64,000 bases of DNA from assembly GCA_019637955.1 (NCBI GenBank), contig JAHBUS010000002.1, forward strand, positions 248,001 through 312,000, given 5' to 3'. The notes below the pieces were generated by a model. That model did not search any database. It worked only from the letters and a program-made list of their open reading frames with translations, and had not been told where the DNA came from. The stretch is from Pseudobdellovibrionaceae bacterium (lineage in GTDB: Bacteria > Bdellovibrionota > Bdellovibrionia > Bdellovibrionales > Bdellovibrionaceae). Below, one piece after another: positions 1 through 64,000 of this stretch. A program made the position numbers and the translations under genes. Position 1 is the stretch's first letter; every line of letters begins with the position of its first letter.

Positions 1-1
1 T

Positions 2-883
2 CCGGGCTCGACCGGGGTTGCCGGTTTCCGCAAAGAATTTCCCAAAGACTCGTTCGACGTCGGCGTCGCCGAGAGCAACATGATCTCGGCCGCGGCGGGC
101 TTTTCGAAGGCAGGATTTATTCCCGTCGTGGACACCTTCGCGCAATTCGGCGTCACCAAGGGCGCGCTCCCGCTCACCATGGCCTCGCTCTCACTCGCGC
201 CGATGATCTGCGTGTTCTCGCATACGGGCTTTCAGGACGCGGCCGACGGCGCTTCTCACCAGGCGCTCACCTACTTGTCGATGACCATGGGGATTCCGCA
301 TCTCAAGGTTTTCACGCTCAGCTCGAGCGAGGAGGCCGATGCTCTCGTGACCCAAGCGATCGAAAAATTTGCGGCGGACCGCCAAGCGGGGCGCACGCCC
401 GACACCACGGTGTTCTTTTTGGGCCGCGAGAACTTCCCGAAGACTTACAAAGCGGGTCTCACGTACAAACTTGGTGAGGCGCAAGTCCTGCGCGAAGACC
501 TTAAAGCGAAAAATATCTTGATCGTGGCCTCGGGTTCGATGGTGCCTCAGGCCTTGATCGCGAGCGACGAGCTCGCGAAAAAACAAGTCGGCAGCATCGT
601 GCTGCACGCGTCGGCGCACTCGCATCCCGATTTCGCCGCGATCGAAAACGCGCTCAAGAAAACCGGCTCGATGATGGTCACCGTCGAGGATCATCAACTC
701 ATCGGCGGCTTCGGCCAGCGCTTGGTCGGGGAGCTGATCGACCGTAAAAATGCCGTCCGCGCCAAAATGCTCGGGGTGCACGGTGAGTTCGGTCAAAGCG
801 CCTACAACGCGATTGATCTTTATCAGAAACACGGAATCGACTCGACGGCGATCGTCAAAGCGGCTCAAAATCTGCTCGGATGA
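2..883 (+). CDS. tkt: Transketolase, C-terminal part (cut by window start)
   Basis: Transketolase moves two-carbon ketol units between sugar phosphates in the non-oxidative pentose phosphate pathway, using thiamine diphosphate in the cytoplasm. The reading frame is open from base 2. It contains the pyrimidine-binding domain signature DVGVAESNM, in which the Glu activates the cofactor, then a GASHQALTYL stretch, and ends with the C-terminal transketolase domain (VEDHQLIGGFGQRLVGEL, HGIDSTAIV). The N-terminal pyrophosphate-binding domain lies outside the window, so the true start is not visible. The stop overlaps the ATG of the racemase gene by four bases (ATGA), which implies translational coupling. 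The related 1-deoxyxylulose-5-phosphate synthase shares this fold and cannot be fully excluded without the N-terminus. Confidence 0.85.
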   Translation, partial: PGSTGVAGFRKEFPKDSFDVGVAESNMISAAAGFSKAGFIPVVDTFAQFGVTKGALPLTMASLSLAPMICVFSHTGFQDAADGASHQALTYLSMTMGIPHLKVFTLSSSEEADALVTQAIEKFAADRQAGRTPDTTVFFLGRENFPKTYKAGLTYKLGEAQVLREDLKAKNILIVASGSMVPQALIASDELAKKQVGSIVLHASAHSHPDFAAIENALKKTGSMMVTVEDHQLIGGFGQRLVGELIDRKNAVRAKMLGVHGEFGQSAYNAIDLYQKHGIDSTAIVKAAQNLLG

Positions 884-1572
884 AGACGATCGGCCTGCTG
901 GGAGGCATGAGTTGGGAGTCGACCCAGATCTATTATGCGGAGATGAACCGAAGGGTTCGCGAAAAGCGGGGCGGTCACGAAGCCGCTCGCATTCTGCTCT
1001 TTTCGGCGAACTTCGCGGAGATTCGCGAACTCACCGACAAGCAGGGTTGGAACGCCGTCGGTGAGTACTTGGGCTCGGCGGCCGTCAAACTTGAAGAGGC
1101 CGGGGCCGACATGATCTTGATGGCCACCAACACGATTCACGTTGTCGCCGATCAGATCCAAAACGACCTTCAAGTTCCCTTTCTGCACATCGCGACCCCT
1201 CTGATCGAAGCGCTCAAAAAAGACGGCCGGCGCAAACTCGCGCTTCTCGGGACGCAAATGACCATGGAGAGCACCTTTTACCGTGAGCTGCTCGAGGTGG
1301 CAGGTTTTGAGGTGTGGACGCCCACGCCCGAAGACCGCGGCGAGGTGCACCGGATTATTTTTGATGAACTCACGCTGGGCGAGGTGTCGCCCGCCGCGCA
1401 GGATTTTTTCCGCGCGCTCGCGCTCAAAGCCCAGCACGCGGGCGCCGAGGGCGTGATTCTGGGTTGCACCGAACTGGGTCTCGTTCTCGAGGCCCGTCAA
1501 TCGCCGCTGCCCGTGTATGACACCGCCGTTCTTCACGCGCGCGCGGCCGCCGAATGGGCGCTCAAAGATTAA
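880..1572 (+). CDS. Aspartate/glutamate racemase family protein (YgeA type)
   Basis: This is a 230-residue cytoplasmic protein of the PLP-independent Asp/Glu/hydantoin racemase superfamily. It opens with MKTIGLLGGMSWEST, the YgeA-type signature, and continues with LLGTQMTMES and VILGCTELGL. The second catalytic position is Cys196. At the first position the usual Cys is absent and the sequence reads MATNTIH, with Thr83 where the E. coli L-Asp/Glu racemase is known (from memory) to use Thr83 with Cys197. A working Thr/Cys racemase supplying D-amino acids for peptidoglycan or other uses is therefore plausible. Substrate cannot be told from sequence. The gene overlaps the transketolase stop by four bases, so the two are probably co-translated. 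Confidence 0.8.
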   Translation: MKTIGLLGGMSWESTQIYYAEMNRRVREKRGGHEAARILLFSANFAEIRELTDKQGWNAVGEYLGSAAVKLEEAGADMILMATNTIHVVADQIQNDLQVPFLHIATPLIEALKKDGRRKLALLGTQMTMESTFYRELLEVAGFEVWTPTPEDRGEVHRIIFDELTLGEVSPAAQDFFRALALKAQHAGAEGVILGCTELGLVLEARQSPLPVYDTAVLHARAAAEWALKD

Positions 1573-1633
1573 TTTTCCTTAAAAAGCTCCTAAGCGCTTT
1601 CCTCTCCAGGAGCGCTGTTCTAGGCTTTCGAGC

Positions 1634-3385
1634 ATGAAACAGATGTCGTTTTTCTTTTTGTCCCTGCTTCTCCTGGTCTCGTGTGCGTCAACCCCTCCCT
1701 CGCCCGAAAATTATCTCATTTTGGCGTCGAACGAACGACCGCGTGAAGACCGCACCGAGGCGGTCGGAACAAAATTCGCTCTTTCGACTCAAGGGTCTTA
1801 CTCCACGCAAGCCGCGCGCGATGTTCTTGCCGAAGGCGGCAACCTGATCGATGCGGCGGTGACCGCGTCGTTCGTTCTTTCGGTCGAGCGGCCGCAATCG
1901 ACCGGGATCGCGGGCGGCGGCTTCATGTTGTACCGCGAAGCTTCGACGCAAAAAATTTACGCCATTGATTTTCGTGAGCGCGCGCCGCTCAAGTCCGAGG
2001 AGCGCATGTTTCTTGGCGCCGATGGGCAGCCCGACTCCAAGCTTTCGCAAGACGGGATTCTCGCGTCCGGCGTTCCGGGAATGGTCGCGGGCCTGAGTGA
2101 AATTCACCAGCGCTTTGGCAAGTTGCCCTGGGAGCGTTTGGTGAAGCCGGCGATCGATCTGGCGGAGCGTGGGTTTCCGGTTTACCCCCACCTCGCGGCC
2201 GCCCTGGAGGCTCGCGCCGCGGCCCTGGCTCGCGAGCCCGCCGCGAAAAATATTTATCTCAAGAAAGATGGATCGCCTTTAAAGGCGGGCGAAATCCTGG
2301 CTCAGCGCGATTTGGCGCGCACGCTCCGCGAGATTGCGCGCAAGCAGCGTGACGGATTTTATAAAGGACCGGTCGCGCAGAAGTTCCTGGCTTATTTCCG
2401 CCAGAAGCAAGGTCTGATCACCGAAAAAGATTTTGCCGATTACGAGGTGAAATGGCGCGAGCCCGTGCGCGGCCGTTACCAAGGGCACGACATCGTATCG
2501 ATGCCTCCGCCCAGCTCGGGTGGGGTGCACGTGATCCAAGTCCTCAACTTTGTCGAGCGCGACGCCCTTCAAACCAAAGGATTTTTGTCGGCGAATTCGA
2601 TCCATCTCGCGGCCTCGGCGCTGCAGTCGGCTTTCGCGGACCGCGCGCAGTACATGGGCGATCCCGACTTTGTGAAAGTCCCGGTCCAAGGGTTGATTTC
2701 CAAGGACTATGCGGGTGTTTTGCGCTCGAAAGTCGTGATGGACAAAGCTCGCAGCGCCGATCAAGTGTCGGCGGGTGATCCGCTTCCTTACGAATCTCAG
2801 GAGACCACGCATTTTTCGATGATCGATCACGAGGGCAATATGGTGGCCTCCACGCAAACCATCAATGGTTGGATGGGCTCGGGGCTCGTCGTTCCAGGAA
2901 CGGGTCTGGTGCTCAACAACGAGATGGATGACTTCTCGGCCGCCACGGGCGCGCAAAATTTATTTGGAGCGGTGGGGGGCGCGGCCAATGCCGTGGCTCC
3001 TAAAAAAACGCCGCTGAGTAGCATGGCGCCCACTTTGGTTTTAAAAGATGAAAAGCCCGTGATGGCTCTGGGGGCCCCCGGCGGCACACGGATCATCAGC
3101 TGCGTGGCGCAGACGATCTTGAACTCGCTCGAGTTCCGCATGCCGCTGTTCGAATCGGTGGCGAGCGTTCGTTACCACCACCAATGGAAGCCTGACATTT
3201 TGCAGCTGGATCCTCCCGGTCCCGCGCCCGAGGTGCTGAAAGCGCTCGAAGAGTTGGGTTATAAAGTCGACGTCAAGCCCACCGGCTGTTTCGTGATGGC
3301 GGTCGCGCGCGAGTCAACGCCAGAAGCCAATATTCTGCGCGCCGTCGCGGATCCGCGAGACATTGGAACCAGTCAAGCCGAGTAA
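1634..3385 (+). CDS. ggt: Gamma-glutamyltransferase, lipoprotein form
   Basis: This N-terminal nucleophile hydrolase transfers or hydrolyses gamma-glutamyl groups, for example from glutathione. The 583-residue precursor starts with a lipoprotein signal ending LLVSC (Cys17), so it should be anchored to a membrane facing the periplasm. The self-processing site is visible as ETTHFS: Thr391 would be the new N-terminus of the small subunit and the catalytic nucleophile. Other family marks are GNLIDAAVTASF, STGIAGGGFMLY, NNEMDDFS and APGGTRI. Length fits the family (about 550-600). It is preceded by a 61-base gap with no strong ribosome-binding site and followed by the dehydrogenase gene. A peptidase-like gamma-glutamyl hydrolase is the main alternative to a true transferase. 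Confidence 0.9.
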   Translation: MKQMSFFFLSLLLLVSCASTPPSPENYLILASNERPREDRTEAVGTKFALSTQGSYSTQAARDVLAEGGNLIDAAVTASFVLSVERPQSTGIAGGGFMLYREASTQKIYAIDFRERAPLKSEERMFLGADGQPDSKLSQDGILASGVPGMVAGLSEIHQRFGKLPWERLVKPAIDLAERGFPVYPHLAAALEARAAALAREPAAKNIYLKKDGSPLKAGEILAQRDLARTLREIARKQRDGFYKGPVAQKFLAYFRQKQGLITEKDFADYEVKWREPVRGRYQGHDIVSMPPPSSGGVHVIQVLNFVERDALQTKGFLSANSIHLAASALQSAFADRAQYMGDPDFVKVPVQGLISKDYAGVLRSKVVMDKARSADQVSAGDPLPYESQETTHFSMIDHEGNMVASTQTINGWMGSGLVVPGTGLVLNNEMDDFSAATGAQNLFGAVGGAANAVAPKKTPLSSMAPTLVLKDEKPVMALGAPGGTRIISCVAQTILNSLEFRMPLFESVASVRYHHQWKPDILQLDPPGPAPEVLKALEELGYKVDVKPTGCFVMAVARESTPEANILRAVADPRDIGTSQAE

Positions 3386-3422
3386 CGGTCCTCATTTTGC
3401 ACTCCTTCAGACAGGTGCAACT

Positions 3423-3430
3423 GAAGGAGG
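3423..3430 (+). promoter_or_regulatory. Strong Shine-Dalgarno deciding the SDR start
   Basis: GAAGGAGG sits four bases upstream of the ATG at 3435. It argues for this start over an in-frame upstream ATG at 3363 that lies inside the preceding gene. Confidence 0.8.
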
Positions 3431-3434
3431 ACAT

Positions 3435-4247
3435 ATGCAACACGACAAATTTCAACATGAAATACGACCCTTGGCCGTCGTCACGGGCGCGTCGAGCGGA
3501 ATTGGCTACGAACTCGCGAAAGTGTTCGCGAAAAACGGATTCGACCTGATCGTCGCCGCCGAAGATGCGGGCCTCGCCGAGGCTGGCCAGGCCTTTCGCA
3601 GTTTTGGAGCCGAGGTGCAAACGGTTCAGGTGGACCTCGCTTCACCCCAGGGCGTTGAAGAGCTCGCGAACAAAATTAAAAGTCACGCTAAACATCTGGA
3701 TGCGATCGCCATCAATGCGGGGGTGGGAGTTTCGGGCGAGTTCGTCAAAACAGATCTGGAGCGCGAACTGAATCTTCTGCGTCTCAACGTGGTGGGGCTG
3801 GTGCATCTGACCAAGCGCGTGCTGCCAGATCTCGTGGCGCAGGGCCACGGCCGGATCTTGTTCACCTCATCGATCGCCGGCGACATGCCTGGTCCCTATT
3901 ACGCGGTCTACGCGGCTTCAAAAGCTTTCGTTCAATCGTTTTCGGAAGCCATCCGCGAGGAGGTGAAAGAGAGCGGCGTGACCATCACGGCGCTGCAGCC
4001 AGGTGCGACCGACACCAATTTCTTCGCTCGGGCCGACATGCTCGATACCAAGGCGGGTGCGAGTGAAAAAGATTCGCCCGAAAAGGTCGCGCAAGACGGA
4101 TTTGAGGCTCTGATGGCGGGCAAAGATCACGTGGTGGCGGGTTCTTTCATGAACAAGGTCCAATCGGTGATTTCCAAAGTGCTTCCCGAGACCCAGGGAG
4201 CCAAAATGCAAGGCAAACAAACTAAACCAGGCTCCGCGCGGACCTAG
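3435..4247 (+). CDS. Short-chain dehydrogenase/reductase (SDR)
   Basis: This is a 270-residue NAD(P)-dependent oxidoreductase of the classical SDR family. The cofactor motif TGASSGIG is close to the N-terminus, NAGVG follows mid-protein, the catalytic Ser lies in FTSSIAGD, and the catalytic YAASK provides Tyr and Lys. The ALQPGATDT stretch after the active site is typical of the DltE/YdfG-like branch with broad substrates. The start is set by a strong GAAGGAGG ribosome-binding site. A ten-pair hairpin lies just after the stop. There is no signal peptide, so it acts in the cytoplasm. The substrate is unknown and the neighbours do not suggest one. Confidence 0.85.
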   Translation: MQHDKFQHEIRPLAVVTGASSGIGYELAKVFAKNGFDLIVAAEDAGLAEAGQAFRSFGAEVQTVQVDLASPQGVEELANKIKSHAKHLDAIAINAGVGVSGEFVKTDLERELNLLRLNVVGLVHLTKRVLPDLVAQGHGRILFTSSIAGDMPGPYYAVYAASKAFVQSFSEAIREEVKESGVTITALQPGATDTNFFARADMLDTKAGASEKDSPEKVAQDGFEALMAGKDHVVAGSFMNKVQSVISKVLPETQGAKMQGKQTKPGSART

Positions 4248-4271
4248 AGCGGGTCGAGTTCGAATCAACGA

Positions 4272-4294
4272 GTCCCGGAGGTTGCCTCCGGGAC
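4272..4294 (+). terminator. Hairpin after SDR gene, probable terminator
   Basis: A perfect ten-pair stem (arms GTCCCGGAGG and CCTCCGGGAC) with a three-base loop lies 24 bases past the SDR stop. The downstream tract is only weakly T-rich (CTAAATTCTCT), so it may work as a terminator only in part. Confidence 0.55.
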
Positions 4295-4319
4295 CTAAAT
4301 TCTCTAGGCTTGAGAAGGC

Positions 4320-5081
4320 ATGATTCTGTTTTTTCAACTGAACTTGGTGCTCTCTTTTTTTGCAGCCGCGGCGTTGCTGCTCAAAGTTTCACGCCACTGG
4401 CGCAAGCCCCTGTTCAAATGGGTTGGAGCCGCACTCGCAGGCTTCGTGATCTGGTCGCTCTGGGTTCTGTGCACGATGTTTTTTGAGCCTTTCGAGGCCA
4501 AGATCTTTTTCACCAAGATTCGTCAGCTCACGAACCCTTTCGTGGTCCCTCTGTGGGCATGCTTGGTTTTCTCGATCATGGACCCCATCTTCTTTGAACG
4601 TCGAAAAAAAGGACTTCTCATTCTCGCGGTCCTGCCGGTCTTGGCCTCGGTCTGCACGGTGCTGTCGATTTCGGGGGTTCCGCTGGCTGAACAAATGATG
4701 GCGCATGCCTTTGAGACGATGCCGGGAACCTCCGGTTTGCTGCAATACAAGATCGGCCCTTTGCTGCGTGTGGTGCTTGCCTACAACGTGGTGGTGACCC
4801 TTTCGCTTTTAGGACTTTGTTTGGCTGGCTTGGTGATGCGCGATCTGCTCCGCCGTCGTTATGCCATGATTTTTCTGTCAACCACCTTGATCTACATGAC
4901 GCTTGAGACCAGCGCGCACATCTCTCAAAACATCCTTTACGTTCAAGTCATGGCGGGAGCCACCTGGGTGGTGACGGCGGGGTGGTATTATGGGATCACG
5001 CGCTTTGGTTTTTTTGATTTCGAGCCGGTACGGGCAAAACCGGCGCCCCGTCTGAGTCAGAATTCCCTGGATGAATGCTGA
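4320..5081 (+). CDS. Seven-helix membrane protein, resembles the 7TM N-terminus of histidine kinases
   Basis: This 253-residue protein is mostly hydrophobic. I count about seven membrane segments, roughly at 4-24, 34-52, 71-89, 100-118, 145-170, 182-200 and 208-230. The block FTKIRQLTNPFVVPLWACLV resembles the membrane-embedded sensor region found at the N-terminus of some histidine kinases and diguanylate cyclases. Here no kinase, GGDEF or other output domain follows: only about 20 polar residues remain after the last helix. The function is unknown. It could be a stand-alone sensor or a relic of a larger protein. It lies between the SDR hairpin and a hemerythrin gene on the same strand. Confidence 0.6.
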   Translation: MILFFQLNLVLSFFAAAALLLKVSRHWRKPLFKWVGAALAGFVIWSLWVLCTMFFEPFEAKIFFTKIRQLTNPFVVPLWACLVFSIMDPIFFERRKKGLLILAVLPVLASVCTVLSISGVPLAEQMMAHAFETMPGTSGLLQYKIGPLLRVVLAYNVVVTLSLLGLCLAGLVMRDLLRRRYAMIFLSTTLIYMTLETSAHISQNILYVQVMAGATWVVTAGWYYGITRFGFFDFEPVRAKPAPRLSQNSLDEC

Positions 5082-5146
5082 AAATCGTTTGAGCGGGTTC
5101 ACGTCCGGCGCTGCCTTTGCTTTTAAAGCCGCCGGAGGACCCACTT

Positions 5147-5698
5147 ATGAAAGCAAGACCGTCACAAGAAAAAGACTTTACCGGCTCGCTCGATATCGTC
5201 GACTTGATCCTGCACGACCATCAGCCTTTAAAAGAGCTGATCGAAGTCATGAAAGACGATGAGGCGACCTTCCGCGAAAAGAAAGAAGCCTTTCTCGAAT
5301 TCGCGCCGACGTTGGTGGCGCATGCGAAACCCGAAGAGCAAACTTGGTATTTGAAAATGAAAGAAGGCAAGGACATGGTCTTCGAGGGTCTCGAGGGAGA
5401 CGTGGAGCACGGTCTCGCGGATCAACTCTGCGAAGAGCTCAAAAGAACCACGGATGAGGATCTATTCATGGCAAAAGTCAAAGTTCTCGCCGAGTTCGTC
5501 CAGCATCATATCGAAGAAGAGGAAGAGGAGATGCTTCCGGAGTTCCGAAAAAAAACGAGCTCAGAAATGCGCGGCGAACTGGGGCAGCGGTATTTGCAGC
5601 TCCAAGCGGAGATCGAAGAAATGGGAAGCGACGACGCTCCTCATGAGCGGCTGATGCGCTTAAAATCGGGCGTCACCACCAGCGATTACCGCCACTGA
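5147..5698 (+). CDS. Hemerythrin HHE cation-binding domain protein
   Basis: This 183-residue cytoplasmic protein is predicted to bind a di-iron centre, which in this family senses or carries oxygen or handles nitric oxide and iron. The ligand pattern is visible: His23/His25 in LILHDH, His59 and Glu63 in HAKPE, His88, and His120-His121 followed by a run of Glu in QHHIEEEEEE. The start at 5147 is chosen because GGAGG lies nine bases upstream. An earlier in-frame ATG lacks such a site. The stop overlaps the next start (TGATG), suggesting coupling to the small secreted protein that follows. Confidence 0.85.
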   Translation: MKARPSQEKDFTGSLDIVDLILHDHQPLKELIEVMKDDEATFREKKEAFLEFAPTLVAHAKPEEQTWYLKMKEGKDMVFEGLEGDVEHGLADQLCEELKRTTDEDLFMAKVKVLAEFVQHHIEEEEEEMLPEFRKKTSSEMRGELGQRYLQLQAEIEEMGSDDAPHERLMRLKSGVTTSDYRH

Positions 5699-6051
5699 TG
5701 CGGACCGTGCGTTCGCTTCTTTTCATTCTGATCGCGTCGGTCTCGTCGGGTTTTACGTCCGGCGAATTCGACGCATGTTGGAAGGCCTTGCAAGAGGCTC
5801 AGCGGACCATCGACCGTGACGGGTTAAAGCCCCTCCGATCACGATCTTCGTCCGTTCAAGCAAAACCTCTGTCTTACGACCGAATTCCCGAAGGGGAGGC
5901 GCAACAAAAAGAGGCCGCGTACGCGGCCTTCAACTATGTTTGGATTCACGGGAACAAAGTGGCCAAAGAATCGATGCTGGCCTGCCGCCGCATCGACGGG
6001 GCAACGCGGATTCGCCGCTCGCCCTTTCTCAATCGAGCCCGCCCGTTTTAG
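5698..6051 (+). CDS. Small secreted protein of unknown function
   Basis: This 117-residue product begins with a typical signal peptide (MRTVRSLLFILIASVSSGFTSG). The mature part is polar and contains FDACWKALQEAQRTID and a second Cys near the end (LACRRID), which could form one disulfide. I recognise no family. The start overlaps the hemerythrin stop by one base. The stop overlaps the end of the convergent minus-strand gene by four bases. The small size, the signal peptide and the coupling support a real gene, but a chance frame is possible. Confidence 0.55.
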   Translation: MRTVRSLLFILIASVSSGFTSGEFDACWKALQEAQRTIDRDGLKPLRSRSSSVQAKPLSYDRIPEGEAQQKEAAYAAFNYVWIHGNKVAKESMLACRRIDGATRIRRSPFLNRARPF

Positions 6052-7043
6052 AGGGGCTTCATGATCACGAGACTGACCTTGGTTCGCGCATCCGCGTGCG
6101 GGTGGTCGATGAAGACCACGCGTCCGTCGCGCGTGAACTCAGGGAACATCGAATTGCTGCGCGAATTTTTCGTGACCCGCTGAGTTTTACCGGTTTCACG
6201 GTTCAAAACGAAAATGTCCGAAACGTAGTCGTCCGTGGGAACCTCGATGAAAGTGGTCGTCAACGCGCGGTCTTTGCTGTTGAAAACGTGGTAGGCCACA
6301 CGCTTGCCATCGTAAGAGAACGCGATTTTTCCCGCGCGGACTTTGAGGTCATCCTTCACCGTGCACCCGCCGTCGTCATCGATCGAGAGAATCACGGTCG
6401 AATCGCGCAACAAGCTGTAGGCGCCCATTTCGCGCCCATCTTTTGAAATCATGGGTAATTTAATGTTGAAGCCGGGGCAAAGGTTGCGCACGGGTGAAAT
6501 CGGGCGGATCTTGCCGCTTCGTTTGTCTTCCTCATAATCGCGCATGGTGAATCCGCCGCTATTCTCGACGATCAAGCGGAAGGTGTCCCGCTCATCGTTC
6601 GTGCTCAAGAGGCCGATCGACTGGTACACGCAGCGCATTTCATGGTCGACATATTTCGGGGTGGCGTCGCGGCCGCGGCGAAGAACGTCGGTTTCCGAGT
6701 AAAAGCCGCAAACGTACTGCTGACCCGACTGTACGGGGATCGTCATCGATTTGAAGTTATGATTGAACATCGGATCAAAGCTGCCGGGAATGGGGTGAGT
6801 CTTGGGGTTGCGATCGGGACCGTCGATATTGAGCAAAAAGTTTTGCTCGCCGGTGTTGCTGTAGTTGCGGAACATCGTGAAGGCGACCTTGGTCCCTTCG
6901 CCATTGATCTTAAAAAAATAAGAGGGTTCAAAGTTCAGGTGGATGCGTTTCTGAATCGCGATCCCTGGAGCCAAATTGAGCTGCGCCATGGCCGGGACGG
7001 CGGTCAAGACGGCGGCCATCATGGACAACACTTGATATTTCAT
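6048..7043 (-). CDS. Secreted TolB/WD40-like beta-propeller protein
   Basis: This is a 331-residue protein with a clear signal peptide (MKYQVLSMMAAVLTAVPAMAQ). The mature part carries repeated motifs of the TolB or 'WD40-like' propeller type, such as GTKVAFTMFRN, MISKDGREMGAYSL, AFSYDGKRVAYHVF and EFTRDGRVVFIDH. These propellers usually bind proteins or peptidoglycan in the periplasm. No enzyme residues are evident. Its ATG overlaps the stop of the thioredoxin-like gene upstream by four bases, so the two are co-translated and probably act together. The exact role is unknown. Confidence 0.65.
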   Translation of the reverse strand: MKYQVLSMMAAVLTAVPAMAQLNLAPGIAIQKRIHLNFEPSYFFKINGEGTKVAFTMFRNYSNTGEQNFLLNIDGPDRNPKTHPIPGSFDPMFNHNFKSMTIPVQSGQQYVCGFYSETDVLRRGRDATPKYVDHEMRCVYQSIGLLSTNDERDTFRLIVENSGGFTMRDYEEDKRSGKIRPISPVRNLCPGFNIKLPMISKDGREMGAYSLLRDSTVILSIDDDGGCTVKDDLKVRAGKIAFSYDGKRVAYHVFNSKDRALTTTFIEVPTDDYVSDIFVLNRETGKTQRVTKNSRSNSMFPEFTRDGRVVFIDHPHADARTKVSLVIMKPL

Positions 7044-7513
7044 TGGGGACTCCCTTTGCGAAGATCGGCAATTCGGTTTTTAAATTTTTCGGCATCGTCG
7101 AAACCCGGAACCATGGCTTTCAGCACGCCCTTACGGTAGTACACCATGGTGGGATAGTGGTTGAGTGCGCGGGCTTCGATCAGTTCTTTCGAATCGAATG
7201 AGGGGTCGGCGAGCGCGCCCGTTTTCTCGTGACAAATCCGCTGGCTGGGATCGAGCACGGTCACGGTGGCGGGAATTTGAATCTCTTGGGCCCAGGTTTC
7301 GATGTGGCGGCGGCCCTCCACCGAGAGTGGCATGTACGGCGACCAGATATAAATAATGAACTCGTCATGCTTCTTTTTCAAGGCGTCGAGATCAGCGTCA
7401 CGAAAGTGCGCGGGTTTTTCACAAGCCGAAGTGGGGTCCATCTTCTTCTTGGCGAGCGCGCTGGGCGCCGCGAGCAGCATCAGAATTTGGATCAATTTGA
7501 GACAAGCGCGCAC
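7040..7513 (-). CDS. Secreted thioredoxin-like protein without CXXC
   Basis: This 157-residue protein carries a signal peptide (LKLIQILMLLAAPSALA). Its core looks like a thioredoxin fold: FIIYIWSPYMPLSVEGRRHIETWA stands where the WCxxC helix would be, and NHYPTMVYYRKG resembles the cis-proline segment. The two active-site Cys are missing (YMPLS in their place), so a redox role in the usual sense is unlikely. Two other Cys (CEKPAHF, RICHEK) could form a structural disulfide. The GTG at 7513 is preferred over a TTG at 7516 because AGGAGG lies six bases before it. The gene is coupled to the propeller gene downstream. Confidence 0.55.
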   Translation of the reverse strand: MRACLKLIQILMLLAAPSALAKKKMDPTSACEKPAHFRDADLDALKKKHDEFIIYIWSPYMPLSVEGRRHIETWAQEIQIPATVTVLDPSQRICHEKTGALADPSFDSKELIEARALNHYPTMVYYRKGVLKAMVPGFDDAEKFKNRIADLRKGSPQ

Positions 7514-7559
7514 CAAGGCCCTCCTGGGTCACGCCAAAGGAAGAGCAAAGGCAGGGCCG

Positions 7560-7571
7560 CCTTGATCAAGG
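7560..7571. repeat. 12-base perfect palindrome upstream of the thioredoxin-like gene
   Basis: CCTTGATCAAGG lies about 47 bases upstream of the GTG start on the minus strand. It could be an operator half-site pair or chance. No other copy was noticed in the window. Confidence 0.3.
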
Positions 7572-7613
7572 TGAGGATCAAAACAATTTGATTTAAACTC
7601 GTCTATAGCGGGA

Positions 7614-7632
7614 GCTGCCCTTTTAGGGCAGC
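7614..7632 (-). terminator. Hairpin after the 420-residue secreted protein gene
   Basis: Arms GCTGCCC and GGGCAGC enclose a five-base loop about 26 bases past the stop of the minus-strand gene ending at 7659. There is no clear T-tract on the minus strand, so the terminator role is tentative. Confidence 0.4.
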
Positions 7633-7658
7633 CGCTGGCTGAGAGTTGGGCGCTGAAC

Positions 7659-8921
7659 TTAACGAGTTCCGGGCCCTTGATTGGGAGTGTTGGGAGCATT
7701 CGGCGCATTGGGTGCGTTGGGAGGATTGGGCTGCACGGGCGAGCCGATGTCTTTTCCTTTGGCGACCTCTTCGGCGGCGGACTGCACGGTACAACGAGCG
7801 ACGCGAAGGTTCACGTACTTGGCCAAGTCTTCGAGCAGTTTGAGCTCGCCCGCTTGTTCCGACGTGAGCGTGGCTTGTGACCGGCACAGGTTGATATTCT
7901 TCGGCGTGATCGGCGTCGCGGCCGGCGTTCCCGTCGTGGGATTAGGGACCGAGGCGCAGGTCATGAAATTTTCGTTGTCGAATTCGATCTTCGCCAAATC
8001 GCGGTTGTTTTTCGCATCGGTGGCTTTGAACGACTTGGCCTTTCCTTCAGGAGTGAAGGTGACTTCCACGTTGATGGGCTCACCCGTTTCTTTGACTTTG
8101 ACGGTCGCGCGGTAGAAACGCTCTTTGCCGTCATTGTTGTCGGGGCAGGACATCTCACGTTGAATTTCAAATTTTCCGAGGACGTTGGTTTTATCCGAGG
8201 AGATGACCTTTTCGATGGCGTCCAAACGGGGCGCATCCTTGTTCATGGCTTCTTTGCGGCTGGCTTCCCATTCCTTACAAACGCCCATGCGGGTCATGTT
8301 AAATCCGGTCCAGGCAAAGACCTGATCGCAAAGCACGGTCGAGAACATATTGATCGCCGTCGTCACGCCGGCCGTGAGCACCGCCACGATGATGAGCGTG
8401 ACGGGCTCGATCGCCTCCGCGCGGGGGACCATCTGGTTGTAAACCCACTCACTCTTCTTCCAAGGATAGTTGCGCTTGAGGACTTCGAGCTGAGTCTTGA
8501 GCGGCGTGCGGGGATCGTAAGTCCAAAGGCGCCCGTTCACGCGGAATTGATTTTTCAAAACGTTCACGACTTCAACCGTCACGGACTCTTGCGCATCTTT
8601 TAAGATGAAGGTGCGTCCGTTCTGCGTGATCCGTGGAAGTTGGCGCAGGCCTTGAGTCATCTGTTTGTACGTTTTTTGATCTTCTTTGGAGAGTCGCGGA
8701 AGCACGATGTCGGCATAGCGTTCGGGGGTGCCTGCGACTTGGTATTCGAGCACCGCGTATCGAAGGGCGGCTTCGCCCGAGATGCGCTCCACCTCTTCGC
8801 GCGTGTACGTCACGTCTTTCTTTTGCTTCGGCTCGGACTTGCTCCAAGCAAGCGAGGGAGCGGCGGCCACGGAGATCGATAACAACCATGACAAAGCAGT
8901 GCGGACGAAGACATTTTTCAT
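7659..8921 (-). CDS. Secreted protein of unknown function with Pro-Asn-Ala C-terminal repeat
   Basis: This 420-residue precursor starts with a signal peptide (VRTALSWLLSISVAAAPSLAWS). The middle holds a hydrophobic stretch (PVTLIIVAVLTAGVTTAINMF) that could be a membrane segment or amphipathic helix. Several Cys follow (LCDQVF, GVCKEW, MSCPDN, MTCASV, LCRSQ, RCTVQ), suggesting disulfides outside the cytoplasm. The last residues form a short PNAPNAPNAPN repeat ending in GPGTR. I recognise no family. It is followed by a hairpin and stands alone between the thioredoxin-like gene and pcnB. A cell-envelope role is an inference from the signal peptide only. Confidence 0.65.
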   Translation of the reverse strand: MKNVFVRTALSWLLSISVAAAPSLAWSKSEPKQKKDVTYTREEVERISGEAALRYAVLEYQVAGTPERYADIVLPRLSKEDQKTYKQMTQGLRQLPRITQNGRTFILKDAQESVTVEVVNVLKNQFRVNGRLWTYDPRTPLKTQLEVLKRNYPWKKSEWVYNQMVPRAEAIEPVTLIIVAVLTAGVTTAINMFSTVLCDQVFAWTGFNMTRMGVCKEWEASRKEAMNKDAPRLDAIEKVISSDKTNVLGKFEIQREMSCPDNNDGKERFYRATVKVKETGEPINVEVTFTPEGKAKSFKATDAKNNRDLAKIEFDNENFMTCASVPNPTTGTPAATPITPKNINLCRSQATLTSEQAGELKLLEDLAKYVNLRVARCTVQSAAEEVAKGKDIGSPVQPNPPNAPNAPNAPNTPNQGPGTR

Positions 8922-8977
8922 GCCTTTTCAATCGGCGTTTTCAGAGCAAAACTAAAGGGTTAAGGGCCGCGCCCTGG

Positions 8978-10153
8978 CTATTGGTCGAGCTGCCCCGACG
9001 GGTGGTCCCGCTGGAAGAGCTTTTCGTGCCAGAACCAGTACTCGCTCGGCGCCAGCTCATGCTCAAACGTCGCCAGACGGAAGGCCAGGGGGAGAGAGGG
9101 CTGGCTCAAGAAGGCGGACTGACGGCGGCTGCCGCGCTTTTTGAACGAGTCGATGGAGTGGAGCTTTTCTTTGGTTTCAAAGGCGTAGAGGATCTCGGTG
9201 GCTTCGGCTTTGAACAGACCGACCTCATCGCGGAAGAACTGATCCCGGCGTCGTTCAAAATCCGGCAGTCCTTCCGACGCTTTTTCAAACGCGAGGACCA
9301 GCGGCAGGTAAAGTTCGACGGTCAAATCCTTGTTCCACACCAGCTCGTCCATCCGGTCGAGATAGTTCATAAAAATCTCGAGGCGCTCGGGATCTTCAAA
9401 GATCGGCACGAGCGTCGGAAAGCAGGTGTGCACCAAGCCCAAGTCCCACATCTCGAAAAACGCGCGCGAGGGCTCGCTCAAACGCAAAAGCTTCAAAAAC
9501 TCTTCGCGGCGGCGGGGCAAAATCGCGGCGCCCACTTCGGCCGTGTGCTTGGTGATCGCGTCGCGCAGCGAGGACTCGATGCGGAAACCGAGCTTGTGCG
9601 CGAAACGGATCGCGCGCAGCGAGCGGATGGGATCTTCAACGATGCGGGCTGCGGGATCGCCGATCATGCGCAAAGTCTGAGACTTGATATCGGTCATCGC
9701 ATTGGCGAAATCGATCAGCTCCTCGCTCACGGGGTCGTAGAAGAGGGCGTTGATCGTGAAATCCCGGCGGAGCGCGTCCTCTTCGGGAGTGCCAAAAAAG
9801 TTGTCGCCCGAGGGCGCGGGCGCGTCGGTATTTTCGGTCGACTCGACGAAATCTTCGGGGCGGCTGGCTCGGCGGAAGGTGGCCACTTCAAATTGATCGA
9901 GGCCGCGTTTGACGAGAACCAAGCGGAACCGGCGGCCGATGACGTAACTGCCAGGAACGTTCTTTTTCACTTCGTTCGGGAGCGCCGAGGTGGCGATGTC
10001 AAAATCTTTGGGATGAATGCCGACCAGCAGATCGCGCACGCAGCCACCGACCAAATAGGCTTTAAAGCCGCGGTTTTGGAGTCTCTTGACGATGTCTTTG
10101 GCGCGGTCGTCGATCCAGCTTGCGTGGAGGGCGGGTTTCGATTTAACTTGCAT
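8978..10153 (-). CDS. pcnB: Poly(A) polymerase I
   Basis: This enzyme adds 3' poly(A) tails to RNA and so promotes decay. The 391-residue protein belongs to the class II nucleotidyltransferases: LVGGCVRDLL holds the GG motif, and DFDIAT gives the catalytic Asp pair (Asp50, Asp52). RRDFTINALFYD and DPIRSLRAIRFAHKLGF are family motifs. The stretch VIGRRFRLVLV matches the signature separating bacterial poly(A) polymerases from CCA-adding enzymes, which favours PcnB. The ATG lies only ten bases from the divergent ATG of the hydrolase gene, so the two promoters must lie within each other's coding ends. A CCA-adding role is the alternative. Confidence 0.85.
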   Translation of the reverse strand: MQVKSKPALHASWIDDRAKDIVKRLQNRGFKAYLVGGCVRDLLVGIHPKDFDIATSALPNEVKKNVPGSYVIGRRFRLVLVKRGLDQFEVATFRRASRPEDFVESTENTDAPAPSGDNFFGTPEEDALRRDFTINALFYDPVSEELIDFANAMTDIKSQTLRMIGDPAARIVEDPIRSLRAIRFAHKLGFRIESSLRDAITKHTAEVGAAILPRRREEFLKLLRLSEPSRAFFEMWDLGLVHTCFPTLVPIFEDPERLEIFMNYLDRMDELVWNKDLTVELYLPLVLAFEKASEGLPDFERRRDQFFRDEVGLFKAEATEILYAFETKEKLHSIDSFKKRGSRRQSAFLSQPSLPLAFRLATFEHELAPSEYWFWHEKLFQRDHPSGQLDQ

Positions 10154-10163
10154 CGGCCTGGTT

Positions 10164-11015
10164 ATGTCATCCTATCTTGAGCAGTTCAATTATCAATTCA
10201 TGCGTCCCGCCGGAAAACCGGTGTCCGATGAGGACAGGGGCAACCCCGCTTTGCGCCGTTTCGTGTTCTTGCACGGCCTTTTGGGCTATGGCCTGAACTG
10301 GCGCCGGATCGCCACGGGACTTGAACAGGATGACATTGCTTTCGTCTTTGATCAAAGGGGACATGGCAAATCCTTTAAGCCGCTCACGGGTTACGCACCC
10401 GAGGATTACGCCGACGATCTTGAGCTCATCATGCAAGAGATCGGCTGGGACTCGTTTATTCTGGTCGGGCACTCCATGGGCGGGCGCAACGCTTTGATGT
10501 ACGCCAGCAAGTTCCCCGCACGGGTCGAGAAGCTCGTCATTGAGGACATTGGTCCGGAAGCGAAGCCCCAGGCTGTCGATTACTACAAGGCGCTTTTGAA
10601 CGCGGCGCCAACGCCCTTTCCGACCAAGCTCGCGGCCAAAGAATTCTTTCTCAATGAGTTTCCGAAGATGGGCTTTGCGCGCGGCAATGCCGAGACGCTG
10701 GGTCAGTATTTGTACTCGAACATCATCGACACGCCCGACGGCAAAGCCGACTGGCGCTTTTCGAAAGAGGCGATGTTTTTGAGCGTGACCCAAGGCCGCG
10801 AAGAGGATCATTGGGCGGAGCTCAAAGCGCTTTCGATGCCGACGCTCGTGATCCGCGGAGCCAACTCGAGCGAATTGACTCAAGGCATCTACGAGCAGAT
10901 GCTCACATCAAACTCTCACATCGAGGGTGTGGTCATTCCTAACGCAGGGCACTGGGTGCACTCAGACCAACCTGAAGCCTTCTTAAAAACCCTGCTCGAC
11001 TTCGCTCGCGCCTGA
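10164..11015 (+). CDS. Alpha/beta hydrolase
   Basis: This is a 283-residue cytoplasmic alpha/beta-fold hydrolase resembling the YbfF-type esterases. The oxyanion motif is LHGLLGYGLNW. The nucleophile elbow is GHSMGG with Ser104. The catalytic His is His263 in NAGHWVHSDQP. The Asp member of the triad is probably in the VIRGANSSELT region or just before it. I chose the ATG at 10164. A longer in-frame start at 10086 would run into the divergent pcnB gene. The substrate is unknown; esters or thioesters are likely from the family. Confidence 0.8.
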   Translation: MSSYLEQFNYQFMRPAGKPVSDEDRGNPALRRFVFLHGLLGYGLNWRRIATGLEQDDIAFVFDQRGHGKSFKPLTGYAPEDYADDLELIMQEIGWDSFILVGHSMGGRNALMYASKFPARVEKLVIEDIGPEAKPQAVDYYKALLNAAPTPFPTKLAAKEFFLNEFPKMGFARGNAETLGQYLYSNIIDTPDGKADWRFSKEAMFLSVTQGREEDHWAELKALSMPTLVIRGANSSELTQGIYEQMLTSNSHIEGVVIPNAGHWVHSDQPEAFLKTLLDFARA

Positions 11016-11046
11016 GGGTACCTACGCTCTCAAGAATCGTGACTTT

Positions 11047-11071
11047 CGCTAAAGCCTTTCGTAGCTTAGCG
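11047..11071 (+). promoter_or_regulatory. Hairpin in the 5' leader of the DEAD-box helicase gene
   Basis: Arms CGCTAA-A-GC and GC-TTAGCG (one bulged A) with an eight-base loop lie 18 bases before the TTG start, just ahead of the GAGG ribosome-binding site. Such leader structures can regulate cold-induced helicases. That role is inference here. Confidence 0.35.
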
Positions 11072-11088
11072 CTTTTGAGGATACCACT

Positions 11089-12909
11089 TTGAAATTTGCA
11101 GAACTTCGTTTCGACTCCACTCTCCAAGCCGCCATCGATAAAATGGGTTACGCCGAGGCGACCCCGATCCAGGCTCAAGCCATGCCCCTCGTTCTTGAAA
11201 AGAAAGACGTTTCGGGTCTGGCACAAACCGGAACCGGCAAAACCGCCGCGTTCGTTCTTCCTTTGATGGAACGGATTCTCCGCTCGCGCCCCTTGCCCGA
11301 GACGGCGACCGAAGAAGAAAAAGAGTTGGCCGCCGCCCGCGGTTTTGCGGACTGGCGCAGTCAAAATTTTATTCTTGTTTTGGTTCCCACGCGTGAACTC
11401 GCCGAACAGGTTTACGAGAACGTGGTGAAGTACGGAGAATTCGCCGGCCTTCGCGGCGTTTCGATCTACGGCGGCACCGGCTACGACAAACAAAAAGAAG
11501 CCATCCAGCAAGGCGTGGAGTTCGTCGTTGCGACTCCGGGCCGTTTGATCGATCTGTACAAAGAGCACCACGTTGATCTCAAGCAAGTCCGCGCCATCGT
11601 CTTTGACGAAGCGGACCGCATGTTCGACATGGGCTTTAAAGACGACATGAAGTACATCCTTCAGCGTGTGCCTCGCGAGCGTCAGTTTTTGGTATTCAGC
11701 GCGACTTTGAACTTCGACGTTTTGAACACGGCTTATCAGTTCGGCGCGGAGCCGATCGAAATCAACATCAGCAAAGACCAAGCAAAAGCCGAGAACGTGA
11801 AAGATGAAATCTATCACGTCGGCCAAGACGAAAAGCCCATGCATTTGCTGTCGATGGTGAAAAAACACAATCCCAAGCAGCTCATCGTCTTTTCGAATTT
11901 CAAAATGAACGTCGAGAAAATCGCGGCGTTCCTGACGTCGAATGGCTTTCCGGCGATGGCGATTTCAAGTCTGCTCTCGCAGGCTCAGCGCAACCGCGTG
12001 ATCGAGCAATTTAAATCCGAGAACGATCACAACATCATGGTGGCGACGGATGTCGCCGCTCGCGGCTTGGACATCAAAGGCGTGGACATGGTGATCAACT
12101 ATGAACTCCCGCAAGATGCCGAGAGCTACGTTCACCGCATCGGCCGGACCGGCCGCGCGGGCACCGAAGGCAAAGCGCTCTCGCTCGTGAGTGACCGCGA
12201 TGTCGATTCGCTCAAGCGCATCGAAGACTACCTCAAACACAAAGTCGAAATGGCTTGGTTTGACGAAGCTGACCTCATCAAAGATTTCAAACCGTTCCCG
12301 CGCGATTCCTACGGGCGACGTGATGGTCCCCGCGAGGGCGGCCGTTTCGAAGGCCGTGGCGAAGGTGGTCCTGGCCGCGAAGGTCCCCGCCGCGAAGGTG
12401 GTGGCGGTCGTGGTCCCCGTCGTGACGGAGATCGTGGTCCGCGCCGTGAGGGCCCCCGACGAGACGGACCGGGCCGCGATGGTGATCGTGGCCGCGGACC
12501 CCGCCGCGAGGGCGAGGGTGGTGAACACCGCCGCGCCGACAACCGCGGACCTCGTCCTGAAGGCCAACAGGGTCAACCCGGCCGCGAAGGTGGACGTGGT
12601 CCCCGTCGCGAGGGCGGCGGCCCCCGCGAGGGTGACAACCGTGGACCTCGCCGCGAAGGCGGTCCCCGTGATGGCAACCGCGGTCCCCGCCGCGAGGGCG
12701 ACAATCGTGGTCCGCGCCGTGAGGGCGGCAACCGCGAGGGTCAGCCACAACACCGCAATGGCCAAAGCCGGCCGCACTTGCACGCCAAGAACCGTTCAGG
12801 CGCGCCCAAGACCGCAAAACAGCAATCCGTGGGACAAAAAGTTTCGGGATTCTTTAAAAAGCTGTTTGGTGGGGGCTCGACGTCGGCTGGGCCCAAGAAA
12901 AATTCTTAA
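11089..12909 (+). CDS. DEAD-box RNA helicase with long GPRREG-repeat tail (RhlE-like)
   Basis: This ATP-dependent RNA helicase probably acts in ribosome assembly, cold adaptation or RNA decay. The 606-residue protein shows the Q motif (ATPIQAQAM), Walker A AQTGTGKT (45-52), PTRELA, TPGRLID, DEAD (173-176), SAT, VATDVAARGLDI and HRIGRTGRAG. From about residue 405 to 565 the sequence becomes a low-complexity basic tail with about nine GPRR[E/D]G copies and related GR units, then ends in SGFFKKLFGG. Such RG-rich tails bind RNA and can drive condensates. It starts with TTG, supported by GAGG eight bases upstream. The last 56 bases overlap the convergent gene on the minus strand. Confidence 0.9.
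   Translation: MKFAELRFDSTLQAAIDKMGYAEATPIQAQAMPLVLEKKDVSGLAQTGTGKTAAFVLPLMERILRSRPLPETATEEEKELAAARGFADWRSQNFILVLVPTRELAEQVYENVVKYGEFAGLRGVSIYGGTGYDKQKEAIQQGVEFVVATPGRLIDLYKEHHVDLKQVRAIVFDEADRMFDMGFKDDMKYILQRVPRERQFLVFSATLNFDVLNTAYQFGAEPIEINISKDQAKAENVKDEIYHVGQDEKPMHLLSMVKKHNPKQLIVFSNFKMNVEKIAAFLTSNGFPAMAISSLLSQAQRNRVIEQFKSENDHNIMVATDVAARGLDIKGVDMVINYELPQDAESYVHRIGRTGRAGTEGKALSLVSDRDVDSLKRIEDYLKHKVEMAWFDEADLIKDFKPFPRDSYGRRDGPREGGRFEGRGEGGPGREGPRREGGGGRGPRRDGDRGPRREGPRRDGPGRDGDRGRGPRREGEGGEHRRADNRGPRPEGQQGQPGREGGRGPRREGGGPREGDNRGPRREGGPRDGNRGPRREGDNRGPRREGGNREGQPQHRNGQSRPHLHAKNRSGAPKTAKQQSVGQKVSGFFKKLFGGGSTSAGPKKNS
12310..12750 (+). repeat. In-gene tandem-like GPRREG repeat
   Basis: The coding DNA for the helicase tail is built of degenerate 18-27 base units encoding GPRREG, GDNR and GGPR blocks, rich in CGC/GGT codons. 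It opens long false frames on the other strand. Such repeats vary in copy number between strains. Confidence 0.7.
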
Positions 12910-13444
12910 TCAGTTGGTTGCACTGACCAATTGATTTTTCGAAGGTGGCCTGTTCGTCCGAGCAGGTCACGATCACGACCGATTTCTTACGCATGAACAC
13001 CGCTTGGCGGAGTTGTAATTTCTTCTTCGGCTGGATGATGTCGATGACGATCCCGCGTTGGCCATTCTGCGCGAACAGGCGGGATCCCATCACGTCCATG
13101 CCCAGGGCGCTGTAGTCGCGTGTCCAGCGCTTGGCGTACGCTTCGAGACTCATCTCGGCTTTGAGGAAGTCGGTCTTCAGATGGGCTTGGGCGGTGGGAA
13201 TTTGCGCGTTCGAAAAACGCCATGAGCTGTCGTCTTCTCCGCGGCTCAGGGATTGATCCTGGTGGATCTGCCACGAAGTCCCTTTCAGCCCCAACTCGAA
13301 TCCTTTGCGCGCCAAAAACAGATTTTTTTCACTCGAGGTCAATGGCGACGCCCCGATGCCGGGGTGGGGAGACGCATAAGCAGTTGAAATCAAAAAGCTT
13401 ATGGCGAACAGCAGTTTGGTATAACTAAAAACTTGCTCTGGCAT
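12854..13444 (-). CDS. Secreted protein of unknown function
   Basis: This 196-residue precursor has a signal peptide (YTKLLFAISFLISTAYA). The mature part begins SPHPGIGASPLTSSEKNLFLARKGFELGLKGTSW and ends with a segment RKKSVVIVTCSDEQATFEKSIGQCNQLIKNF containing two Cys. This layout resembles small periplasmic or lipoprotein-like proteins common in Bdellovibrio-type genomes, but I cannot assign a family. The 3' end overlaps the helicase gene by 56 bases in convergent orientation, so the two transcripts would be complementary at their ends. Confidence 0.65.
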   Translation of the reverse strand: MPEQVFSYTKLLFAISFLISTAYASPHPGIGASPLTSSEKNLFLARKGFELGLKGTSWQIHQDQSLSRGEDDSSWRFSNAQIPTAQAHLKTDFLKAEMSLEAYAKRWTRDYSALGMDVMGSRLFAQNGQRGIVIDIIQPKKKLQLRQAVFMRKKSVVIVTCSDEQATFEKSIGQCNQLIKNFSWAQPTSSPHQTAF

Positions 13445-13523
13445 ACGCTCTTTTCATTTTACTTTCGGGGGCTCACCCCACTAAGTTCCCCCTCGGTTGA
13501 CAACTCTGGGAGGGGCTGAATCC

Positions 13524-16500
13524 ATGGTAACTCTTTTTCGAATTCAGACACAAGGTCTCTTGCTGCTGACGGCATTGGTTCTGGGCCTCACCGCCTGCGA
13601 ATCTAAGAAGAACGACACCGTTTTGAACGCCGCCGGTGAAGAGATTTTTTCGAACCGTCCGGTTGCGTTTAAAAACTTCTTCGCTGTCGTGAAGCTGAAA
13701 AAGGCGCCCCTGTTCGAGACCGCCGAAGTTAAAAACGGCAAGGCGATCGTGACGCCCGACCAGGTCAAAGCCATTGACGAAGAACAAGCGGCGTTCCTGG
13801 CCGAAGTCGCCAAGATCTCCAGCGAGATCAAGATCGTCTATAAGTACCGCTTCGTCTTGAACGGCTTCGCGCTCACGGGCCCCACCTCGGCCCTCGAGAA
13901 GCTCAAGTCCATCGTGCTTGTCGCGAGCGTTGAGACGGACGGCGGCTTCAAACGCCCGCTCCCGATGTCGACTCAGACCGCGGTGGCGCAAGCCAACACT
14001 TGGAAAGAGCGCAACTCGGCCAAATTCATCGGCGCCGAGAACCTCCACGCCCGTTCGATTAAAAACGCCCGCGGCGAAATGGTTCCCTTGAACGGGACTG
14101 GCATGTCCGTGGCGGTTTTGGATACTGGTATCGACTACACGCACGCGATGCTCGGTGGTTCGGGTTCGGCGGATGAATACAAATCCATCGATCCCTCGAA
14201 GCCCTCGTCGGCCTTCCCGAATAAAAAAGTGGTCGGCGGGATCGATCTCGTCGGAACCGACTACAATGCGGCTTCGATCGATTTCGCGAAACACATTCCC
14301 CAGCCTGACGGCAACCCTCTCGACGAAGGCGGCCACGGTTCGCACGTCGCGGGCTCGATCGCCGGCGTGGGTGATGGCGTTGACACGTACTCGGGCGTGG
14401 CTCCCGGCGCGGATCTCTACGCGGTGAAAGTGTTCGGCGCCAACGGTTCGACCAGTGACTCGGTTGTGATCGCGGGCCTTGAGTACTCGGCCGATCCCAA
14501 CGGCGACGGCAGCAATGATGATCAAATCGACGTCGTGAACATGTCGCTTGGCAGCTCGTTCGGAAACGCGAAAATCTTGTACAACGAAGCGATCGGCAAC
14601 TTGAGCCGCGGCGGCACGGTCGTCGTGGCGTCGGCCGGTAACGAAGGCAACGTCGACTACATCACGGGCGCGCCCGCGATTTCGGACGAGGCCATTTCGG
14701 TGGCCGCGTCGGTCGACAATACCGATCACAACTGGCAGGTGCGCGCGGTGAAGTTCATTCTTCCCACGCTCGGCCCCCAGCTCGCCGAAGCGGTCGAGGC
14801 GGCGATCACCAAGTCGATCAACGAAGCCGGCCCCGTCAAAGGTGCGCTTGTTTACGCGGGTCTCGGTGACAAAGACTTCTCGGACGACCTTAAAGCTCAA
14901 CTCAAAGGCCGTGTCGCGTTCATGGATCGCGGCGTGGTGGCGTTCTCGGAAAAAATCCGCCGGGCTCAAGAAGCCGGTGCGATCGGCGTCGTGGTCGCGA
15001 ACAATGCTCCCGGAGCGGCGTTCACGATGGGCGGCGACGGCAAATACGATATTCCGGCGATCATGGTGACCCAAGAGATGGGCGCGACGCTGAAGGCGGA
15101 ACTCGCCAAAGGCGAAGTCGTGATCGAATTCATGACCAGCGAAATGATTCTGAAGCCCGAGTTGATCGACACGATCACCGACTTCTCGTCCAAAGGCCCT
15201 CGTTCCGAAGATTCGATGATCAAACCCGAGATTTCGTCTCCGGGGAGCAACATCATCTCGGCCGAAATGGGCGGCGGACGCAAAGGCGTGAAAATGTCGG
15301 GGACTTCGATGGCGGGCCCTCACGTGGCCGGCGCGATGGCTCTCTTGAAACAAGCGCACCCGAATCTTTCGGCGAGCGATCTCAAAGCGTTGCTCCTGAA
15401 TCGCGCGAAAACCATCACCGACGCTCAGAAGAACGTGTACCCCATCAGCCGTCAAGGTTCGGGCCGCGTGCAGATCGACGAGTCGGTCGACGCGAAAACG
15501 GTGATCCAACCCTCGACACTCTCGCTCGGCGAAGTGGCGATCGAGACCCGCAAGACCATGAAACGCACGATCACCGTGCGCAACATCTCGCAAGACGCCT
15601 TGGACCTCACCGTTTCGCTCGTGAAGCGCGGTGAAGGCCTGGCTCTGCGCTCGGTTCCGGCTTTGAAGCTGGCGGCGGGCGAAGAGAAGTCCGTCACGCT
15701 TAGCATGCTTCTGGATGCTTCGGGCATGAAAGACGAGCTCGTGCGCGAGATGGACGGCTGGGTGATCTTGAGCGAAGGACAAAAAGAAATCGCACGCGTT
15801 CCTGTTTTGGCGGTGGCCCGTAAAGTTTCGAGCATTCAAGCTTCAAGCCTCGTCGTTGAGTCGGGGCGCGCGGATGCGGCCGGTTCGGCGGCTTCGGTGA
15901 CCCTGACCAACTCGGGCAAGAACGCCGGCGATGCTTTGCTTTTCAATCTGCTCGCGAACGACACGCGTAAGAGCGATCCCCACCACGACCGCTTCGCCAG
16001 CAAGGGCTGCGATCTTCAAAGCGTCGGCTACCGCATCATCGAGAAGGTGATTGACGGTCAAAAAACCAAGGTTCTGCAAATCGCGGCCAAGGTTTACGAG
16101 CCTCTCACGCAGTGGAACATGTGCGAACTCACGGTTTTGATCGACAGCAATGGCGATCAAGAGCCCGAGCAAGAGTTGGCCGCGATCTCCTTGGGGAACG
16201 TGCCTGGACTGTCGACGCCGCAAACCGAGCGTCAGTTCGCCAGCGTCTTGTTCGACGCCGCGAAAGTGCGTGAGCTGCGCCGCAAGTTCGAAGCCGATTC
16301 GGCCACCTCGACCGAAAAAGTCGAAGAGAATTACTCCACCGCGGTTCTGGGCGCTCAGCCTTTGAAGCCGATCGACCACTCGACGATCATGATCGTTGAG
16401 GCCGACGTGTCACTGCTCGCACGCCGCCCGACGGGCGAACTGGCGATCAAAGTGGCGACGCAAGAGTTTTCGGGGTCTTCGGTTGAGTCCGATGACTTCT

Positions 16501-16742
16501 TAGGAAACAGCGCGCTCAATTGGCTGCCGCTTTCGGTGAATGAGGCCGCGCAATCGTATGCGGCTCTTCCCGAAAAAGTGACGGTCAAAGCGGGCGAGAC
16601 CGTGGTTGTCGATTTCGAAAAGGGTTACGCTCAACAGCCTTTGATGGTGCTTCTGCCGAACAACCTCACGGTGTTCTCGGACGTTCTCGAAGACTCGCAG
16701 CAGATTTTGCTGACGCCTAAGTTTGAGGAGCCCCAGCCGTAA
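13524..16742 (+). CDS. Lipoprotein subtilisin-like serine protease (S8) with PA domain
   Basis: This is a 1072-residue secreted protease. The lipobox LGLTAC places Cys25 as the lipidated N-terminus. A propeptide-like region (about 40-130) precedes the S8 catalytic domain: Asp200 in VLDTGIDYTH, His271 in GGHGSHVAGS and Ser595 in MSGTSMAGPHVAG. Between His and Ser, GALVYAGLGDKD through GAIGVVVANNAPG is a protease-associated (PA) insertion. The last 400 residues are beta-rich, Fn3-like. The start at 13524 is supported by GGGAGGGG nine bases before. The 3' end overlaps the convergent gene by 26 bases. A surface protease would fit a predatory lifestyle, which is inference. Confidence 0.88.
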   Translation: MVTLFRIQTQGLLLLTALVLGLTACESKKNDTVLNAAGEEIFSNRPVAFKNFFAVVKLKKAPLFETAEVKNGKAIVTPDQVKAIDEEQAAFLAEVAKISSEIKIVYKYRFVLNGFALTGPTSALEKLKSIVLVASVETDGGFKRPLPMSTQTAVAQANTWKERNSAKFIGAENLHARSIKNARGEMVPLNGTGMSVAVLDTGIDYTHAMLGGSGSADEYKSIDPSKPSSAFPNKKVVGGIDLVGTDYNAASIDFAKHIPQPDGNPLDEGGHGSHVAGSIAGVGDGVDTYSGVAPGADLYAVKVFGANGSTSDSVVIAGLEYSADPNGDGSNDDQIDVVNMSLGSSFGNAKILYNEAIGNLSRGGTVVVASAGNEGNVDYITGAPAISDEAISVAASVDNTDHNWQVRAVKFILPTLGPQLAEAVEAAITKSINEAGPVKGALVYAGLGDKDFSDDLKAQLKGRVAFMDRGVVAFSEKIRRAQEAGAIGVVVANNAPGAAFTMGGDGKYDIPAIMVTQEMGATLKAELAKGEVVIEFMTSEMILKPELIDTITDFSSKGPRSEDSMIKPEISSPGSNIISAEMGGGRKGVKMSGTSMAGPHVAGAMALLKQAHPNLSASDLKALLLNRAKTITDAQKNVYPISRQGSGRVQIDESVDAKTVIQPSTLSLGEVAIETRKTMKRTITVRNISQDALDLTVSLVKRGEGLALRSVPALKLAAGEEKSVTLSMLLDASGMKDELVREMDGWVILSEGQKEIARVPVLAVARKVSSIQASSLVVESGRADAAGSAASVTLTNSGKNAGDALLFNLLANDTRKSDPHHDRFASKGCDLQSVGYRIIEKVIDGQKTKVLQIAAKVYEPLTQWNMCELTVLIDSNGDQEPEQELAAISLGNVPGLSTPQTERQFASVLFDAAKVRELRRKFEADSATSTEKVEENYSTAVLGAQPLKPIDHSTIMIVEADVSLLARRPTGELAIKVATQEFSGSSVESDDFLGNSALNWLPLSVNEAAQSYAALPEKVTVKAGETVVVDFEKGYAQQPLMVLLPNNLTVFSDVLEDSQQILLTPKFEEPQP

Positions 16743-17832
16743 CCGGCGCGGGGCTTGCGGTTTCCGGGCTCGCCAAGGGCACGCAGGAGGCCGCCTCGGG
16801 CAGCGCCGGAAACTCGCGCATAAAGAGCTGCGAGCTGGCGCCGTTCTCAAAGGTCATCACGACCCTGTCTTGATTTTTTGAAACACTCAAATCCTTCAGA
16901 TCGCCACCGGCTTCCGCGAACAGCGGGGCCGCGCACGGCGTTTTATTTCCGGCATTTTCGGGATCCAGCATCCACGCCGAGAGACGGTCGGACGCGCTTT
17001 TCTTGGCGCTCATGAGCAGCACCGGTCGTTTCCCAGGTCCGATGATCCACTGCAGGCTCTGAATGTCGTTGAACGGAATTTCGAGGCTCTTGATCTTTCC
17101 CGCGAGTTTAAGTCCCAGAGCGATGCCGCCCGTCTTTTTTTGAATGACCCAGGCCACGCGCGTGGCGCTCTCATCGACGGCCGGGATGCGCAGGCTCGCC
17201 GACGCGTCTTCGGCCCACGGGTGAACCTTGGCGTCCGCGAGCATGAGGCGGTTGATCTTGGTTCGCCCGTCGTTCTCGCTGACGAAGAGAAATTGATTGG
17301 GGCCGACCCAGGCGGCTTCGGATTGATAGCCCGCCTCGTGGGTGAGGCGCTGGATTTGCGCGCCGGTGCGATCGGTGAGATAGATTTCGGTGGGCGGGAG
17401 CTTACCGACCTGTTCGTTCAACAGACGCGGACGTTCTTTGAGTTCATCGGTCGTTGAGGCGTAGATCAAGTGTGAACCGGTGGGAGAGTAGTCGACATCG
17501 TGGCAATCGCCGTCGTGATAGGTGATGCGTTTTTCGTGAAACGTTTCGAGACTCAGCTCGTAAACCTGCACGTACTTATGCCCATCGCGGTTTCCCGAAA
17601 GGTAAATCACGTTTTTGCCGTCAGGCGAGAAGTGGGCTTTGCGGTTGGTGCCGATCGACGTGAGACGAAGCCCCGCGGTCGTTCGGGCGGCCTGCATGGA
17701 GGCCGCTTCGAGATTTTTTTTGGTCGAAGACGAGCCGCCACAAGCGGCGAGCGTCACGAGGGCAAGTGCGAGAGCACTTTTTTGAGCAAGATCGAGGGAT
17801 TGACCGACGAGAGAGAGCCGACTTCGCACCAT
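16717..17832 (-). CDS. Lipoprotein TolB-like beta-propeller protein
   Basis: This is a 371-residue lipoprotein (lipobox LAAC, Cys31). The mature part holds TolB/WD40-like propeller repeats: HFSPDGKNVIYLSGN, DYSPTGSHLIYAST, VGPNQFLFVSENDG and DESATRVAWVIQ. These proteins sit in the periplasm attached to a membrane and bind partners. It has no enzyme motif. The first 79 bases overlap the 3' end of mutY on the same strand, with AAAAGGTG close upstream of the ATG, so the overlap is likely real and coupled. The 3' end overlaps the subtilase gene by 26 bases. Confidence 0.7.
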   Translation of the reverse strand: MVRSRLSLVGQSLDLAQKSALALALVTLAACGGSSSTKKNLEAASMQAARTTAGLRLTSIGTNRKAHFSPDGKNVIYLSGNRDGHKYVQVYELSLETFHEKRITYHDGDCHDVDYSPTGSHLIYASTTDELKERPRLLNEQVGKLPPTEIYLTDRTGAQIQRLTHEAGYQSEAAWVGPNQFLFVSENDGRTKINRLMLADAKVHPWAEDASASLRIPAVDESATRVAWVIQKKTGGIALGLKLAGKIKSLEIPFNDIQSLQWIIGPGKRPVLLMSAKKSASDRLSAWMLDPENAGNKTPCAAPLFAEAGGDLKDLSVSKNQDRVVMTFENGASSQLFMREFPALPEAASCVPLASPETASPAPVTAGAPQT

Positions 17833-18791
17833 TGGACACCTTTTGCAGTCTGAACATCCAACTTCTGGCGCTCCTTCGCGGAGGCTTTCTTGATCTGGAT
17901 GTAGATGTCATGATGAGTGATCCCATGTTTGAGATCAAACGTTTCGGGCTTCTTCTTGACCCGGCTGATTTTGCCCGGAAACACCCACTGGCCTTTGAGG
18001 AAGGGCATGTCGGGATTCTGGACCAAAGCCACGCGATTTTTCTGCATCATAATTTCGGGCTGCCACACCCAGATTTCTCCCTCGGCGCGCGGCTTTTTGA
18101 GCGGCAGCGTTTGGTGCGTGTTCGCTTCGAGAGATTTGCACGAAGTTTTCCACGGACAGAGGAGGCACGTCGGGCTGTGAGTCGTGCAAACCGTCGCGCC
18201 GAGTTCCATCATGGCCTGATTCAAATCGCTGGGTTTGTCGACTTGCGCGAGCGCGTCCGCATGCGTTTGTAAAACGTCGCGGCCCGCGGGCTTCCAATGT
18301 TCAACAGCAAGATTGTGCACGCGCGAAAGAATGCGGATCACGTTGCCGTCGAGCACGCCCACTTTTTCTTCGAACGCGATCGACGAAACCGCGCGTGAAG
18401 TGTAAGGCCCCAGGCCCGGAAATTCCGTGAGCTCGGCCGCCGTTTTCGGAAAACCTTTTTCGGCAAAGAGCTGCGCGGCCTTGTGAAGATTTCGCGCACG
18501 CGAGTAGTAACCAAGTCCCGACCACATCTCGAGAACCTTCTCGAGCGGCGCTTGGGCCAGGTCTTTGACGGTCGGAAAGGCTTTGAGAAATCGCTCGTAG
18601 TAGGGGATCACCGCTTGCACGGTGGTTTGCTGAAGCATGATCTCCGAGATCCAAATGCGATAAGGGTCCTGCGAGGCGCGCCAGGGCAATGGGCGGCGGT
18701 TCTCCAGGTACCAGGAGGTGAGGGCGTCCGACATTGCGGCCGTATTGGGCGAGGTATCAGGCCTATCTTTTTTGGGGAGGTTGCGCTTCAC
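17754..18791 (-). CDS. mutY: A/G-specific adenine glycosylase
   Basis: MutY removes adenine mispaired with 8-oxoguanine. The 345-residue protein shows PLPWR..DPYRIWISEIMLQQT with the catalytic Glu, the helix-hairpin-helix segment EFPGLGPYTSRAVSSIAF and the Asp-containing VLDGNVIRILSR. The iron-sulfur cluster motif is C-x6-C-x2-C-x5-C in CTTHSPTCLLCPWKTSC. The C-terminal third resembles the NUDIX-like domain that recognises 8-oxoG. I used the GTG start with AAGGGA just before it. An ATG at 18734 (MSDALTSWY) is possible and would begin nearer the conserved part. It is transcribed divergently from the agmatinase-family gene. Confidence 0.9.
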   Translation of the reverse strand: MKRNLPKKDRPDTSPNTAAMSDALTSWYLENRRPLPWRASQDPYRIWISEIMLQQTTVQAVIPYYERFLKAFPTVKDLAQAPLEKVLEMWSGLGYYSRARNLHKAAQLFAEKGFPKTAAELTEFPGLGPYTSRAVSSIAFEEKVGVLDGNVIRILSRVHNLAVEHWKPAGRDVLQTHADALAQVDKPSDLNQAMMELGATVCTTHSPTCLLCPWKTSCKSLEANTHQTLPLKKPRAEGEIWVWQPEIMMQKNRVALVQNPDMPFLKGQWVFPGKISRVKKKPETFDLKHGITHHDIYIQIKKASAKERQKLDVQTAKGVQWCEVGSLSSVNPSILLKKVLSHLPS

Positions 18792-18821
18792 TGTCCCTTA
18801 GTTACACGAAAAGAGGGATCT

Positions 18822-19763
18822 ATGGAATACAAACCCTTGAGCGGCCGCGAGTTTCCCCGGTTTTCGGGCATTAAAACCTTCTTCCGTTTGCCGCATGTCA
18901 ATGTGGACGCGGATTACGATGTCGCCCTTTACGGGATTCCTTACGATGGCGGAGTGTCGTACCGCCCGGGTCCTCGATTTGCGCCCTCGAAGGTCCGCGA
19001 GGTCTCCTCACTGGGACGCGGCTTCCACATGGAGCGCGGGTTCTCGATTTTCGATCGCCTCAAATTCGCGGACGTCGGCGATTCGCCGACCGTTCCCATT
19101 GATCAATTGCAAACCTATGAGCGCATCGAGGCTTTCGTGGGCGAGCTGGCTCGCAACAACAAGAAAATGATCGGCGTGGGCGGGGATCACTCCACCACGC
19201 TCCCGGTTCTGCGCACGCTGCGAAAACACTACGGCCGCAAGCTGGGCTTCATTCATTTCGACGCGCACTTGGACACCTACCCGGCAGCTTGGGGCTGTGA
19301 GTACCATCACGGCGCCTTCGCCCGCCACGCGGTGGAAGAGGGGCTTGTTGATCCCGAGCACATGATCCAAATCGGCATTCGCGGACCGCTTGCGGGCGGC
19401 GACGATTTGAACTTTATCAAGAACAACAAGATCCGCGTTTTCACCGTGGATCACATCCGCAACGGCAGCCTGAATGACTTCTTGTGCTCGCTGCCCAAGT
19501 TTGGCGACATCCCGACCTACATGAGTTTTGACGTGGACTGCTTGGACCCGGCGTACGCGCCCGGCACCGGCACGCCGGTCATCGGCGGTCTGACGACCTA
19601 CGAAACCCAGCGCATCTTACGCTCTTTCGAAATTCAAAACTTCGTGGGCGGAGACATCGTCGAAATCTCGCCGCCCTTCGACCACAGCGACATCACGTCA
19701 CTCGTCGGCGTCGACGTCATGTTCGAAATGATGTCCCTCATGGTCAAATCCCACGCCAAATAA
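18822..19763 (+). CDS. speB: Agmatinase / arginase family ureohydrolase
   Basis: This 313-residue enzyme hydrolyses a guanidino compound to urea, most likely agmatine to putrescine. The binuclear manganese site is complete: GGDHS, DAHLDT and SFDVDCLDPAYAPGTGTP, with VGGDIVEISPP near the end. The layout fits bacterial agmatinases and guanidinobutyrase or guanidinopropionase relatives, so the exact substrate is uncertain. The start at 18822 is supported by AGAGGGA just upstream. Longer frames would run into mutY. The stop codon TAA is part of a large palindrome that probably terminates transcription from both sides. Confidence 0.82.
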   Translation: MEYKPLSGREFPRFSGIKTFFRLPHVNVDADYDVALYGIPYDGGVSYRPGPRFAPSKVREVSSLGRGFHMERGFSIFDRLKFADVGDSPTVPIDQLQTYERIEAFVGELARNNKKMIGVGGDHSTTLPVLRTLRKHYGRKLGFIHFDAHLDTYPAAWGCEYHHGAFARHAVEEGLVDPEHMIQIGIRGPLAGGDDLNFIKNNKIRVFTVDHIRNGSLNDFLCSLPKFGDIPTYMSFDVDCLDPAYAPGTGTPVIGGLTTYETQRILRSFEIQNFVGGDIVEISPPFDHSDITSLVGVDVMFEMMSLMVKSHAK

Positions 19764-19784
19764 AAAGGTGCCTGGCACCTTTTT
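19762..19784. terminator. Perfect GGTGCC palindrome 1, bidirectional terminator-like
   Basis: Arms AAAAAGGTGCC and GGCACCTTTTT flank a single central T. It has a stem and A/T tracts on both sides, so it can terminate from either strand. The last two bases of the agmatinase-family stop codon lie inside its left A-tract. Confidence 0.7.
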
Positions 19785-19800
19785 GAAACGCGCTGAGTCC

Positions 19801-19825
19801 CTAAAAGGTGCCAGGCACCTTTTAG
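19801..19825. terminator. Perfect GGTGCC palindrome 2, opposite centre
   Basis: Arms CTAAAAGGTGCC and GGCACCTTTTAG flank a single central A. It is the inverse of palindrome 1 at the core, 16 bases away. The TAA stop of the cNMP-domain gene (minus strand) lies inside it. The pair looks like a small inverted element between convergent genes. Confidence 0.7.
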
Positions 19826-20976
19826 CTGGCTTTGTCCATGACGAGTTTGTGGCCGCATTCTTGGCAGAATTTGGCTTGGGGCGTGATTTCGGCGGAACAG
19901 GACGGGCAACAGGGAGCACCCGACTTTTTCTTGGGCTTGTCGTCTTCGTTCATGTCGACGAAGCCTTTTTCGTTCCACTTTTCGATTTCGCGCAGCACTT
20001 TCCAGATCTTGGCGGTGGTCTGAAACTCTTTGATTTCGAAGGACACCCACACGCTGCCGTCTTGTCGGGGCTGGCGCTTCATGAAAACGCCCTTGGCCTC
20101 GAGACGTGAGAAGTGGTCGTTGTTGAGCGTGACGCCCAAATCATTTTTGAAGGCCTCGATGACTTTGGAATACTCAATGGCGACCACGCCGAAACGGTCC
20201 TTTTCGATCGGCTCGCCGATCTTGATGAACTCGTTCAAGAAGTTGGTGGCGATCTCGTCAGACTTCAGAAGATCGGTCTTCCCACCTTTGTAGTAGTAAT
20301 ACTGAAAGAACTCGAAGAAGGCCTCGACGGCGCCCAGATCCAGGATCTGCACGCGCATGATTTGATCGGGACCTTCGGGGTCCTCGGGGAGTTTGCCCAT
20401 TTCGTATTTTGCCAGGCCCAGTTTCACGAGCAGGTTGGTCGCTTGCTCGAGGCGCTTGAGCGATTCGCCGAAAATGCGCTGCGAGTACTGACGGTAAAAC
20501 TGCCACTCGAGAGCGGCGGCATTGGGATTCTTGGGGTCTTTGTCACCTTTGTAGCGGGCGGTGTGGTAGATCGTGCCGAACACCTTGGCCACTTGATCTT
20601 CGGGACAGGGGCTGGCGTCTTTTTCCATGCGCGCGGCACGGATATCGGTGAAAGCCAGTTTCATGCGGTCGGTGAGAGACTTGATGACGACTTTTAGAAT
20701 TTGCGCCGAGCCTTCGACCTGCTGCTTGTACAATTCGCCGGGAAGCTCGACCACTTTTGTCTCGCTGGTGGCCATCGCCGAATAGTTGTACGTGCCGTTC
20801 GAGATGGATTGTTCACCCAAAATTTGACCCGCGCCGACGGTGGCGATGTCGATATTCTTTTTGGGACGGATCACGCAAAGCTGGAGAGCGCCGGATTGAA
20901 TCAGGATGAGCGACGTGGCTTTGTCGCCTTCTTTGAAAAGATATTCACCCTTCGGGACGACTTTAACGTTGGACAT
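19822..20976 (-). CDS. Cyclic-nucleotide-binding-like domain protein with C-terminal zinc ribbon
   Basis: This is a 384-residue cytoplasmic protein. Residues about 1-120 form a CAP-type cNMP domain (GEYLFKEGDKATSLILIQSGALQL, AGQILGEQSI). The Arg that holds the cyclic phosphate in CAP (RSA motif) is replaced here (NYSAMAT), so ligand binding is doubtful. The central 200 residues are helical and unrecognised, with a PEDPEGPDQIMRVQIL segment. The C-terminus carries a zinc ribbon, CPSC and CQEC. There is no obvious DNA-binding helix-turn-helix. The ATG at 20976 is preferred because GGAGGA lies seven bases upstream. It lies 44 bases downstream of the sigma-54 regulator gene and may be co-transcribed. 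Confidence 0.7.
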   Translation of the reverse strand: MSNVKVVPKGEYLFKEGDKATSLILIQSGALQLCVIRPKKNIDIATVGAGQILGEQSISNGTYNYSAMATSETKVVELPGELYKQQVEGSAQILKVVIKSLTDRMKLAFTDIRAARMEKDASPCPEDQVAKVFGTIYHTARYKGDKDPKNPNAAALEWQFYRQYSQRIFGESLKRLEQATNLLVKLGLAKYEMGKLPEDPEGPDQIMRVQILDLGAVEAFFEFFQYYYYKGGKTDLLKSDEIATNFLNEFIKIGEPIEKDRFGVVAIEYSKVIEAFKNDLGVTLNNDHFSRLEAKGVFMKRQPRQDGSVWVSFEIKEFQTTAKIWKVLREIEKWNEKGFVDMNEDDKPKKKSGAPCCPSCSAEITPQAKFCQECGHKLVMDKAS

Positions 20977-21020
20977 GGGCGTTTCCTCCGGAATGCTTAT
21001 CGGAGAAAACGCCTTAAAAC

Positions 21021-22430
21021 TTAGGTGTCGAGCATGGCATCGTGAGGCGGGCGCAGACCTTTTTTCTTGATCTTCTCGACCAAGGTCGTACGGTTCAGGC
21101 GCAGCAGTAAGGCGGCCTGGTTGCGGTTCCAACCGGTCTTCTCGAGCGCGCGCAAGATCAGCTGATTCTCAAACAGATCGACAGCCGTGTTAAAGTCCAT
21201 CCCTGCCTCGGGAATTTCGAAACTCAAGGAGTCGCCGGTTCCCATCGAGGCTTGGGCGCGGTACTTGGCCGGCAGATCGTTCACTTCAATTTGGCCGTGG
21301 CCCTTCAAGATGGCCAGACGTTCGACGAGGTTCTCGAGTTCGCGGATATTTCCGGGCCAAGGGTAATGGGCCAGGCAGTCCATGGCATCACTCGAGACGC
21401 CCGTGAGCTTGCGCGATTTGGATTTATTGAAATGATCCATGAAATGAGCGAACAAAAGCGGGATGTCGGTGCGGCGCTCGCGCAAAGCGGGGAGCGAAAT
21501 CGGAATGACGTTCAAGCGGTAGAACAGATCCTCACGAAACTTGCCTTGAGCGACTTGGTCTTCAAGATTCTTATTGGTCGCCGCGATCACCCGCACGTTC
21601 ACCGCGACGGTTTTGGTGCTGCCGACGGGTTCGAACGAGCGCTCTTGCAAAACGCGCAAGAGTTTGACCTGAAGCGAAGGTTCCAGGTCGCCAATTTCGT
21701 CCAAGAAGATCGTTCCGCCATCGGCCATTTCAAAACGGCCCACGCGGTTGGCGATCGCGCCGGTAAACGCGCCTTTCATATGGCCGAAAAGTTCGCTCTC
21801 GAGAAGTTCGGCGGGAATCGCGCCGCAGTTGATGGCCACGAACGGACTGTCCGAGCGTCCCGAGTTGTAGTGAACGGCGCGGGCGATCAGTTCTTTGCCC
21901 GTTCCGCTCTCGCCGGTGATCAGCACGGTCGACTCGGTGTCGGCCACGCGCTCGACCAGAGACAAAACGTTTTGAATCTCCTCCGAGCCCCCCACGATTT
22001 GATCGAAGCTGGCACGGCGACCGAGTTCGCGTTTGAGCTGGATATTTTCTTGTTGGAGTTTTTGCTGCGTCAGCGCCTTTTCAACGACGTTGACAAGTTC
22101 GTCCATGCTGAAAGGCTTGGTCATGAAGTGGAACGCGCCCAATTGGGTCGCGCGCACGGCCGATTCAATAGTGGCGTGTCCTGTCAGGATGATCACTTGG
22201 CAGCCCGGGTGCTGCGACTTGATCCACGTCATGAGCTCGATGCCGTCGCCGTCGGGAAGATTCAAATCCACCAAAGCCAAATCCAATTGAGCATCCGCGC
22301 CGCCGAGCTGCTTGGCTTCTTCGACTTTATTGGCCGTGATCACATGGAGATTGCGTTTTTCCAGAACTCGAAACAGGGCGGTGCGAAGCGTGGATTCATC
22401 ATCAACAATAAGGAGACGCGCAGTACGCAT
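21021..22430 (-). CDS. Sigma-54-dependent response regulator (NtrC/PilR type)
   Basis: This 469-residue transcription activator has three domains. The receiver (1-120) has phospho-acceptor Asp55 in LALVDLNLPDGDG. The AAA+ domain has Walker A GESGTGKE, the sigma-54 contact loop GAFTGA, Walker B LDEIGD and FREDLFYRLNV. The Fis-type DNA-binding helix-turn-helix is at the end (RNQAALLLRLNRTTLVEKIKK). All key residues are present, so it should activate sigma-54 promoters on phosphorylation. The likely partner kinase is encoded 83 bases upstream. Candidate targets include the sigma-54-type promoter at 39461, but this link is inference. Confidence 0.9.
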   Translation of the reverse strand: MRTARLLIVDDESTLRTALFRVLEKRNLHVITANKVEEAKQLGGADAQLDLALVDLNLPDGDGIELMTWIKSQHPGCQVIILTGHATIESAVRATQLGAFHFMTKPFSMDELVNVVEKALTQQKLQQENIQLKRELGRRASFDQIVGGSEEIQNVLSLVERVADTESTVLITGESGTGKELIARAVHYNSGRSDSPFVAINCGAIPAELLESELFGHMKGAFTGAIANRVGRFEMADGGTIFLDEIGDLEPSLQVKLLRVLQERSFEPVGSTKTVAVNVRVIAATNKNLEDQVAQGKFREDLFYRLNVIPISLPALRERRTDIPLLFAHFMDHFNKSKSRKLTGVSSDAMDCLAHYPWPGNIRELENLVERLAILKGHGQIEVNDLPAKYRAQASMGTGDSLSFEIPEAGMDFNTAVDLFENQLILRALEKTGWNRNQAALLLRLNRTTLVEKIKKKGLRPPHDAMLDT

Positions 22431-22513
22431 GAACCTTCCTTCCTTGGTGGGCTCTCTTTAAATGGTAAGAACTCTTGACGGGACTGTCAAAATTCCGTTG
22501 CCGAGCGCGGGAC

Positions 22514-24337
22514 TTAAGGCACCAAAACTAGACGGGGGAAGGAAATTTTTGCCATCCGTAAAGCGCGGGGCTGGAAAGAAATTTCCAAGGATGCGCCGTG
22601 TTCGATTAAAATCCTTTGCGCCAGCGGGATCTCCAGGCTGGGCGCGGTTTCTAGACCTCGACCGTTGTCCAAGACACTTAAGGAGATTTCTCCTTCGTGG
22701 ATCTTCATCACGACTTCGAGCACGGGTTGAAACCCTCTTTGCGTGACGAGTTTTTCTTGAATCGACGAGAGCGACGATTGCAGAACGTTTTGCAGGGCCT
22801 GCGTGAGTTGATTGAAATGGCCCTCGACCCAAGCCGGATCATCAGGAAAATCCGTTTTAACCTCAATGCCCTGCGAGCGTGTCTTCAGGATCAGGATCCC
22901 CAGCGCGCGGCGAAGAACGTCGCGCAGATCGAGCTGCGTTTTCTGCTCCTGACCCGGACTGCGGGTAAAATTCAAAAGATTCTGCACGATGTCCCGGCAG
23001 CGCAAAACCCCGCGCTCCATCTCCTCGATGTCCACGCGCAAGGGATCGTCGATCGGCAAATCCATCTTGAGAAGCTGAACGTAAGACAGGATCCCGCCCA
23101 GCGGGTTGTTGAGTTCGTGCGCGATCGAGCTGCCGATCGTGCCGAGCTCGGCAAGGCGGGCGGACTCGAGAATCCGGCGCTCCATACGCACCTGCTCGGT
23201 GACGTCGTGGTACTGATGCACGAAAACGGGCTCCTCATCGGGCGACAAGTGCACGACCTGTCCGCTGACGTCGAAGGTTTCGCGGCGGTTCTCGAGACGG
23301 AAATTTTCTCCGCGTTTGCAGCCCGCGCAGGGTGAATCCCGGTGAAAGAGCGCCTGGTAACACTTCATGCCGGCGACCATTTCGGTGACGCCGGATTTTT
23401 TTTGAAACGACGAGTTCGTTTGCACGATCTCGTAATTGCTGTTGTAAATACCCACCGGGTCGGCGACCGCGTTGAAGGTCGCTTCCCACTCTTCTTTGAA
23501 GCTCTCGCGCGTTTTGAGTGTACCCAGACGCTGCAAGGCAGGATTCAAGGTTTCGGCCAAAAGCTGAAAGAACTCTTTTTCTTCGGCGGTGAACGGATGT
23601 TCCGATCCGCGCAAAAACAAGACGGTGCCCTCGGGCTTTTCTTGCGCGTTGAACAGAGTCACGCGCTGAAAGACGAATTTGCCGAGCTTGGGATCCGGTG
23701 GCAGGTTGTGCGTGATACCCGGCACGATCTTGACCGCGCTGAGAGCCATGGATTTGGCCAAAACCTCGAGCAATTTTTGCTCCATCTCGGGGATCGAGGC
23801 TGATTGATGGATGGCCACCGTTGCCTGGCGGATCGCTTCCCAGCGCGCTTGCGCGAGCAGGCTCTTGCGGCGCGACTCTTCGAGAAAACGCGTGCGTTTG
23901 GCGACGCGGTCTTCGAGCGTCTGGTACAGATTCTTGAGCTTTTCGTTCTGCTCGTTCACCAAAAAGCGAAGTTGCTCGTTTTGTTTGTTCCACTGCACGC
24001 GCTCCAAGGCTTCGAGCAGGCTGATTTCAAGCGCGGGGTCTTCAAGCGTTTCGAGAATTCGGAACACGGGGAATTGATGGATCAAATGGCGAAGCGTCCC
24101 ATCATCAGTCTCGACGCCGGCAATGAGCAACAAAAGCGCGGACGGATTTTTTTCGAAGAGATCCGAGAAAATTTGGTAGAAGCTCTCTGAGCTGGCGAGT
24201 AGCGCCGGGAGCACAAGCACGCTGGCCTGGGGGTACTGACGGATCTGATCCACGCGCGGCGTGAGCTCAAAGTCGAGCGCAATCCGAGGCCGGCTCGAAG
24301 TGCCGACGATCAAAACGCTGGAGCCTAGAGCCGGCAT
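22514..24337 (-). CDS. Histidine kinase-like protein with GAF/PAS-like sensing and degenerate ATPase domain
   Basis: This is a 607-residue soluble protein. The N-terminal 120 residues are receiver-like. A coiled coil (about 120-175), a GAF-like region and a PAS domain (about 290-390, with CAGCKRGENF) follow. The DHp box is intact: SIAHELNNPLGG with His407. The ATP-binding domain is abnormal. The N-box reads ALQNVLQSSL, with Ser where Asn is expected. G1 is present (DNGRG, Asp557). The F-box and G2 (GTGLGL) are missing, and the chain jumps to IPLAQRILIEHG. It may not phosphorylate itself, or may bind ATP weakly. It overlaps the HAD gene by 13 bases and precedes the NtrC-type regulator. Confidence 0.75.
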   Translation of the reverse strand: MPALGSSVLIVGTSSRPRIALDFELTPRVDQIRQYPQASVLVLPALLASSESFYQIFSDLFEKNPSALLLLIAGVETDDGTLRHLIHQFPVFRILETLEDPALEISLLEALERVQWNKQNEQLRFLVNEQNEKLKNLYQTLEDRVAKRTRFLEESRRKSLLAQARWEAIRQATVAIHQSASIPEMEQKLLEVLAKSMALSAVKIVPGITHNLPPDPKLGKFVFQRVTLFNAQEKPEGTVLFLRGSEHPFTAEEKEFFQLLAETLNPALQRLGTLKTRESFKEEWEATFNAVADPVGIYNSNYEIVQTNSSFQKKSGVTEMVAGMKCYQALFHRDSPCAGCKRGENFRLENRRETFDVSGQVVHLSPDEEPVFVHQYHDVTEQVRMERRILESARLAELGTIGSSIAHELNNPLGGILSYVQLLKMDLPIDDPLRVDIEEMERGVLRCRDIVQNLLNFTRSPGQEQKTQLDLRDVLRRALGILILKTRSQGIEVKTDFPDDPAWVEGHFNQLTQALQNVLQSSLSSIQEKLVTQRGFQPVLEVVMKIHEGEISLSVLDNGRGLETAPSLEIPLAQRILIEHGASLEISFQPRALRMAKISFPRLVLVP

Positions 24338-24843
24338 CTCGCCACCAACTCTTGATGCGACGGGGTTTCAAAGTCGGGTTGATCAAACGCCGAGAGAATC
24401 GGTTCGTCCTGATGCTCACCATAGAGAAACAAACAGGTCTGCAAGCCTTGCGATTTGGCTTCGTTGATGTCGCTGGAGCGGCGGTTGCCGATACTGAGCA
24501 CTTCGTGCGGAGCGAGGCCCCACTCGCTCGGAATGCGTTTGAAGTACATGGACTTGGTCTCTTGCTTGCTCGGGTCGGCAAAGTACTGCGCGCGGAAAAA
24601 GGGCGCGATGCCGAGACTCGCGACTTTGGCCTGCTGGGCCTCGGTGCGACCGTAGGTGAGCAAGAAAAACAAGTAGCGTCCGTGCAAGGCTTTGAGGTTT
24701 TCGAGCGCGCCGTCGAGCAAAGGCAAAGGCTCGCGGATGCGCTTTTCAAACGCGGGCGTGCGCGCGATGGGAATCAAAAGCTGGGTGGTGTCCAGCAGGG
24801 TGTCGTCGAGATCCCAGATAATCGCTTTGATCTTGCCGTTCAT
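24325..24843 (-). CDS. HAD-superfamily hydrolase
   Basis: This is a 172-residue phosphatase-like protein. Motif I is IIWDLDDTLLDT, with the nucleophile Asp and the acid Asp two residues on. Motif II is FLLTYGRT and motif IV is VLSIGNRRSSDI. The cap is small, as in subclass IA. The substrate is not predictable. It overlaps the carboxypeptidase gene by four bases upstream and the kinase gene by 13 bases downstream, so it is part of the same minus-strand operon. Phosphatases near two-component genes sometimes act on the pathway, but nothing here shows it. Confidence 0.78.
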   Translation of the reverse strand: MNGKIKAIIWDLDDTLLDTTQLLIPIARTPAFEKRIREPLPLLDGALENLKALHGRYLFFLLTYGRTEAQQAKVASLGIAPFFRAQYFADPSKQETKSMYFKRIPSEWGLAPHEVLSIGNRRSSDINEAKSQGLQTCLFLYGEHQDEPILSAFDQPDFETPSHQELVARCRL

Positions 24844-25526
24844 ACCGAAATTTTACGGTCGAGCAGTTTCTGAAGTCCAGGCCCGAAGTGAGGCCACACC
24901 AGCGACAAATCGCTTTTCTCGATCTCTTCGATGCAGACGACCGGGATCTGGTGAACGAACCACCCGAATTGCCCCAAAGAGCCCGGCGTCGGGTAGCCGA
25001 TGTCTTCAGAGACGGGGTACTGAGGTCCAGGGCTCAAAAGCGTTGCGGCATTCTTGCCCGGAGCGCCCGTGTACACAACGCAGGGTTGCCAGGAGTGAAA
25101 GTGCACGATGAGCCGTGGCTTTTTGACTTCAATCAGCCGCACCAAGGCCTGCACTTCGGGCTCGCTCCCGGGTCGGCTGCCCGGAAAATAACGGGCCGCT
25201 TTGGCTTCGGGACTCCAATCCGGCGTCGGAAAATTGCGGTTCAAATCGACGCCCGAGGAGTTCACCCGCTCGTTGTTTTCAAAGCCGTCGGGATTCAGGC
25301 ACGGAATCAAGATCCAAGGGCGGTATTGATCGCAATGTTTCATCACGTTTTGACGCAGCCACAGGAGAAAATCCTGGGCGAGACGCACGCCTTCGGGCTC
25401 GTCGCCGTGCACGCCGCCGATAAACAGAATGGGCGCCTCGGAGGTGTGTTCACAGCTCCACAGTTCGAGAGGCTTTCCCGCCGCACTGTACGCCCAACTC
25501 GGAAGGTGCAAAAGATCAGAAGACAT
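24840..25526 (-). CDS. M14 zinc carboxypeptidase, MpaA-like
   Basis: This 228-residue cytoplasmic metallopeptidase resembles murein-peptide amidase MpaA, which cleaves gamma-D-Glu-diaminopimelate bonds during peptidoglycan recycling. The zinc ligands are HGDE in FIGGVHGDEPEG and the His in LIVHFHSW. Substrate-binding residues are in VDLNRNFP and the catalytic Glu is in CIEEIEKSD. The start at 25526 (MSSDLLHLP) is preferred to a longer one that would cross glmU. The divergent glmU start lies within 16 bases. It heads the operon that continues to the HAD, kinase and regulator genes. Confidence 0.82.
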   Translation of the reverse strand: MSSDLLHLPSWAYSAAGKPLELWSCEHTSEAPILFIGGVHGDEPEGVRLAQDFLLWLRQNVMKHCDQYRPWILIPCLNPDGFENNERVNSSGVDLNRNFPTPDWSPEAKAARYFPGSRPGSEPEVQALVRLIEVKKPRLIVHFHSWQPCVVYTGAPGKNAATLLSPGPQYPVSEDIGYPTPGSLGQFGWFVHQIPVVCIEEIEKSDLSLVWPHFGPGLQKLLDRKISV

Positions 25527-25541
25527 GAAATGATGTTGCCC

Positions 25542-26972
25542 ATGAAATCCGAATCTCACAAAGAAAAAACAGACAATCCGAAGTGGACCGCGATCATCTT
25601 GGCGGCCGGCAAAGGCACGCGTATGGGCTCGCCCTTACCGAAAGTGCTCCACCCGGTTGCGGGCCGTCCGATGCTCCAAAACGTGATCGAAGCCTGCCGT
25701 CAGGCGGGCGTCTCGGATATCCGACTCGTGGTCGGCCATGGTTCGCACTTGGTGCAAAACGTGGTGGAGCCCATGGGCGTTCATCTCTTCTCGCAAAAAG
25801 AACAAAAAGGCACCGCCGATGCGGTGATGTCGGCGGAGCCCGAGACGATCGAAGGCAACGTCATCATCCTGAATGGTGATCATCCCTTGCTTTCGGCCGC
25901 GGACTTAAAGTCCTTCATCGAGAAATTCGAAGCGCAAAAGATGGACCTCGCCGTCGTCTCGGCCAAACTCAAAGAGCCGAAAGACTTCGGCCGTATCGTC
26001 CGTGCCAATGGTCAGCTGGTCGCGATCGTCGAGGCCAAAGATGCCTCCAACGATGCGCTCAAGATCAACGAAGTGAACACCGGCATCTACGTCGCCAAAG
26101 CGCAGATCTTGGCGGACTATCTTCCAAAAATTCAGAACAACAACGCCAAAAAAGAGTATTACCTCACCGACATCCTGGGCTTGACGATTCATGCTCGAAA
26201 AAAGGTCGGCACGCTTGAGGGAAACCCTCGCGTGGCGTTTGGCGTGAACACGCAAGCCGAACTCGCGCAAGCATCCCGCATCAAGTACCGTCAAAAAGCC
26301 AAAGAGCTGATGGACAAGGGCGTTTTGATTTTGGATCCGCGCGCCGTCTACATTGAAGAGTCGGTCGAGATCGCTCCCGGCAGCGTGATCTACCCGCAAG
26401 TCTTCATCCGTGGACGCAGCAAGATCGGCACCCTGTGCGCGATCGAGCCCAACTGTTTTATCGTGGATTCGCTTTTGGGCGAAGGCGTGCAGCTCAAGGC
26501 CAACTCGTATCTGGAGCGCGTGCAGATTTTGAACCGCGCGAGCGTCGGCCCCTTCGCGCGTTTGCGTCCCGAAACCATCATCGGTGAAGAGGCGCACGTC
26601 GGAAACTTCGTCGAAATGAAAAAAGTGAAGTTCGGCGCCAAGTCCAAAGCCGGTCACCTGACTTACTTGGGCGACGCCGAAATCGGTTCGGACGTGAACA
26701 TCGGCTGCGGCACCATCACGTGCAACTACGCGGTCGATAAAAAGAAATACAAAACCGTCATTGGCAACGGCACCTTCGTGGGCAGCGACACGCAGTTCGT
26801 CGCGCCGTTGACCGTGGGTGAAAACGCCGTCATCGGTTCGGGCTCCACGATCACCAAAGACGTGCCGGCGCGGGCGTTGGCCGTCGCGCGTGGCAAGCAA
26901 GTGATCATCGAAAACTACGTGAAGACCGAAGACAAATCACAAAAGACATCAGACAAGAAGTCGGGAGACTGA
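25542..26972 (+). CDS. glmU: Bifunctional GlcNAc-1-P uridyltransferase / GlcN-1-P acetyltransferase
   Basis: GlmU makes UDP-GlcNAc, the precursor of peptidoglycan and lipid A. The 476-residue protein begins with the pyrophosphorylase domain (LAAGKGTRMGSPLPKVLHPVAGRPML, LNGDHPLL, EVNTGIY). From about residue 255 it is a left-handed beta-helix acetyltransferase domain with hexapeptide repeats, HLTYLGDAEIG holding the catalytic His, and NIGCGTITCNY. Two nearby ATGs (25533 and 25542) are possible starts; neither has a strong ribosome-binding site. The stop is three bases before the glmS ATG, so these two genes form an operon. Confidence 0.95.
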   Translation: MKSESHKEKTDNPKWTAIILAAGKGTRMGSPLPKVLHPVAGRPMLQNVIEACRQAGVSDIRLVVGHGSHLVQNVVEPMGVHLFSQKEQKGTADAVMSAEPETIEGNVIILNGDHPLLSAADLKSFIEKFEAQKMDLAVVSAKLKEPKDFGRIVRANGQLVAIVEAKDASNDALKINEVNTGIYVAKAQILADYLPKIQNNNAKKEYYLTDILGLTIHARKKVGTLEGNPRVAFGVNTQAELAQASRIKYRQKAKELMDKGVLILDPRAVYIEESVEIAPGSVIYPQVFIRGRSKIGTLCAIEPNCFIVDSLLGEGVQLKANSYLERVQILNRASVGPFARLRPETIIGEEAHVGNFVEMKKVKFGAKSKAGHLTYLGDAEIGSDVNIGCGTITCNYAVDKKKYKTVIGNGTFVGSDTQFVAPLTVGENAVIGSGSTITKDVPARALAVARGKQVIIENYVKTEDKSQKTSDKKSGD

Positions 26973-26975
26973 TCC

Positions 26976-28862
26976 ATGTGCGGAATCGTGGGCTACTTGG
27001 GGCCGCTCAATCCCAAGGACGTGATCGTGGGTGGTCTCAAAAAACTTGAATACCGCGGCTACGACAGCGCGGGGGTCGCGATTTTGGATGGCGGCTTGGT
27101 GAAGCGCGTGCGGGCCGAGGGCAAGCTGCGCAATCTCGAAGCCAAGCTCGCGCATGAAAGCTTTGATGGACATCTCGGCATTGGACACACGCGCTGGGCC
27201 ACGCATGGCGTGCCTTCAGAGCGCAATGCCCATCCGCACCAAGTCGGCGGCGTGAGTCTTGTCCACAACGGCATCATCGAGAATTACCTTGAAATCAAAG
27301 AAGCCTTGCTCAAGCGCGGCGCCAACATCACCTCGGACACCGATTCAGAGCTGGTTGCCCACTTGGTCGCCGAACAAGTCAAAATCCAGAAGGATCTTCT
27401 CAAAGCCGTGCAAGTGGTCCTGAAAGAGCTGCGGGGCGCGTTCTCGATTTTGGTGATTTGGGATCAGCAGCCCGACCGCTTGGTCGCTTTCAAAGATGGG
27501 CCGCCGCTCGTGATCGGTTTGGGCGAGAAGCAGACTTTCGTGGTGAGTGATGTGCAGGCCGCGCTGAATTACACCAAAAAATTCATGTACCTCGAAGACC
27601 GCGAAATTGCCTTGGTGCAAGGCACGGGCGTGCAAGTGTTCTCGAGCGCGGGCGCCCCTTTGCAAAAACCCGTGGTGGAGCTCAACTGGAATGCCGATCA
27701 GGTCGAGAAAAAGGGCTACTCGCACTACATGCTCAAAGAAATCTACGAGCAGCCCCACGCCGTTTCGTCGGCGATGGCTCCGCACATCGATGCGACCAAT
27801 CAAACCGTGCGTTTGTCGAAGGTGGGCTTCGGCGGCGCGGGCGTGACCCATCTCGAGAGTCTCGATGCCGCCAAAGATTGGGAGCAAACTCAAAAAATCT
27901 TCGCCTCGGTGAACCGCGTGACGATCGTCGCCTGCGGGACGAGTTATTACGCGGGCCTGGTCGGGAAGTACCTGATCGAAGCGCTGGCCAAGATTCCGGT
28001 CGAAGTGGATGTCGCCAGTGAGTTTCGCTACCGAAAACCCGTTCTTCTTAAAGACACGCTGGTGATCACCGTGTCCCAGAGCGGGGAGACCGCCGACACG
28101 CTGGCGGCGATTCGTTTGGCCAAAGAAAATGGGCTGCAGACCTTGAGCATTTGCAATGTGCGCAATTCGTCGATCGACCGCGAAGCCCATGGCCATTTGT
28201 ACATGAACTCCGGTCCCGAAGTGGGCGTCGCCAGCACCAAAGCCTTCGTCAGCACGCTCGCGATCTTCAATCTCGTGGCCACTGCTTTCGGCCAAGCGCG
28301 CGGACAGCTCAGCCTGGGCCAAGCGCGCGAACAGGTGCAAGCGCTGCTCGCGGTGCCGAGCCAGATGGAAGTGGTCTTGGCGTACGACAAATATTTCGCC
28401 GATGCCGCCGAGGATTTTAAATCCTTCAAGGGCTTTCTCTACATGGGCCGCGGCGTGAGCTATCCCATCGCGCTCGAGGGCGCGCTCAAACTCAAAGAAC
28501 TCGCTTACCTGCATGCCGAAGGCTATGCCGCCGGAGAGATGAAACACGGCCCTCTGGCGTTGATTGACGAGCGGATGGCGATCGTGATGGTCGCGCCGAG
28601 CGACGATCTGTTCGAAAAAACCGTGAGCAACCTCGAAGAGGCCAAGGCCCGTGGGGGCAAAATCATCTCCATCGGGACCGGCGAAAACGAACGTCTGAAG
28701 AGCATCAGCGAACGTTACCTGGGGATTCCCAAAGCCCATTGGTCGACCAACCCGCTGTTGGAAGTGGTTCCGCTGCAGCTGATGGCCTTTCACTTGGCCG
28801 ACAGCTTGGGTCATGATGTAGACCAGCCGCGCAATCTGGCCAAATCGGTCACTGTTGAGTAA
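26976..28862 (+). CDS. glmS: Glutamine-fructose-6-phosphate aminotransferase
   Basis: GlmS converts fructose-6-phosphate and glutamine to glucosamine-6-phosphate. The 628-residue protein has the N-terminal glutaminase domain with nucleophile Cys2 (MCGIVGYLG), followed by GHTRWATHG and two SIS sugar isomerase domains (ACGTSYYAG, SQSGETADTL, EVGVASTKAF). It ends in QPRNLAKSVTVE, the typical C-tail that closes the active site. A GGGAG site precedes the ATG. No glmS ribozyme-like leader fits here, because glmU abuts it. Confidence 0.95.
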   Translation: MCGIVGYLGPLNPKDVIVGGLKKLEYRGYDSAGVAILDGGLVKRVRAEGKLRNLEAKLAHESFDGHLGIGHTRWATHGVPSERNAHPHQVGGVSLVHNGIIENYLEIKEALLKRGANITSDTDSELVAHLVAEQVKIQKDLLKAVQVVLKELRGAFSILVIWDQQPDRLVAFKDGPPLVIGLGEKQTFVVSDVQAALNYTKKFMYLEDREIALVQGTGVQVFSSAGAPLQKPVVELNWNADQVEKKGYSHYMLKEIYEQPHAVSSAMAPHIDATNQTVRLSKVGFGGAGVTHLESLDAAKDWEQTQKIFASVNRVTIVACGTSYYAGLVGKYLIEALAKIPVEVDVASEFRYRKPVLLKDTLVITVSQSGETADTLAAIRLAKENGLQTLSICNVRNSSIDREAHGHLYMNSGPEVGVASTKAFVSTLAIFNLVATAFGQARGQLSLGQAREQVQALLAVPSQMEVVLAYDKYFADAAEDFKSFKGFLYMGRGVSYPIALEGALKLKELAYLHAEGYAAGEMKHGPLALIDERMAIVMVAPSDDLFEKTVSNLEEAKARGGKIISIGTGENERLKSISERYLGIPKAHWSTNPLLEVVPLQLMAFHLADSLGHDVDQPRNLAKSVTVE

Positions 28863-28945
28863 GCTCTAAAGGAAAATGAGTTTAGAAAATCAATAATGAT
28901 GCTTTACCACTTTCATTTGAAGCCAACTTGGCTGAAGGTGAGAGG

Positions 28946-29944
28946 GTGAAGCGCACGGTTCTTTACCGGGCAGGGGGCGCCCTCGGCCTTCTTCTCGTTC
29001 TTGCCATCACTTTCTTTTTTTATCCGAAATCTTCGGATGGAGACGCCCCCATTCTGCGCGTCGCGGTTTATGAGTGGGGCGGATATGCACCCGCCGTCTA
29101 CGCTCAAGAGACCGGTCTCTACATGGCCAACGGTTTGCGCGTTGAACTGTTCAAAGCGACCAGTCCCGCCCAGATGAACGAATGGTTCCGCGATGGCAAA
29201 GTCGATGGCATCTGCGGGGTGGTGCTGACGGACCTGCTCATCATGCGTTCGCACGGTGAGGCTCTTCAGGGTGTTTTGCTCACCGACTACTCCACCGACG
29301 GCGACGTGATTCTGTCTCGAGCGGATCAAATCTCGATCAGCGATCTCAGCGGCAAGCGCGTCTCGGTGGACCGGATGAATTCGTTCTCGCACGTTTTCAT
29401 CCAAAGAATGCTCGCGTTGAATGGTCTGAAAGAGAGCGACGTGACGTTGGTGGAGCTTCCTTTTGATCAGGTTCCTGATGGGCTGATTCGCGGAGAGATC
29501 GATGCTGGCCACACCTGGAGCCCGGCCAAAGAGATGGGCCTCAAGGTGAATCTCAAAGTCCTGGCCAAAGCCGAAGAGTCGCCGGGAATCGTGATGGAGG
29601 TGGTGGCCTTCCGCGAAAGTTTGCTCAAGGCCCATCCCGAGTTGATCCGAACCTTCACGCGCGTGTTCTTTGAGGCGCAAAAGCAAGTTCTCGAAGACCC
29701 GCTCGCGGCGGCGACCCACATGAAGGCCTTTTACGGCAACGAGCCGGCGGTCTTTGCCGAGTCTTTCCGCTCGATGCATTTTTTCGATCTGGCCGCGAAC
29801 AAAGAGAAATTCGATGGTGAGAGCGAGAACTCGGTTTTCGTCACGGCAAAAATGATCAACGACCTGCTCGTTAGCAGCGGTTTGGTTCAAACAACGGATT
29901 TATACAAAACAGCTTTGCGACCCGAATTTGTTGAGTCTCAATAG
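28946..29944 (+). CDS. ABC transporter substrate-binding protein, NMT1/SsuA-like
   Basis: This is a 332-residue periplasmic binding protein, anchored by an N-terminal helix (ALGLLLVLAITFFFYP). LRVAVYEWGGYAPAVYAQETGLYMANGLRVELF and VDGICGVVLTDLLIM are typical of the NMT1/SsuA family that binds nitrate, sulfonates, thiamine precursors or similar small molecules. No permease or ATPase gene is nearby. The GTG at 28946 is preferred because GAAGGTGAG lies just before it; a TTG at 28928 is the alternative. Its end overlaps the convergent mltF-like gene by seven bases. The ligand is unknown. Confidence 0.7.
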   Translation: MKRTVLYRAGGALGLLLVLAITFFFYPKSSDGDAPILRVAVYEWGGYAPAVYAQETGLYMANGLRVELFKATSPAQMNEWFRDGKVDGICGVVLTDLLIMRSHGEALQGVLLTDYSTDGDVILSRADQISISDLSGKRVSVDRMNSFSHVFIQRMLALNGLKESDVTLVELPFDQVPDGLIRGEIDAGHTWSPAKEMGLKVNLKVLAKAEESPGIVMEVVAFRESLLKAHPELIRTFTRVFFEAQKQVLEDPLAAATHMKAFYGNEPAVFAESFRSMHFFDLAANKEKFDGESENSVFVTAKMINDLLVSSGLVQTTDLYKTALRPEFVESQ

Positions 29945-31344
29945 ACTTCGGAACGGTCCGAAAGGATGTCGTAAAAAGCGAGGACGCGCTCGGTGAACAC
30001 GACGGGCTCTTCGCCGCGGGCCATGCCGTACTCCAGCTCCGCCGCGATCGCGGGGTCGCTGAGCAGCGGCAACATCAAACGCAAATCCCAGAACGAAAAC
30101 GGACTGCGGCCCGCTTCGACCGCAAGTTTCTGCGCGTCTTTCAGGTGGGCGATCCCGACGTTGTAGGCCGCCAGCGCGAGTGCGAGCTTTTCACGGAAGT
30201 GCAAGTGCGCGGGCTGACGGTCGATCAGAATGCGCAGGTACTTGGCGCCGCCCCACAGCGACTGTTCAACGTCTTCCCGGTCTTCGACGCCCAAGTGGCG
30301 CGCGGTCTCGCGCGTGAGCTGCATGATGCCGCGAACGCCGGTGTGGCTGAGGGCCTGGTGGTTCCAGTGAGATTCTTGGTAGGCCACGGCCGCGATCAGC
30401 TCCCAAGGAAGATTGAATTCGGCGCCGTATTTTTTGAACTTGGCTTTGAGTTCGGGAAGCTCCGTCGCTTTGGCGCGCAAGAGCCGCGCGCGGTCCTGAT
30501 CGCTGAGTGATTTTTGGTAACCCAAGTAGCGGTGGCGGATCCGCGAAATCTGGCCGCTGCGATTGTAGCGGCTGAACCATGTGCTGAAGGCCTCTTCGAT
30601 TTCGGGGTCGTGGGCCGAGAACAGCAGCGCGCGTGAGAAGCGGAAATCCAGGTGTTGCACCACCCGAAGTCCCGGGCGTGCCGAGGTTAAAAAGTGAGCG
30701 GTGTTCACGTCCGAAACGAAGCAATCAAGTTTGCGGCTTTGCACCTGAGAGGCGCGCGTGAGCAGCGAATCGTTGCCGATGGTGATCGTCCATCCGGGCT
30801 GACTTTTCAACTCGCTCAAGAGGCGGGGAAGCGCATCACGGCGGTGAACCGCGACCGAGATTTCGCGCTCCTCGATGGGCGGCGATTTTTCGCGCTGACG
30901 CCACCAAGATTGAAGGAAGAACTCTTCCTGACGGCTTCGCAGATCGCGGCGGCAGACCAAAACGGCTTTGGACTCCTCGTAAGCCGGTCCGGCCAAGCGG
31001 CGCAGATTCTGCGTTTCGATGGCTTCCATGGACCAGCGGCCCGCGCCGATATCGGCCTTGCCGGTCGCCAGCGCCTCGATCACCTGCTCGGGGGTCTTGA
31101 CCCAGGTCCACTGAACTTTGGCGCCCAGGTGGCCTTCGGCGAATTGCCAGATGAGATCATGCTCGATGCCCTGGCCCGGACGCACGCGGGTCAAGGGTTC
31201 GCGCAGGGCCGCCACCTTGATCACTTTGACATCGGGTTTGGTCTCGCTCACCACCCAGCCATCGCAGCCATTCACGGCGGCAACGGTTCCGGCCATCAAG
31301 GTCACGGATACGGTGCGAAGCGTTAATATCCATCTTTTAAGCAT
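29938..31344 (-). CDS. mltF: MltF-like membrane-bound lytic transglycosylase
   Basis: This 468-residue envelope enzyme cleaves peptidoglycan glycan strands, forming anhydro-MurNAc ends. The N-terminus has a signal with a possible lipobox-like AVNGC. The first half resembles an amino-acid-binding SBP_bac_3 domain (GIEHDLIWQFAEGHLGAKVQW, DIGAGRWSM). The second half is an SLT domain with catalytic Glu in YQESHWNHQA, followed by GVRGIMQLTRETARHLG and ALAAYNVGIAHL. This SBP plus SLT architecture is that of MltF. The ATG at 31344 puts the signal at the N-terminus; a longer frame has a poor start. It meets the preceding gene tail to tail with a seven-base overlap. Confidence 0.85.
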   Translation of the reverse strand: MLKRWILTLRTVSVTLMAGTVAAVNGCDGWVVSETKPDVKVIKVAALREPLTRVRPGQGIEHDLIWQFAEGHLGAKVQWTWVKTPEQVIEALATGKADIGAGRWSMEAIETQNLRRLAGPAYEESKAVLVCRRDLRSRQEEFFLQSWWRQREKSPPIEEREISVAVHRRDALPRLLSELKSQPGWTITIGNDSLLTRASQVQSRKLDCFVSDVNTAHFLTSARPGLRVVQHLDFRFSRALLFSAHDPEIEEAFSTWFSRYNRSGQISRIRHRYLGYQKSLSDQDRARLLRAKATELPELKAKFKKYGAEFNLPWELIAAVAYQESHWNHQALSHTGVRGIMQLTRETARHLGVEDREDVEQSLWGGAKYLRILIDRQPAHLHFREKLALALAAYNVGIAHLKDAQKLAVEAGRSPFSFWDLRLMLPLLSDPAIAAELEYGMARGEEPVVFTERVLAFYDILSDRSEVY

Positions 31345-31457
31345 GGGTGTCTGTGAGTAGTCGAGCCCCTTGGGATGTGCAACTTCTTTGGGCCGATTTT
31401 TCGCAAGTTTTCCCTCTGAAAGCACCCTATTGGCTCTGAGCGCCCAAGAGGGAATTT

Positions 31458-31486
31458 TTGACACTTCGGGAGGGGCTCGGTAGCGT
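31458..31486 (+). promoter_or_regulatory. Possible sigma-70 promoter for tdk
   Basis: TTGACA at 31458-31463 is followed after 17 bases by TAGCGT (31481-31486), about 50 bases before the tdk start. The -35 is perfect and the -10 is weak. Confidence 0.4.
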
Positions 31487-31537
31487 CCATCTGTCATTTT
31501 CGAGGGGCCGCGCCGAGGGCGCGAAAAGAGAGGGTGA

Positions 31538-32161
31538 GTGGAAAATCAGACTGGATTCAAAGGACGCCTGTCCGCAGCCTTCATTCGTGGCAGCGGTTGG
31601 CTCGAGGTGATCGTGGGCGGGATGTACAGCGGAAAAACCGAGGAGCTCATCCGTCGTCTTCGCCGGGCGGAATTCGCGCGCCAACGCGTGCAGGTTTTCA
31701 AACCTCGGATCGATAGCCGCTATCATGCCGAGGACGTGACCTCACACAGTCAAGAGTCGTTCCGCGCTCAGCCGATCGAACGTTCGGAAGAGATCTGGAA
31801 ATATTTGGATGATGCCACCCAAGTGGTCGGCATCGATGAGGGGCAATTCTTTGACCAAGATTTGGTGCGCGTGTGCCAGGAACTCGCCGACCGTGGCGTG
31901 CGCGTGATCGTCGCGGGCCTGGACACCGATTGGCAGGCCAAACCCTTTGAGCCCATGCCCACGCTCATGGCCATGGCCGAGAACGTGACGAAGCACCACG
32001 CGATTTGCGTGGTCTGCGGCCACGAGGCTTCGCGCACCCAGCGCGTGGCCGCGCTCGAAGGACAAATCGTGGTGGGCTCGCACGGTCTCTACGAAGCCCG
32101 CTGCCGCGAGCATTTCAAACCTGAAGTGCAGCCCCCGGTCTCTTCACTGGTTTCGCTCTAA
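31538..32161 (+). CDS. tdk: Thymidine kinase (type II)
   Basis: Thymidine kinase phosphorylates thymidine for dTTP salvage. The 207-residue protein has the type II P-loop [12 protein letters not shown], Walker [10 protein letters not shown] and GLDTDW. A zinc-binding CVVCGHEAS is followed by a later Cys in ARCREHF, although the usual fourth ligand is less clear. The N-terminus is about 20 residues longer than in E. coli. The GTG start has GAGGG upstream. Nucleoside salvage fits an organism that consumes prey or host DNA, but the enzyme is widespread. Confidence 0.88.
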
Positions 32162-32276
32162 ACAGCTGTCGAACAATTTTACGCTCTGGATTGGGCCACG
32201 AGTGGGCCATCGGGCGGCCATTTCGTTTTGGCGTGGCGCCAGTCTTGTAATTCCCTGGGGTATGAGGAGAAACCCC

Positions 32277-33092
32277 ATGAAAAAGACTTCGCTGACTGTT
32301 GGAATTTTGGCTGTTTTGATGACTTCGATCGTCTCGGCCCAGGGCCTGGGCTACCAGGAGACCACCCCCCGCCGCGTAAAGCAGTCCCGTCCCACCGTGG
32401 GCGCCCGCCAAACGATGGCTCCCGCCTCCACGACGTCAAACAATGAAGAGCTCACGCTCGACAATTACGATGCTCAAGGAAGTCTCTCCACGACGGTCCG
32501 ACGTCCCGTCGCTCGCGGCTCGTTGATGCAAATCGCGCCCGTCCTCGGTTATGCCCAATCGTCTTTTGCCAACGTGCAAGCGCAAAACGGCGCGAAGCTC
32601 GAGAACCTCGGCGGCCTGAACGGCGGCGCGGAGCTCTTGATCGGCCGCGAGAAGCTTCAGCTCGAGACCGGTTTGATCTACGCCGAGCGCGGCGCCAAGA
32701 TCTCGAACATTGCCGGCATTCAGACCAACACTTACAACTATAAATACCTGGAAATTCCTTTGCTCGCGAAATACGCGTTCCAGCCCCGCACCTCGTCGCA
32801 GTTTTTCGTGAAGGGCGGCTTGGTTGCCGGTCTCTTGCAAGAAGCGAAAGTGAAACAAGAAGGCGGCGGCTTCACCCTCGAAGCCAATATCAAAGATCAA
32901 TACAACGCGATGGACCTGCGCGCGGCCTTGGGACTCGGCGGTACCCTGCGCATCAACCGCACGATGGGTTGGTTGATCCAGGCCGACTACCAACAGAGCT
33001 TGGGCAAGATCAACAAAGAATCGCCTGCCGGTTCGGTGGATCTGTTCAACATGTCGCTCGGAATCTCGACGGGCCTCAGCATCGACATCTAA
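32277..33092 (+). CDS. Outer-membrane beta-barrel protein
   Basis: This 271-residue precursor has a signal peptide (KKTSLTVGILAVLMTSIVSAQ). A disordered Thr/Ser/Arg-rich linker (about 25-75) is followed by a beta-rich C-terminal domain with alternating strands such as NLGGLNGGAELLIGREKLQLETGLIYAERG, YLEIPLLAKYAF and FVKGGLVAGL. It resembles small outer-membrane barrels of the OmpA N-domain/'porin family' type. It has no OmpA peptidoglycan domain. The ATG at 32277 follows a GAGGAGA site. A strong terminator follows, so it is probably a single-gene unit. Confidence 0.7.
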   Translation: MKKTSLTVGILAVLMTSIVSAQGLGYQETTPRRVKQSRPTVGARQTMAPASTTSNNEELTLDNYDAQGSLSTTVRRPVARGSLMQIAPVLGYAQSSFANVQAQNGAKLENLGGLNGGAELLIGREKLQLETGLIYAERGAKISNIAGIQTNTYNYKYLEIPLLAKYAFQPRTSSQFFVKGGLVAGLLQEAKVKQEGGGFTLEANIKDQYNAMDLRAALGLGGTLRINRTMGWLIQADYQQSLGKINKESPAGSVDLFNMSLGISTGLSIDI

Positions 33093-33115
33093 TCGATTCT
33101 TAAAACTTAAAAGTC

Positions 33116-33150
33116 AAACGCGCGTTCCGATGGAGCGCGCGTTTTGTTTT
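33116..33150 (+). terminator. Strong rho-independent terminator
   Basis: Arms AAACGCGCG and CGCGCGTTT continue inward as a GU wobble and TCC/GGA around a three-base loop, giving 13 pairs. TTTTGTTTTG follows. It lies 24 bases after the barrel-protein stop. Confidence 0.85.
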
Positions 33151-33331
33151 GCGTTTTCACGTGTCGGCAATATGAAGATTTCGCCACCTGGCCTCTTTTC
33201 CACTAAAGTCAGATGAGTTTAGTCCGCGCTTGATCGGTCGAACGGCCAGAGTTGCGGTCGTCCCGTTGTCGCGGGCCACGCGCTCCGCTAATTTAAATAA
33301 ACAAAAAAACTTTTCTTTCGCCGGAGGCCGC

Positions 33332-33979
33332 TTGGTATCTCGTTTTATTTTGTCCGCCGCTCTTGTTCTCACTATTCCCGCATTTGCTAAAGACGAGGGC
33401 GCAGGCGTTGCTCCCGAAGCCGCACACCAGCGTTTGGTCGATGGCAATAAACGTTTCACCAGCGAGCATGGGCGAAAGGATGGACGTTCGCGCGCGGACG
33501 TCCGCAAGCTCGAAGCGGGTCAAAAACCGCACACCATCGTGCTGTCATGCTCGGATTCGCGCGTTCCGCCCGAAACGGTTTTTGATCAAGGCTTGGGAGA
33601 GATCTTCACGGTCCGCGTGGCCGGCGAAGCGCTCGACACTTCGGTGATCGCCAGCATCGAGTACGCGGTGGAGCATTTGGGAGCGCGCCTGATTTTGGTG
33701 ATGGGCCACACCCACTGCGGAGCCGTGAAGGCGGCGATTGCCACCAAAACCGGCTCGGCGGGAAGTCCCAGTCTGGATGCCCTGGTCAAAGATATCAAGC
33801 CTCGCCTCCCGGCGAGCACCTCGGCGGATGTCGCGGTTGAGTCGGCGGGAAACGCCAAGGGCGTCGCGAGCGATTTGCTGAAACGGTCGGCGATCATCCG
33901 CGAAAAAGTGACGAAGGGCGAAGTCAAAATTGAGTCGGCCCTCTACCACTTAAACGACGGTCACGTGGACTGGCAGTGA
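33332..33979 (+). CDS. Periplasmic beta-class carbonic anhydrase
   Basis: This enzyme interconverts CO2 and bicarbonate. The 215-residue precursor starts (TTG) with a signal peptide (SRFILSAALVLTIPAFA) cleaved before KDEG, so the enzyme acts in the periplasm. Zinc ligands and catalytic pair are visible: CSDSR (Cys, and the Asp-Arg dyad) and HTHCG (His and Cys). The TTG follows GGAGG by four bases. The longer frame upstream gives an N-terminus without a leading signal. The last 30 bases overlap trmFO in convergent orientation. Confidence 0.85.
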   Translation: MVSRFILSAALVLTIPAFAKDEGAGVAPEAAHQRLVDGNKRFTSEHGRKDGRSRADVRKLEAGQKPHTIVLSCSDSRVPPETVFDQGLGEIFTVRVAGEALDTSVIASIEYAVEHLGARLILVMGHTHCGAVKAAIATKTGSAGSPSLDALVKDIKPRLPASTSADVAVESAGNAKGVASDLLKRSAIIREKVTKGEVKIESALYHLNDGHVDWQ

Positions 33980-35377
33980 TTCTCCGGCCTGCGCGCTTTT
34001 CCAGTTGAGGAAAGCGGTGCGGGCGAGATCGATTTGCTTTTGCTTTTTAACGGATTTATCGCGCACCTGCTCCTCGAGCGGGGGCAGCAGTCCGAAATTG
34101 ATATTCGTCGGCTGAAAGTGCTTCGCGCGCGTGGGATCGGTGATCGATTCCAGCAGCGAACCCATCGCGGAGGCGCGCGGGGGCGGCGAGAACTCGTGAC
34201 CTTGCAGCTTGCGGTGCAAAAAGCCCGCGACCAACAGTCCCATGCAAGTCGACTCAAAGTAGCCCTCGACGCCGGTGATCTGGCCGGCGAAGAAAAGCCA
34301 GGGGTCGTTTTGGCTGGAGAGGTCGCGGTTCAGGCGTTTGGGCGAATTGATGTAGAGATTGCGGTGGATGCTACCGAGTTTTAGGAACTCGGCATTCTCG
34401 AGTCCCGGAATCATGCGGAACACGCGCACCTGTTCGCCGTAAGACATCCGTGTTTGAAAGCCCACCATGTTATAGGCCGTGCCTTCTTTGTTGTCCTGTC
34501 GGAGCTGCACGACCGCGTAAGGCTCGCGCTCGGCATTCGGTGCTTTGAGGCCCACGGGCTTCATTGGGCCAAAGCGGAGCGTGTGGGGCCCGCGTTCAAC
34601 CATCACTTCGATCGGCATGCAGCCTTCGAAGAATTTGGTCGTCTCGAAATGTTTAGGCTCGATCTTGCGGGCATTTTTGATCTCTTCGATCAATTTGAAG
34701 TACTGATCTTTGTTCAAACCGCAGTTGAAATAGTCGGGCGTGCCCTTGTCGTAGCGGTCTTGCTTCCACGCGATCTCGGTGTTGATCGAGTCGGTGTCGA
34801 TGATCGGCGCGATGGCGTCGAAGAAGTAGCAGAACTCATCGCCAAAATGGGCCTTGAGACTCTCGGCCAAGGCTTCGTCGGTGAGCGGGCCGGTGGCGAT
34901 CACGGCGGGACGCGGGATCTCATCGAGCGAGGTGACGACGCGGTTTTCAAGACGGATGCGCGGGTGCGCGTGCACCTTTTCGGTCACGACTTGGGCGAAC
35001 AGTTCGCGGTCGACGCCCAAGGCTTGTCCCGCGGGAACGGCGGCCACTTTGGCCGACGCCAGAATTTTTGAGCCAAGCTGCTCGGCTTCCCATTTGAGTT
35101 GGTGGGGAGCCGAACCGTCCGAAATGCTGCCGAAAGAGTTTGAGCACACCAGTTCCGCGCAATCGTGCGTTTTGTGCGCGGGCGTTTGCTTCACGGCGCG
35201 CATTTCGATGAGGGTGACGTCATAGCCCAAATCGGCCAATTGCAGGGCGCATTCGCTCCCGGCCAAACCCGCGCCGACCACCGTAATGCTCTTAGGATTG
35301 AAAGGGCGCTCCAACGCGGTCTTTTGGGGCGTTTGCGCTTGCTCTGGGGATTGAATCTCTGGCAAATCTTGGGACAT
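33950..35377 (-). CDS. trmFO: Folate/FAD-dependent tRNA-uracil(54) methyltransferase
   Basis: TrmFO makes ribothymidine at position 54 in the tRNA T-loop using methylene-tetrahydrofolate and FAD. The 475-residue protein has the FAD-binding motif ITVVGAGLAGSECALQLADLGYDVTLIEMR, then AELVCSNSFGS and the C-terminal GQITGVEGYFESTCMGLLVAG; its catalytic Cys residues fit the family. The ATG at 35377 has GGGAGG ten bases upstream. Its first base pair overlaps the ATG of the divergent DciA-like gene, so the two starts share a CATG. Confidence 0.93.
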   Translation of the reverse strand: MSQDLPEIQSPEQAQTPQKTALERPFNPKSITVVGAGLAGSECALQLADLGYDVTLIEMRAVKQTPAHKTHDCAELVCSNSFGSISDGSAPHQLKWEAEQLGSKILASAKVAAVPAGQALGVDRELFAQVVTEKVHAHPRIRLENRVVTSLDEIPRPAVIATGPLTDEALAESLKAHFGDEFCYFFDAIAPIIDTDSINTEIAWKQDRYDKGTPDYFNCGLNKDQYFKLIEEIKNARKIEPKHFETTKFFEGCMPIEVMVERGPHTLRFGPMKPVGLKAPNAEREPYAVVQLRQDNKEGTAYNMVGFQTRMSYGEQVRVFRMIPGLENAEFLKLGSIHRNLYINSPKRLNRDLSSQNDPWLFFAGQITGVEGYFESTCMGLLVAGFLHRKLQGHEFSPPPRASAMGSLLESITDPTRAKHFQPTNINFGLLPPLEEQVRDKSVKKQKQIDLARTAFLNWKSAQAGESLPVHVTVV

Positions 35378-35780
35378 GAGTTTTAAGCCTCCCGCGAGCA
35401 AAAAAGGGTTGTTGAAGAGTGATGCCGTCCTACAGGCCCTCTTTCAAAATGGCAAGTCTCCCTTGTCGGGCCCGTTCTTGCGCTGGAAACTCTGGAAAAA
35501 ATGGCCTGAATTCGTGGGGCCGACGATGTCGGGCGTGAGCGAGCCGGTGGCTCTGCGCAACGGCGTGCTGTCAGTTTGGGTGAAGAACGCGGCCTGGATG
35601 CAGCAGATGGTCTTTCTAAAGAATCAGATGCGCCAGACGATCAATCAAAAGCTGGGCGAGGACATGATTCGCGAGATTCACCTCACCATGGACCGTAAGG
35701 CCGTTCCCCAGGATCCCGAAGAAAAAAAGTGGCTCGAAGCCACCGTCAAGAACTTGATGAACGAGCGCGCCGACGACTGA
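35376..35780 (+). CDS. DUF721/DciA-like protein
   Basis: This 134-residue basic protein matches the DUF721 family: a hydrophobic N-terminal helix region, WKLWKKWPEFVGPTMSGVSEPVALRNGVLSVWVKNAAWMQQMVFLKNQM, then INQKLGEDMIREIHLTM. In several bacteria DciA loads or works with the replicative helicase DnaB. That role is a family inference here. The ATG overlaps that of trmFO in the opposite direction (CATG at 35375-35378), so one start region serves both genes. Confidence 0.72.
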   Translation: MSFKPPASKKGLLKSDAVLQALFQNGKSPLSGPFLRWKLWKKWPEFVGPTMSGVSEPVALRNGVLSVWVKNAAWMQQMVFLKNQMRQTINQKLGEDMIREIHLTMDRKAVPQDPEEKKWLEATVKNLMNERADD

Positions 35781-35873
35781 CAAGTTACATAATACGGCCC
35801 AGCGGTGTTTGACAGACCTGCGACGGAGATCAATGATGCGAGCCAGAGGGCCCTGGCCCCACGAGGTTTGCCA

Positions 35874-36401
35874 ATGAGATTCACGCTCACGGTTTTTTCG
35901 GCGCTTTTGCTTCTGACCCTGTTCTTCCAATCGGCCCACGCGAACGATCTGCAAATCGGTGACAGCGCGCCGATTTTTAAGACCAAAACCCACGAGGGAC
36001 TCAATTTCGATCTCGCGACCCGCAAAGGATCGTGGACCGTCTTGTACTTCTACCCAAAGGCGGGAACTCCGGGCTGCACCAAGCAGGCCTGCGCGTTTCG
36101 TGACAATATCGAAAAGATCCGCGCGCAAGGCGCCGACGTTTACGGCATCAGCTCTGACACCGTCGAAGATCAAGCCAAGTTCCATGACGAGCACAAGCTG
36201 ACCTTCACATTGCTCGCCGATCCTGACGCCAAAGTCGTGGGCCTTTACGGCACCAAAATGCCGATCATGAAGATGTCAAAGCGTTGGACCTTCGTGATCG
36301 ATCCGAATTTGAAAATCCGTCAGATCGGCAAAGACGTCGATCCCGTGATCGACGCCGAGAAAATCGCCGATCAAATCGCGTCGTTGAAGAATAAAAAATA
36401 A
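35874..36401 (+). CDS. Periplasmic peroxiredoxin (BCP/PrxQ type)
   Basis: This is a thiol peroxidase of 175 residues. It has a signal peptide (RFTLTVFSALLLLTLFFQSAHA), so it faces the periplasm. The active site GTPGCTKQACAFRD has the peroxidatic Cys and, five residues on, the resolving Cys, as in PrxQ/BCP proteins. Further motifs are YGISSDTVEDQAKFHDEH and WTFVIDP. The start at 35874 has GAGG a few bases upstream. The electron donor in the periplasm is not visible from this window. Confidence 0.83.
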   Translation: MRFTLTVFSALLLLTLFFQSAHANDLQIGDSAPIFKTKTHEGLNFDLATRKGSWTVLYFYPKAGTPGCTKQACAFRDNIEKIRAQGADVYGISSDTVEDQAKFHDEHKLTFTLLADPDAKVVGLYGTKMPIMKMSKRWTFVIDPNLKIRQIGKDVDPVIDAEKIADQIASLKNKK

Positions 36402-36482
36402 GAGACATCCGTAGCGGTGGTGGTGTGTGACGCGACGTTTCTGGGGCGCCGCGGGAGTTTTGGATGGAGTCCGAGTTTAGGA

Positions 36483-37310
36483 CTACTTCGTCTTCTTCTT
36501 CTCGGAACCTTGATCAATGGAGTTCTGTAAAACGGAATTGAAATACTGTTTGCGCATTCCGCCGCCCATCATGCCCTTGAGCTGTTCGTGGACGGTCGGA
36601 TCGTTGATCAAAGCTCCCAATGAGCCTTGGCCACTATCCAGCTTGGTGAGGATGCTGTCGAACTTTTTGAGCGAGGAGGCGATGGTGCCCGCGTTTTGGC
36701 CGCGCAGCTCGCCCAGGAGCGCCCGCGTTTCTTGCGAGAGAACCTTGAAGTTCGTCGAGGCCTCCGTGAGATTGCGCATGATTTTTTCGGAGCGGTTGTC
36801 ATCGTTGATGGTCTTCATGAGTTTGTGCAGTTCCGAGATCACGTCAAAGATCTTGCCGGCCTCGTTGCCTTTCTCGGACAGAATGCCGAGCAGGTCGCTG
36901 GAGCGGGCCGACTCGAGAGTGTCGCCATTGGCAGCGACGCCCTTGCTCGGATCGCCGGGACTGATGTAGGCGAACTTGTCGCCCAGCGCGCCTTGCGTGC
37001 GGATTTCAACGGTGGAGTCTTTGGGGATGCGTTTTTCAAAACGCTCGTCAATTTTCATGACCACGATGAGCGAGGAGTCTTCATCCGAGAACTTGATCTC
37101 TTCGATATTACCGACAGTCACACCCGACAGGCTCACGACGCTGCCGACGTTTAAACCTTGAACTTGGGGTAAGCGGGCGTTCAAACGCATGTAGCTGCGA
37201 AAGAGCGATTTGTCGCCGCCCAGGGCTATGATTGAGGCGATCGCGGCCACCAGCCCCAGAGCCAAGAAAACGCCGACGCGGATTTGCTGGTTTCGTCCTT
37301 GAGTGTCCAT
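36483..37310 (-). CDS. mlaD: MlaD-like MCE-domain protein
   Basis: MlaD is the membrane-anchored lipid-binding ring subunit of the Mla phospholipid transporter. The 275-residue protein has one N-terminal membrane helix (RVGVFLALGLVAAIASIIALG), an MCE domain (LNARLPQVQGLNVGSVVSLSGVTVGNIEEI, RTQGALGDKFAYISPG) and a long helical tail with coiled-coil character (about 150-245). The ATG at 37310 follows the mlaF stop by one base. Order on the transcript is lipoprotein-mlaE-mlaF-mlaD. The helical tail is longer than in E. coli MlaD, like the MCE proteins that form bridges across the periplasm. Confidence 0.85.
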   Translation of the reverse strand: MDTQGRNQQIRVGVFLALGLVAAIASIIALGGDKSLFRSYMRLNARLPQVQGLNVGSVVSLSGVTVGNIEEIKFSDEDSSLIVVMKIDERFEKRIPKDSTVEIRTQGALGDKFAYISPGDPSKGVAANGDTLESARSSDLLGILSEKGNEAGKIFDVISELHKLMKTINDDNRSEKIMRNLTEASTNFKVLSQETRALLGELRGQNAGTIASSLKKFDSILTKLDSGQGSLGALINDPTVHEQLKGMMGGGMRKQYFNSVLQNSIDQGSEKKKTK

Positions 37311-37311
37311 C

Positions 37312-38046
37312 TTAAGCCACCTCTCCGTGTGCGAAATGCATGATGGGGTGATCCTGGTTCTTGAGAATCGTCTCGACCGTGTCGACGACGCCGATGCGGC
37401 CATTTTCAAGCATGGCAATGCGGTCGCAAACCTTGAAGGCGACGGGCATGTCGTGCGTGACGAGGATGCCGGTCTTTCCCATCTGTTTAAGTCTGAGGAT
37501 CATATCTTGGATTTTCGTGGTGTTGAACGGATCCAGGCCCGCCGTCGGCTCATCGTATAGAATCACGTCGGGGTTCAAGATCATGGCGCGTGCCAGGCCC
37601 ACGCGCTTTTGCATGCCGCCCGAAAGGCTCGCGGGCAGGAGTTTGTCGTTGCCGGCCAGGCCGAAGTCGCTCAGAAGCTTCATCACTTTTTCGGAGATCT
37701 GGCGCGGGGTCAAATCGGTGTGCGCGCGCAAGGGGTAGGCAAGATTTTCGAACACGGTCATCGAATCAAAGAGCGCGCCGCCCTGAAACGCGTAGGCCAC
37801 GCGTTTACGGACCGGGATGAGCTCTTTTTCGGTGAGCTTGGTGATGTCGATGCCATCGACCAAGATTTGCCCGCGGTCGGGCCTTTCAAGGCCGATCAAG
37901 CTGCGCAGAAGCACCGACTTGCCGGTTCCCGAACCCCCGATGAGTCCGAGGCATTCGCCCTGGCGGATGTCGAGATTGATATCCTCGTGAACCTTTTTGG
38001 TCCCGAAGGATTTCTCGAAGTTTTGAATCTCAATCAACGCGGGCAT
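37312..38046 (-). CDS. mlaF: Mla ABC transporter ATP-binding protein
   Basis: This 244-residue ABC ATPase drives the lipid transporter. Walker A is GGSGTGKS, the Q-loop is AYAFQGGALF, the signature is SLSGGMQKR, Walker B is VILYDEPTAGLDP and the switch His is in LVTHDM. The combination FQGGALFDSMTVFENLAYPLR is typical of MlaF. It sits nine bases after mlaE and one base before mlaD, so the three are co-transcribed. The E. coli-type STAS partner MlaB is not encoded here. Confidence 0.92.
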   Translation of the reverse strand: MPALIEIQNFEKSFGTKKVHEDINLDIRQGECLGLIGGSGTGKSVLLRSLIGLERPDRGQILVDGIDITKLTEKELIPVRKRVAYAFQGGALFDSMTVFENLAYPLRAHTDLTPRQISEKVMKLLSDFGLAGNDKLLPASLSGGMQKRVGLARAMILNPDVILYDEPTAGLDPFNTTKIQDMILRLKQMGKTGILVTHDMPVAFKVCDRIAMLENGRIGVVDTVETILKNQDHPIMHFAHGEVA

Positions 38047-38055
38047 CTTTCGTCC

Positions 38056-38805
38056 TTAAAACAGAATGAAGAACAGTTTTGTCAGCAAGAAGTCCCCGAT
38101 CAAAACCAGCATCGACGACACGACCACCGCGCGGGTCGTGGCCAGACCGACCTCTTTGGTTCCTTGCTTTACGTTCAAACCGAAATAACAAGCCGTCAGC
38201 GAGATGAAGAGCGAGAAGAACACGCATTTGCCAATTCCCGACGTCCAGTCGCTGACCTTCAAGGTGGTGACGGCCTTCAAAAGAAAGAATTGAGGGTCGA
38301 GCTGCAACTCGTTGGTGCCGACGATGAGGCTGCCCAGGATGCCGATCACATTGGCGATCGCGGCCAAGAGCGGAAGGCAAATCAAACAGGCGATCACGCG
38401 GGGAACGACGATCTTTCGGATCGGGGAGGTGCCCAGCGCGCGCATGGCATCGATTTGTTGAGTCACGACCATCGAGCCGATTTCGGAGGCCATCCCGGCG
38501 CCCACGCGCGCGGCGACCATCAGGCTCGTGAACACGGGTCCCATCTCACGAAGGATCGAGAGCGCGACGATTTTAGGAACGTACGGGGCGCCGCCGAACT
38601 TGGCCAGGCCGATCCCGAACTGCAAGGTCATCACCATGCCGGTGCTGAGGGCGGTGATCAGAATCAACGGAAGGGAGCGTGAACCGACATGAAAGATTTG
38701 CTCAATGATAAGGCGGATCTCAAAAGGACGGCGCCAGAATTCCGAACTCACCGTTCGGACCAGCAAACCAAATCCACCTAAGAAGATCAGAATCTCTTCG
38801 GTCAC
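38056..38805 (-). CDS. mlaE: Mla ABC transporter permease
   Basis: This is a 249-residue inner-membrane permease of the MlaE/YrbE family. Hydrophobic segments alternate with the conserved EIGSMVVTQQIDAMRALGTSP loop, which touches the ATPase, followed by PRVIACLICLPLLAAIANVIGILGSLIVG. It starts with GTG, overlapping the lipoprotein stop by four bases. Partner genes are mlaF and mlaD directly downstream. Confidence 0.92.
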   Translation of the reverse strand: MTEEILIFLGGFGLLVRTVSSEFWRRPFEIRLIIEQIFHVGSRSLPLILITALSTGMVMTLQFGIGLAKFGGAPYVPKIVALSILREMGPVFTSLMVAARVGAGMASEIGSMVVTQQIDAMRALGTSPIRKIVVPRVIACLICLPLLAAIANVIGILGSLIVGTNELQLDPQFFLLKAVTTLKVSDWTSGIGKCVFFSLFISLTACYFGLNVKQGTKEVGLATTRAVVVSSMLVLIGDFLLTKLFFILF

Positions 38806-39317
38806 GGAGCGCTGAATCCTTTTAAGAAGTCGTCAAACCGGCCAAGCTCCTGCGAGAACACCGAGGAGCGTGCGGCGTAGCTGATGGTGTAGCGGCAGCT
38901 GTTCTTTTGGTAGGTGAGCAGGGAGACTCTCAACGCAATGCCCTCGACCTTGCCTTCGGCTTGTGAGCGCAGGGCTTCGCGTCCATCAAATTCAAGAGTC
39001 TGCGATTCTAAGATTTTAGCGGCGGGGAGCGAGGCGAGAGCGTCGTCGCGAAGGCGTTCGGGCGTGGTGGGCGCGGCCGCGCACTCGGAGAAGTAGGAGA
39101 TGGTGCTACCGGTGGCGTCGCTCTTCCAAGCTTGATCGGCGGCCGCGAGGGCGGCTTCGCGAAAAGGAGAAGAGGGCGGCGAAACGCGAAGGCCTTTCGA
39201 TTTCGGAATTTCTTTGGTGAGGTTCACCGAAATACATCCGGCGAGAACGGTGATCAAGGCAAGCAAAGCAATGCCGGCAACGCGGACGCGGGTGGGAACA
39301 TAAAAAGGAAAACTCAC
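38802..39317 (-). CDS. Lipoprotein encoded with mlaEFD
   Basis: This 171-residue protein has a signal peptide ending LITVLAGC, so the Cys is lipidated. The mature part has Cys in FSECAAAP and KNSCRYT and no recognised domain. The GTG at 39317 is chosen because GAGGAG lies six bases upstream; the longer TTG-initiated frame adds nine residues without a ribosome-binding site. Its stop overlaps mlaE by four bases, so it is the first gene of the mla operon. It may be an auxiliary lipoprotein of the transporter, which is inference from position. Confidence 0.7.
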   Translation of the reverse strand: MSFPFYVPTRVRVAGIALLALITVLAGCISVNLTKEIPKSKGLRVSPPSSPFREAALAAADQAWKSDATGSTISYFSECAAAPTTPERLRDDALASLPAAKILESQTLEFDGREALRSQAEGKVEGIALRVSLLTYQKNSCRYTISYAARSSVFSQELGRFDDFLKGFSAP

Positions 39318-39460
39318 AGATGACTCCTCAAGATGGACCATCAAAGGTTAAAACCCGGTCCGTCTAAAGTCGAGCGTCAAATCCACGTCTGGACTGACAA
39401 GAAACGGAGGAAGTTTTTTCCTCAGACCCCGTCCATTTTTTCCTGAGGTCGAAGGTCCAT

Positions 39461-39477
39461 TGGCACCGAACGTGCTT
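39461..39477 (+). promoter_or_regulatory. Sigma-54 (RpoN) promoter of the flagellar cluster
   Basis: TTGGCAC (-24 region, GG at 39462-39463) and TGCTTT (-12 region, GC at 39474-39475) are spaced GG-N10-GC, the strict sigma-54 pattern. The predicted transcript start is about 39487. The first gene in the plus direction is the AMIN/TPR gene. Confidence 0.75.
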
Positions 39478-39574
39478 TGTTTGTGAATGAAGGTCCAGGT
39501 CTTTTTGTTCGGCGCTCTCGGGCACGACGAAGGTCAAAAAACTCAGGAGGAGTTTTTGAACAGTCTTTTCTGTG

Positions 39575-39589
39575 CGCCCCTCTGGGGCG
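39575..39589 (+). other. Short hairpin in the 5' leader of the flagellar transcript
   Basis: Arms CGCCCC and GGGGCG with loop TCT lie between an AGGAGGAG site (39545-39552) and the ATG at 39616. A stem with the same arms lies ahead of fliK (50789-50803). Confidence 0.35.
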
Positions 39590-39615
39590 GCTTATCAAAA
39601 TCAGGCGGGCAGTGC

Positions 39616-42399
39616 ATGATGCGTCTGCTCGTCTGCGTCCTGATGATGTCGTCGATCTCGACTCAAGTCCGTGCCGCCACCGGGGCCGCTCTGGACGTGG
39701 AGTCTTCTCTCTTGGGCGACACCGCTCACTTCGAGTTCTTGGGCCGCGATAATTGGAACTACGATCTGCAAAAAAAGACCGAGAAGGACAAAACCTTCGT
39801 GGAACTTCGCTTGCCCGCGCTCTCGGACAAGGCCGTTGCAAAGCTCAAGTCCTTTAAGGGAGGACCGATCCGTGAGGTCACGATCGACCGTTCGGGGCCG
39901 GACGGCAGCCATCTCGTGCGACTGCTACTGAATCCCGGCGATGTGGAAAGTTTCGACTACTTAACGGACCAGCCTTCGCGCTTGATCGTCGATTTCTATC
40001 CGCAAAAACCCAAAGTGGTGAAAAAGGCGGCTCCCGCCGAGGGCGAGACGGCCAAAGACGAGACGGGCGCCAAGAAGAAAACCGCCCAGAGTGTCAAGGG
40101 TCAGAACCGCAAACCCGCGACCACCGACGTTTTGATCGTGAAAAACGACACGATCGAAGATTTGCAAACCGCCGCTCCTCAGACCGAAGTCCAGTCGGGC
40201 GTGTTTGACGGCAGCGATCCCGGCTTCAGCCGCTTCTCCATTCAAGATTACGAAATCCGTGAAGATGCCGTGATTCAGAGCCGCGAAAAAGATTACATCG
40301 ATTTTCCGATGCTCCACGAGCGTCCCGATGAGCTTCAGGTCTTGAACTCACGCCGCCCGATGTACGAGATCGCCGAAAAGGATTCGAAGGACCCCAAGGT
40401 TCAAGACGAAAACAAAATGGCGCGTTTGCTCCTGACGTTGTTCAACAATAAGCGCTACCACGTGTTCTTGAAAACCGTCGACTGGTTCTACGAAAAGTAT
40501 CCCGACAGTGAATATGACGAAATCATCCGTTTTATGTGGGCGGACACCCACTATGCTTTGTATCAAGAAAACAAAGACATGCGTCAGTTCGACCTCGCGA
40601 TGGCTCGTTACCGCGAAGTTTTGACCAAGTATCCCACGTCCAAACTCGCCGAACGCACCATGCTCCTGATGGGGTATGCGTCCTTGGATCGCGGCGACTA
40701 TTTGGGGACCCTGCGCCTGTTCCAGCAGCACCTGGCAAAACTGCCCGCGTCGCCCAACCGAGATCTTTCGCGTATTGCGATCGCTGAAGCGTATTTGAAT
40801 CTGAATCAGTTTGACGATGCCGTGGCTCTTTACGAACAGATCGAAAAGGACGCCGCCCGCGAAGAGGACCGCGTGCACGCCGCTTACTTGAAGGGCGACG
40901 TGTTCTTCGAGCAGAAAAAAGACGCCCAGGCGATCAAAACTTATCAAGAGGCTCTGAAGAAGTATCCCAAAGCCGCCATCGACAATCCCGCGGCGCTGTA
41001 CAACCAGGCGTCCTCGTACTTCCGCGAGGGCGGCTACCGTGACAGCTTGAACGTCTTCAAGGAGTTTTTGACCAAGTTTCCGTCGCACCCTTACGCCGGT
41101 TACGCGATGACCCGCGTGGGCGAGATTCTCGATATTCTGGGCGCCGACTCCTCGCGCGTCGTGGGGGCGTACCTTGAAGCGTATTTCCGTTATGGCGATT
41201 CCCCCAGTGCGGTGGTGGCCCGTTTGCGTCTGCTCGGAACGCGCATGCGTTCGATGAAGCCCAAGGAAGTCGATAAAGCCGTTGAGGACATCACGCGCCT
41301 CGCGGCCCAGTCAAAATTGCCGAAAATGGGTCAGTTCTCGACGCTCCTGATCGCCGACGGTTTTACCAGCCGCGGGGAGTACGACCGGTCGATTGATCTT
41401 TTGGTCAAATTTTATCAAGACAACCCGACCAATGCCGACACCGCACGCTTGAAAAACAAAATCGTTCGCAACATCAATGAGAAGATTCGTGAGCAAGTCC
41501 AGAGCGGCAAATTCATGGACGCTTTAAAAACCCACAACACCTACGCGGATTCTTGGCTCAAAGGTTCGGATCGTATCGATACCAAGTTCTGGGTCGGTAA
41601 AGCGTTCGAGCAAGCGGGCGTTTTCAATGAGTCGAGCAAGCTCTACCGCGACGTCTTGAACAAGGTTTATGCCTTAAAGGGAACCAAAACGGGCCTTGAG
41701 CGCAATATCTTTGAAAAGTTGCCGTCGACCGACGACCTGCACTTGCGCCTGGCCGCTAGCGACTATGCGCAAGGAAAATGGAACCAAGCTTACGATCAAC
41801 TCAAAGAAATTCAGAAGCCCGAAGCGCTTTCGGACAAAGAGCAGATCGAGCGCGTCCAAATGGGAGCGGCGCTTTTGGAAAAAAAAGGTGAGCCCGAGTT
41901 CGCCCTGCGCTATCTCGCCGAGTTGATCAAAACGTGGAAGGGTGTTCCCTCGCTCGTGGCGGGACCTTATTACGATGCCGGACAGATCGAAATGAAGCTG
42001 GGCCGCAGTGATGATGCGCTGAAATCCTTCAAGCGCGTTGACGAACTCATGAAAGATTCGGGCTTGGTGAGTCCGCAAATTCACGCGCAGGCCCTCGAAA
42101 AGATGGCGCAGATCCATCTGGACAAAAAGCAGGGCGATCAGGCGGCCGCGGTTCTGGATAAACTGCTGAAGACCTACGAAAAGTCGCGTCCTTTGGCGTC
42201 GCTGCGCTACAAGCTCGGCATGATTTATTTCGAAAAAGGACAAGTGCAAAAGGCGGCCGAGGTTTGGGGCGATCTCAAAACTGGCAAGTCCGAGTTCTGG
42301 TACAAGCTCGCTCAAGAACAGCTCAAAGGTTCGGAGTGGGGCGACGAATACAAGAAATACATGAAACGAATCCCCGCGATGGCTGGTGAAGGTAAATGA
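39616..42399 (+). CDS. Secreted AMIN-like/TPR repeat protein at the head of the flagellar cluster
   Basis: This 927-residue protein has a signal peptide (MRLLVCVLMMSSISTQVRA). An N-terminal beta domain resembles AMIN (FEFLGRDNWNYDL through RLIVDFYP), which binds peptidoglycan in other proteins. A Lys/Ala-rich linker follows, then about 600 residues of tetratricopeptide repeats (for example AERTMLLMGYASLDRGDYLGTLRLFQQHL). The ATG is chosen for the signal peptide; a TTG at 39556 has a better AGGAGG site and would add 20 residues. The role may be to help build the flagellum through the wall. The next gene overlaps it by four bases. Confidence 0.72.
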   Translation: MMRLLVCVLMMSSISTQVRAATGAALDVESSLLGDTAHFEFLGRDNWNYDLQKKTEKDKTFVELRLPALSDKAVAKLKSFKGGPIREVTIDRSGPDGSHLVRLLLNPGDVESFDYLTDQPSRLIVDFYPQKPKVVKKAAPAEGETAKDETGAKKKTAQSVKGQNRKPATTDVLIVKNDTIEDLQTAAPQTEVQSGVFDGSDPGFSRFSIQDYEIREDAVIQSREKDYIDFPMLHERPDELQVLNSRRPMYEIAEKDSKDPKVQDENKMARLLLTLFNNKRYHVFLKTVDWFYEKYPDSEYDEIIRFMWADTHYALYQENKDMRQFDLAMARYREVLTKYPTSKLAERTMLLMGYASLDRGDYLGTLRLFQQHLAKLPASPNRDLSRIAIAEAYLNLNQFDDAVALYEQIEKDAAREEDRVHAAYLKGDVFFEQKKDAQAIKTYQEALKKYPKAAIDNPAALYNQASSYFREGGYRDSLNVFKEFLTKFPSHPYAGYAMTRVGEILDILGADSSRVVGAYLEAYFRYGDSPSAVVARLRLLGTRMRSMKPKEVDKAVEDITRLAAQSKLPKMGQFSTLLIADGFTSRGEYDRSIDLLVKFYQDNPTNADTARLKNKIVRNINEKIREQVQSGKFMDALKTHNTYADSWLKGSDRIDTKFWVGKAFEQAGVFNESSKLYRDVLNKVYALKGTKTGLERNIFEKLPSTDDLHLRLAASDYAQGKWNQAYDQLKEIQKPEALSDKEQIERVQMGAALLEKKGEPEFALRYLAELIKTWKGVPSLVAGPYYDAGQIEMKLGRSDDALKSFKRVDELMKDSGLVSPQIHAQALEKMAQIHLDKKQGDQAAAVLDKLLKTYEKSRPLASLRYKLGMIYFEKGQVQKAAEVWGDLKTGKSEFWYKLAQEQLKGSEWGDEYKKYMKRIPAMAGEGK

Positions 42400-43256
42400 T
42401 GATGAACTGGGTTGATTACGGAAGATTTCAAACTCAAAGCGAATGTGTCGTAAGCCTGCTCAAGTCGTGCGAGAAGCTCGCGCTGACGATGGGCGCACTC
42501 TTCATTTACGGCGAGGAGGGGTCGGGACGCCGCAGCCTCGCGCGTTGGGTTCACGATCACAGCCAAAGTCGTGGACGTTTCTTGGTTTGGTCGGCGCACG
42601 ATTTCGACGCCGCGGCTTTGCGTGAAGGCGACACCGTCCTGATCGAGAACATTCACGAGTTCGAGCCCGCGGATCTGATCAAGCTCAAGCGCCACCTCGA
42701 GGCTTCGGGGCTCGAGCGTTCGAGCCGCGTGCGCTTCGTGGTGACTTCGTCGCTGAGTCCCAATGACTGGATCGAAAGTTCATCGCTGGCACGTGAACTC
42801 GCCTACCGTCTCTGCGTCGTCACATTAAAAATGCCTTCGCTGCGTGACCGTCATCAAGACATCATCGGACTGGCGCACATGTTCCTGCGCGTGGCCTGCC
42901 TGGTGAACGGTCTTCCCGATAAGAAATTCTCGAACGAAGCCCTGGCTCTTTTGCAAACGCGCGAATGGAGCGGCAACGTGGCCGAACTCAACAACGTCGT
43001 CGAGCGCTCGGCACTCAAATCGGACTCGAGCACCGTGAATGAAACCGATCTGACCTTCTTGTCGCGGTCGCGCACGCAAGAAGAACTCAACGTGGGTCAG
43101 AGTGGCATCACGCTCTTCGAAATGGAAAAGAAACTGATCTTCCAAACTTTGGAAATGACCCGTCAGAACAAAACGCGCGCGGCGCAGATTTTGGGCATAA
43201 GCATTCGCACCCTGCGCAACAAACTCAACTCCTACCGTGAAGCGGAGGTCTCATGA
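42396..43256 (+). CDS. Degenerate sigma-54 enhancer-binding-like protein lacking GAFTGA
   Basis: This 286-residue protein is related to bacterial enhancer-binding proteins: AAA+ core plus a Fis-type helix-turn-helix (MTRQNKTRAAQILGISIRTLRNKLN). Walker A is damaged (GEEGSGRRS: Lys replaced by Arg45). Walker B reads VLIENIHE instead of DE. The whole GAFTGA segment between them is missing, and there is no receiver domain. The arginine-finger region ARELAYRLCV remains. It cannot be expected to activate sigma-54 and may instead bind DNA as a repressor or as a partner of a true activator. It overlaps the TPR gene and flgB by four bases each, so it is translated with them. Confidence 0.75.
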   Translation: MMMNWVDYGRFQTQSECVVSLLKSCEKLALTMGALFIYGEEGSGRRSLARWVHDHSQSRGRFLVWSAHDFDAAALREGDTVLIENIHEFEPADLIKLKRHLEASGLERSSRVRFVVTSSLSPNDWIESSSLARELAYRLCVVTLKMPSLRDRHQDIIGLAHMFLRVACLVNGLPDKKFSNEALALLQTREWSGNVAELNNVVERSALKSDSSTVNETDLTFLSRSRTQEELNVGQSGITLFEMEKKLIFQTLEMTRQNKTRAAQILGISIRTLRNKLNSYREAEVS

Positions 43257-43663
43257 GTATCTTGTTCGATAAAACGAGCCAGGCTTTAGGAACGGCGATG
43301 AACATGCGCCTCTTGAAGCACAACGTGGTGTCTTCGAACATCGCCAACGCGGAGACGCCCGGGTATCACGCCAAGAAGCTGGACTTTGAAGAGGCTTTGG
43401 CGCGCGCGGTGGATTTGGATGGCATGCGTTCGATGAACGCGACACATGGAGAGCACTTCGGCCTGGGCGGCGGCGGTGCCGGCAAAGTCGGTCCCGATAT
43501 TTACGACAATCCCGAAGGCCAAATCAGTAACGACGGCAACACCGTGGATCTCGAGCGTGAGATGTCTTCGCTTGCCGAGAATACGGTCATGTACCGAGCG
43601 GCCTTGCAGCTGATCAATAAAAAACTCGCGGCGCTTCGCTACGCCGTCACGGAAGGCCGGTAA
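43253..43663 (+). CDS. flgB: Flagellar basal-body rod protein FlgB
   Basis: FlgB forms the proximal rod. The 136-residue protein has the rod/hook family signature near the N-terminus, HNVVSSNIANAETPGYHAKKLDFEEAL, and a helical C-terminus (MSSLAENTVMYRAALQLINKKLAALRYAV) typical for FlgB. The ATG overlaps the previous stop (ATGA). flgC follows after four bases. Confidence 0.95.
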   Translation: MSILFDKTSQALGTAMNMRLLKHNVVSSNIANAETPGYHAKKLDFEEALARAVDLDGMRSMNATHGEHFGLGGGGAGKVGPDIYDNPEGQISNDGNTVDLEREMSSLAENTVMYRAALQLINKKLAALRYAVTEGR

Positions 43664-43667
43664 TTAG

Positions 43668-44111
43668 ATGGCTGATTTCATGAGTGGATTCCGAGTTTCA
43701 AGTTCGGGGATGACGGCGCAGCGGATGCGCATGAACACCATCTCGTCCAATATCGCCAATATCAACACGACCCGCACGCCCGAGGGCGGCCCCTACCGCC
43801 GCAAAGACATCGTGTTCGAGGCGATGCCCGATGCGCGAAATTTCGGCGAAATCCTGGGGGTGACCGACCCCAAGGCGAATGTCCAGCGCGTGCAAGTCAC
43901 GGACATCATTTCGGATACCAAGGCGCCCATGATGAAATATGAACCCGATCATCCGGACGCGAACGAAGAGGGCTACGTGGCTTATCCCAACATCAACCTG
44001 ATGGAGGAGATGACCAATATGATCCAGGCCACGCGGGCTTACGAGGCCAACGTCTCGTCCCTGCAGGCGGCCAAGGACATGGCGCTCTCGTCACTCGAGA
44101 TTGGGCGATAA
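43668..44111 (+). CDS. flgC: Flagellar basal-body rod protein FlgC
   Basis: FlgC is a 147-residue proximal rod protein. It has SSSGMTAQRMRMNTISSNIANINTTRTPEGGPYRRKDIVFEA at the N-terminus and YPNINLMEEMTNMIQATRAYEANVSSLQAAK at the C-terminus, both typical. It is the last gene before a gap of about 107 bases that holds two hairpins. Confidence 0.95.
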   Translation: MADFMSGFRVSSSGMTAQRMRMNTISSNIANINTTRTPEGGPYRRKDIVFEAMPDARNFGEILGVTDPKANVQRVQVTDIISDTKAPMMKYEPDHPDANEEGYVAYPNINLMEEMTNMIQATRAYEANVSSLQAAKDMALSSLEIGR

Positions 44112-44134
44112 AGGTTAGTGGTTTTTAAAAAATA

Positions 44135-44157
44135 AAGGCCGTCTTGAAACCGGCCTT
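44135..44157 (+). terminator. Hairpin after flgC
   Basis: Arms AAGGCCG and CGGCCTT with a nine-base loop lie 23 bases past the flgC stop. No long T-tract follows, so it may attenuate rather than stop transcription. Confidence 0.45.
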
Positions 44158-44172
44158 GAATGCGGATTTTAG

Positions 44173-44200
44173 AGCGAAACTCGAAAAGTTTCGCTACACT
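44173..44200 (+). promoter_or_regulatory. AGCGAAAC/GTTTCGCT inverted repeat ahead of fliE
   Basis: Arms of eight bases (44173-44180 and 44188-44195) enclose TCGAAAA. TACACT follows at once, a possible -10 box. A closely matching element lies ahead of flgE at 54243. It could be an operator, a promoter feature or an RNA hairpin. Confidence 0.5.
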
Positions 44201-44218
44201 AGAAGAAGAGGTTAAACC

Positions 44219-44569
44219 ATGGACGGTTTTACAGTTTCGAGAGCGAACCGGTTTTTAGAAACCGGCAGTCTCGACAACAAATCGATGAAGATCAACGGGG
44301 AGAGCTCGTCTCAAGTTGGGTCGCTCGGCTCCACGTCTCCCGCCTCTGGTAAAAGCTTCGCCGACACTCTTCAAGACGCCATCGGCAACGTCAATGAACT
44401 GCAAAAGACCGCGGACAAAGGGGCTCAAGATCTCGCCACCGGCCGCACCGACAATATCGCCGAAGTGATGCTCTCGTCTGAACGCGCCGACATCGCGCTC
44501 AAGTTGATGATGCAAGTACGCAATAAAATCATCGATGCGTACCAAGAAGTCATGAAGATGCAGGTTTGA
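44219..44569 (+). CDS. fliE: Flagellar hook-basal body protein FliE
   Basis: FliE joins the MS ring to the rod. The 116-residue protein ends in the conserved FliE helix: SFADTLQDAIGNVNELQKTADKGAQDLATG, then VMLSSERADIALKLMMQVRNKIIDAYQEVMKMQV. The N-terminal 45 residues are Ser-rich and variable, as is usual. It follows the inverted repeat and a GAAGAGG ribosome-binding site. Confidence 0.92.
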   Translation: MDGFTVSRANRFLETGSLDNKSMKINGESSSQVGSLGSTSPASGKSFADTLQDAIGNVNELQKTADKGAQDLATGRTDNIAEVMLSSERADIALKLMMQVRNKIIDAYQEVMKMQV

Positions 44570-44614
44570 TTTTTAAGAACATAGAGTTTTTGTTTTAGAA
44601 CCGAGGAGACGACC

Positions 44615-46264
44615 TTGAACAAGATTTTCGGAAACCTGATCGTGCAATTCCAGGAGTTTTTTAAGACCCTGGGGCCGACCAAGCGCCTGTCCATCGTGGC
44701 CGCGAGCATCATCGCGGTGGTGGCCCTGGTGGTGATCAGCTACATGATCAGCGGAAAGGACTACACGCCTCTCCTCACGAATGTTCCGAGCGATCAAGTT
44801 TCGACCATCGTGGCGAAGTTGAACGAGAAGAACATTCCCTTCCAGCTCCGCGATGACGGGAAGACCGTCGCCGTTCCCAAAGAACTCTTGCACAGCACGC
44901 AGATGAGTTTGATGTCGGAGCTCGGTTCCAGCAAACTGGGCAGCATTGGTCTTGAGATCTTCGACAAACAAGATTTCGGGAGCTCGAGCTACTCGCAGCG
45001 CGTGAACTATCAGCGCGCCTTGCAAGGCGAGCTCATGCGTTCGATCAACACCCTGGGCGCGGTGAAGCAGTCGAAAGTGATCCTCGCGCTTCCCAACAAG
45101 AAAACTTTCCTCGAAGAGGGCGGACAGGCCTCGGCGTCGATCGTGCTCGAGATGCACGCCGGTAAAACTCTCAGCCCCGATCAAGTTCGCGGCATTCAAT
45201 TTTTGGTGTCCTCTTCGGTTGAGGGCCTGGATCCCGAGCGCGTCACAGTGGTCGATGACCGCGGTAAGATGCTCTCCAAGGCCGGTAACGGCAACACGGC
45301 CGGCACCACCGAAATCATGGACCTGAAACGCAAAGTCGAGTCCGATTTCGAAGAGCGCATCGAAGCGATGCTCTCGAAAGTCGTCGGTCAGGCCAAAGTC
45401 ATCGCCCGCGTCGACGCGACTTTGAGCAATCGTTTAGTGTCGGCGGTCGAAGAGTCGATCGATCCGGACAAAACCGCGATCCGCAGCCAGCAGTCCGAAG
45501 AGGAGTCGCTCGACGGCGCGCGCACGAACCCCGCGGGCATCCCCGGTTCACGCTCGAACATCCCCGGCGCCGAAGATGCGGGCCAGGTGGGTTTCAAACA
45601 AGACGTCAAAAAAGAGATCAAAACCACGAACTACGAAGTTCCTAAAACCGTTCGCAACATCAAAGAGATGGCGGGCGGCCTTGAGCGCCTCAGCGTCGCG
45701 GTGATCGTCGATGGCGTGCAAACCACGCTCACCAAAGACGACGGGACGGTCGAGAGCAAGTGGAACCCCCGCAGTGCCGAAGAAATCCAAAAGTACGAAT
45801 CTCTGGTCAAGAGCGCCATCGGTTTCAAAGCCGATCGCGGCGACTCGGTCAAAATTGAGAACATCCAGTTCATCGCCGAAGACTTCACCGAATCCGAAAA
45901 GCTGCTGACCACGCTCGAGCGCAAGAAGCTCATGCACGCTCTGTTCAAATGGGCGCTCTTGGGATTCAGCTTGGCATTGTTCTTCTTTATCGTGATCCGA
46001 CCTTTCATGCAGTGGATCACCGATTCGTTCCAAGACTCGGTGGAGGACATGCTTCCGCGCACGATCGAAGAGCTTGAAGAGCTTCACTCGGTCGACAGCA
46101 CACTGCCGGGCATGAGTTCCGCCCTGCCGGTGCTTGAAGAGGCGATCGATCCCGACAAAGCCGAGAGCGAGCTGCTGAAAGACCGCATCATCTCGATTAT
46201 GGAAACCGACGAAGAGAAAGCCTCGAATGCCTTCGGCATGTGGCTCGTGAGAAAGGACATGTAA
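44615..46264 (+). CDS. fliF: Flagellar MS-ring protein FliF
   Basis: FliF builds the MS ring in the inner membrane. The 549-residue protein has an N-terminal membrane helix (RLSIVAASIIAVVALVVISYMI), periplasmic ring-building domains (YTPLLTNVPSDQVSTIVAKLNE, SARVTVV-type GLDPERVTVVDDRG) and a second membrane helix near residue 455 (LLGFSLALFFFIVIRPF). The acidic cytoplasmic tail binds FliG. The TTG start follows GAGGAG by six bases. It ends three bases before fliG. Confidence 0.95.
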   Translation: MNKIFGNLIVQFQEFFKTLGPTKRLSIVAASIIAVVALVVISYMISGKDYTPLLTNVPSDQVSTIVAKLNEKNIPFQLRDDGKTVAVPKELLHSTQMSLMSELGSSKLGSIGLEIFDKQDFGSSSYSQRVNYQRALQGELMRSINTLGAVKQSKVILALPNKKTFLEEGGQASASIVLEMHAGKTLSPDQVRGIQFLVSSSVEGLDPERVTVVDDRGKMLSKAGNGNTAGTTEIMDLKRKVESDFEERIEAMLSKVVGQAKVIARVDATLSNRLVSAVEESIDPDKTAIRSQQSEEESLDGARTNPAGIPGSRSNIPGAEDAGQVGFKQDVKKEIKTTNYEVPKTVRNIKEMAGGLERLSVAVIVDGVQTTLTKDDGTVESKWNPRSAEEIQKYESLVKSAIGFKADRGDSVKIENIQFIAEDFTESEKLLTTLERKKLMHALFKWALLGFSLALFFFIVIRPFMQWITDSFQDSVEDMLPRTIEELEELHSVDSTLPGMSSALPVLEEAIDPDKAESELLKDRIISIMETDEEKASNAFGMWLVRKDM

Positions 46265-46267
46265 GCG

Positions 46268-47302
46268 ATGAAGCTCGTCAAACCCGAAAATTTAGAATAT
46301 GAGAGCCTGCGCGGTTTTGAAAAAGCCGCGATCCTCGTGAATTACCTGGGTCCCGATGCGATTCGCGTTCTGTTCAAAGGCCTTGATGACGGTGATATTC
46401 GTAAACTTTTGAATTCGATGCCCAAGTACCGCGTCGTTCCCGTCCACGTGACCAAAAAGGTTCTCGAAGAGTTCTACGAGCTGATTTCGGAGACCGAGGA
46501 TTACATCTTCTCGGAACGTTCGGGCAATAAAGATTCGATCGTGCAAGCTCTCGGTGAAGACCGGGCGCGCGCGATTCTGGGCGGTTTGAACGTCGTTTCC
46601 GGCGGCGGCCGCACGCTCGAGTCGCTTGAGCTGGTCGACGCCAAGTCGCTGTCGACCTTCTTGGTGAACGAGCACCCGCAGACGGTGGCCGTCATCTTGG
46701 CGCACCTCGAGCCCGAGAAAAAAGGCGAGGTTCTCAAGCGCCTGCCTGAGACGTTACAAGCCGAAGTCGTTTTGCGTATGGCCAACTTGGACCACGTCGC
46801 TCCGGAGCTGATCGCGGAGATCGACCAGGTTCTGAAGAAAGAGCTCTCGTCGATGTCGTCGGTCGAACAAACCGCGCTCGGCGGCGTTCAGCCCGTGGCC
46901 GAGATGCTCAACGTCATGGACAAGAACACCGAAACTTCGATCATGTCGCGTCTCGAAGAGAAGGATCCGCTCCTCGCCGAGGAGATCCGCAAGCTCATGT
47001 TCGTCTTCGAGGACATCACCAAGATCGACGACCGCGGGATTCAAGTTCTGCTCAAAGAGGTTCCGAACGACAAACTCCTCCTGGCCCTCAAAACGGCCAA
47101 CGACGAGATCAAGAACAAATTCTTCAAGAATCTGTCTCAGCGCGCGGCCGAAATGCTCCGCGAGGACCTCAACAACATGGGACCTTCACGTCTGTCCGAC
47201 GTCGAAGGCGCTCAGCAAGAGATCGTCAATGCGGCTCGCCGCCTAGAGGCAGAAGGAAAGATCCTGATCGCACGTGGTGGCTCGGAGGATGCGCTTGTCT
47301 AA
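46268..47302 (+). CDS. fliG: Flagellar motor switch protein FliG
   Basis: FliG is the C-ring rotor protein that receives torque and sets rotation direction. The 344-residue protein has the N-terminal FliF-binding domain (RGFEKAAILVNYLG), the EHPQ motif of the middle domain (NEHPQTVAVILAHL) and the C-terminal charged torque helix (FEDITKIDDRGIQVLLKEV). Family length is about 330-345. Its end overlaps fliH by eight bases. Confidence 0.95.
   Translation: MKLVKPENLEYESLRGFEKAAILVNYLGPDAIRVLFKGLDDGDIRKLLNSMPKYRVVPVHVTKKVLEEFYELISETEDYIFSERSGNKDSIVQALGEDRARAILGGLNVVSGGGRTLESLELVDAKSLSTFLVNEHPQTVAVILAHLEPEKKGEVLKRLPETLQAEVVLRMANLDHVAPELIAEIDQVLKKELSSMSSVEQTALGGVQPVAEMLNVMDKNTETSIMSRLEEKDPLLAEEIRKLMFVFEDITKIDDRGIQVLLKEVPNDKLLLALKTANDEIKNKFFKNLSQRAAEMLREDLNNMGPSRLSDVEGAQQEIVNAARRLEAEGKILIARGGSEDALV
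47284..47288 (+). promoter_or_regulatory. Ribosome-binding site deciding the fliH start
   Basis: GGAGG ends six bases before the TTG at 47295. It abuts the ATG at 47289, which is therefore unlikely to be used. Confidence 0.6.
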
Positions 47303-48065
47303 GCTTATCGATTCTCAGGCGGCGAAAAAAGGCGTTCTGGAATTCAATCCCCCCAAGATCACTTTGGGGGTTCCGGACTCGGCTCTGCAGTCTTATGAGC
47401 GCAACCGCGCCAAGGGCTCTGACTTTCGCATGAGTGAAGCGGTCCGTGTGAACACGGGCCTCGACAAGATCGAATCGGCCCACACCGAAGAAGAGATCGA
47501 GCGCCGCACGCTCGAGAAAATCAAAGAAATCCAAGAGGGCGCCTATCAAGAGGCGTATCAACTGGGTCTCGATGACGGGCGAAAAGAAGCGTTCACGCAA
47601 ACCACGCAGCTGATCGACAATAAAATCGCGGGTCTTCAGGCCCTCTGCGATTCGCTCACCAGCCTGAAAACCGAGCTGCTGGCGCAAAACGAACGGCACC
47701 TGATCGAACTCGCGTTTCACATGGCCAAGCGTTTGGCCGCGCACGAAGTGTCGGTCAACCCGGAAGCGACGGTCGAAATCGTCCGCCAAGCCGTGGGCAT
47801 GGCGCAGTCCGAAGAGAACATCACGGTGCAAGTCGCTCCCGACCACTTGCAGTTCCTCGAAACTTTAAAGCAAGAGACGGGACGCGAGTTCGACTTCATG
47901 AAAAAAATCAAATTCGAGCCCAATGAGCAGCTCGCTGGTGGGGGCTGCATCGTCATTTCGAACTACGGTGAAGTCGACTCTCGCTTGGAAGAACGCTTTA
48001 AGCAATTGTGGACAAGTCTTGAAGAGACTCTGCCGCGATTGAAACAAAAAGTGAGCGCAGCTTAA
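47295..48065 (+). CDS. fliH: Flagellar export ATPase regulator FliH
   Basis: FliH binds and restrains the export ATPase FliI and links it to the C-ring. The 256-residue protein has a Glu-rich helical middle (EEEIERRTLEKIKEIQEGAYQEAYQLGLDDGRKEAF) with the FliH-like GxxxG-type spacing, and the C-terminal FliH/HrpE-type domain (LIELAFHMAKRLAAHEVSVNPE, GGGCIVISNYGEVDSRLEERF). TTG at 47295 is preferred over the ATG six bases earlier on ribosome-binding-site spacing. Its stop overlaps the fliI ATG (TAATG). Confidence 0.88.
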   Translation: MSKLIDSQAAKKGVLEFNPPKITLGVPDSALQSYERNRAKGSDFRMSEAVRVNTGLDKIESAHTEEEIERRTLEKIKEIQEGAYQEAYQLGLDDGRKEAFTQTTQLIDNKIAGLQALCDSLTSLKTELLAQNERHLIELAFHMAKRLAAHEVSVNPEATVEIVRQAVGMAQSEENITVQVAPDHLQFLETLKQETGREFDFMKKIKFEPNEQLAGGGCIVISNYGEVDSRLEERFKQLWTSLEETLPRLKQKVSAA

Positions 48066-49420
48066 TGTCGGACGTGACTCCGCTGAACGCCCATTCTGAG
48101 CCCAGCATCGACTTCGACAAGTACCATGACTTGATCGCCGGCTTGCACTTGACCCGCGATAGCGGCCGCGTGACCGAAGTGACGGGTCTTCTGATCAAGG
48201 GCACGCTGCCGGGCGCATCGCTCGGATCGGTCTGCGAAATCATTCCCAACGGCAGCGAGAAATCGTTCTTGGCCGAAGTCATCGGTTTTAAAGACCAGAG
48301 CGTCTTAATGATGCCTCTCTCCGAAATGCGCGGCGTGAGCCTCGGGTCGCGGATCAATCTGGCCAAACAATCGGCGACGGTCAAAGTCGGCGCGCAGCTT
48401 CTGGGCCGCGTGGTCGATGGCCTCGGACGTCCGCTCGATGGCCGCGGTGAGATCGAAACCAGTCGCGAAATCGCCCTGTACTCAGAAGTCCGTAACCCTT
48501 TGGATCGTAAACCCATCCGTCAGCCGCTGGATCTCGGGATCCGCGCGATCAATTCGCTCACGACCGTCGGTCAAGGGCAACGGGTCGCGATCATGGCCGG
48601 TTCCGGAGTGGGAAAATCCGTGCTCCTGGGCATGATGGCCCGCAACACCAAAGCCGATGTTAACGTGATCGCCCTCATCGGCGAGCGGGGCCGCGAGGTG
48701 CGCGAGTTTATCGAGAACGACTTGGGCGCCGAGGGCATGAAGCGTTCGGTGGTCGTGTGCGTGACGTCGGACCAATCTCCCTTGATTCGGATGCGCGGCG
48801 CTTTCGTGGCGACCGCCATCGCCGAGTTTTTTTCGTCGATGGGAAAAAGCGTGCTGTTGATGATGGACTCGGTCACCCGGTTCTCGATGGCCCAGCGTGA
48901 GATCGGCCTCTCGGCCGGTGAGCCCCCGGCCACCAAGGGTTACACGCCGAGCGTGTTCTCGACGCTGCCGCGACTCTTGGAGCGTGCGGGTGCATTTGAA
49001 AAAGAGGGCAGCATCACGGGCTTGTACACGGTTCTCGTCGAAGGCGATGACATGGATGATCCGATCGCGGATGCCGTGCGTTCGATCGTCGATGGCCACA
49101 TCGTTTTGTCACGAAAGTTAGCGCACAAAGCGCATTACCCGGCGATCGACGTGCTGGCCTCCGCCAGCCGGGTCATGAAGGCCGTCTCCACGCCCGAACA
49201 GACGAAGCTCGCACAGAAAATGCGCGAACTCATGGCGACCTACCGCGAAGCCGAGGATCTCATCAACATCGGCGCCTACAAGCCAGGATCGAATCCCAAG
49301 ATCGACAAGGCCGTAAAAGTGATCGACGACATTAACGAGTTTCTCAAGCAGCGGGTCGACGATCCCACGGATCTGGGGCAGACGATCCGGCGCATGCAAT
49401 CCATTTTGATGAACGTTTAA
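48065..49420 (+). CDS. fliI: Flagellum-specific export ATPase FliI
   Basis: FliI is the ATPase of the flagellar type III export apparatus. The 451-residue protein has Walker A AGSGVGKSVLLG, Walker B VLLMMDSVTRFSMA and the flagellar/type III signature PATKGYTPSVFSTLPRLLERAG. It resembles the F1 beta subunit, as expected. The TAATG junction couples it to fliH, and fliJ starts 29 bases later. Confidence 0.95.
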   Translation: MSDVTPLNAHSEPSIDFDKYHDLIAGLHLTRDSGRVTEVTGLLIKGTLPGASLGSVCEIIPNGSEKSFLAEVIGFKDQSVLMMPLSEMRGVSLGSRINLAKQSATVKVGAQLLGRVVDGLGRPLDGRGEIETSREIALYSEVRNPLDRKPIRQPLDLGIRAINSLTTVGQGQRVAIMAGSGVGKSVLLGMMARNTKADVNVIALIGERGREVREFIENDLGAEGMKRSVVVCVTSDQSPLIRMRGAFVATAIAEFFSSMGKSVLLMMDSVTRFSMAQREIGLSAGEPPATKGYTPSVFSTLPRLLERAGAFEKEGSITGLYTVLVEGDDMDDPIADAVRSIVDGHIVLSRKLAHKAHYPAIDVLASASRVMKAVSTPEQTKLAQKMRELMATYREAEDLINIGAYKPGSNPKIDKAVKVIDDINEFLKQRVDDPTDLGQTIRRMQSILMNV

Positions 49421-49449
49421 AAATGCTGACGCAAAGGATCTGAACCAGG

Positions 49450-49917
49450 ATGGCGAAGTTCCGCTTTGGGCTCGAAAAAGTTCTCGGTTACCGCAAGACG
49501 CTCGAAGAGCTCGCGCAGCGAGATTTTTCGGAAGCGCAGGCCTACCTCAATTCCGAAATCGACGTGCTCGACAAGATGAAGCAGGTCCGATTGGAGGCCT
49601 TTGAAAACCGCTACCAGCGCCAAGTCCAGGGCGGTGCCACCTCCGAGGCCTTGAGCCAGGTGCACGACTTCCTGAAAGGCCAGGATCTTAGGATCAAGAT
49701 CCAGAGTAAAAAAATCCAAGACATCGAGAAACAAGTCGAGGAACTCAGATCTATTTTGCGGGCCAAGGCGGTTGATACTAAAATCATGGAAGGGCTCAAA
49801 GAGCGGAAACGGGATGAGTTCCGCGTTGAGCAGAAGAAGCGCGAGCAAAAACAGCTCGACGATATCGCAACGACACGATTCAGAAGCAAGGATGCTGATG
49901 AAGAAAACGGGTTATGA
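49450..49917 (+). CDS. fliJ: Flagellar export chaperone FliJ
   Basis: FliJ is a coiled-coil stalk in the export ATPase. The 155-residue protein starts with FRFGLEKVLGYRKTLEELAQRDFSEAQ and is helical with heptad-like charge throughout, typical for the family. Its 3' end overlaps the MotE-like gene by 20 bases. Confidence 0.85.
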   Translation: MAKFRFGLEKVLGYRKTLEELAQRDFSEAQAYLNSEIDVLDKMKQVRLEAFENRYQRQVQGGATSEALSQVHDFLKGQDLRIKIQSKKIQDIEKQVEELRSILRAKAVDTKIMEGLKERKRDEFRVEQKKREQKQLDDIATTRFRSKDADEENGL

Positions 49918-50752
49918 TCAGTTCTTTCAAAAAGCGCGTCAAAACACGGGCCTCGAGTCCTTGAAGGCGTCGGCGCAAGTCAAACCGCGAGCGCAAGCAT
50001 CGAAGCCCCGTTTTCAAGTGTCGGATCACCAAGATCCGCTCATGGCCTTGCCCAAGGCGCCCAAAGCCACCGCGCAAGAGCTGCGCACGCGTCTGCAAGC
50101 CAACAATCGACGATCTAAAAAGAACAAGGGCATTCCGTGGAAGCTCGTTGGCATTTCTTTTCTCGGCCTGGTGCTGACCGCGACGGGTTACGTTGAGCAC
50201 GAGCGCATCGAAAATTTCTTGAAGCGCGTCGAAGTCGGTTTCGTCAGTCAATCGTTCGCCGAAGAAGCTCCGGCGAAACCCACCGGCACCGAAGTCGCCA
50301 AAGCCGAAGCCCCCGCCGAAAAAGCGGCTGAGGCACCGAAAAAGAAGGACTTCACCGATGAAGAGCTCAATCATTTCGCCAAGCTCAACGAGCGAAAGCG
50401 CGAACTCGATGCCCGCGAAGAGGAGCTCAGCCGCCTCGAAGCCGAATTGACCGCCCAAAAAGCTGAACTCGAAAAGCGAATGTCGGGCCTCGAAACCACC
50501 CGCCGCGAAATCTCGAGCGTTCTCGAAGACCGCGTCAAAGCCGACGACAAAAAAGTCGAAACGCTCGTTCAAATGTACTCGAACATGAAGCCGCAACAAG
50601 CCGCCAAAGTCTTTGAAGAGATGGACGAAGACCTCGCGGTCGAAATCATCGGCCGAATGAAAAAGAAAAACGCCGCCGAAATCATGAACATCATCAAGCC
50701 CGACAAGGCCAAGGTGTTCGCCGAAAAATTCGCCGGCTACAAAAGAGATTAA
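49898..50752 (+). CDS. MotE-like flagellar protein (membrane helix, coiled coil, MgtE-N-like domain)
   Basis: This 284-residue protein has one membrane helix (KLVGISFLGLVLTATGYV, about residue 85), an Ala/Pro/Lys linker, a coiled coil (ELDAREEELSRLEAELTAQKAELEKRM) and a C-terminal MgtE-N-type domain (MKPQQAAKVFEEMDEDLAVEIIGRMKKKNAAEIMNIIKPD). This is the layout of MotE, a periplasmic chaperone-like partner of the motor found in several bacteria. The ATG at 49898 is six bases after AAGG; an ATG at 49892 is possible. Confidence 0.78.
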   Translation: MKKTGYDQFFQKARQNTGLESLKASAQVKPRAQASKPRFQVSDHQDPLMALPKAPKATAQELRTRLQANNRRSKKNKGIPWKLVGISFLGLVLTATGYVEHERIENFLKRVEVGFVSQSFAEEAPAKPTGTEVAKAEAPAEKAAEAPKKKDFTDEELNHFAKLNERKRELDAREEELSRLEAELTAQKAELEKRMSGLETTRREISSVLEDRVKADDKKVETLVQMYSNMKPQQAAKVFEEMDEDLAVEIIGRMKKKNAAEIMNIIKPDKAKVFAEKFAGYKRD

Positions 50753-50788
50753 AGAAAAGCGACACGACGTCGCAGTTGCAGTCAAGGT

Positions 50789-50803
50789 CGCCCCAAAGGG
50801 GCG
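50789..50803 (+). other. Short hairpin ahead of fliK
   Basis: Arms CGCCCC and GGGGCG with loop AAA lie 45 bases before the fliK start. The arms match the leader hairpin at 39575-39589. Confidence 0.35.
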
Positions 50804-50848
50804 CAAAACAAATAGAGCCCAAGAAGGGCACGAAAGGAGAAAAGTACT

Positions 50849-52633
50849 TTGCAAACAGACGGGCTGAATCTGGGTCTGAGCCTCAAGGGCGCAGCCGAGC
50901 TTCGAAGCTCCGCGAAAAATCTGAAAGCGGACACGCTCAAAGATCACGCGGCTTCCAAGTCAGATTCCTTCGCCGATGTCATGAGTGCTAAAACTCAGGA
51001 TCCGAAGAAGGAAGTGGCACCAGTCGCTAAAAACGACAAAATGCCGGCAGCGAAAAGGTCAGAACCCGAAGACAAAACGCCATCTGTCGCAGAGCCGAAA
51101 CAAGAGAGAACGGATAGTAAAGGAGCCACCAAGAAAAAGGCTCCGGGTGTTAGGGAAAACGCGATGCTGGAATTTATGGACTCCATGGAGAGTGAATTCG
51201 GCATCCCTCCGCAGAAGATCGTGGAGGCCATGGCCAACCTTCCCAAAGACCAACAACTCCAATCTCCCGAAGAGACGGCCGCACAGGTGATCGATGCGCT
51301 GGAACTGCCTCCCGAGGCAGCCGAGCGCGCTTATTCTCTATATGCGGGAATGCTGAACCAATTGGCTCAGCCTCCGCAGCCGTTACCAGAGGCGAAACCC
51401 GAATTGCTGGTGGCCGTTCCCTCGTCGCAGATGCAGCAAAATGCGCTCGCGGCGAAAGAACGAAAAGCCATGCTCAGTGACTCGCTCGATCGCATGAACG
51501 ACAAGTTTTTCATGCAGGACCGCGCGAACATGGCGATGAACCGCATGACGGGCCCGGATTCCATGAACACCAAAATGGAAGCCTCGCAGTTGGTCGACAA
51601 ACTCAGTTTCGATAAGGCGCAAGGGTATCCCATGCTGCAGCCGGATCAAAAGCAGATTGCGAATCCCAAAGAGGGTTTGAATTTGCAAGATCCCAATCTG
51701 GGGCAAGCGCAGCCTCAAGGCTCCGAAGACGACGCGATGAAAACGTTGATGGCGAAACTCTCGGCCGTCGGCGCGAGCGCGGCGGCTCTGGGTAAGGCGG
51801 CCGCGAAAGCCGACGGACAAGGGCCTAACGCCGAGGCGCCAAGCGCGGCCGGTGCGGGCGCTCCCGGTGGTTTGGGACTGGCGAGTTTGACGGGCTCGGC
51901 GGCGGCGGCGATCAGCTCAGCCCGCGGCGACTCCTCAAGCTTCGGTTCCGATGCCGATGACGGCGAGAACCAGGGCGAGTCTTCGCGAACCGACGGCCTC
52001 GAGGGCCTGGGACGCGGACAAGACGGCCTTAAAATCGGTGACAAGCTGGGCTTCCAAGAAGCTCTGCAGGCGTCGTCCATCGGCACCGCCAAGGGAACCG
52101 ACACCGAGGCGATGAAGGCCAATATCGACAAACTGATGAGCCAAGCGCAGATCATCGCCCAAAAAGGCGGCGGCGAAGCCAAGATCCGCATGACTCCCGA
52201 AGGACTCGGCCAAGTCGAGCTCAAGGTGATCGTGAAGGATGGCAAGGTCAACGTGGAATTGGCGACCGAAACCAAGGAAGCCAAGAAGATGATCGAGAGT
52301 GCGCTCTCGGATCTGAAATTGGGATTGGCCGGCCACAAGCTTTCGCTCGAGAGCGTGAAGGTCGACACCAGCATGCAGAGTTCGGCGGACCAGCTGAATC
52401 AGCAGCAGAAAAATCCCGATGCACGTCCTGACCAAGGCCGCGATCAAGCGCGCCAGTTCTTCCAACAATTCCGTGACGACAACTTGTCGCGGCGTGAACC
52501 TTTCTTCGAGATGCCTGGATCAAGGGCGTACCGGACGCCTTCGCGTGCGGCCGACCCGATCGGTCCGGCCGGCGAGGCCAAAGTTCAGAGAAAAGTTGAA
52601 GGACGCGGCGAACGTATGAATTTAGTAGCGTGA
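50849..52633 (+). CDS. fliK: Flagellar hook-length control protein FliK
   Basis: FliK measures hook length and switches the export gate to filament substrates. The 594-residue protein has a long low-complexity N-terminal part rich in Lys, Ala, Ser and Gln, with a Gly/Ala-rich block around 320-350. The conserved hook-length domain follows (GGGEAKIRMTPEGLGQVELKVIVKDGKVNVELATET through LESVKVDTS). It starts with TTG after AAAGGAGA. The N-terminal ruler is variable in all species, so its length does not define function. Confidence 0.87.
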   Translation: MQTDGLNLGLSLKGAAELRSSAKNLKADTLKDHAASKSDSFADVMSAKTQDPKKEVAPVAKNDKMPAAKRSEPEDKTPSVAEPKQERTDSKGATKKKAPGVRENAMLEFMDSMESEFGIPPQKIVEAMANLPKDQQLQSPEETAAQVIDALELPPEAAERAYSLYAGMLNQLAQPPQPLPEAKPELLVAVPSSQMQQNALAAKERKAMLSDSLDRMNDKFFMQDRANMAMNRMTGPDSMNTKMEASQLVDKLSFDKAQGYPMLQPDQKQIANPKEGLNLQDPNLGQAQPQGSEDDAMKTLMAKLSAVGASAAALGKAAAKADGQGPNAEAPSAAGAGAPGGLGLASLTGSAAAAISSARGDSSSFGSDADDGENQGESSRTDGLEGLGRGQDGLKIGDKLGFQEALQASSIGTAKGTDTEAMKANIDKLMSQAQIIAQKGGGEAKIRMTPEGLGQVELKVIVKDGKVNVELATETKEAKKMIESALSDLKLGLAGHKLSLESVKVDTSMQSSADQLNQQQKNPDARPDQGRDQARQFFQQFRDDNLSRREPFFEMPGSRAYRTPSRAADPIGPAGEAKVQRKVEGRGERMNLVA

Positions 52634-52688
52634 TGTTACAATCAAAGGAGTGGCCCAGGACGGGCCGCTTCGAGAACGAGGTGCTAGA

Positions 52689-53711
52689 ATGGCGATGATG
52701 GGAATCAAGCGCGACACAAAAGGTTTCAGCCCCAACCCGGCGAGTGAAAACCGCCGGATGGAAGGCTCGAACAATTTGAGCGCTCAAGATTTAGCGAAAC
52801 TCGGCGGCGATAGTGTCGGCGAAGTTCTCAACAAAGTCGCGGACCCCAATTGGATCGACCCCTCGAAAAAAGTTCGTGCGGTCGGCAGCGATAAGATGGA
52901 CAAAGATGCCTTCATGAAGCTCATGCTCGCGCAAATGAAGAATCAAGATCCGACGAATCCGCTGAAGTCACACGAGATGGCGGCTCAATTGGCGCAGTTC
53001 TCTCAGCTCGAACAGTTGCAAAACGTGAATCAGACTCTCGAGTCGATGCAGGCCAATCAGAAACCCACGGAAACGTATCAGTCTCTGAATTTTATTGGCA
53101 AGTCCGTCGCGGGAGATTCCGCGCGCATTTCCCGCTCCAAGGGAGATCGCGATCACGACGTCAACTTCACGCTTCCCGATTCGGCGAAAGAGGCCGTCAT
53201 CAAAGTTCGCAACGCCCAAGGCGACTATATCCGAGAGATCAAACTTCAGAATCTCAAAGCCGGTGACAACCGATGGACGTGGAACGGAAAAACCGAAACC
53301 GATTCGACCGCTCCCGTCGGCGATTACCAGGTGATCATCGAAGCGAAAAATAGCAGCGATCAAAAGCTCACCGTGAAAACCGATTTCAACGGCACCATCA
53401 CGGGTGTGAATTACACGCCCGAAGGTCCCGTCTTGCTGATCGGAAGTCAGAGCGTGAAGCTCAAAGACGTGCGAAAAATCGTGTCTGGCGAGACGGCTAG
53501 TCCTAATCAGAAAGTCCAAATTCACGGCGACCCCGCGAAACCGGACTTGAGAAATAGTGCTGCTGCAGGTCAAACTGAGAAGGATGCAGGCGCTGAGGAA
53601 GTGGCGATTGGGGCACAAACCAATCTTCTTGATCAAGTGGGACTCTCTCGAGAGATGATGAGCCGACTGGAGAAAGAAACAAAACCAGATTCCAAAGTGG
53701 AGAAAAAATGA
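52689..53711 (+). CDS. flgD: Flagellar hook scaffold protein FlgD
   Basis: FlgD caps the growing hook. The 340-residue protein has the N-terminal signature MDKDAFMKLMLAQMKNQDPTNPLKSHEMAAQLAQFSQLEQLQNVN. A Fn3/tudor-like C-terminal region follows (NFTLPDSAKEAVIKVRNAQGDYIREIKL, WTWNGKTETDSTAPVGDY). About 80 extra residues after the usual end are polar and low-complexity. The ATG has GAGG seven bases upstream. The stop overlaps the next gene by four bases. Confidence 0.9.
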   Translation: MAMMGIKRDTKGFSPNPASENRRMEGSNNLSAQDLAKLGGDSVGEVLNKVADPNWIDPSKKVRAVGSDKMDKDAFMKLMLAQMKNQDPTNPLKSHEMAAQLAQFSQLEQLQNVNQTLESMQANQKPTETYQSLNFIGKSVAGDSARISRSKGDRDHDVNFTLPDSAKEAVIKVRNAQGDYIREIKLQNLKAGDNRWTWNGKTETDSTAPVGDYQVIIEAKNSSDQKLTVKTDFNGTITGVNYTPEGPVLLIGSQSVKLKDVRKIVSGETASPNQKVQIHGDPAKPDLRNSAAAGQTEKDAGAEEVAIGAQTNLLDQVGLSREMMSRLEKETKPDSKVEKK

Positions 53712-54181
53712 ACGTTGATTTGAAAAAGATCTCACAAACCAGCGGTGTTCAAGCGGACATCGGCCAAACCCAAAAGGTGAACACCACGCCTTCGGGTGGA
53801 CCGAGCTTCGCCGACACACTGTCGGGATTGACGGGCGGGCCCCAACAGGCCAAAGCTCCTCAAGCCCCGATCAGCATGCCCAATGTGGGCGCGCTGCAAG
53901 GCCTGAATAAGGGGCCTGCCGCGGCTGAGGGCGTGAAGTTCTCGAACCATGCCGTTGAGCGCATGCAGACTCGAGGGATCAAGTTCTCGCCCGACGATGT
54001 GTCGCGCTTGAATGATGCCGTTTCTCGAGCCGCCGCGAAGGGATCGAAAGACACCCTCGTGCTCATGAACGATTCGGCATTGATTGTCAGTGTGAAAAAC
54101 AAAACGGTTGTGACGGTCATGGACAAGAGCGCGCTCAAAGAGAACGTGTTCACGAACATCGACTCCACCATCGTGATGTAG
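53708..54181 (+). CDS. Flagellar operon protein (TIGR02530-type)
   Basis: This is a 157-residue protein with a variable N-terminus and a conserved C-terminus: KFSNHAVERMQTRGIKFSPDDVSRLNDAVSRAAAKGSKDTLVLMNDSALIVSVKNKTVVTVMD, then ENVFTNIDSTIVM. This family is found between flgD and flgE in many flagellar operons and is thought to help hook assembly. The precise role is unknown. A 169-base leader before flgE follows. Confidence 0.82.
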   Translation: MNVDLKKISQTSGVQADIGQTQKVNTTPSGGPSFADTLSGLTGGPQQAKAPQAPISMPNVGALQGLNKGPAAAEGVKFSNHAVERMQTRGIKFSPDDVSRLNDAVSRAAAKGSKDTLVLMNDSALIVSVKNKTVVTVMDKSALKENVFTNIDSTIVM

Positions 54182-54209
54182 TGTTTTGAAAAGTAAGTGT
54201 TCGTTAACT

Positions 54210-54235
54210 AGGGCCGGTCCTCTCAAGGGGGCCCT
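54210..54235 (+). terminator. Hairpin after the flagellar operon protein gene
   Basis: Arms AGGGCC and GGCCCT enclose a 14-base loop that can partly pair. It may separate the flgD unit from flgE. No T-tract is evident. Confidence 0.4.
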
Positions 54236-54242
54236 CCAAAAC

Positions 54243-54270
54243 GCGAAACCGAATGTTTCGCTATATAACT
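54243..54270 (+). promoter_or_regulatory. GCGAAAC/GTTTCGC inverted repeat ahead of flgE
   Basis: Arms 54243-54249 and 54255-54261 enclose CGAAT. TATATAACT follows, which contains a possible -10 box. It matches the element ahead of fliE (44173) except for loop length (five versus seven). Confidence 0.5.
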
Positions 54271-54289
54271 GAAGACGTCGTCTATCGCC

Positions 54290-54309
54290 GAAGCGGCTCG
54301 AGCCGCTTC
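54290..54309. repeat. 20-base perfect palindrome in the flgE leader
   Basis: GAAGCGGCTC is followed directly by its complement GAGCCGCTTC, 41 bases before the flgE ATG. In RNA it forms a strong stem. In DNA it could be an operator. Confidence 0.55.
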
Positions 54310-54350
54310 AGGGAATGACAGCGATGCTTCAAAAAGACATGGAGGTCTTT

Positions 54351-55634
54351 ATGGGTATTCTTTCATCAATGTACACTGGCGTGTCGGGTTTGGCAGCTCA
54401 CGGGGAAGCCCTGGGCGTCACCGCGGACAATATCGCCAATGCGGGAACCACGGGCTTTAAAGCTTCTCGCGCCGAGTTCCAAGACATCATCTCGAAAAAC
54501 TTGAAAGGGATCTTGGGCGGTAACCAGATTGGCCGCGGTGTGAAAATCGGCGCCGTCAACCCCATCCTCAATCAAGGGAACGTGGACGCGACTGAAAAAG
54601 TCACGGATCTGGCGATTTCGGGCGATGGTTACTTCGTGGTGAAAGGATCGGATGGACAAACCTTCACGCGTGATGGTTCGTTCCACTTCGACCGTGAAGG
54701 CTACCTCACAACAAATGACAATCAACGCGTTCAAGGTTACATGAGCGACGAGAACGGCCGCATCATCAACAAAACGGCCGACATCAAGTTCCCCCGTGCG
54801 CTGATCCCCGCGAAAGCGACCAAAGAGGTCAAAATGGACCTCAATTTGGATTCGCGCGTGGACGCGACTAAGAAGTTTGATCCGAAAGACCCCTACTACA
54901 CGTCGCATTTCTCGACGGGCATTGAGATCTACGATTCTCAAGGGAACAAGCACTTGATGACCGCGTTCTTCAATAAAACTGAGGATCGCACTTGGGAATG
55001 GCGCGGGATGGTCGACGGTAAAGAAGTGACCGGCGGCGAAACTGGACAGCTCTCTGAAGTTGCAAAAGGGAAACTGAAATTCACCGTGGATGGAAAACTC
55101 GAGTCGCAAGAAATGATCGAGTCGAACATGAACTTTGCCGGTGGTGCTTTGCAGAACCAGCAAGTGAAATTCAAGTTCGGTGATGCGATCGCTGAAGGCG
55201 GAAAAGGTCTCGACGGTTCGAAACAGTATGGTAAAGAGTCGGACATGATCTCTTGGCAGCAAGACGGTTCGGCGGCGGGCACCATCACGTCGCTCTCGTT
55301 CAATGACGAAGGCGTCTTGAGCGCGGCGTACTCGAACGGTTCGACCCAGGATCTGGCGCAAGTCGTTTTGGCGAAATTCGAGAACCCCGAAGCCCTCTTC
55401 AAGAACGGAAACAACCGTTTGAAAGAGTCGCGTGATTCGGGTGCGGCGGCGGTCGGTCAACCCAACCGTGCGGGTCGCGGTAAGATTTTCGCGAAATCGC
55501 TCGAGCGTTCGACGGTCGACTTGGCTTCGGAATTCGTTCAGCTGATCCAAGGTCAGCGTAACTTCCAAGCCAATGCGAAGACCATCACCACAACGGATCA
55601 GCTCCTCGAAGAAGTGATCCAACTGAAACGCTAA
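54351..55634 (+). CDS. flgE: Flagellar hook protein FlgE
   Basis: FlgE builds the hook. The 427-residue protein has the rod/hook N-terminal motif SMYTGVSGLAAHGEALGVTADNIANAGTTGFKASRAEFQDI, the TDLAISGDGYFVV segment and the C-terminal QLIQGQRNFQANAKTITTTDQLLEEVIQLKR. The ATG at 54351 is chosen because GGAGG lies five bases before; a longer in-frame ATG at 54315 lacks such a site. A stem-loop follows the stop. Confidence 0.94.
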   Translation: MGILSSMYTGVSGLAAHGEALGVTADNIANAGTTGFKASRAEFQDIISKNLKGILGGNQIGRGVKIGAVNPILNQGNVDATEKVTDLAISGDGYFVVKGSDGQTFTRDGSFHFDREGYLTTNDNQRVQGYMSDENGRIINKTADIKFPRALIPAKATKEVKMDLNLDSRVDATKKFDPKDPYYTSHFSTGIEIYDSQGNKHLMTAFFNKTEDRTWEWRGMVDGKEVTGGETGQLSEVAKGKLKFTVDGKLESQEMIESNMNFAGGALQNQQVKFKFGDAIAEGGKGLDGSKQYGKESDMISWQQDGSAAGTITSLSFNDEGVLSAAYSNGSTQDLAQVVLAKFENPEALFKNGNNRLKESRDSGAAAVGQPNRAGRGKIFAKSLERSTVDLASEFVQLIQGQRNFQANAKTITTTDQLLEEVIQLKR

Positions 55635-55660
55635 TCCTAAGTTCTTAATCTAAAATAACG

Positions 55661-55682
55661 GACGGCCCTGAAGAGGGCCGTC
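55661..55682 (+). terminator. Terminator-like hairpin after flgE
   Basis: Arms GACGGCCCT and AGGGCCGTC with loop GAAG lie 26 bases past the flgE stop and end the flagellar cluster. The T-tract is weak. Confidence 0.6.
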
Positions 55683-55769
55683 TAGATCCAGATATTCCTC
55701 TATGTTCCAAACTGTCAGCGGCCGTGCCCTCGCGTCTTTAAGCGGGGGCAGGCTGTATCGTCTTTGGGA

Positions 55770-57599
55770 TTAATCGAAATAGGGCGTTTTCGAACGCAGC
55801 TCTTGCTCTGTCATTCGCACGCATTCGCCGTCGCGAGCTCCCGCCATAACGATCTGGTTATCATGATCCACGCCGATGCCTCGACCCAGCCAGGGATCGC
55901 GCAAAGAGCGCTTCACTCCGCATTGCTTTTTAAATTTGTCGGGCTCTTGTGTCGTGCGACCGACGGGCTCTCTCGTCTCCGCGTTTTGCATCATCACGAA
56001 GTCTTTGATCGGGAAGCCCAAATTCAAGACCTTCGCGTCGCTCGCGTCCTTCCAGACGGAAAGACGTCCTTGCTCGTCCAAGGCGGTGCGAACACGGAGA
56101 CCTTCCATGAACTTCTTCATGGGCACTTGTGTTTGCATCAAAGACACTTTTTGTTCATATTGACGAAGAATTCCCGAGTCATCACCGCCCGAGCTGTCAT
56201 AAACGATGTTCATGCCCGCCCAGTGGTTCTGGCCGCTGCGGTCGATCAGATTGAGGCTTTCGTAGATGATCCCGCCATTGAGCGACGTCCAACCTTGCGG
56301 AGATTGAAGCTGCGGCACTCTCGTGAACGCGTTCTCGTTTCCGAAGTGGGGGGCGAGGTACAAAGCTCCGGCTTTGTCCAAGAAGACACTGTCGTCATAC
56401 ATGGCAAGCGCCATCGACTGAATGTCGGGCGTGGGTCCGTTGGTGCGCGGAAAATTCACCGGGTAGGGCGTCAGCACGCGCTCATTCAGGTCCGGAGAGT
56501 ACTCAATGAATTTGAGTGAGCCGCTTTGTTCGCGAACCACGTAAGACGTTTGCTCTTGAAACGGGACGCGCAGACGGGCGACGTCAGCCACGCTCATCGT
56601 GGGTGTGAGAAGTTTTTCGTAAAGACGCTGAAGGCCCTTGAGTGAGCTCCACTGCCAGACTTGTCCTTTGCTGGTGTAGATCAAAAGCCCGTTGTGCAAG
56701 GGCGCGAACTCGATGCGCACGGGGTGCTCATCCGCCGAGCCGAACGCCAAATTCAAGGGGCGCGCGTAGTGAAGAAAAGGGTGCACCAGGTAGATGCGTT
56801 GATCTGGACCCAGAACCGCCAGCACATCGACTTTGCGGGCCAGGGCATCCGGAATCTTGTTGAATCGAGCGCCGAGCTGCACGAGCGCATCGATCAATAG
56901 ATATTCCCGATCGGCCTTCGAAACGTCTTCACCGTAAAGCGCCACGGCAATGGCGAAGAGGGTGCCGTACCCGTACGCCCCATTTCGTGAGTCCTCGAGC
57001 GAGAATTCGGCGTCACAGGCTCCCGCCGTCCGGGGGATGTCGCCGCTCAGACAGTACTCATGCCCCGGAGCGGTTTTGACCGAGTGGCGGGCTTCATGAA
57101 CCAAAATCGCGACCGCGCCCAACGGCTCTGTCGTGAAGAAGCGGCCGCCGAGGTAAATTTCGCGGGCCGAAACTTTATTGTAAGCGATCGAATCTTTCTG
57201 CGTGAGGTCCAGAGAGAGCTTACTGACATTCTTTTTGAGGAACTCAAACGAATTGAGCATATCCGAGCGCAGGGGCTCGGGCCAGTCTTGCGGAACTTTG
57301 ATTTTCAATGAGGTCATGAGCAAAAGCGATTTGCTTAAAAGGGCGCGAGGACTTTGATCGCAAGCTTGATCGATCGAGGGTCCTTCAGGAACGACCAAAT
57401 TGACCTCAGCGGCCATCCGCAAGAAGTCGGCCTCGCTCGGGCAAGGAAGGGCGGCAAAGTCATTGCGGCTCGGAATCTCGGTCGTTTCGGAAGAGAGATC
57501 TTGAGTCGCACTCAAGGCGGGCGCGGTGGCCAATCCCCATTTATAACCCAAGACGGCGAGAGCGGTGAACAGAGCGTAACGTAAAAGTTTAGCGGCCAA
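55770..57599 (-). CDS. Secreted protein with HEXXH motif and propeller-like C-terminus
   Basis: This is a 609-residue exported or anchored protein (N-terminal helix YALFTALAVLGYKWGLA). The only enzyme-like motif is HEARH at 168-172 in GAVAILVHEARHSV, the zincin signature, followed by GHEYC with a possible third ligand His180. Two Cys (EYC, AGAC) may form a disulfide beside it. From about residue 250 the chain has propeller-like repeats (VDVLAVLGPDQRIYLVH, LALMYDDSVFLDKAGALYLAP-like, ALDEQGRLSVWKD). I cannot name a family. The start overlaps the upstream gene by 11 bases, so they are co-translated. Confidence 0.62.
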   Translation of the reverse strand: MAAKLLRYALFTALAVLGYKWGLATAPALSATQDLSSETTEIPSRNDFAALPCPSEADFLRMAAEVNLVVPEGPSIDQACDQSPRALLSKSLLLMTSLKIKVPQDWPEPLRSDMLNSFEFLKKNVSKLSLDLTQKDSIAYNKVSAREIYLGGRFFTTEPLGAVAILVHEARHSVKTAPGHEYCLSGDIPRTAGACDAEFSLEDSRNGAYGYGTLFAIAVALYGEDVSKADREYLLIDALVQLGARFNKIPDALARKVDVLAVLGPDQRIYLVHPFLHYARPLNLAFGSADEHPVRIEFAPLHNGLLIYTSKGQVWQWSSLKGLQRLYEKLLTPTMSVADVARLRVPFQEQTSYVVREQSGSLKFIEYSPDLNERVLTPYPVNFPRTNGPTPDIQSMALAMYDDSVFLDKAGALYLAPHFGNENAFTRVPQLQSPQGWTSLNGGIIYESLNLIDRSGQNHWAGMNIVYDSSGGDDSGILRQYEQKVSLMQTQVPMKKFMEGLRVRTALDEQGRLSVWKDASDAKVLNLGFPIKDFVMMQNAETREPVGRTTQEPDKFKKQCGVKRSLRDPWLGRGIGVDHDNQIVMAGARDGECVRMTEQELRSKTPYFD

Positions 57600-58260
57600 G
57601 GGTCACCTCGATCAACTCGCGGTCGCCAAGACCCGAGATCGATAAAAGCGCCGGGTCCGTGGACCGCAGCCGTTGCAAGTGCTCGCTCTCGGTGCGCGCG
57701 GGTGCCACCGAAGCCAAACCGCGCAGCGCTTGGCGTTTCACCATCAGAGGCTCCCGCGGTTGCCTGATCACGCTCTCGAAGAGAGCCTTCAGGGCCGGGT
57801 TCGTGGATTTTGAGGGGTAGCGGCGGCCGTTCTCGGCCAGGGCTTTCAGCAAACCAATGCGGTCCGCCGCCTCACGTTCGGGGGCCTGACCGTGTTTGCC
57901 TGCGGTGAAGACCGGATAGGGTTTTTCAAATCGGGCTTGAACCGAGCGCAGCTCTTCCGGCGTGAGAGGTCGGCGCGAGAAGGGTCCGTCGAAGAGCGCG
58001 TGAAACAGAGGGGCTCCTTGAGCCGAACTCAGAAACGCCGGCGGCAGGGGGGCGCGTGTGGGCGCGGGTTTCATCGGACCGGCTTGCGTGATGGCCGGTG
58101 AGGGTGCGACCTGCAAGGCAGCGGCGGCTTGAGGCTTTTTCGGCGCGTCCGGGGGCGTGCGTTCAGCAGAGGGGGGCGCCGTCGTCACGAGGCGGCTCTT
58201 GAGGTGGCCGAGAATGAAGGCCAGCGAAAACACGAGAAGAAAAAGCGGAAGATATCTCAT
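57589..58260 (-). CDS. Membrane-anchored protein of unknown function, partner of the HEXXH protein
   Basis: This 223-residue protein has an N-terminal membrane anchor (LPLFLLVFSLAFILGH), a Pro/Ala-rich linker (30-85) and a helical C-terminal region with short HEAT-like stretches (LIGLLKALAENGRRYPSKSTNPALKALFESVIRQP, RQALRGLASV). I recognise no enzyme motif. Its end overlaps the HEXXH gene start by 11 bases. Interaction of the two products in the periplasm is inference from coupling. Confidence 0.58.
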   Translation of the reverse strand: MRYLPLFLLVFSLAFILGHLKSRLVTTAPPSAERTPPDAPKKPQAAAALQVAPSPAITQAGPMKPAPTRAPLPPAFLSSAQGAPLFHALFDGPFSRRPLTPEELRSVQARFEKPYPVFTAGKHGQAPEREAADRIGLLKALAENGRRYPSKSTNPALKALFESVIRQPREPLMVKRQALRGLASVAPARTESEHLQRLRSTDPALLSISGLGDRELIEVTLGR

Positions 58261-58408
58261 GCCGTTTTATCGGCGAAAGGCGCAAAGACACTGAGAAAAA
58301 ACACAGAATCGGCCCCAAGTCCTGTCGAACTTTCAGGCGGGTTTTGTCCCTTTTTCTGAGGACTTGAATCCGGTCGCGCGGTCCTCCACCCTTTGTCAAA
58401 ATGCCGCT

Positions 58409-59530
58409 ATGAAAAAATACGGGATCTACGTCTTGCTGGCCACGCTCTGGGCTCCGCTTTCGGCCGTGGCGGGCGAAAAAATTCTGCTCTCCGCCGTTGG
58501 GGATGTGATCATTCACGATGCTCCGTACAATTCCATTTTAAATCACCCCGACCAGTTCTACGCGCTGTGGTCCAACTTCAAGCCGCTTTTCGAAATTGCG
58601 GACATCAGTTACGCCAACTTCGAAGGCGCCTCCGCCCGTAACGTGAATCAGAATGGATCGCGCACGGCCGACGTGGGATTTTCTTACGACTGCCAAGGCG
58701 CGCGCGTTTACTGCGGCACCAACTTTTCATTCAACTATCATCCCAACGTGATTCGCGATCTGAAGAAAGTCGGCATCGATGTCGTCTCGACCGCGAACAA
58801 CCACGCGCTCGACCGCCGCTCGCTGGGCGTCGACGAAACGATCCGCGCCTTGACGCAATTTCAGATGCCCTTCACCGGAACCCGCGCCAAGGGATCGACC
58901 GCGAACTGGGAAACGCTGATTCGCCGCAAAGGAAAAACCGTCGCGTTCGTTTCGTGCACGCAAGAAACAAACGGCATCCCCGACCCTCACGGGCAAGTTC
59001 TCAAATGCGAATCCACCGACATGACCAAAACGCTCGAACGTCTGGTGGCCGATACGTCGGTGCACGCGGTGATCGCGACTCCGCACTGGGGCCACGAGTA
59101 CACGCATCAACCCAACGCCAGCCAAAAACGCCTGGCTCAAGCATGGGCCGATCTTGGGGTGACCGCCATTCTCGGAAGCCACCCGCACGTCTTGCAGCCC
59201 GTGACCTTCGTGCGTGGACAGAACGGCAACCGGACGCTCGTCGCGTACTCTCTCGGCAATTTTATCGCCCGGCAAGGCGGCGCCGCCAAAAACATCGGCG
59301 CGATTCTTTACTTGAGCTTGGAATCCGGCAATGACGGCAAACTTCGCGTGGGCGATGTGTCGTCAATGCCGTTTTTCTTGGGGGATTTGAACCCGAATGA
59401 GTGGCCCTACCGATTTCGTCTGACGCCTTTGGATCAGATGAGCCCGAGCGCCGAGATGCGCTCGATCGTGAATCAAACCCTGGGTCAAACGCGTGCGGTG
59501 CACAGCCGCCGAACCCAAGACCTGCGGTAA
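58409..59530 (+). CDS. CapA-family metallophosphoesterase-like protein
   Basis: This 373-residue protein has a signal peptide (KKYGIYVLLATLWAPLSAVAGE) and the CapA/PgsA-type motifs: AVGDVIIHDAPYNSI, YANFEGASA, STANNHALDRRSLG, ATPHWGHEYTHQPN and LGSHPHVLQPV with YSLGNFIARQ. CapA proteins take part in poly-gamma-glutamate or other capsule polymer work, but many homologues have unknown function. The start at 58409 is at the signal peptide; a longer start at 58364 is less likely. It ends directly at the stop of the convergent gene. Confidence 0.8.
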   Translation: MKKYGIYVLLATLWAPLSAVAGEKILLSAVGDVIIHDAPYNSILNHPDQFYALWSNFKPLFEIADISYANFEGASARNVNQNGSRTADVGFSYDCQGARVYCGTNFSFNYHPNVIRDLKKVGIDVVSTANNHALDRRSLGVDETIRALTQFQMPFTGTRAKGSTANWETLIRRKGKTVAFVSCTQETNGIPDPHGQVLKCESTDMTKTLERLVADTSVHAVIATPHWGHEYTHQPNASQKRLAQAWADLGVTAILGSHPHVLQPVTFVRGQNGNRTLVAYSLGNFIARQGGAAKNIGAILYLSLESGNDGKLRVGDVSSMPFFLGDLNPNEWPYRFRLTPLDQMSPSAEMRSIVNQTLGQTRAVHSRRTQDLR

Positions 59531-60151
59531 TTACCGGCACTTAAAAAGCGGCCTAAAATACTGGGGCTGATGAAAATTCGGCTTCGGCAGCGCGGGCATG
59601 AACTGGCTCCAAAAGCTGCGGTTCGGCGATTTGCCGAGGATCGCGTAGGCGTTGCCCGTGATTTGCGACACGCGGCCGTTCCAGTTCAGATTTTCCAAAG
59701 GCACGGTCATCTCGGCGGTCCAGCCACCCGCTATTTTTTGGGTCGAAATCTTGAGGCCCATGTCGATGCCCTCTTCGAACTTTTTCTTGGGATCATTGAT
59801 TTTCACCTGCAGGGTTTGTCCCAGAGGCGTGACCTCGAATTCGTAGTAAGGAAGATTTTTTTGCGCCGGGTCCGCAACCGAAATAAAAATTTCGACCACG
59901 TCGAACTGGTAAGGATATTCGCCGGGACCGAGAACCGGTTTCGAGTGGATCGTCGGGGTTTTGACTTCGAATCGGGCTTTGAGATTCGTTTTGTCCAAAG
60001 TCCATTGAACGTTCACGGGTTGGCGCAAATCCGTGCCGCGCGTGAAAACCAAACCCAAGGGCGCGCGCGCCGAGGTCGTTTCGCAAGTTTCCGCTTTCGC
60101 GTGGAGAGCGGTCATCATCAGAACGCAGGTTAAGGCGCGAGCGAAAATCAT
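59531..60151 (-). CDS. Secreted CBM9/DOMON-like protein
   Basis: This is a 206-residue protein with a signal peptide (ALTCVLMMTALHAKA). The mature part resembles carbohydrate-binding family 9/DOMON-like beta sandwiches: FDVVEIFISVADPAQKNLPYYEFEVTPLGQTLQVKIND, then GGWTAEMTVPLENLNW and YAILGKSPNRSFWS. Such domains bind sugars or haem at the cell surface. It is seven bases after the FAD oxidase gene on the same strand, suggesting that the two are co-expressed. It abuts the CapA gene, with both stop codons in one short palindrome (CGGTAATTACCG). Confidence 0.7.
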   Translation of the reverse strand: MIFARALTCVLMMTALHAKAETCETTSARAPLGLVFTRGTDLRQPVNVQWTLDKTNLKARFEVKTPTIHSKPVLGPGEYPYQFDVVEIFISVADPAQKNLPYYEFEVTPLGQTLQVKINDPKKKFEEGIDMGLKISTQKIAGGWTAEMTVPLENLNWNGRVSQITGNAYAILGKSPNRSFWSQFMPALPKPNFHQPQYFRPLFKCR

Positions 60152-60158
60152 CGGGTCC

Positions 60159-61625
60159 TCACTTCTTCAAGGGCACGCTCTGGGCGTGTCGGAAAACGTT
60201 CTCGGGATCGTGCTGCGACTTGATTTGCGTCAAGCGGGGAAGGTTGCTTCCCCAGTAAGCCTCGGCCCAGTTCGGAAGATCCATATCGCAGTAGTTGAAG
60301 TAAGCGCGTCCCGACATCGCGGGACGAACCGCCGTGTGAAATTCGCGCATGGTGCGAAGCTTTCCTTCAGTCGAAGCAGGATCGCTCCACTCCATGTAGT
60401 ACTGAAGAGAACAGATCGTGTCCTGACGGTGAACGAAGGCCGTCGCGTCATTGGCGACCGCGCCGACTTCGCCGCCGTAGCTGTCGAACATCACGGCCAC
60501 ACCCGAGGGCAGCGCCTTGAGGAAGTTGGCGCAATCGGATTCGGTCATCACTTTAGACAGGTAGTCGGATTTGGCTTTCATGTAGATCGAAGGGTAAGGG
60601 CCCTCTTCACCGGAAAAGCGGCGAACCGCGCCGATGAACGGAAGCGTCTTGTAGGTCACGCTCGCGGGGGCGGCGACTTTGAAAAGGCTGAGTTCCATTT
60701 GTTGGCGGATCAGAGACTCCGAACCATCACACTGAATCACGCAGCGGATGTTGTAAGTGCCATCTTTGCCCTTTGAGATTTTAAAGAGCGTGTTGATCGC
60801 CTTGGGGGAGTTGGGCGCCCACTGTTGCCAGGTGCGCATCAGGCGGGTGGCCACTTCGGGAGTTGCCGACCAGCTCGCGCCAAAGACGCTGACGTTTTCG
60901 ACTTTGTGAGTTTTGAACGTGAGTTCGGTCACGATGCCGAAACTGCCGCCGCCGGCGCCGCGAATGGCCCAGAACAAATCCGAATTTTCTTGAGCGTTCA
61001 AGGTGAGCAGATCACCCTTGGCATTCACGAGCTTGGCTTCGAGAAGGCTGTCGCAAGCCAGGCCGTACGAACGCGCGAGCAAGCCGAAGCCGCCGCCCGT
61101 GGTGTGTCCGGTCACGCCCACGGTCGGGCAAGAACCCGCGGGAATCGCGCGGCCCTTGGCCGAAATGTGCGCGTAAATCTGACCGAGGGCGCCGCCCGCG
61201 CCGACCGTGACGGTCTCGGCGTTTTGCGACATCGTCATTTTATTCATGGGGCGCACGTCGATCACCAGGCCGGTGGAACTGGAAAAGCCTTCGTACGAGT
61301 GTCCACCGGCGCGCATCGCGAGGGGGATCTCATTGTCACGCGCCCACTGGATCGCCAGCGCCACCGCCTTGGGGGTCGCGCACATCACGCGCACCTTTGG
61401 TGCGACCAGCACGCGTTTATTGTAAATCACCAAGGTCTCTTTGAATTTGGCATCGGTCGGAACGAGGATCTGCCCTTCATTGGGAGGCAAAATCTTGCGC
61501 AGGCTCTCGACCGGTACGGCCGCCCCGTGGGCGCTGGCCAAAAAGAAGGTGTTGGCGAGGGCCGACGTGAAGAGGGTGGAAGAACCAAGGGCACCGGCGA
61601 ATTTGAGAAAATCTCGTCTTTTCAT
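60159..61625 (-). CDS. Tat-exported FAD-linked oxidase (berberine-bridge type)
   Basis: This 488-residue flavin oxidase has a Tat signal (KRRDFLKFAGALGSS), so it should be exported folded with its cofactor. The FAD domain shows RAGGHSYEGF, whose His is a covalent FAD site in this family, and AGSCPTVGVTGHTTGGGFG, whose Cys is the second one. This predicts bicovalent FAD. The BBE C-terminus is present (YFNYCDMDLPNWAEAYWGSNLPRLTQIKSQHDPENVFRHAQSVP). Substrates in the family are sugars, alkaloids or alcohols. The companion CBM9-like gene suggests a carbohydrate, which is inference. Confidence 0.85.
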   Translation of the reverse strand: MKRRDFLKFAGALGSSTLFTSALANTFFLASAHGAAVPVESLRKILPPNEGQILVPTDAKFKETLVIYNKRVLVAPKVRVMCATPKAVALAIQWARDNEIPLAMRAGGHSYEGFSSSTGLVIDVRPMNKMTMSQNAETVTVGAGGALGQIYAHISAKGRAIPAGSCPTVGVTGHTTGGGFGLLARSYGLACDSLLEAKLVNAKGDLLTLNAQENSDLFWAIRGAGGGSFGIVTELTFKTHKVENVSVFGASWSATPEVATRLMRTWQQWAPNSPKAINTLFKISKGKDGTYNIRCVIQCDGSESLIRQQMELSLFKVAAPASVTYKTLPFIGAVRRFSGEEGPYPSIYMKAKSDYLSKVMTESDCANFLKALPSGVAVMFDSYGGEVGAVANDATAFVHRQDTICSLQYYMEWSDPASTEGKLRTMREFHTAVRPAMSGRAYFNYCDMDLPNWAEAYWGSNLPRLTQIKSQHDPENVFRHAQSVPLKK

Positions 61626-61742
61626 AACCCTCAGAAGAGCAAGCCCGGGACCCCGTCTAATGCTTTAAAACGCGGTTCGCGGTCCTCGCCAGAGGGGTCC
61701 GGAGCGCTTTGGGCTTAACGGGTGTCTAAAGATTGGTCGGTC

Positions 61743-61904
61743 TTAGGGGCGGTCTTCGATGAGGCCCAATTCGCGGTAATTTTCGAGCATCTGCAAGTAA
61801 GTCGCGCCGGGTTTAGATTCAATGGCGGTCTCGTCGTTCCCCGAGAGGGACACGAACGGAAAGAGCACCATCGAGAAAAGAAGCAGAATCACGATCTTGG
61901 TCAC
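61743..61904 (-). CDS. Very small secreted peptide
   Basis: A 53-codon frame on the minus strand starts with GTG and encodes a signal-like N-terminus (TKIVILLLFSMVLFPFVSLSG) followed by NDETAIESKPGATYLQMLENYRELGLIEDRP. The hydrophobic stretch and the end suggest a real tiny exported protein between the acyltransferase and FAD oxidase genes. No clear ribosome-binding site is seen. An upstream in-frame KKRLFAWP run would fit a signal peptide N-region but has no normal start codon. I treat it as probable but unproven. Confidence 0.45.
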   Translation of the reverse strand: MTKIVILLLFSMVLFPFVSLSGNDETAIESKPGATYLQMLENYRELGLIEDRP

Positions 61905-61970
61905 GGGCCAGGCGAATAACCGTTTTTTTATGGAGTGGCACCGTCTTTTGCGGGCGCCTGAAAAAATGAC

Positions 61971-62750
61971 TTACGTGCGGACGCGAGCCGCGGGAAGCGA
62001 ATCGTACATCTCCTGCATGAGGGCCCGGATATTTTCGGCTTCGGCCTGGAGCTGCGAGCGGCGCTCGGCTTCGGAGCCCGAGAGGTCCGACTCGTAAAGC
62101 GCGGGCGTATACAGATGCAGCTTCATGTGAAAGTGCGGGATTTTCTTGAGAAGAATCGGCAGGTTCAGCGATCCCGCTTCCATCAGTCCCTGGCCAAAGA
62201 AGCGGCTAAAGGGCATTAAAAAAGCGCCCCACTCGCGCGGCAGCGCCAGTTCGAGGTTCCAGGTTTCGCTCCCGCGGTGAACGGCCAAAAGGATGGGAGC
62301 TTGGGCCCGGATTGCGAGCTCGATAAAGCGGGGCGAGCGGAAGGGCTGAATCTGAGTCAGGTCGCCAAAGAACGTGCGGGCGCCTTCGGGAAAGATCACC
62401 AAGTCCCGGCGCTCACTGCCCAGAAAGTGTTTCAAAAGCTCTTCAAACCCCAAAGGCCGATCGGATTGGGTGACGTACTCGGCCACCGGCTTGGTCAGCG
62501 GGTTTGAATAGAAGAACTTATCGACGACGCCCATCGCGATACGGTCGTCTCCACCGGCCTCGGCGGCCGCCGGGGCAAGAAGCGAGATCGCGGGCACCCA
62601 GCTGATGGGCGTGGCGTGGTTGAGTGCGACCATCAGGCGTGGTTGCTTCATGATTTGTTCAAGTGGAAGATCGGTTTCAAGCTGGCTGGATTCGCAGATC
62701 GACTGGTGCAGGGCTTTTAAGAAGGGGTCAAAGTCCTTCAAAGTTCTCAT
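61971..62750 (-). CDS. PlsC-like acyltransferase with altered catalytic motif
   Basis: This is a 259-residue protein of the glycerolipid acyltransferase fold. Motif III is intact (VIFPEGART, FPEG type). Motif I, normally NHxxxxD, reads NHATPISW here, so the usual Asp is Ser. The enzyme may therefore be inactive or of changed mechanism. Around it are IPHFHMKLHLY and SSQLETDLP. It has no signal peptide. Its ATG and the livF stop share one base, so it belongs to that operon. The function is unknown. Confidence 0.6.
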   Translation of the reverse strand: MRTLKDFDPFLKALHQSICESSQLETDLPLEQIMKQPRLMVALNHATPISWVPAISLLAPAAAEAGGDDRIAMGVVDKFFYSNPLTKPVAEYVTQSDRPLGFEELLKHFLGSERRDLVIFPEGARTFFGDLTQIQPFRSPRFIELAIRAQAPILLAVHRGSETWNLELALPREWGAFLMPFSRFFGQGLMEAGSLNLPILLKKIPHFHMKLHLYTPALYESDLSGSEAERRSQLQAEAENIRALMQEMYDSLPAARVRT

Positions 62751-63457
62751 CAGATCCCCAGGTAACTGCGGCGAACGTCGTCGTTATTCAAAAGTTCCGC
62801 GCCCGACCCCTCGAGCGAAATCAGACCGGTCTCAAGCACATATGCCCGGTGCGAGATTTTGAGAGCCATGCGCGCATTCTGCTCCACCAAGAGAACGGTC
62901 ATGCCCTCTTGATTGACTTTCTGCACGATTTCAAAGATCTGCGCGACCACGCGGGGCGCGAGTCCCAGCGAAGGCTCATCGAGCAGCAAGACTTCGGGGC
63001 GTCCCATCAGCGCGCGCGAGATCGCGACCATCTGCTGTTCGCCTCCCGAAAGCGTGCCCGCCAGTTGCGAGCGGCGCTCGGCGAGGCGCGGAAAGAGCCC
63101 GTAACATTTTTCGATGTCTTTTTTGATCTCGGCTTTGTCCGAACGGAAGTAAGCCCCCATCTCGAGGTTTTCAAAAACGCTCATCAGCGGAAACACGCCA
63201 CGGCCTTCGGGCGATTGGCACAGACCCATGGGCGCGCGCTGGTGCGCGGGCACGCGGGTCAAATCTTGGCCTTTGAGCGTGATCATGCCGGTCGACGGAA
63301 TCACGCCCGAGAGCGCCTTGAGCGTGGTCGTTTTGCCCGCGCCATTGGCGCCGATCAGCGAAACGACCTCGCCTTTGTCCACTTTGAACGAGATGCCCTT
63401 GATCGCGTGGCAGGAGTCGTAACTGACATTGAGGTTTTTAACGTCGAGAATGCTCAT
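62750..63457 (-). CDS. livF: Branched-chain amino-acid ABC transporter ATPase LivF
   Basis: This 235-residue ABC ATPase belongs to the LivF branch of high-affinity branched-chain amino-acid transporters. Walker A is GANGAGKT. The signature LSGGEQQMVAISRALM, Walker B LLLDEPSLGLAP and switch LLVEQNARMALKISHRAYVLETG are typical. It overlaps livG by four bases. The binding protein and permease genes are outside the window, so the substrate is a family inference. Confidence 0.9.
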   Translation of the reverse strand: MSILDVKNLNVSYDSCHAIKGISFKVDKGEVVSLIGANGAGKTTTLKALSGVIPSTGMITLKGQDLTRVPAHQRAPMGLCQSPEGRGVFPLMSVFENLEMGAYFRSDKAEIKKDIEKCYGLFPRLAERRSQLAGTLSGGEQQMVAISRALMGRPEVLLLDEPSLGLAPRVVAQIFEIVQKVNQEGMTVLLVEQNARMALKISHRAYVLETGLISLEGSGAELLNNDDVRRSYLGI

Positions 63458-64000
63458 GCCTCATCCACTCCCAAATAGGCCTCGATGACTTTCGGTGAAG
63501 ATTGCACGACTTGCGGCGTTCCTTGTTCGATCTTCACGCCGTGATCCAAGACCACGATGCGTTCACAGATGCCCATGACGAGCTTCATGTCGTGTTCGAT
63601 CAAAAGAACGGTCAGCGAGAACTCTTGGCGGATTTTCGCGATGAGTTCCATCAGATTGTGGGTTTCTTTGTGGTTCATGCCGGCCGCGGGCTCATCGAGG
63701 CAGATCATCTTGGGCCCCGTCGCCAGCGCGCGCACGATTTCGAGTTTGCGCTGTTCGCCGTAAGGCAGAGTGCCCGAGGACCAGTCTTTCTTGCCTTCGA
63801 GACCGAAAATATCCAAGAGGTGGCGGGCGCGTTCGTATTGTTCGGACTCGAGCTGACGGAAGTTTTTGGTTTCAAATACGGGCGCCATCAAACCGTAGCG
63901 GGCCAGGTGGCTGCCGGCGACGAGCACGTTTTCAATCACCGAGAGATCGCGGAAGAGGCGGATATTCTGAAAGGTGCGGGTCAATCCCTGACGTGCGATC
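63454..64000 (-). CDS. livG: Branched-chain amino-acid ABC transporter ATPase LivG (cut by window end)
   Basis: This is the C-terminal part of the LivG-type ABC ATPase. ARQGLTRTFQNIRLF, typical of LivG, opens at the window end, followed by the signature LPYGEQRKLEIVRALA, Walker B MICLDEPAAGMN and the LIEHDMKLVMGICERIVVLDHG switch region. The frame is open to base 64000, so the start and Walker A lie outside. It overlaps livF by four bases. Confidence 0.9.
   Translation of the reverse strand, partial: IARQGLTRTFQNIRLFRDLSVIENVLVAGSHLARYGLMAPVFETKNFRQLESEQYERARHLLDIFGLEGKKDWSSGTLPYGEQRKLEIVRALATGPKMICLDEPAAGMNHKETHNLMELIAKIRQEFSLTVLLIEHDMKLVMGICERIVVLDHGVKIEQGTPQVVQSSPKVIEAYLGVDEA

Follow-up and report, generated by a model that had tools for sequence, protein, structure and literature searches.

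A GAFTGA-less FlbD-like protein encoded in a flagellar rod/fliF operon of a Pseudobdellovibrionaceae bacterium as a probable DNA-bound modulator of a sigma-54 promoter

Described relatives and the architecture of the protein

The GAFTGA motif, which lies in the L1 loop, contacts sigma-54, and L2 is the second sigma-54 loop. Among the flagellar regulators closest to the locus described here, FlbD has two roles: it is an activator of mid and late sigma-54 promoters and, at ftr4, a repressor of the early fliF gene (PMC3930126). The published site of the Caulobacter protein is CCCGGCA-N5-TGCCGGG, and that of DVU1063, the Desulfovibrio FlbD homologue, is GGCA-N4-TGCC (PMC3333781). A second group, comprising the GAFTGA-less NtrC of Caulobacter and R. 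capsulatus, TyrR, HupR, DhaR, VpsR and YplP, has had its sigma-54 loop deleted or changed (PMC10274813, PMC3162934). FleT of R. sphaeroides is a receiver-less bEBP encoded inside a fliEFG operon, where it is the partner of a second activator (PMC7277832); it has no helix-turn-helix (HTH) and is listed among the functional enhancer-binding proteins (EBPs) (PMC3162934).

The window analysed here, a stretch of 64,000 nucleotides, encodes an EBP relative that recalls each of these systems in part (Table 1). Its flagellar operon context and a candidate site partly resembling the dyad GGCA-N4/5-TGCC recall FlbD of Caulobacter crescentus and DVU1063, but unlike FlbD it has neither a receiver nor GAFTGA, its L2 is short and its ATPase motifs are degenerate. 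With GAFTGA-less NtrC, TyrR, HupR, DhaR, VpsR and YplP it shares the bEBP fold and an altered sigma-54 loop, and it belongs to this known class of GAFTGA-less bEBPs. Those members of the NtrC/TyrR/VpsR group with known targets, however, work at sigma-70 promoters, and a sensory domain is retained in most, whereas the operon around the window's EBP gene still has a sigma-54 promoter. Like FleT, it is a receiver-less bEBP relative encoded within a flagellar fli operon; unlike FleT, it keeps the HTH and has lost GAFTGA. The C-terminal HTH_8 domain is reminiscent of Fis, which the lid+HTH copies of genus g3 also approach in size, but the window's protein descends from a bEBP, and synteny and sequence point to FlbD.

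Table 1. Features of the operon and of its upstream region, in positions of the window.
Feature	Positions	Strand	Remarks
TGTCA-type repeat element	39375..39401	+	order-wide; candidate UAS of a trans-acting activator
Box B1	39407..39424	.	dyad GAGGAAGTTTTTTCCTCA; candidate EBP binding site
Box B2	39430..39447	.	second copy, CGTCCATTTTTTCCTGAG
Candidate -24/-12 (sigma-54) promoter of the operon	39461..39476	+	TGGCACCGAACGTGCT
TPR-repeat protein gene	39616..42399	+	first gene of the operon, syntenic across the order; likely start 39616, mechanical ORF from 39487
GAFTGA-less, receiver-less FlbD-like EBP relative, 286 aa	42396..43256	+	eroded AAA+ core, residues ~13-149; lid, 150-229; Fis-type HTH, 242-280 (ORF, Pfam, NCBIfam, alignment, model)
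flgB	43253..43663	+	overlaps the EBP stop by ATGA
flgC	43668..44111	+	
fliE	44219..44569	+	
fliF	44615..46264	+	used as query; named by gene order and homology, not Pfam
fliG	46268..47302	+	used as query; named by gene order and homology, not Pfam

The Pfam scan of the full-length protein matched Sigma54_activ_2 (1.6e-12), AAA_lid_14 (5.7e-16) and HTH_8 (3.2e-11) and found no receiver domain, which agrees with the Fis-type HTH and rough AAA+ outline given in a preliminary description of this DNA. The losses listed there are also visible in our alignment: the ELFGYEKGAFTGA block that holds GAFTGA is absent, the Walker A motif reads GEEGSGRR, with Arg for Lys and hence no GxxGxGK, and LIENIH replaces LLDEIS, leaving IEN in place of the Walker B DE (ED in the copies of genus g7). 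The sensor II Arg is gone as well in the window's genome, and the L2 loop counts 15 residues against 22 in the relatives with intact copies. At each end the ORF has the four-base overlap reported earlier, an ATGA shared with the TPR gene on the 5' side and with flgB on the 3' side. The best NCBIfam family of the EBP is FlbD, at 147 bits against an equivalog cut-off of 750 bits that is not reached; the intact orthologues, at 404-432 bits, also stay below it. FlbD is the top NCBIfam match for the intact, the degenerate and the lid+HTH copies, all with an HTH of the FlbD type, and by these profile matches the window's EBP is specifically FlbD-like.

State of the EBP across the order

Orthologues were gathered by searching 100 related genomes and then fetching the loci; a direct contig scan with the single EBP protein gave no match, and the whole-genome search via relatives succeeded. 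The slot order TPR gene - EBP - flgB - flgC - fliE - fliF - fliG was recovered with 84 orthologous copies. Outside the window's family, 29/32 complete copies carry GAFTGA or GSFTGA; these complete copies are 309 to 382 aa long and none has a receiver. In other families GAFTGA is independently missing from L053 (G069) and L058 (G094), and the motif reads GAFVGA in L049 (G061). Inside the window's family GAFTGA occurs in 0/51 copies (0/46 of the aligned members and 0/5 of those found later), and the gap is thereby conserved in the relatives. The Walker A-to-B spacing is 58-59 residues outside the family (50 in the GAFTGA-less L058) and 31-41 inside it, falling to 15 in genus g3, while the L2 region has 22 residues outside versus 11-15 inside and 4 in g3. 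Because both stretches shrank, both of the loops that touch sigma-54 are affected.

Two of the losses described earlier must be narrowed in light of this comparison. The receiver is absent, as stated, but it was not lost in the window's lineage, because GAFTGA-bearing orthologues of other families also lack it. The loss of the Walker A Lys likewise holds for the window's genome but not as a general trait: within the family the residue is missing only there and in L020, L074, L082 and L092, and most members keep GK[ST].

Erosion in the window's family is graded, from copies of ~280 aa through ~240 aa to the lid+HTH alone (~140 aa) and finally to absence. Four g3 copies, of 137-141 aa, consist of the lid and HTH only, and in nine genera the EBP is absent and the TPR gene is followed directly by flgB. 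When a moved gene was sought in the EBP-less genomes, the HTH profile returned only a paralogue family of ~355 aa and weaker bEBPs. The TPR gene of one EBP-less genome, G019, is split into two ORFs (L088:4417-7286, minus strand), by a frameshift or an assembly error. A tree built on FlgB/C and FliE/F/G recovers the window's family as monophyletic, with the EBP-less genera scattered among the carriers in several places, some of them weakly supported. From sequence and shared slot, the EBP of this family is judged to have had an intact activator at this operon position as its ancestor. We read its history as follows: GAFTGA was lost once and early, and the whole EBP gene repeatedly thereafter. 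These repeated gene losses show that the EBP is dispensable in many genera.

What the surviving copies have in common is the HTH. The segment LGISIRTLRNKL is near-invariant, being almost identical among intact, degenerate and lid+HTH forms, and its dN/dS is 0-0.04 where dS could be measured (a rough estimate, with many dS values saturated). The AAA+ part in g7 gives 0.02-0.07, equally rough and with many saturated dS values, and by this estimate is under purifying selection. For g3 the AAA+ value is 0.52, from one measurable divergent pair, against 0.04 for the HTH; rough as they are, these values describe an AAA+ part that is relaxed and an HTH that is not. Chance gene decay is ruled out by the conservation of the HTH together with dN/dS. 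The loss of GAFTGA is real, is ancient in the window's family and has been selected around.

A structural model built from 32 family sequences (mean pLDDT 87) retains the AAA+/lid fold, and the structures nearest to it are NtrC1 (Z 21.6), VpsR and FlrC, with Z ~21 and the HTH part scarcely covered. The model was inspected for a substitute for L1: none was found, strands 62-66 and 80-83 being joined by a short coil, and no GAFTGA-like loop was seen elsewhere. The earlier expectation that this protein should not activate sigma-54 is supported family-wide, in that L1/GAFTGA has been lost together with part of L2 and the model offers no replacement loop; activation of sigma-54 by the window's EBP alone is accordingly highly improbable.

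The sigma-54 promoter and its upstream sites

A -24/-12 element lies upstream in 78/78 operons for which upstream DNA was available, whether the EBP is intact, degenerate or, in nine cases, absent. Its best scores, 10.5-16.3 bits under a weight matrix that is our own approximation of the published consensus, compare with a mean best of 4.8 bits in random stretches (95th percentile 10.0). The flgF operon has a conserved -24/-12 element of its own, TGGCAY-N5-TTGCT, in most genomes of every EBP state (L205-L257). Because the promoter is kept in every EBP state, the operon must have another activator, working in trans, and flagellar transcription stays sigma-54 dependent whether or not the EBP can activate. 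The window's genome has 17 intact bEBP genes, and on the evidence of the promoter sequences one of these must be the activator of the operon.

Several further genes were noted during these searches. An intact NtrC-type bEBP with a receiver is encoded at ~21498-21998 on the minus strand of the window, 18 kb upstream (L001). Another bEBP without a receiver, ~355 aa long and with a related HTH, occurs order-wide (in the window's genome, G000, at C1:841053-841730, L104, and in relatives), and is present also in G063 and G089, where no flgC was found; G059, flgC-less in the search, does carry other rod genes, and a contig may simply be missing. The window's genome also has eight matches to the flagellin N-terminal domain, from flagellins and probably FlgL.

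Two kinds of element lie upstream of the promoter. The first is a TGTCA direct repeat with an 11-bp period, resembling a Pho-box-type repeat. It stands ~85 bp upstream of the -24 element in 12/12 carrier genera, in 4/9 of the EBP-less ones and in 16/22 of those with an intact EBP, and it recurs at flgF in g3 and g7. Because it persists without the EBP, we tentatively assign it to the trans-activator; its survival in 4/9 EBP-less genera disfavours the alternative that it is the site of the EBP itself, and a search of the element for the FlbD-type dyad of the literature found none.

The second element, box B, is a palindrome with a consensus of about GGnAAWTTTTkCCyAG, placed ~50 and ~30 bp upstream of the -24 element. 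Scored leave-one-genus-out, with a matrix trained without the genus in question, box B occurs in 12/12 genera with a GAFTGA-less EBP (p <= 0.006 against shuffles); it occurs in 0/9 EBP-less genera and in 3/22 genera with an intact EBP. The contrast between carriers (12/12) and EBP-less genera (0/9) has a Fisher p of 3e-6 before phylogenetic correction. Parsimony, on weak branch support, suggests at least three joint losses of box B and the EBP, and in L088, which is EBP-less and nested among carriers, the promoter and the upstream element are kept and box B is gone. Within the box B zone of carriers, the FlbD core GGCA-N5-TGCC, taken from PMC3333781 and not fitted, reaches 5.96 matched bases against 4.62 expected, a measure of sequence only, and shows no enrichment in EBP-less or intact genera, in the upstream zone or in swapped controls. 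The match is partial: taken singly, 6/12 genera attain p <= 0.1, and the right half frequently reads TTCC instead of TGCC. A whole-genome search for box B beside a -24/-12 element, run before flgF was inspected, matched flgF-flgG-flgA-flgH in two g7 genomes, and such pairs are rare genome-wide. Box B as the marker of a broad flagellar regulon was rejected for most genera, because g7 alone has a strong copy at flgF.

Taken together, these patterns make box B a better-than-even candidate for the site of the EBP. The main unexplained point in the sequence comparison is that intact orthologues with the same recognition helix are without box B in most genera, and box B could for this reason belong to a partner that was lost along with the EBP. 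Being A/T rich, it could also be in part an UP element or an IHF-like site.

Proposed function and its alternatives

Our preferred reading, to which we assign a probability of roughly 0.55, is that an FlbD orthologue has shed sigma-54 activation, has kept DNA binding and would now autoregulate the sigma-54-driven rod/fliF operon. In the window's family an FlbD-like activator has dropped L1/GAFTGA and part of L2 while retaining its DNA-binding head, and a different, GAFTGA-bearing activator would fire the operon in trans. A dimer of the EBP would bind box B through the Fis-type HTH, between the upstream element and the promoter, and would from there adjust the output of the operon that encodes the EBP itself along with rod and MS-ring proteins. 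Negative feedback would be the most likely sign, comparable to the repressive half of the FlbD role in Caulobacter, which is exerted on the early fliF operon through an ftr site; the operon described here contains fliF. The function of the EBP is probably that of a DNA-bound modulator of the sigma-54 promoter, and the roles offered in the preliminary description, namely repression, DNA-bound scaffolding or the modulation of a true activator, fit the sigma-54 promoter that the operon keeps. That the protein is a DNA-binding autoregulator we consider likely, and given the rest, the balance would tip towards a repressor rather than a helper. A more specific version is evenly poised, namely that of a promoter-proximal modulator which counters or tunes another bEBP at its own operon, co-evolves with its operator and has been stripped stepwise to lid+HTH. 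In B. bacteriovorus FlgB and FlgF show a joint rise at a late stage of the predation cycle (PMC12546842), which fits shared control. In strain HD100 that paper tags flgB as Bd3407, which would make its upstream neighbour Bd3408.

The retained AAA+ domain invites a different view, in which the EBP enters, through its remaining AAA+/lid, into a hexamer with a GAFTGA-bearing bEBP, tuning or targeting the complex and supplying the DNA-binding head. FleQ/FleT and HrpR/HrpS provide precedents for such heteromers (PMC7277832; PMC9542535), and the AAA+ core in g7, strongly purifying-selected, still has a Walker A GKT, the R-finger helix FRQDLFYK and GNIREL. The confidently predicted AAA+ fold near NtrC1 and FlrC is compatible with assembly of this kind, as is the kept sigma-54 promoter, at which a true activator acts. 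The window's own genome, however, is without the Walker A Lys and the sensor II Arg, and because some g3 copies keep the HTH without any AAA+ domain, an AAA+ contact is not the universal function; we regard a heteromeric role as unlikely.

Less probable still is a role as a sigma-70 regulator after the manner of Caulobacter or R. capsulatus NtrC, TyrR and VpsR, acting for example on the divergent upstream gene or on others. The known GAFTGA-less bEBPs do act on sigma-70 promoters (PMC10274813, PMC3162934), and in the model comparison VpsR is among the closest predicted folds, but the EBP's operon keeps its -24/-12 promoter in every state, and box B stands ~50 bp upstream at just such a promoter, in a pairing that is rare genome-wide. 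A relic on its way out, translated through inertia or for TPR-flgB coupling and with little function, could explain the graded erosion, the repeated complete loss and the relaxed AAA+ part in g3, but it is made very improbable by a near-invariant HTH of low dN/dS wherever kept and by a box B that tracks the presence of the EBP gene, and the coupling does not need the EBP, because the operon stands without it in all nine EBP-less genera.

Within a single order, a two-job activator can be followed as it loses one job, with intact, GAFTGA-less, lid+HTH and absent states all represented in the same slot. The known GAFTGA-less relatives moved to sigma-70 promoters, whereas the window's EBP appears to stay at a sigma-54 promoter. 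New here are the conservation of the -24/-12 promoter irrespective of the state of the EBP and the co-occurrence of box B with the GAFTGA-less form. The literature that we found on flagellar regulation in predatory bacteria concerns control by sigma-28 (FliA) only, and the present locus adds a specific site and a specific gene on which flagellar regulation in these organisms could be tested.
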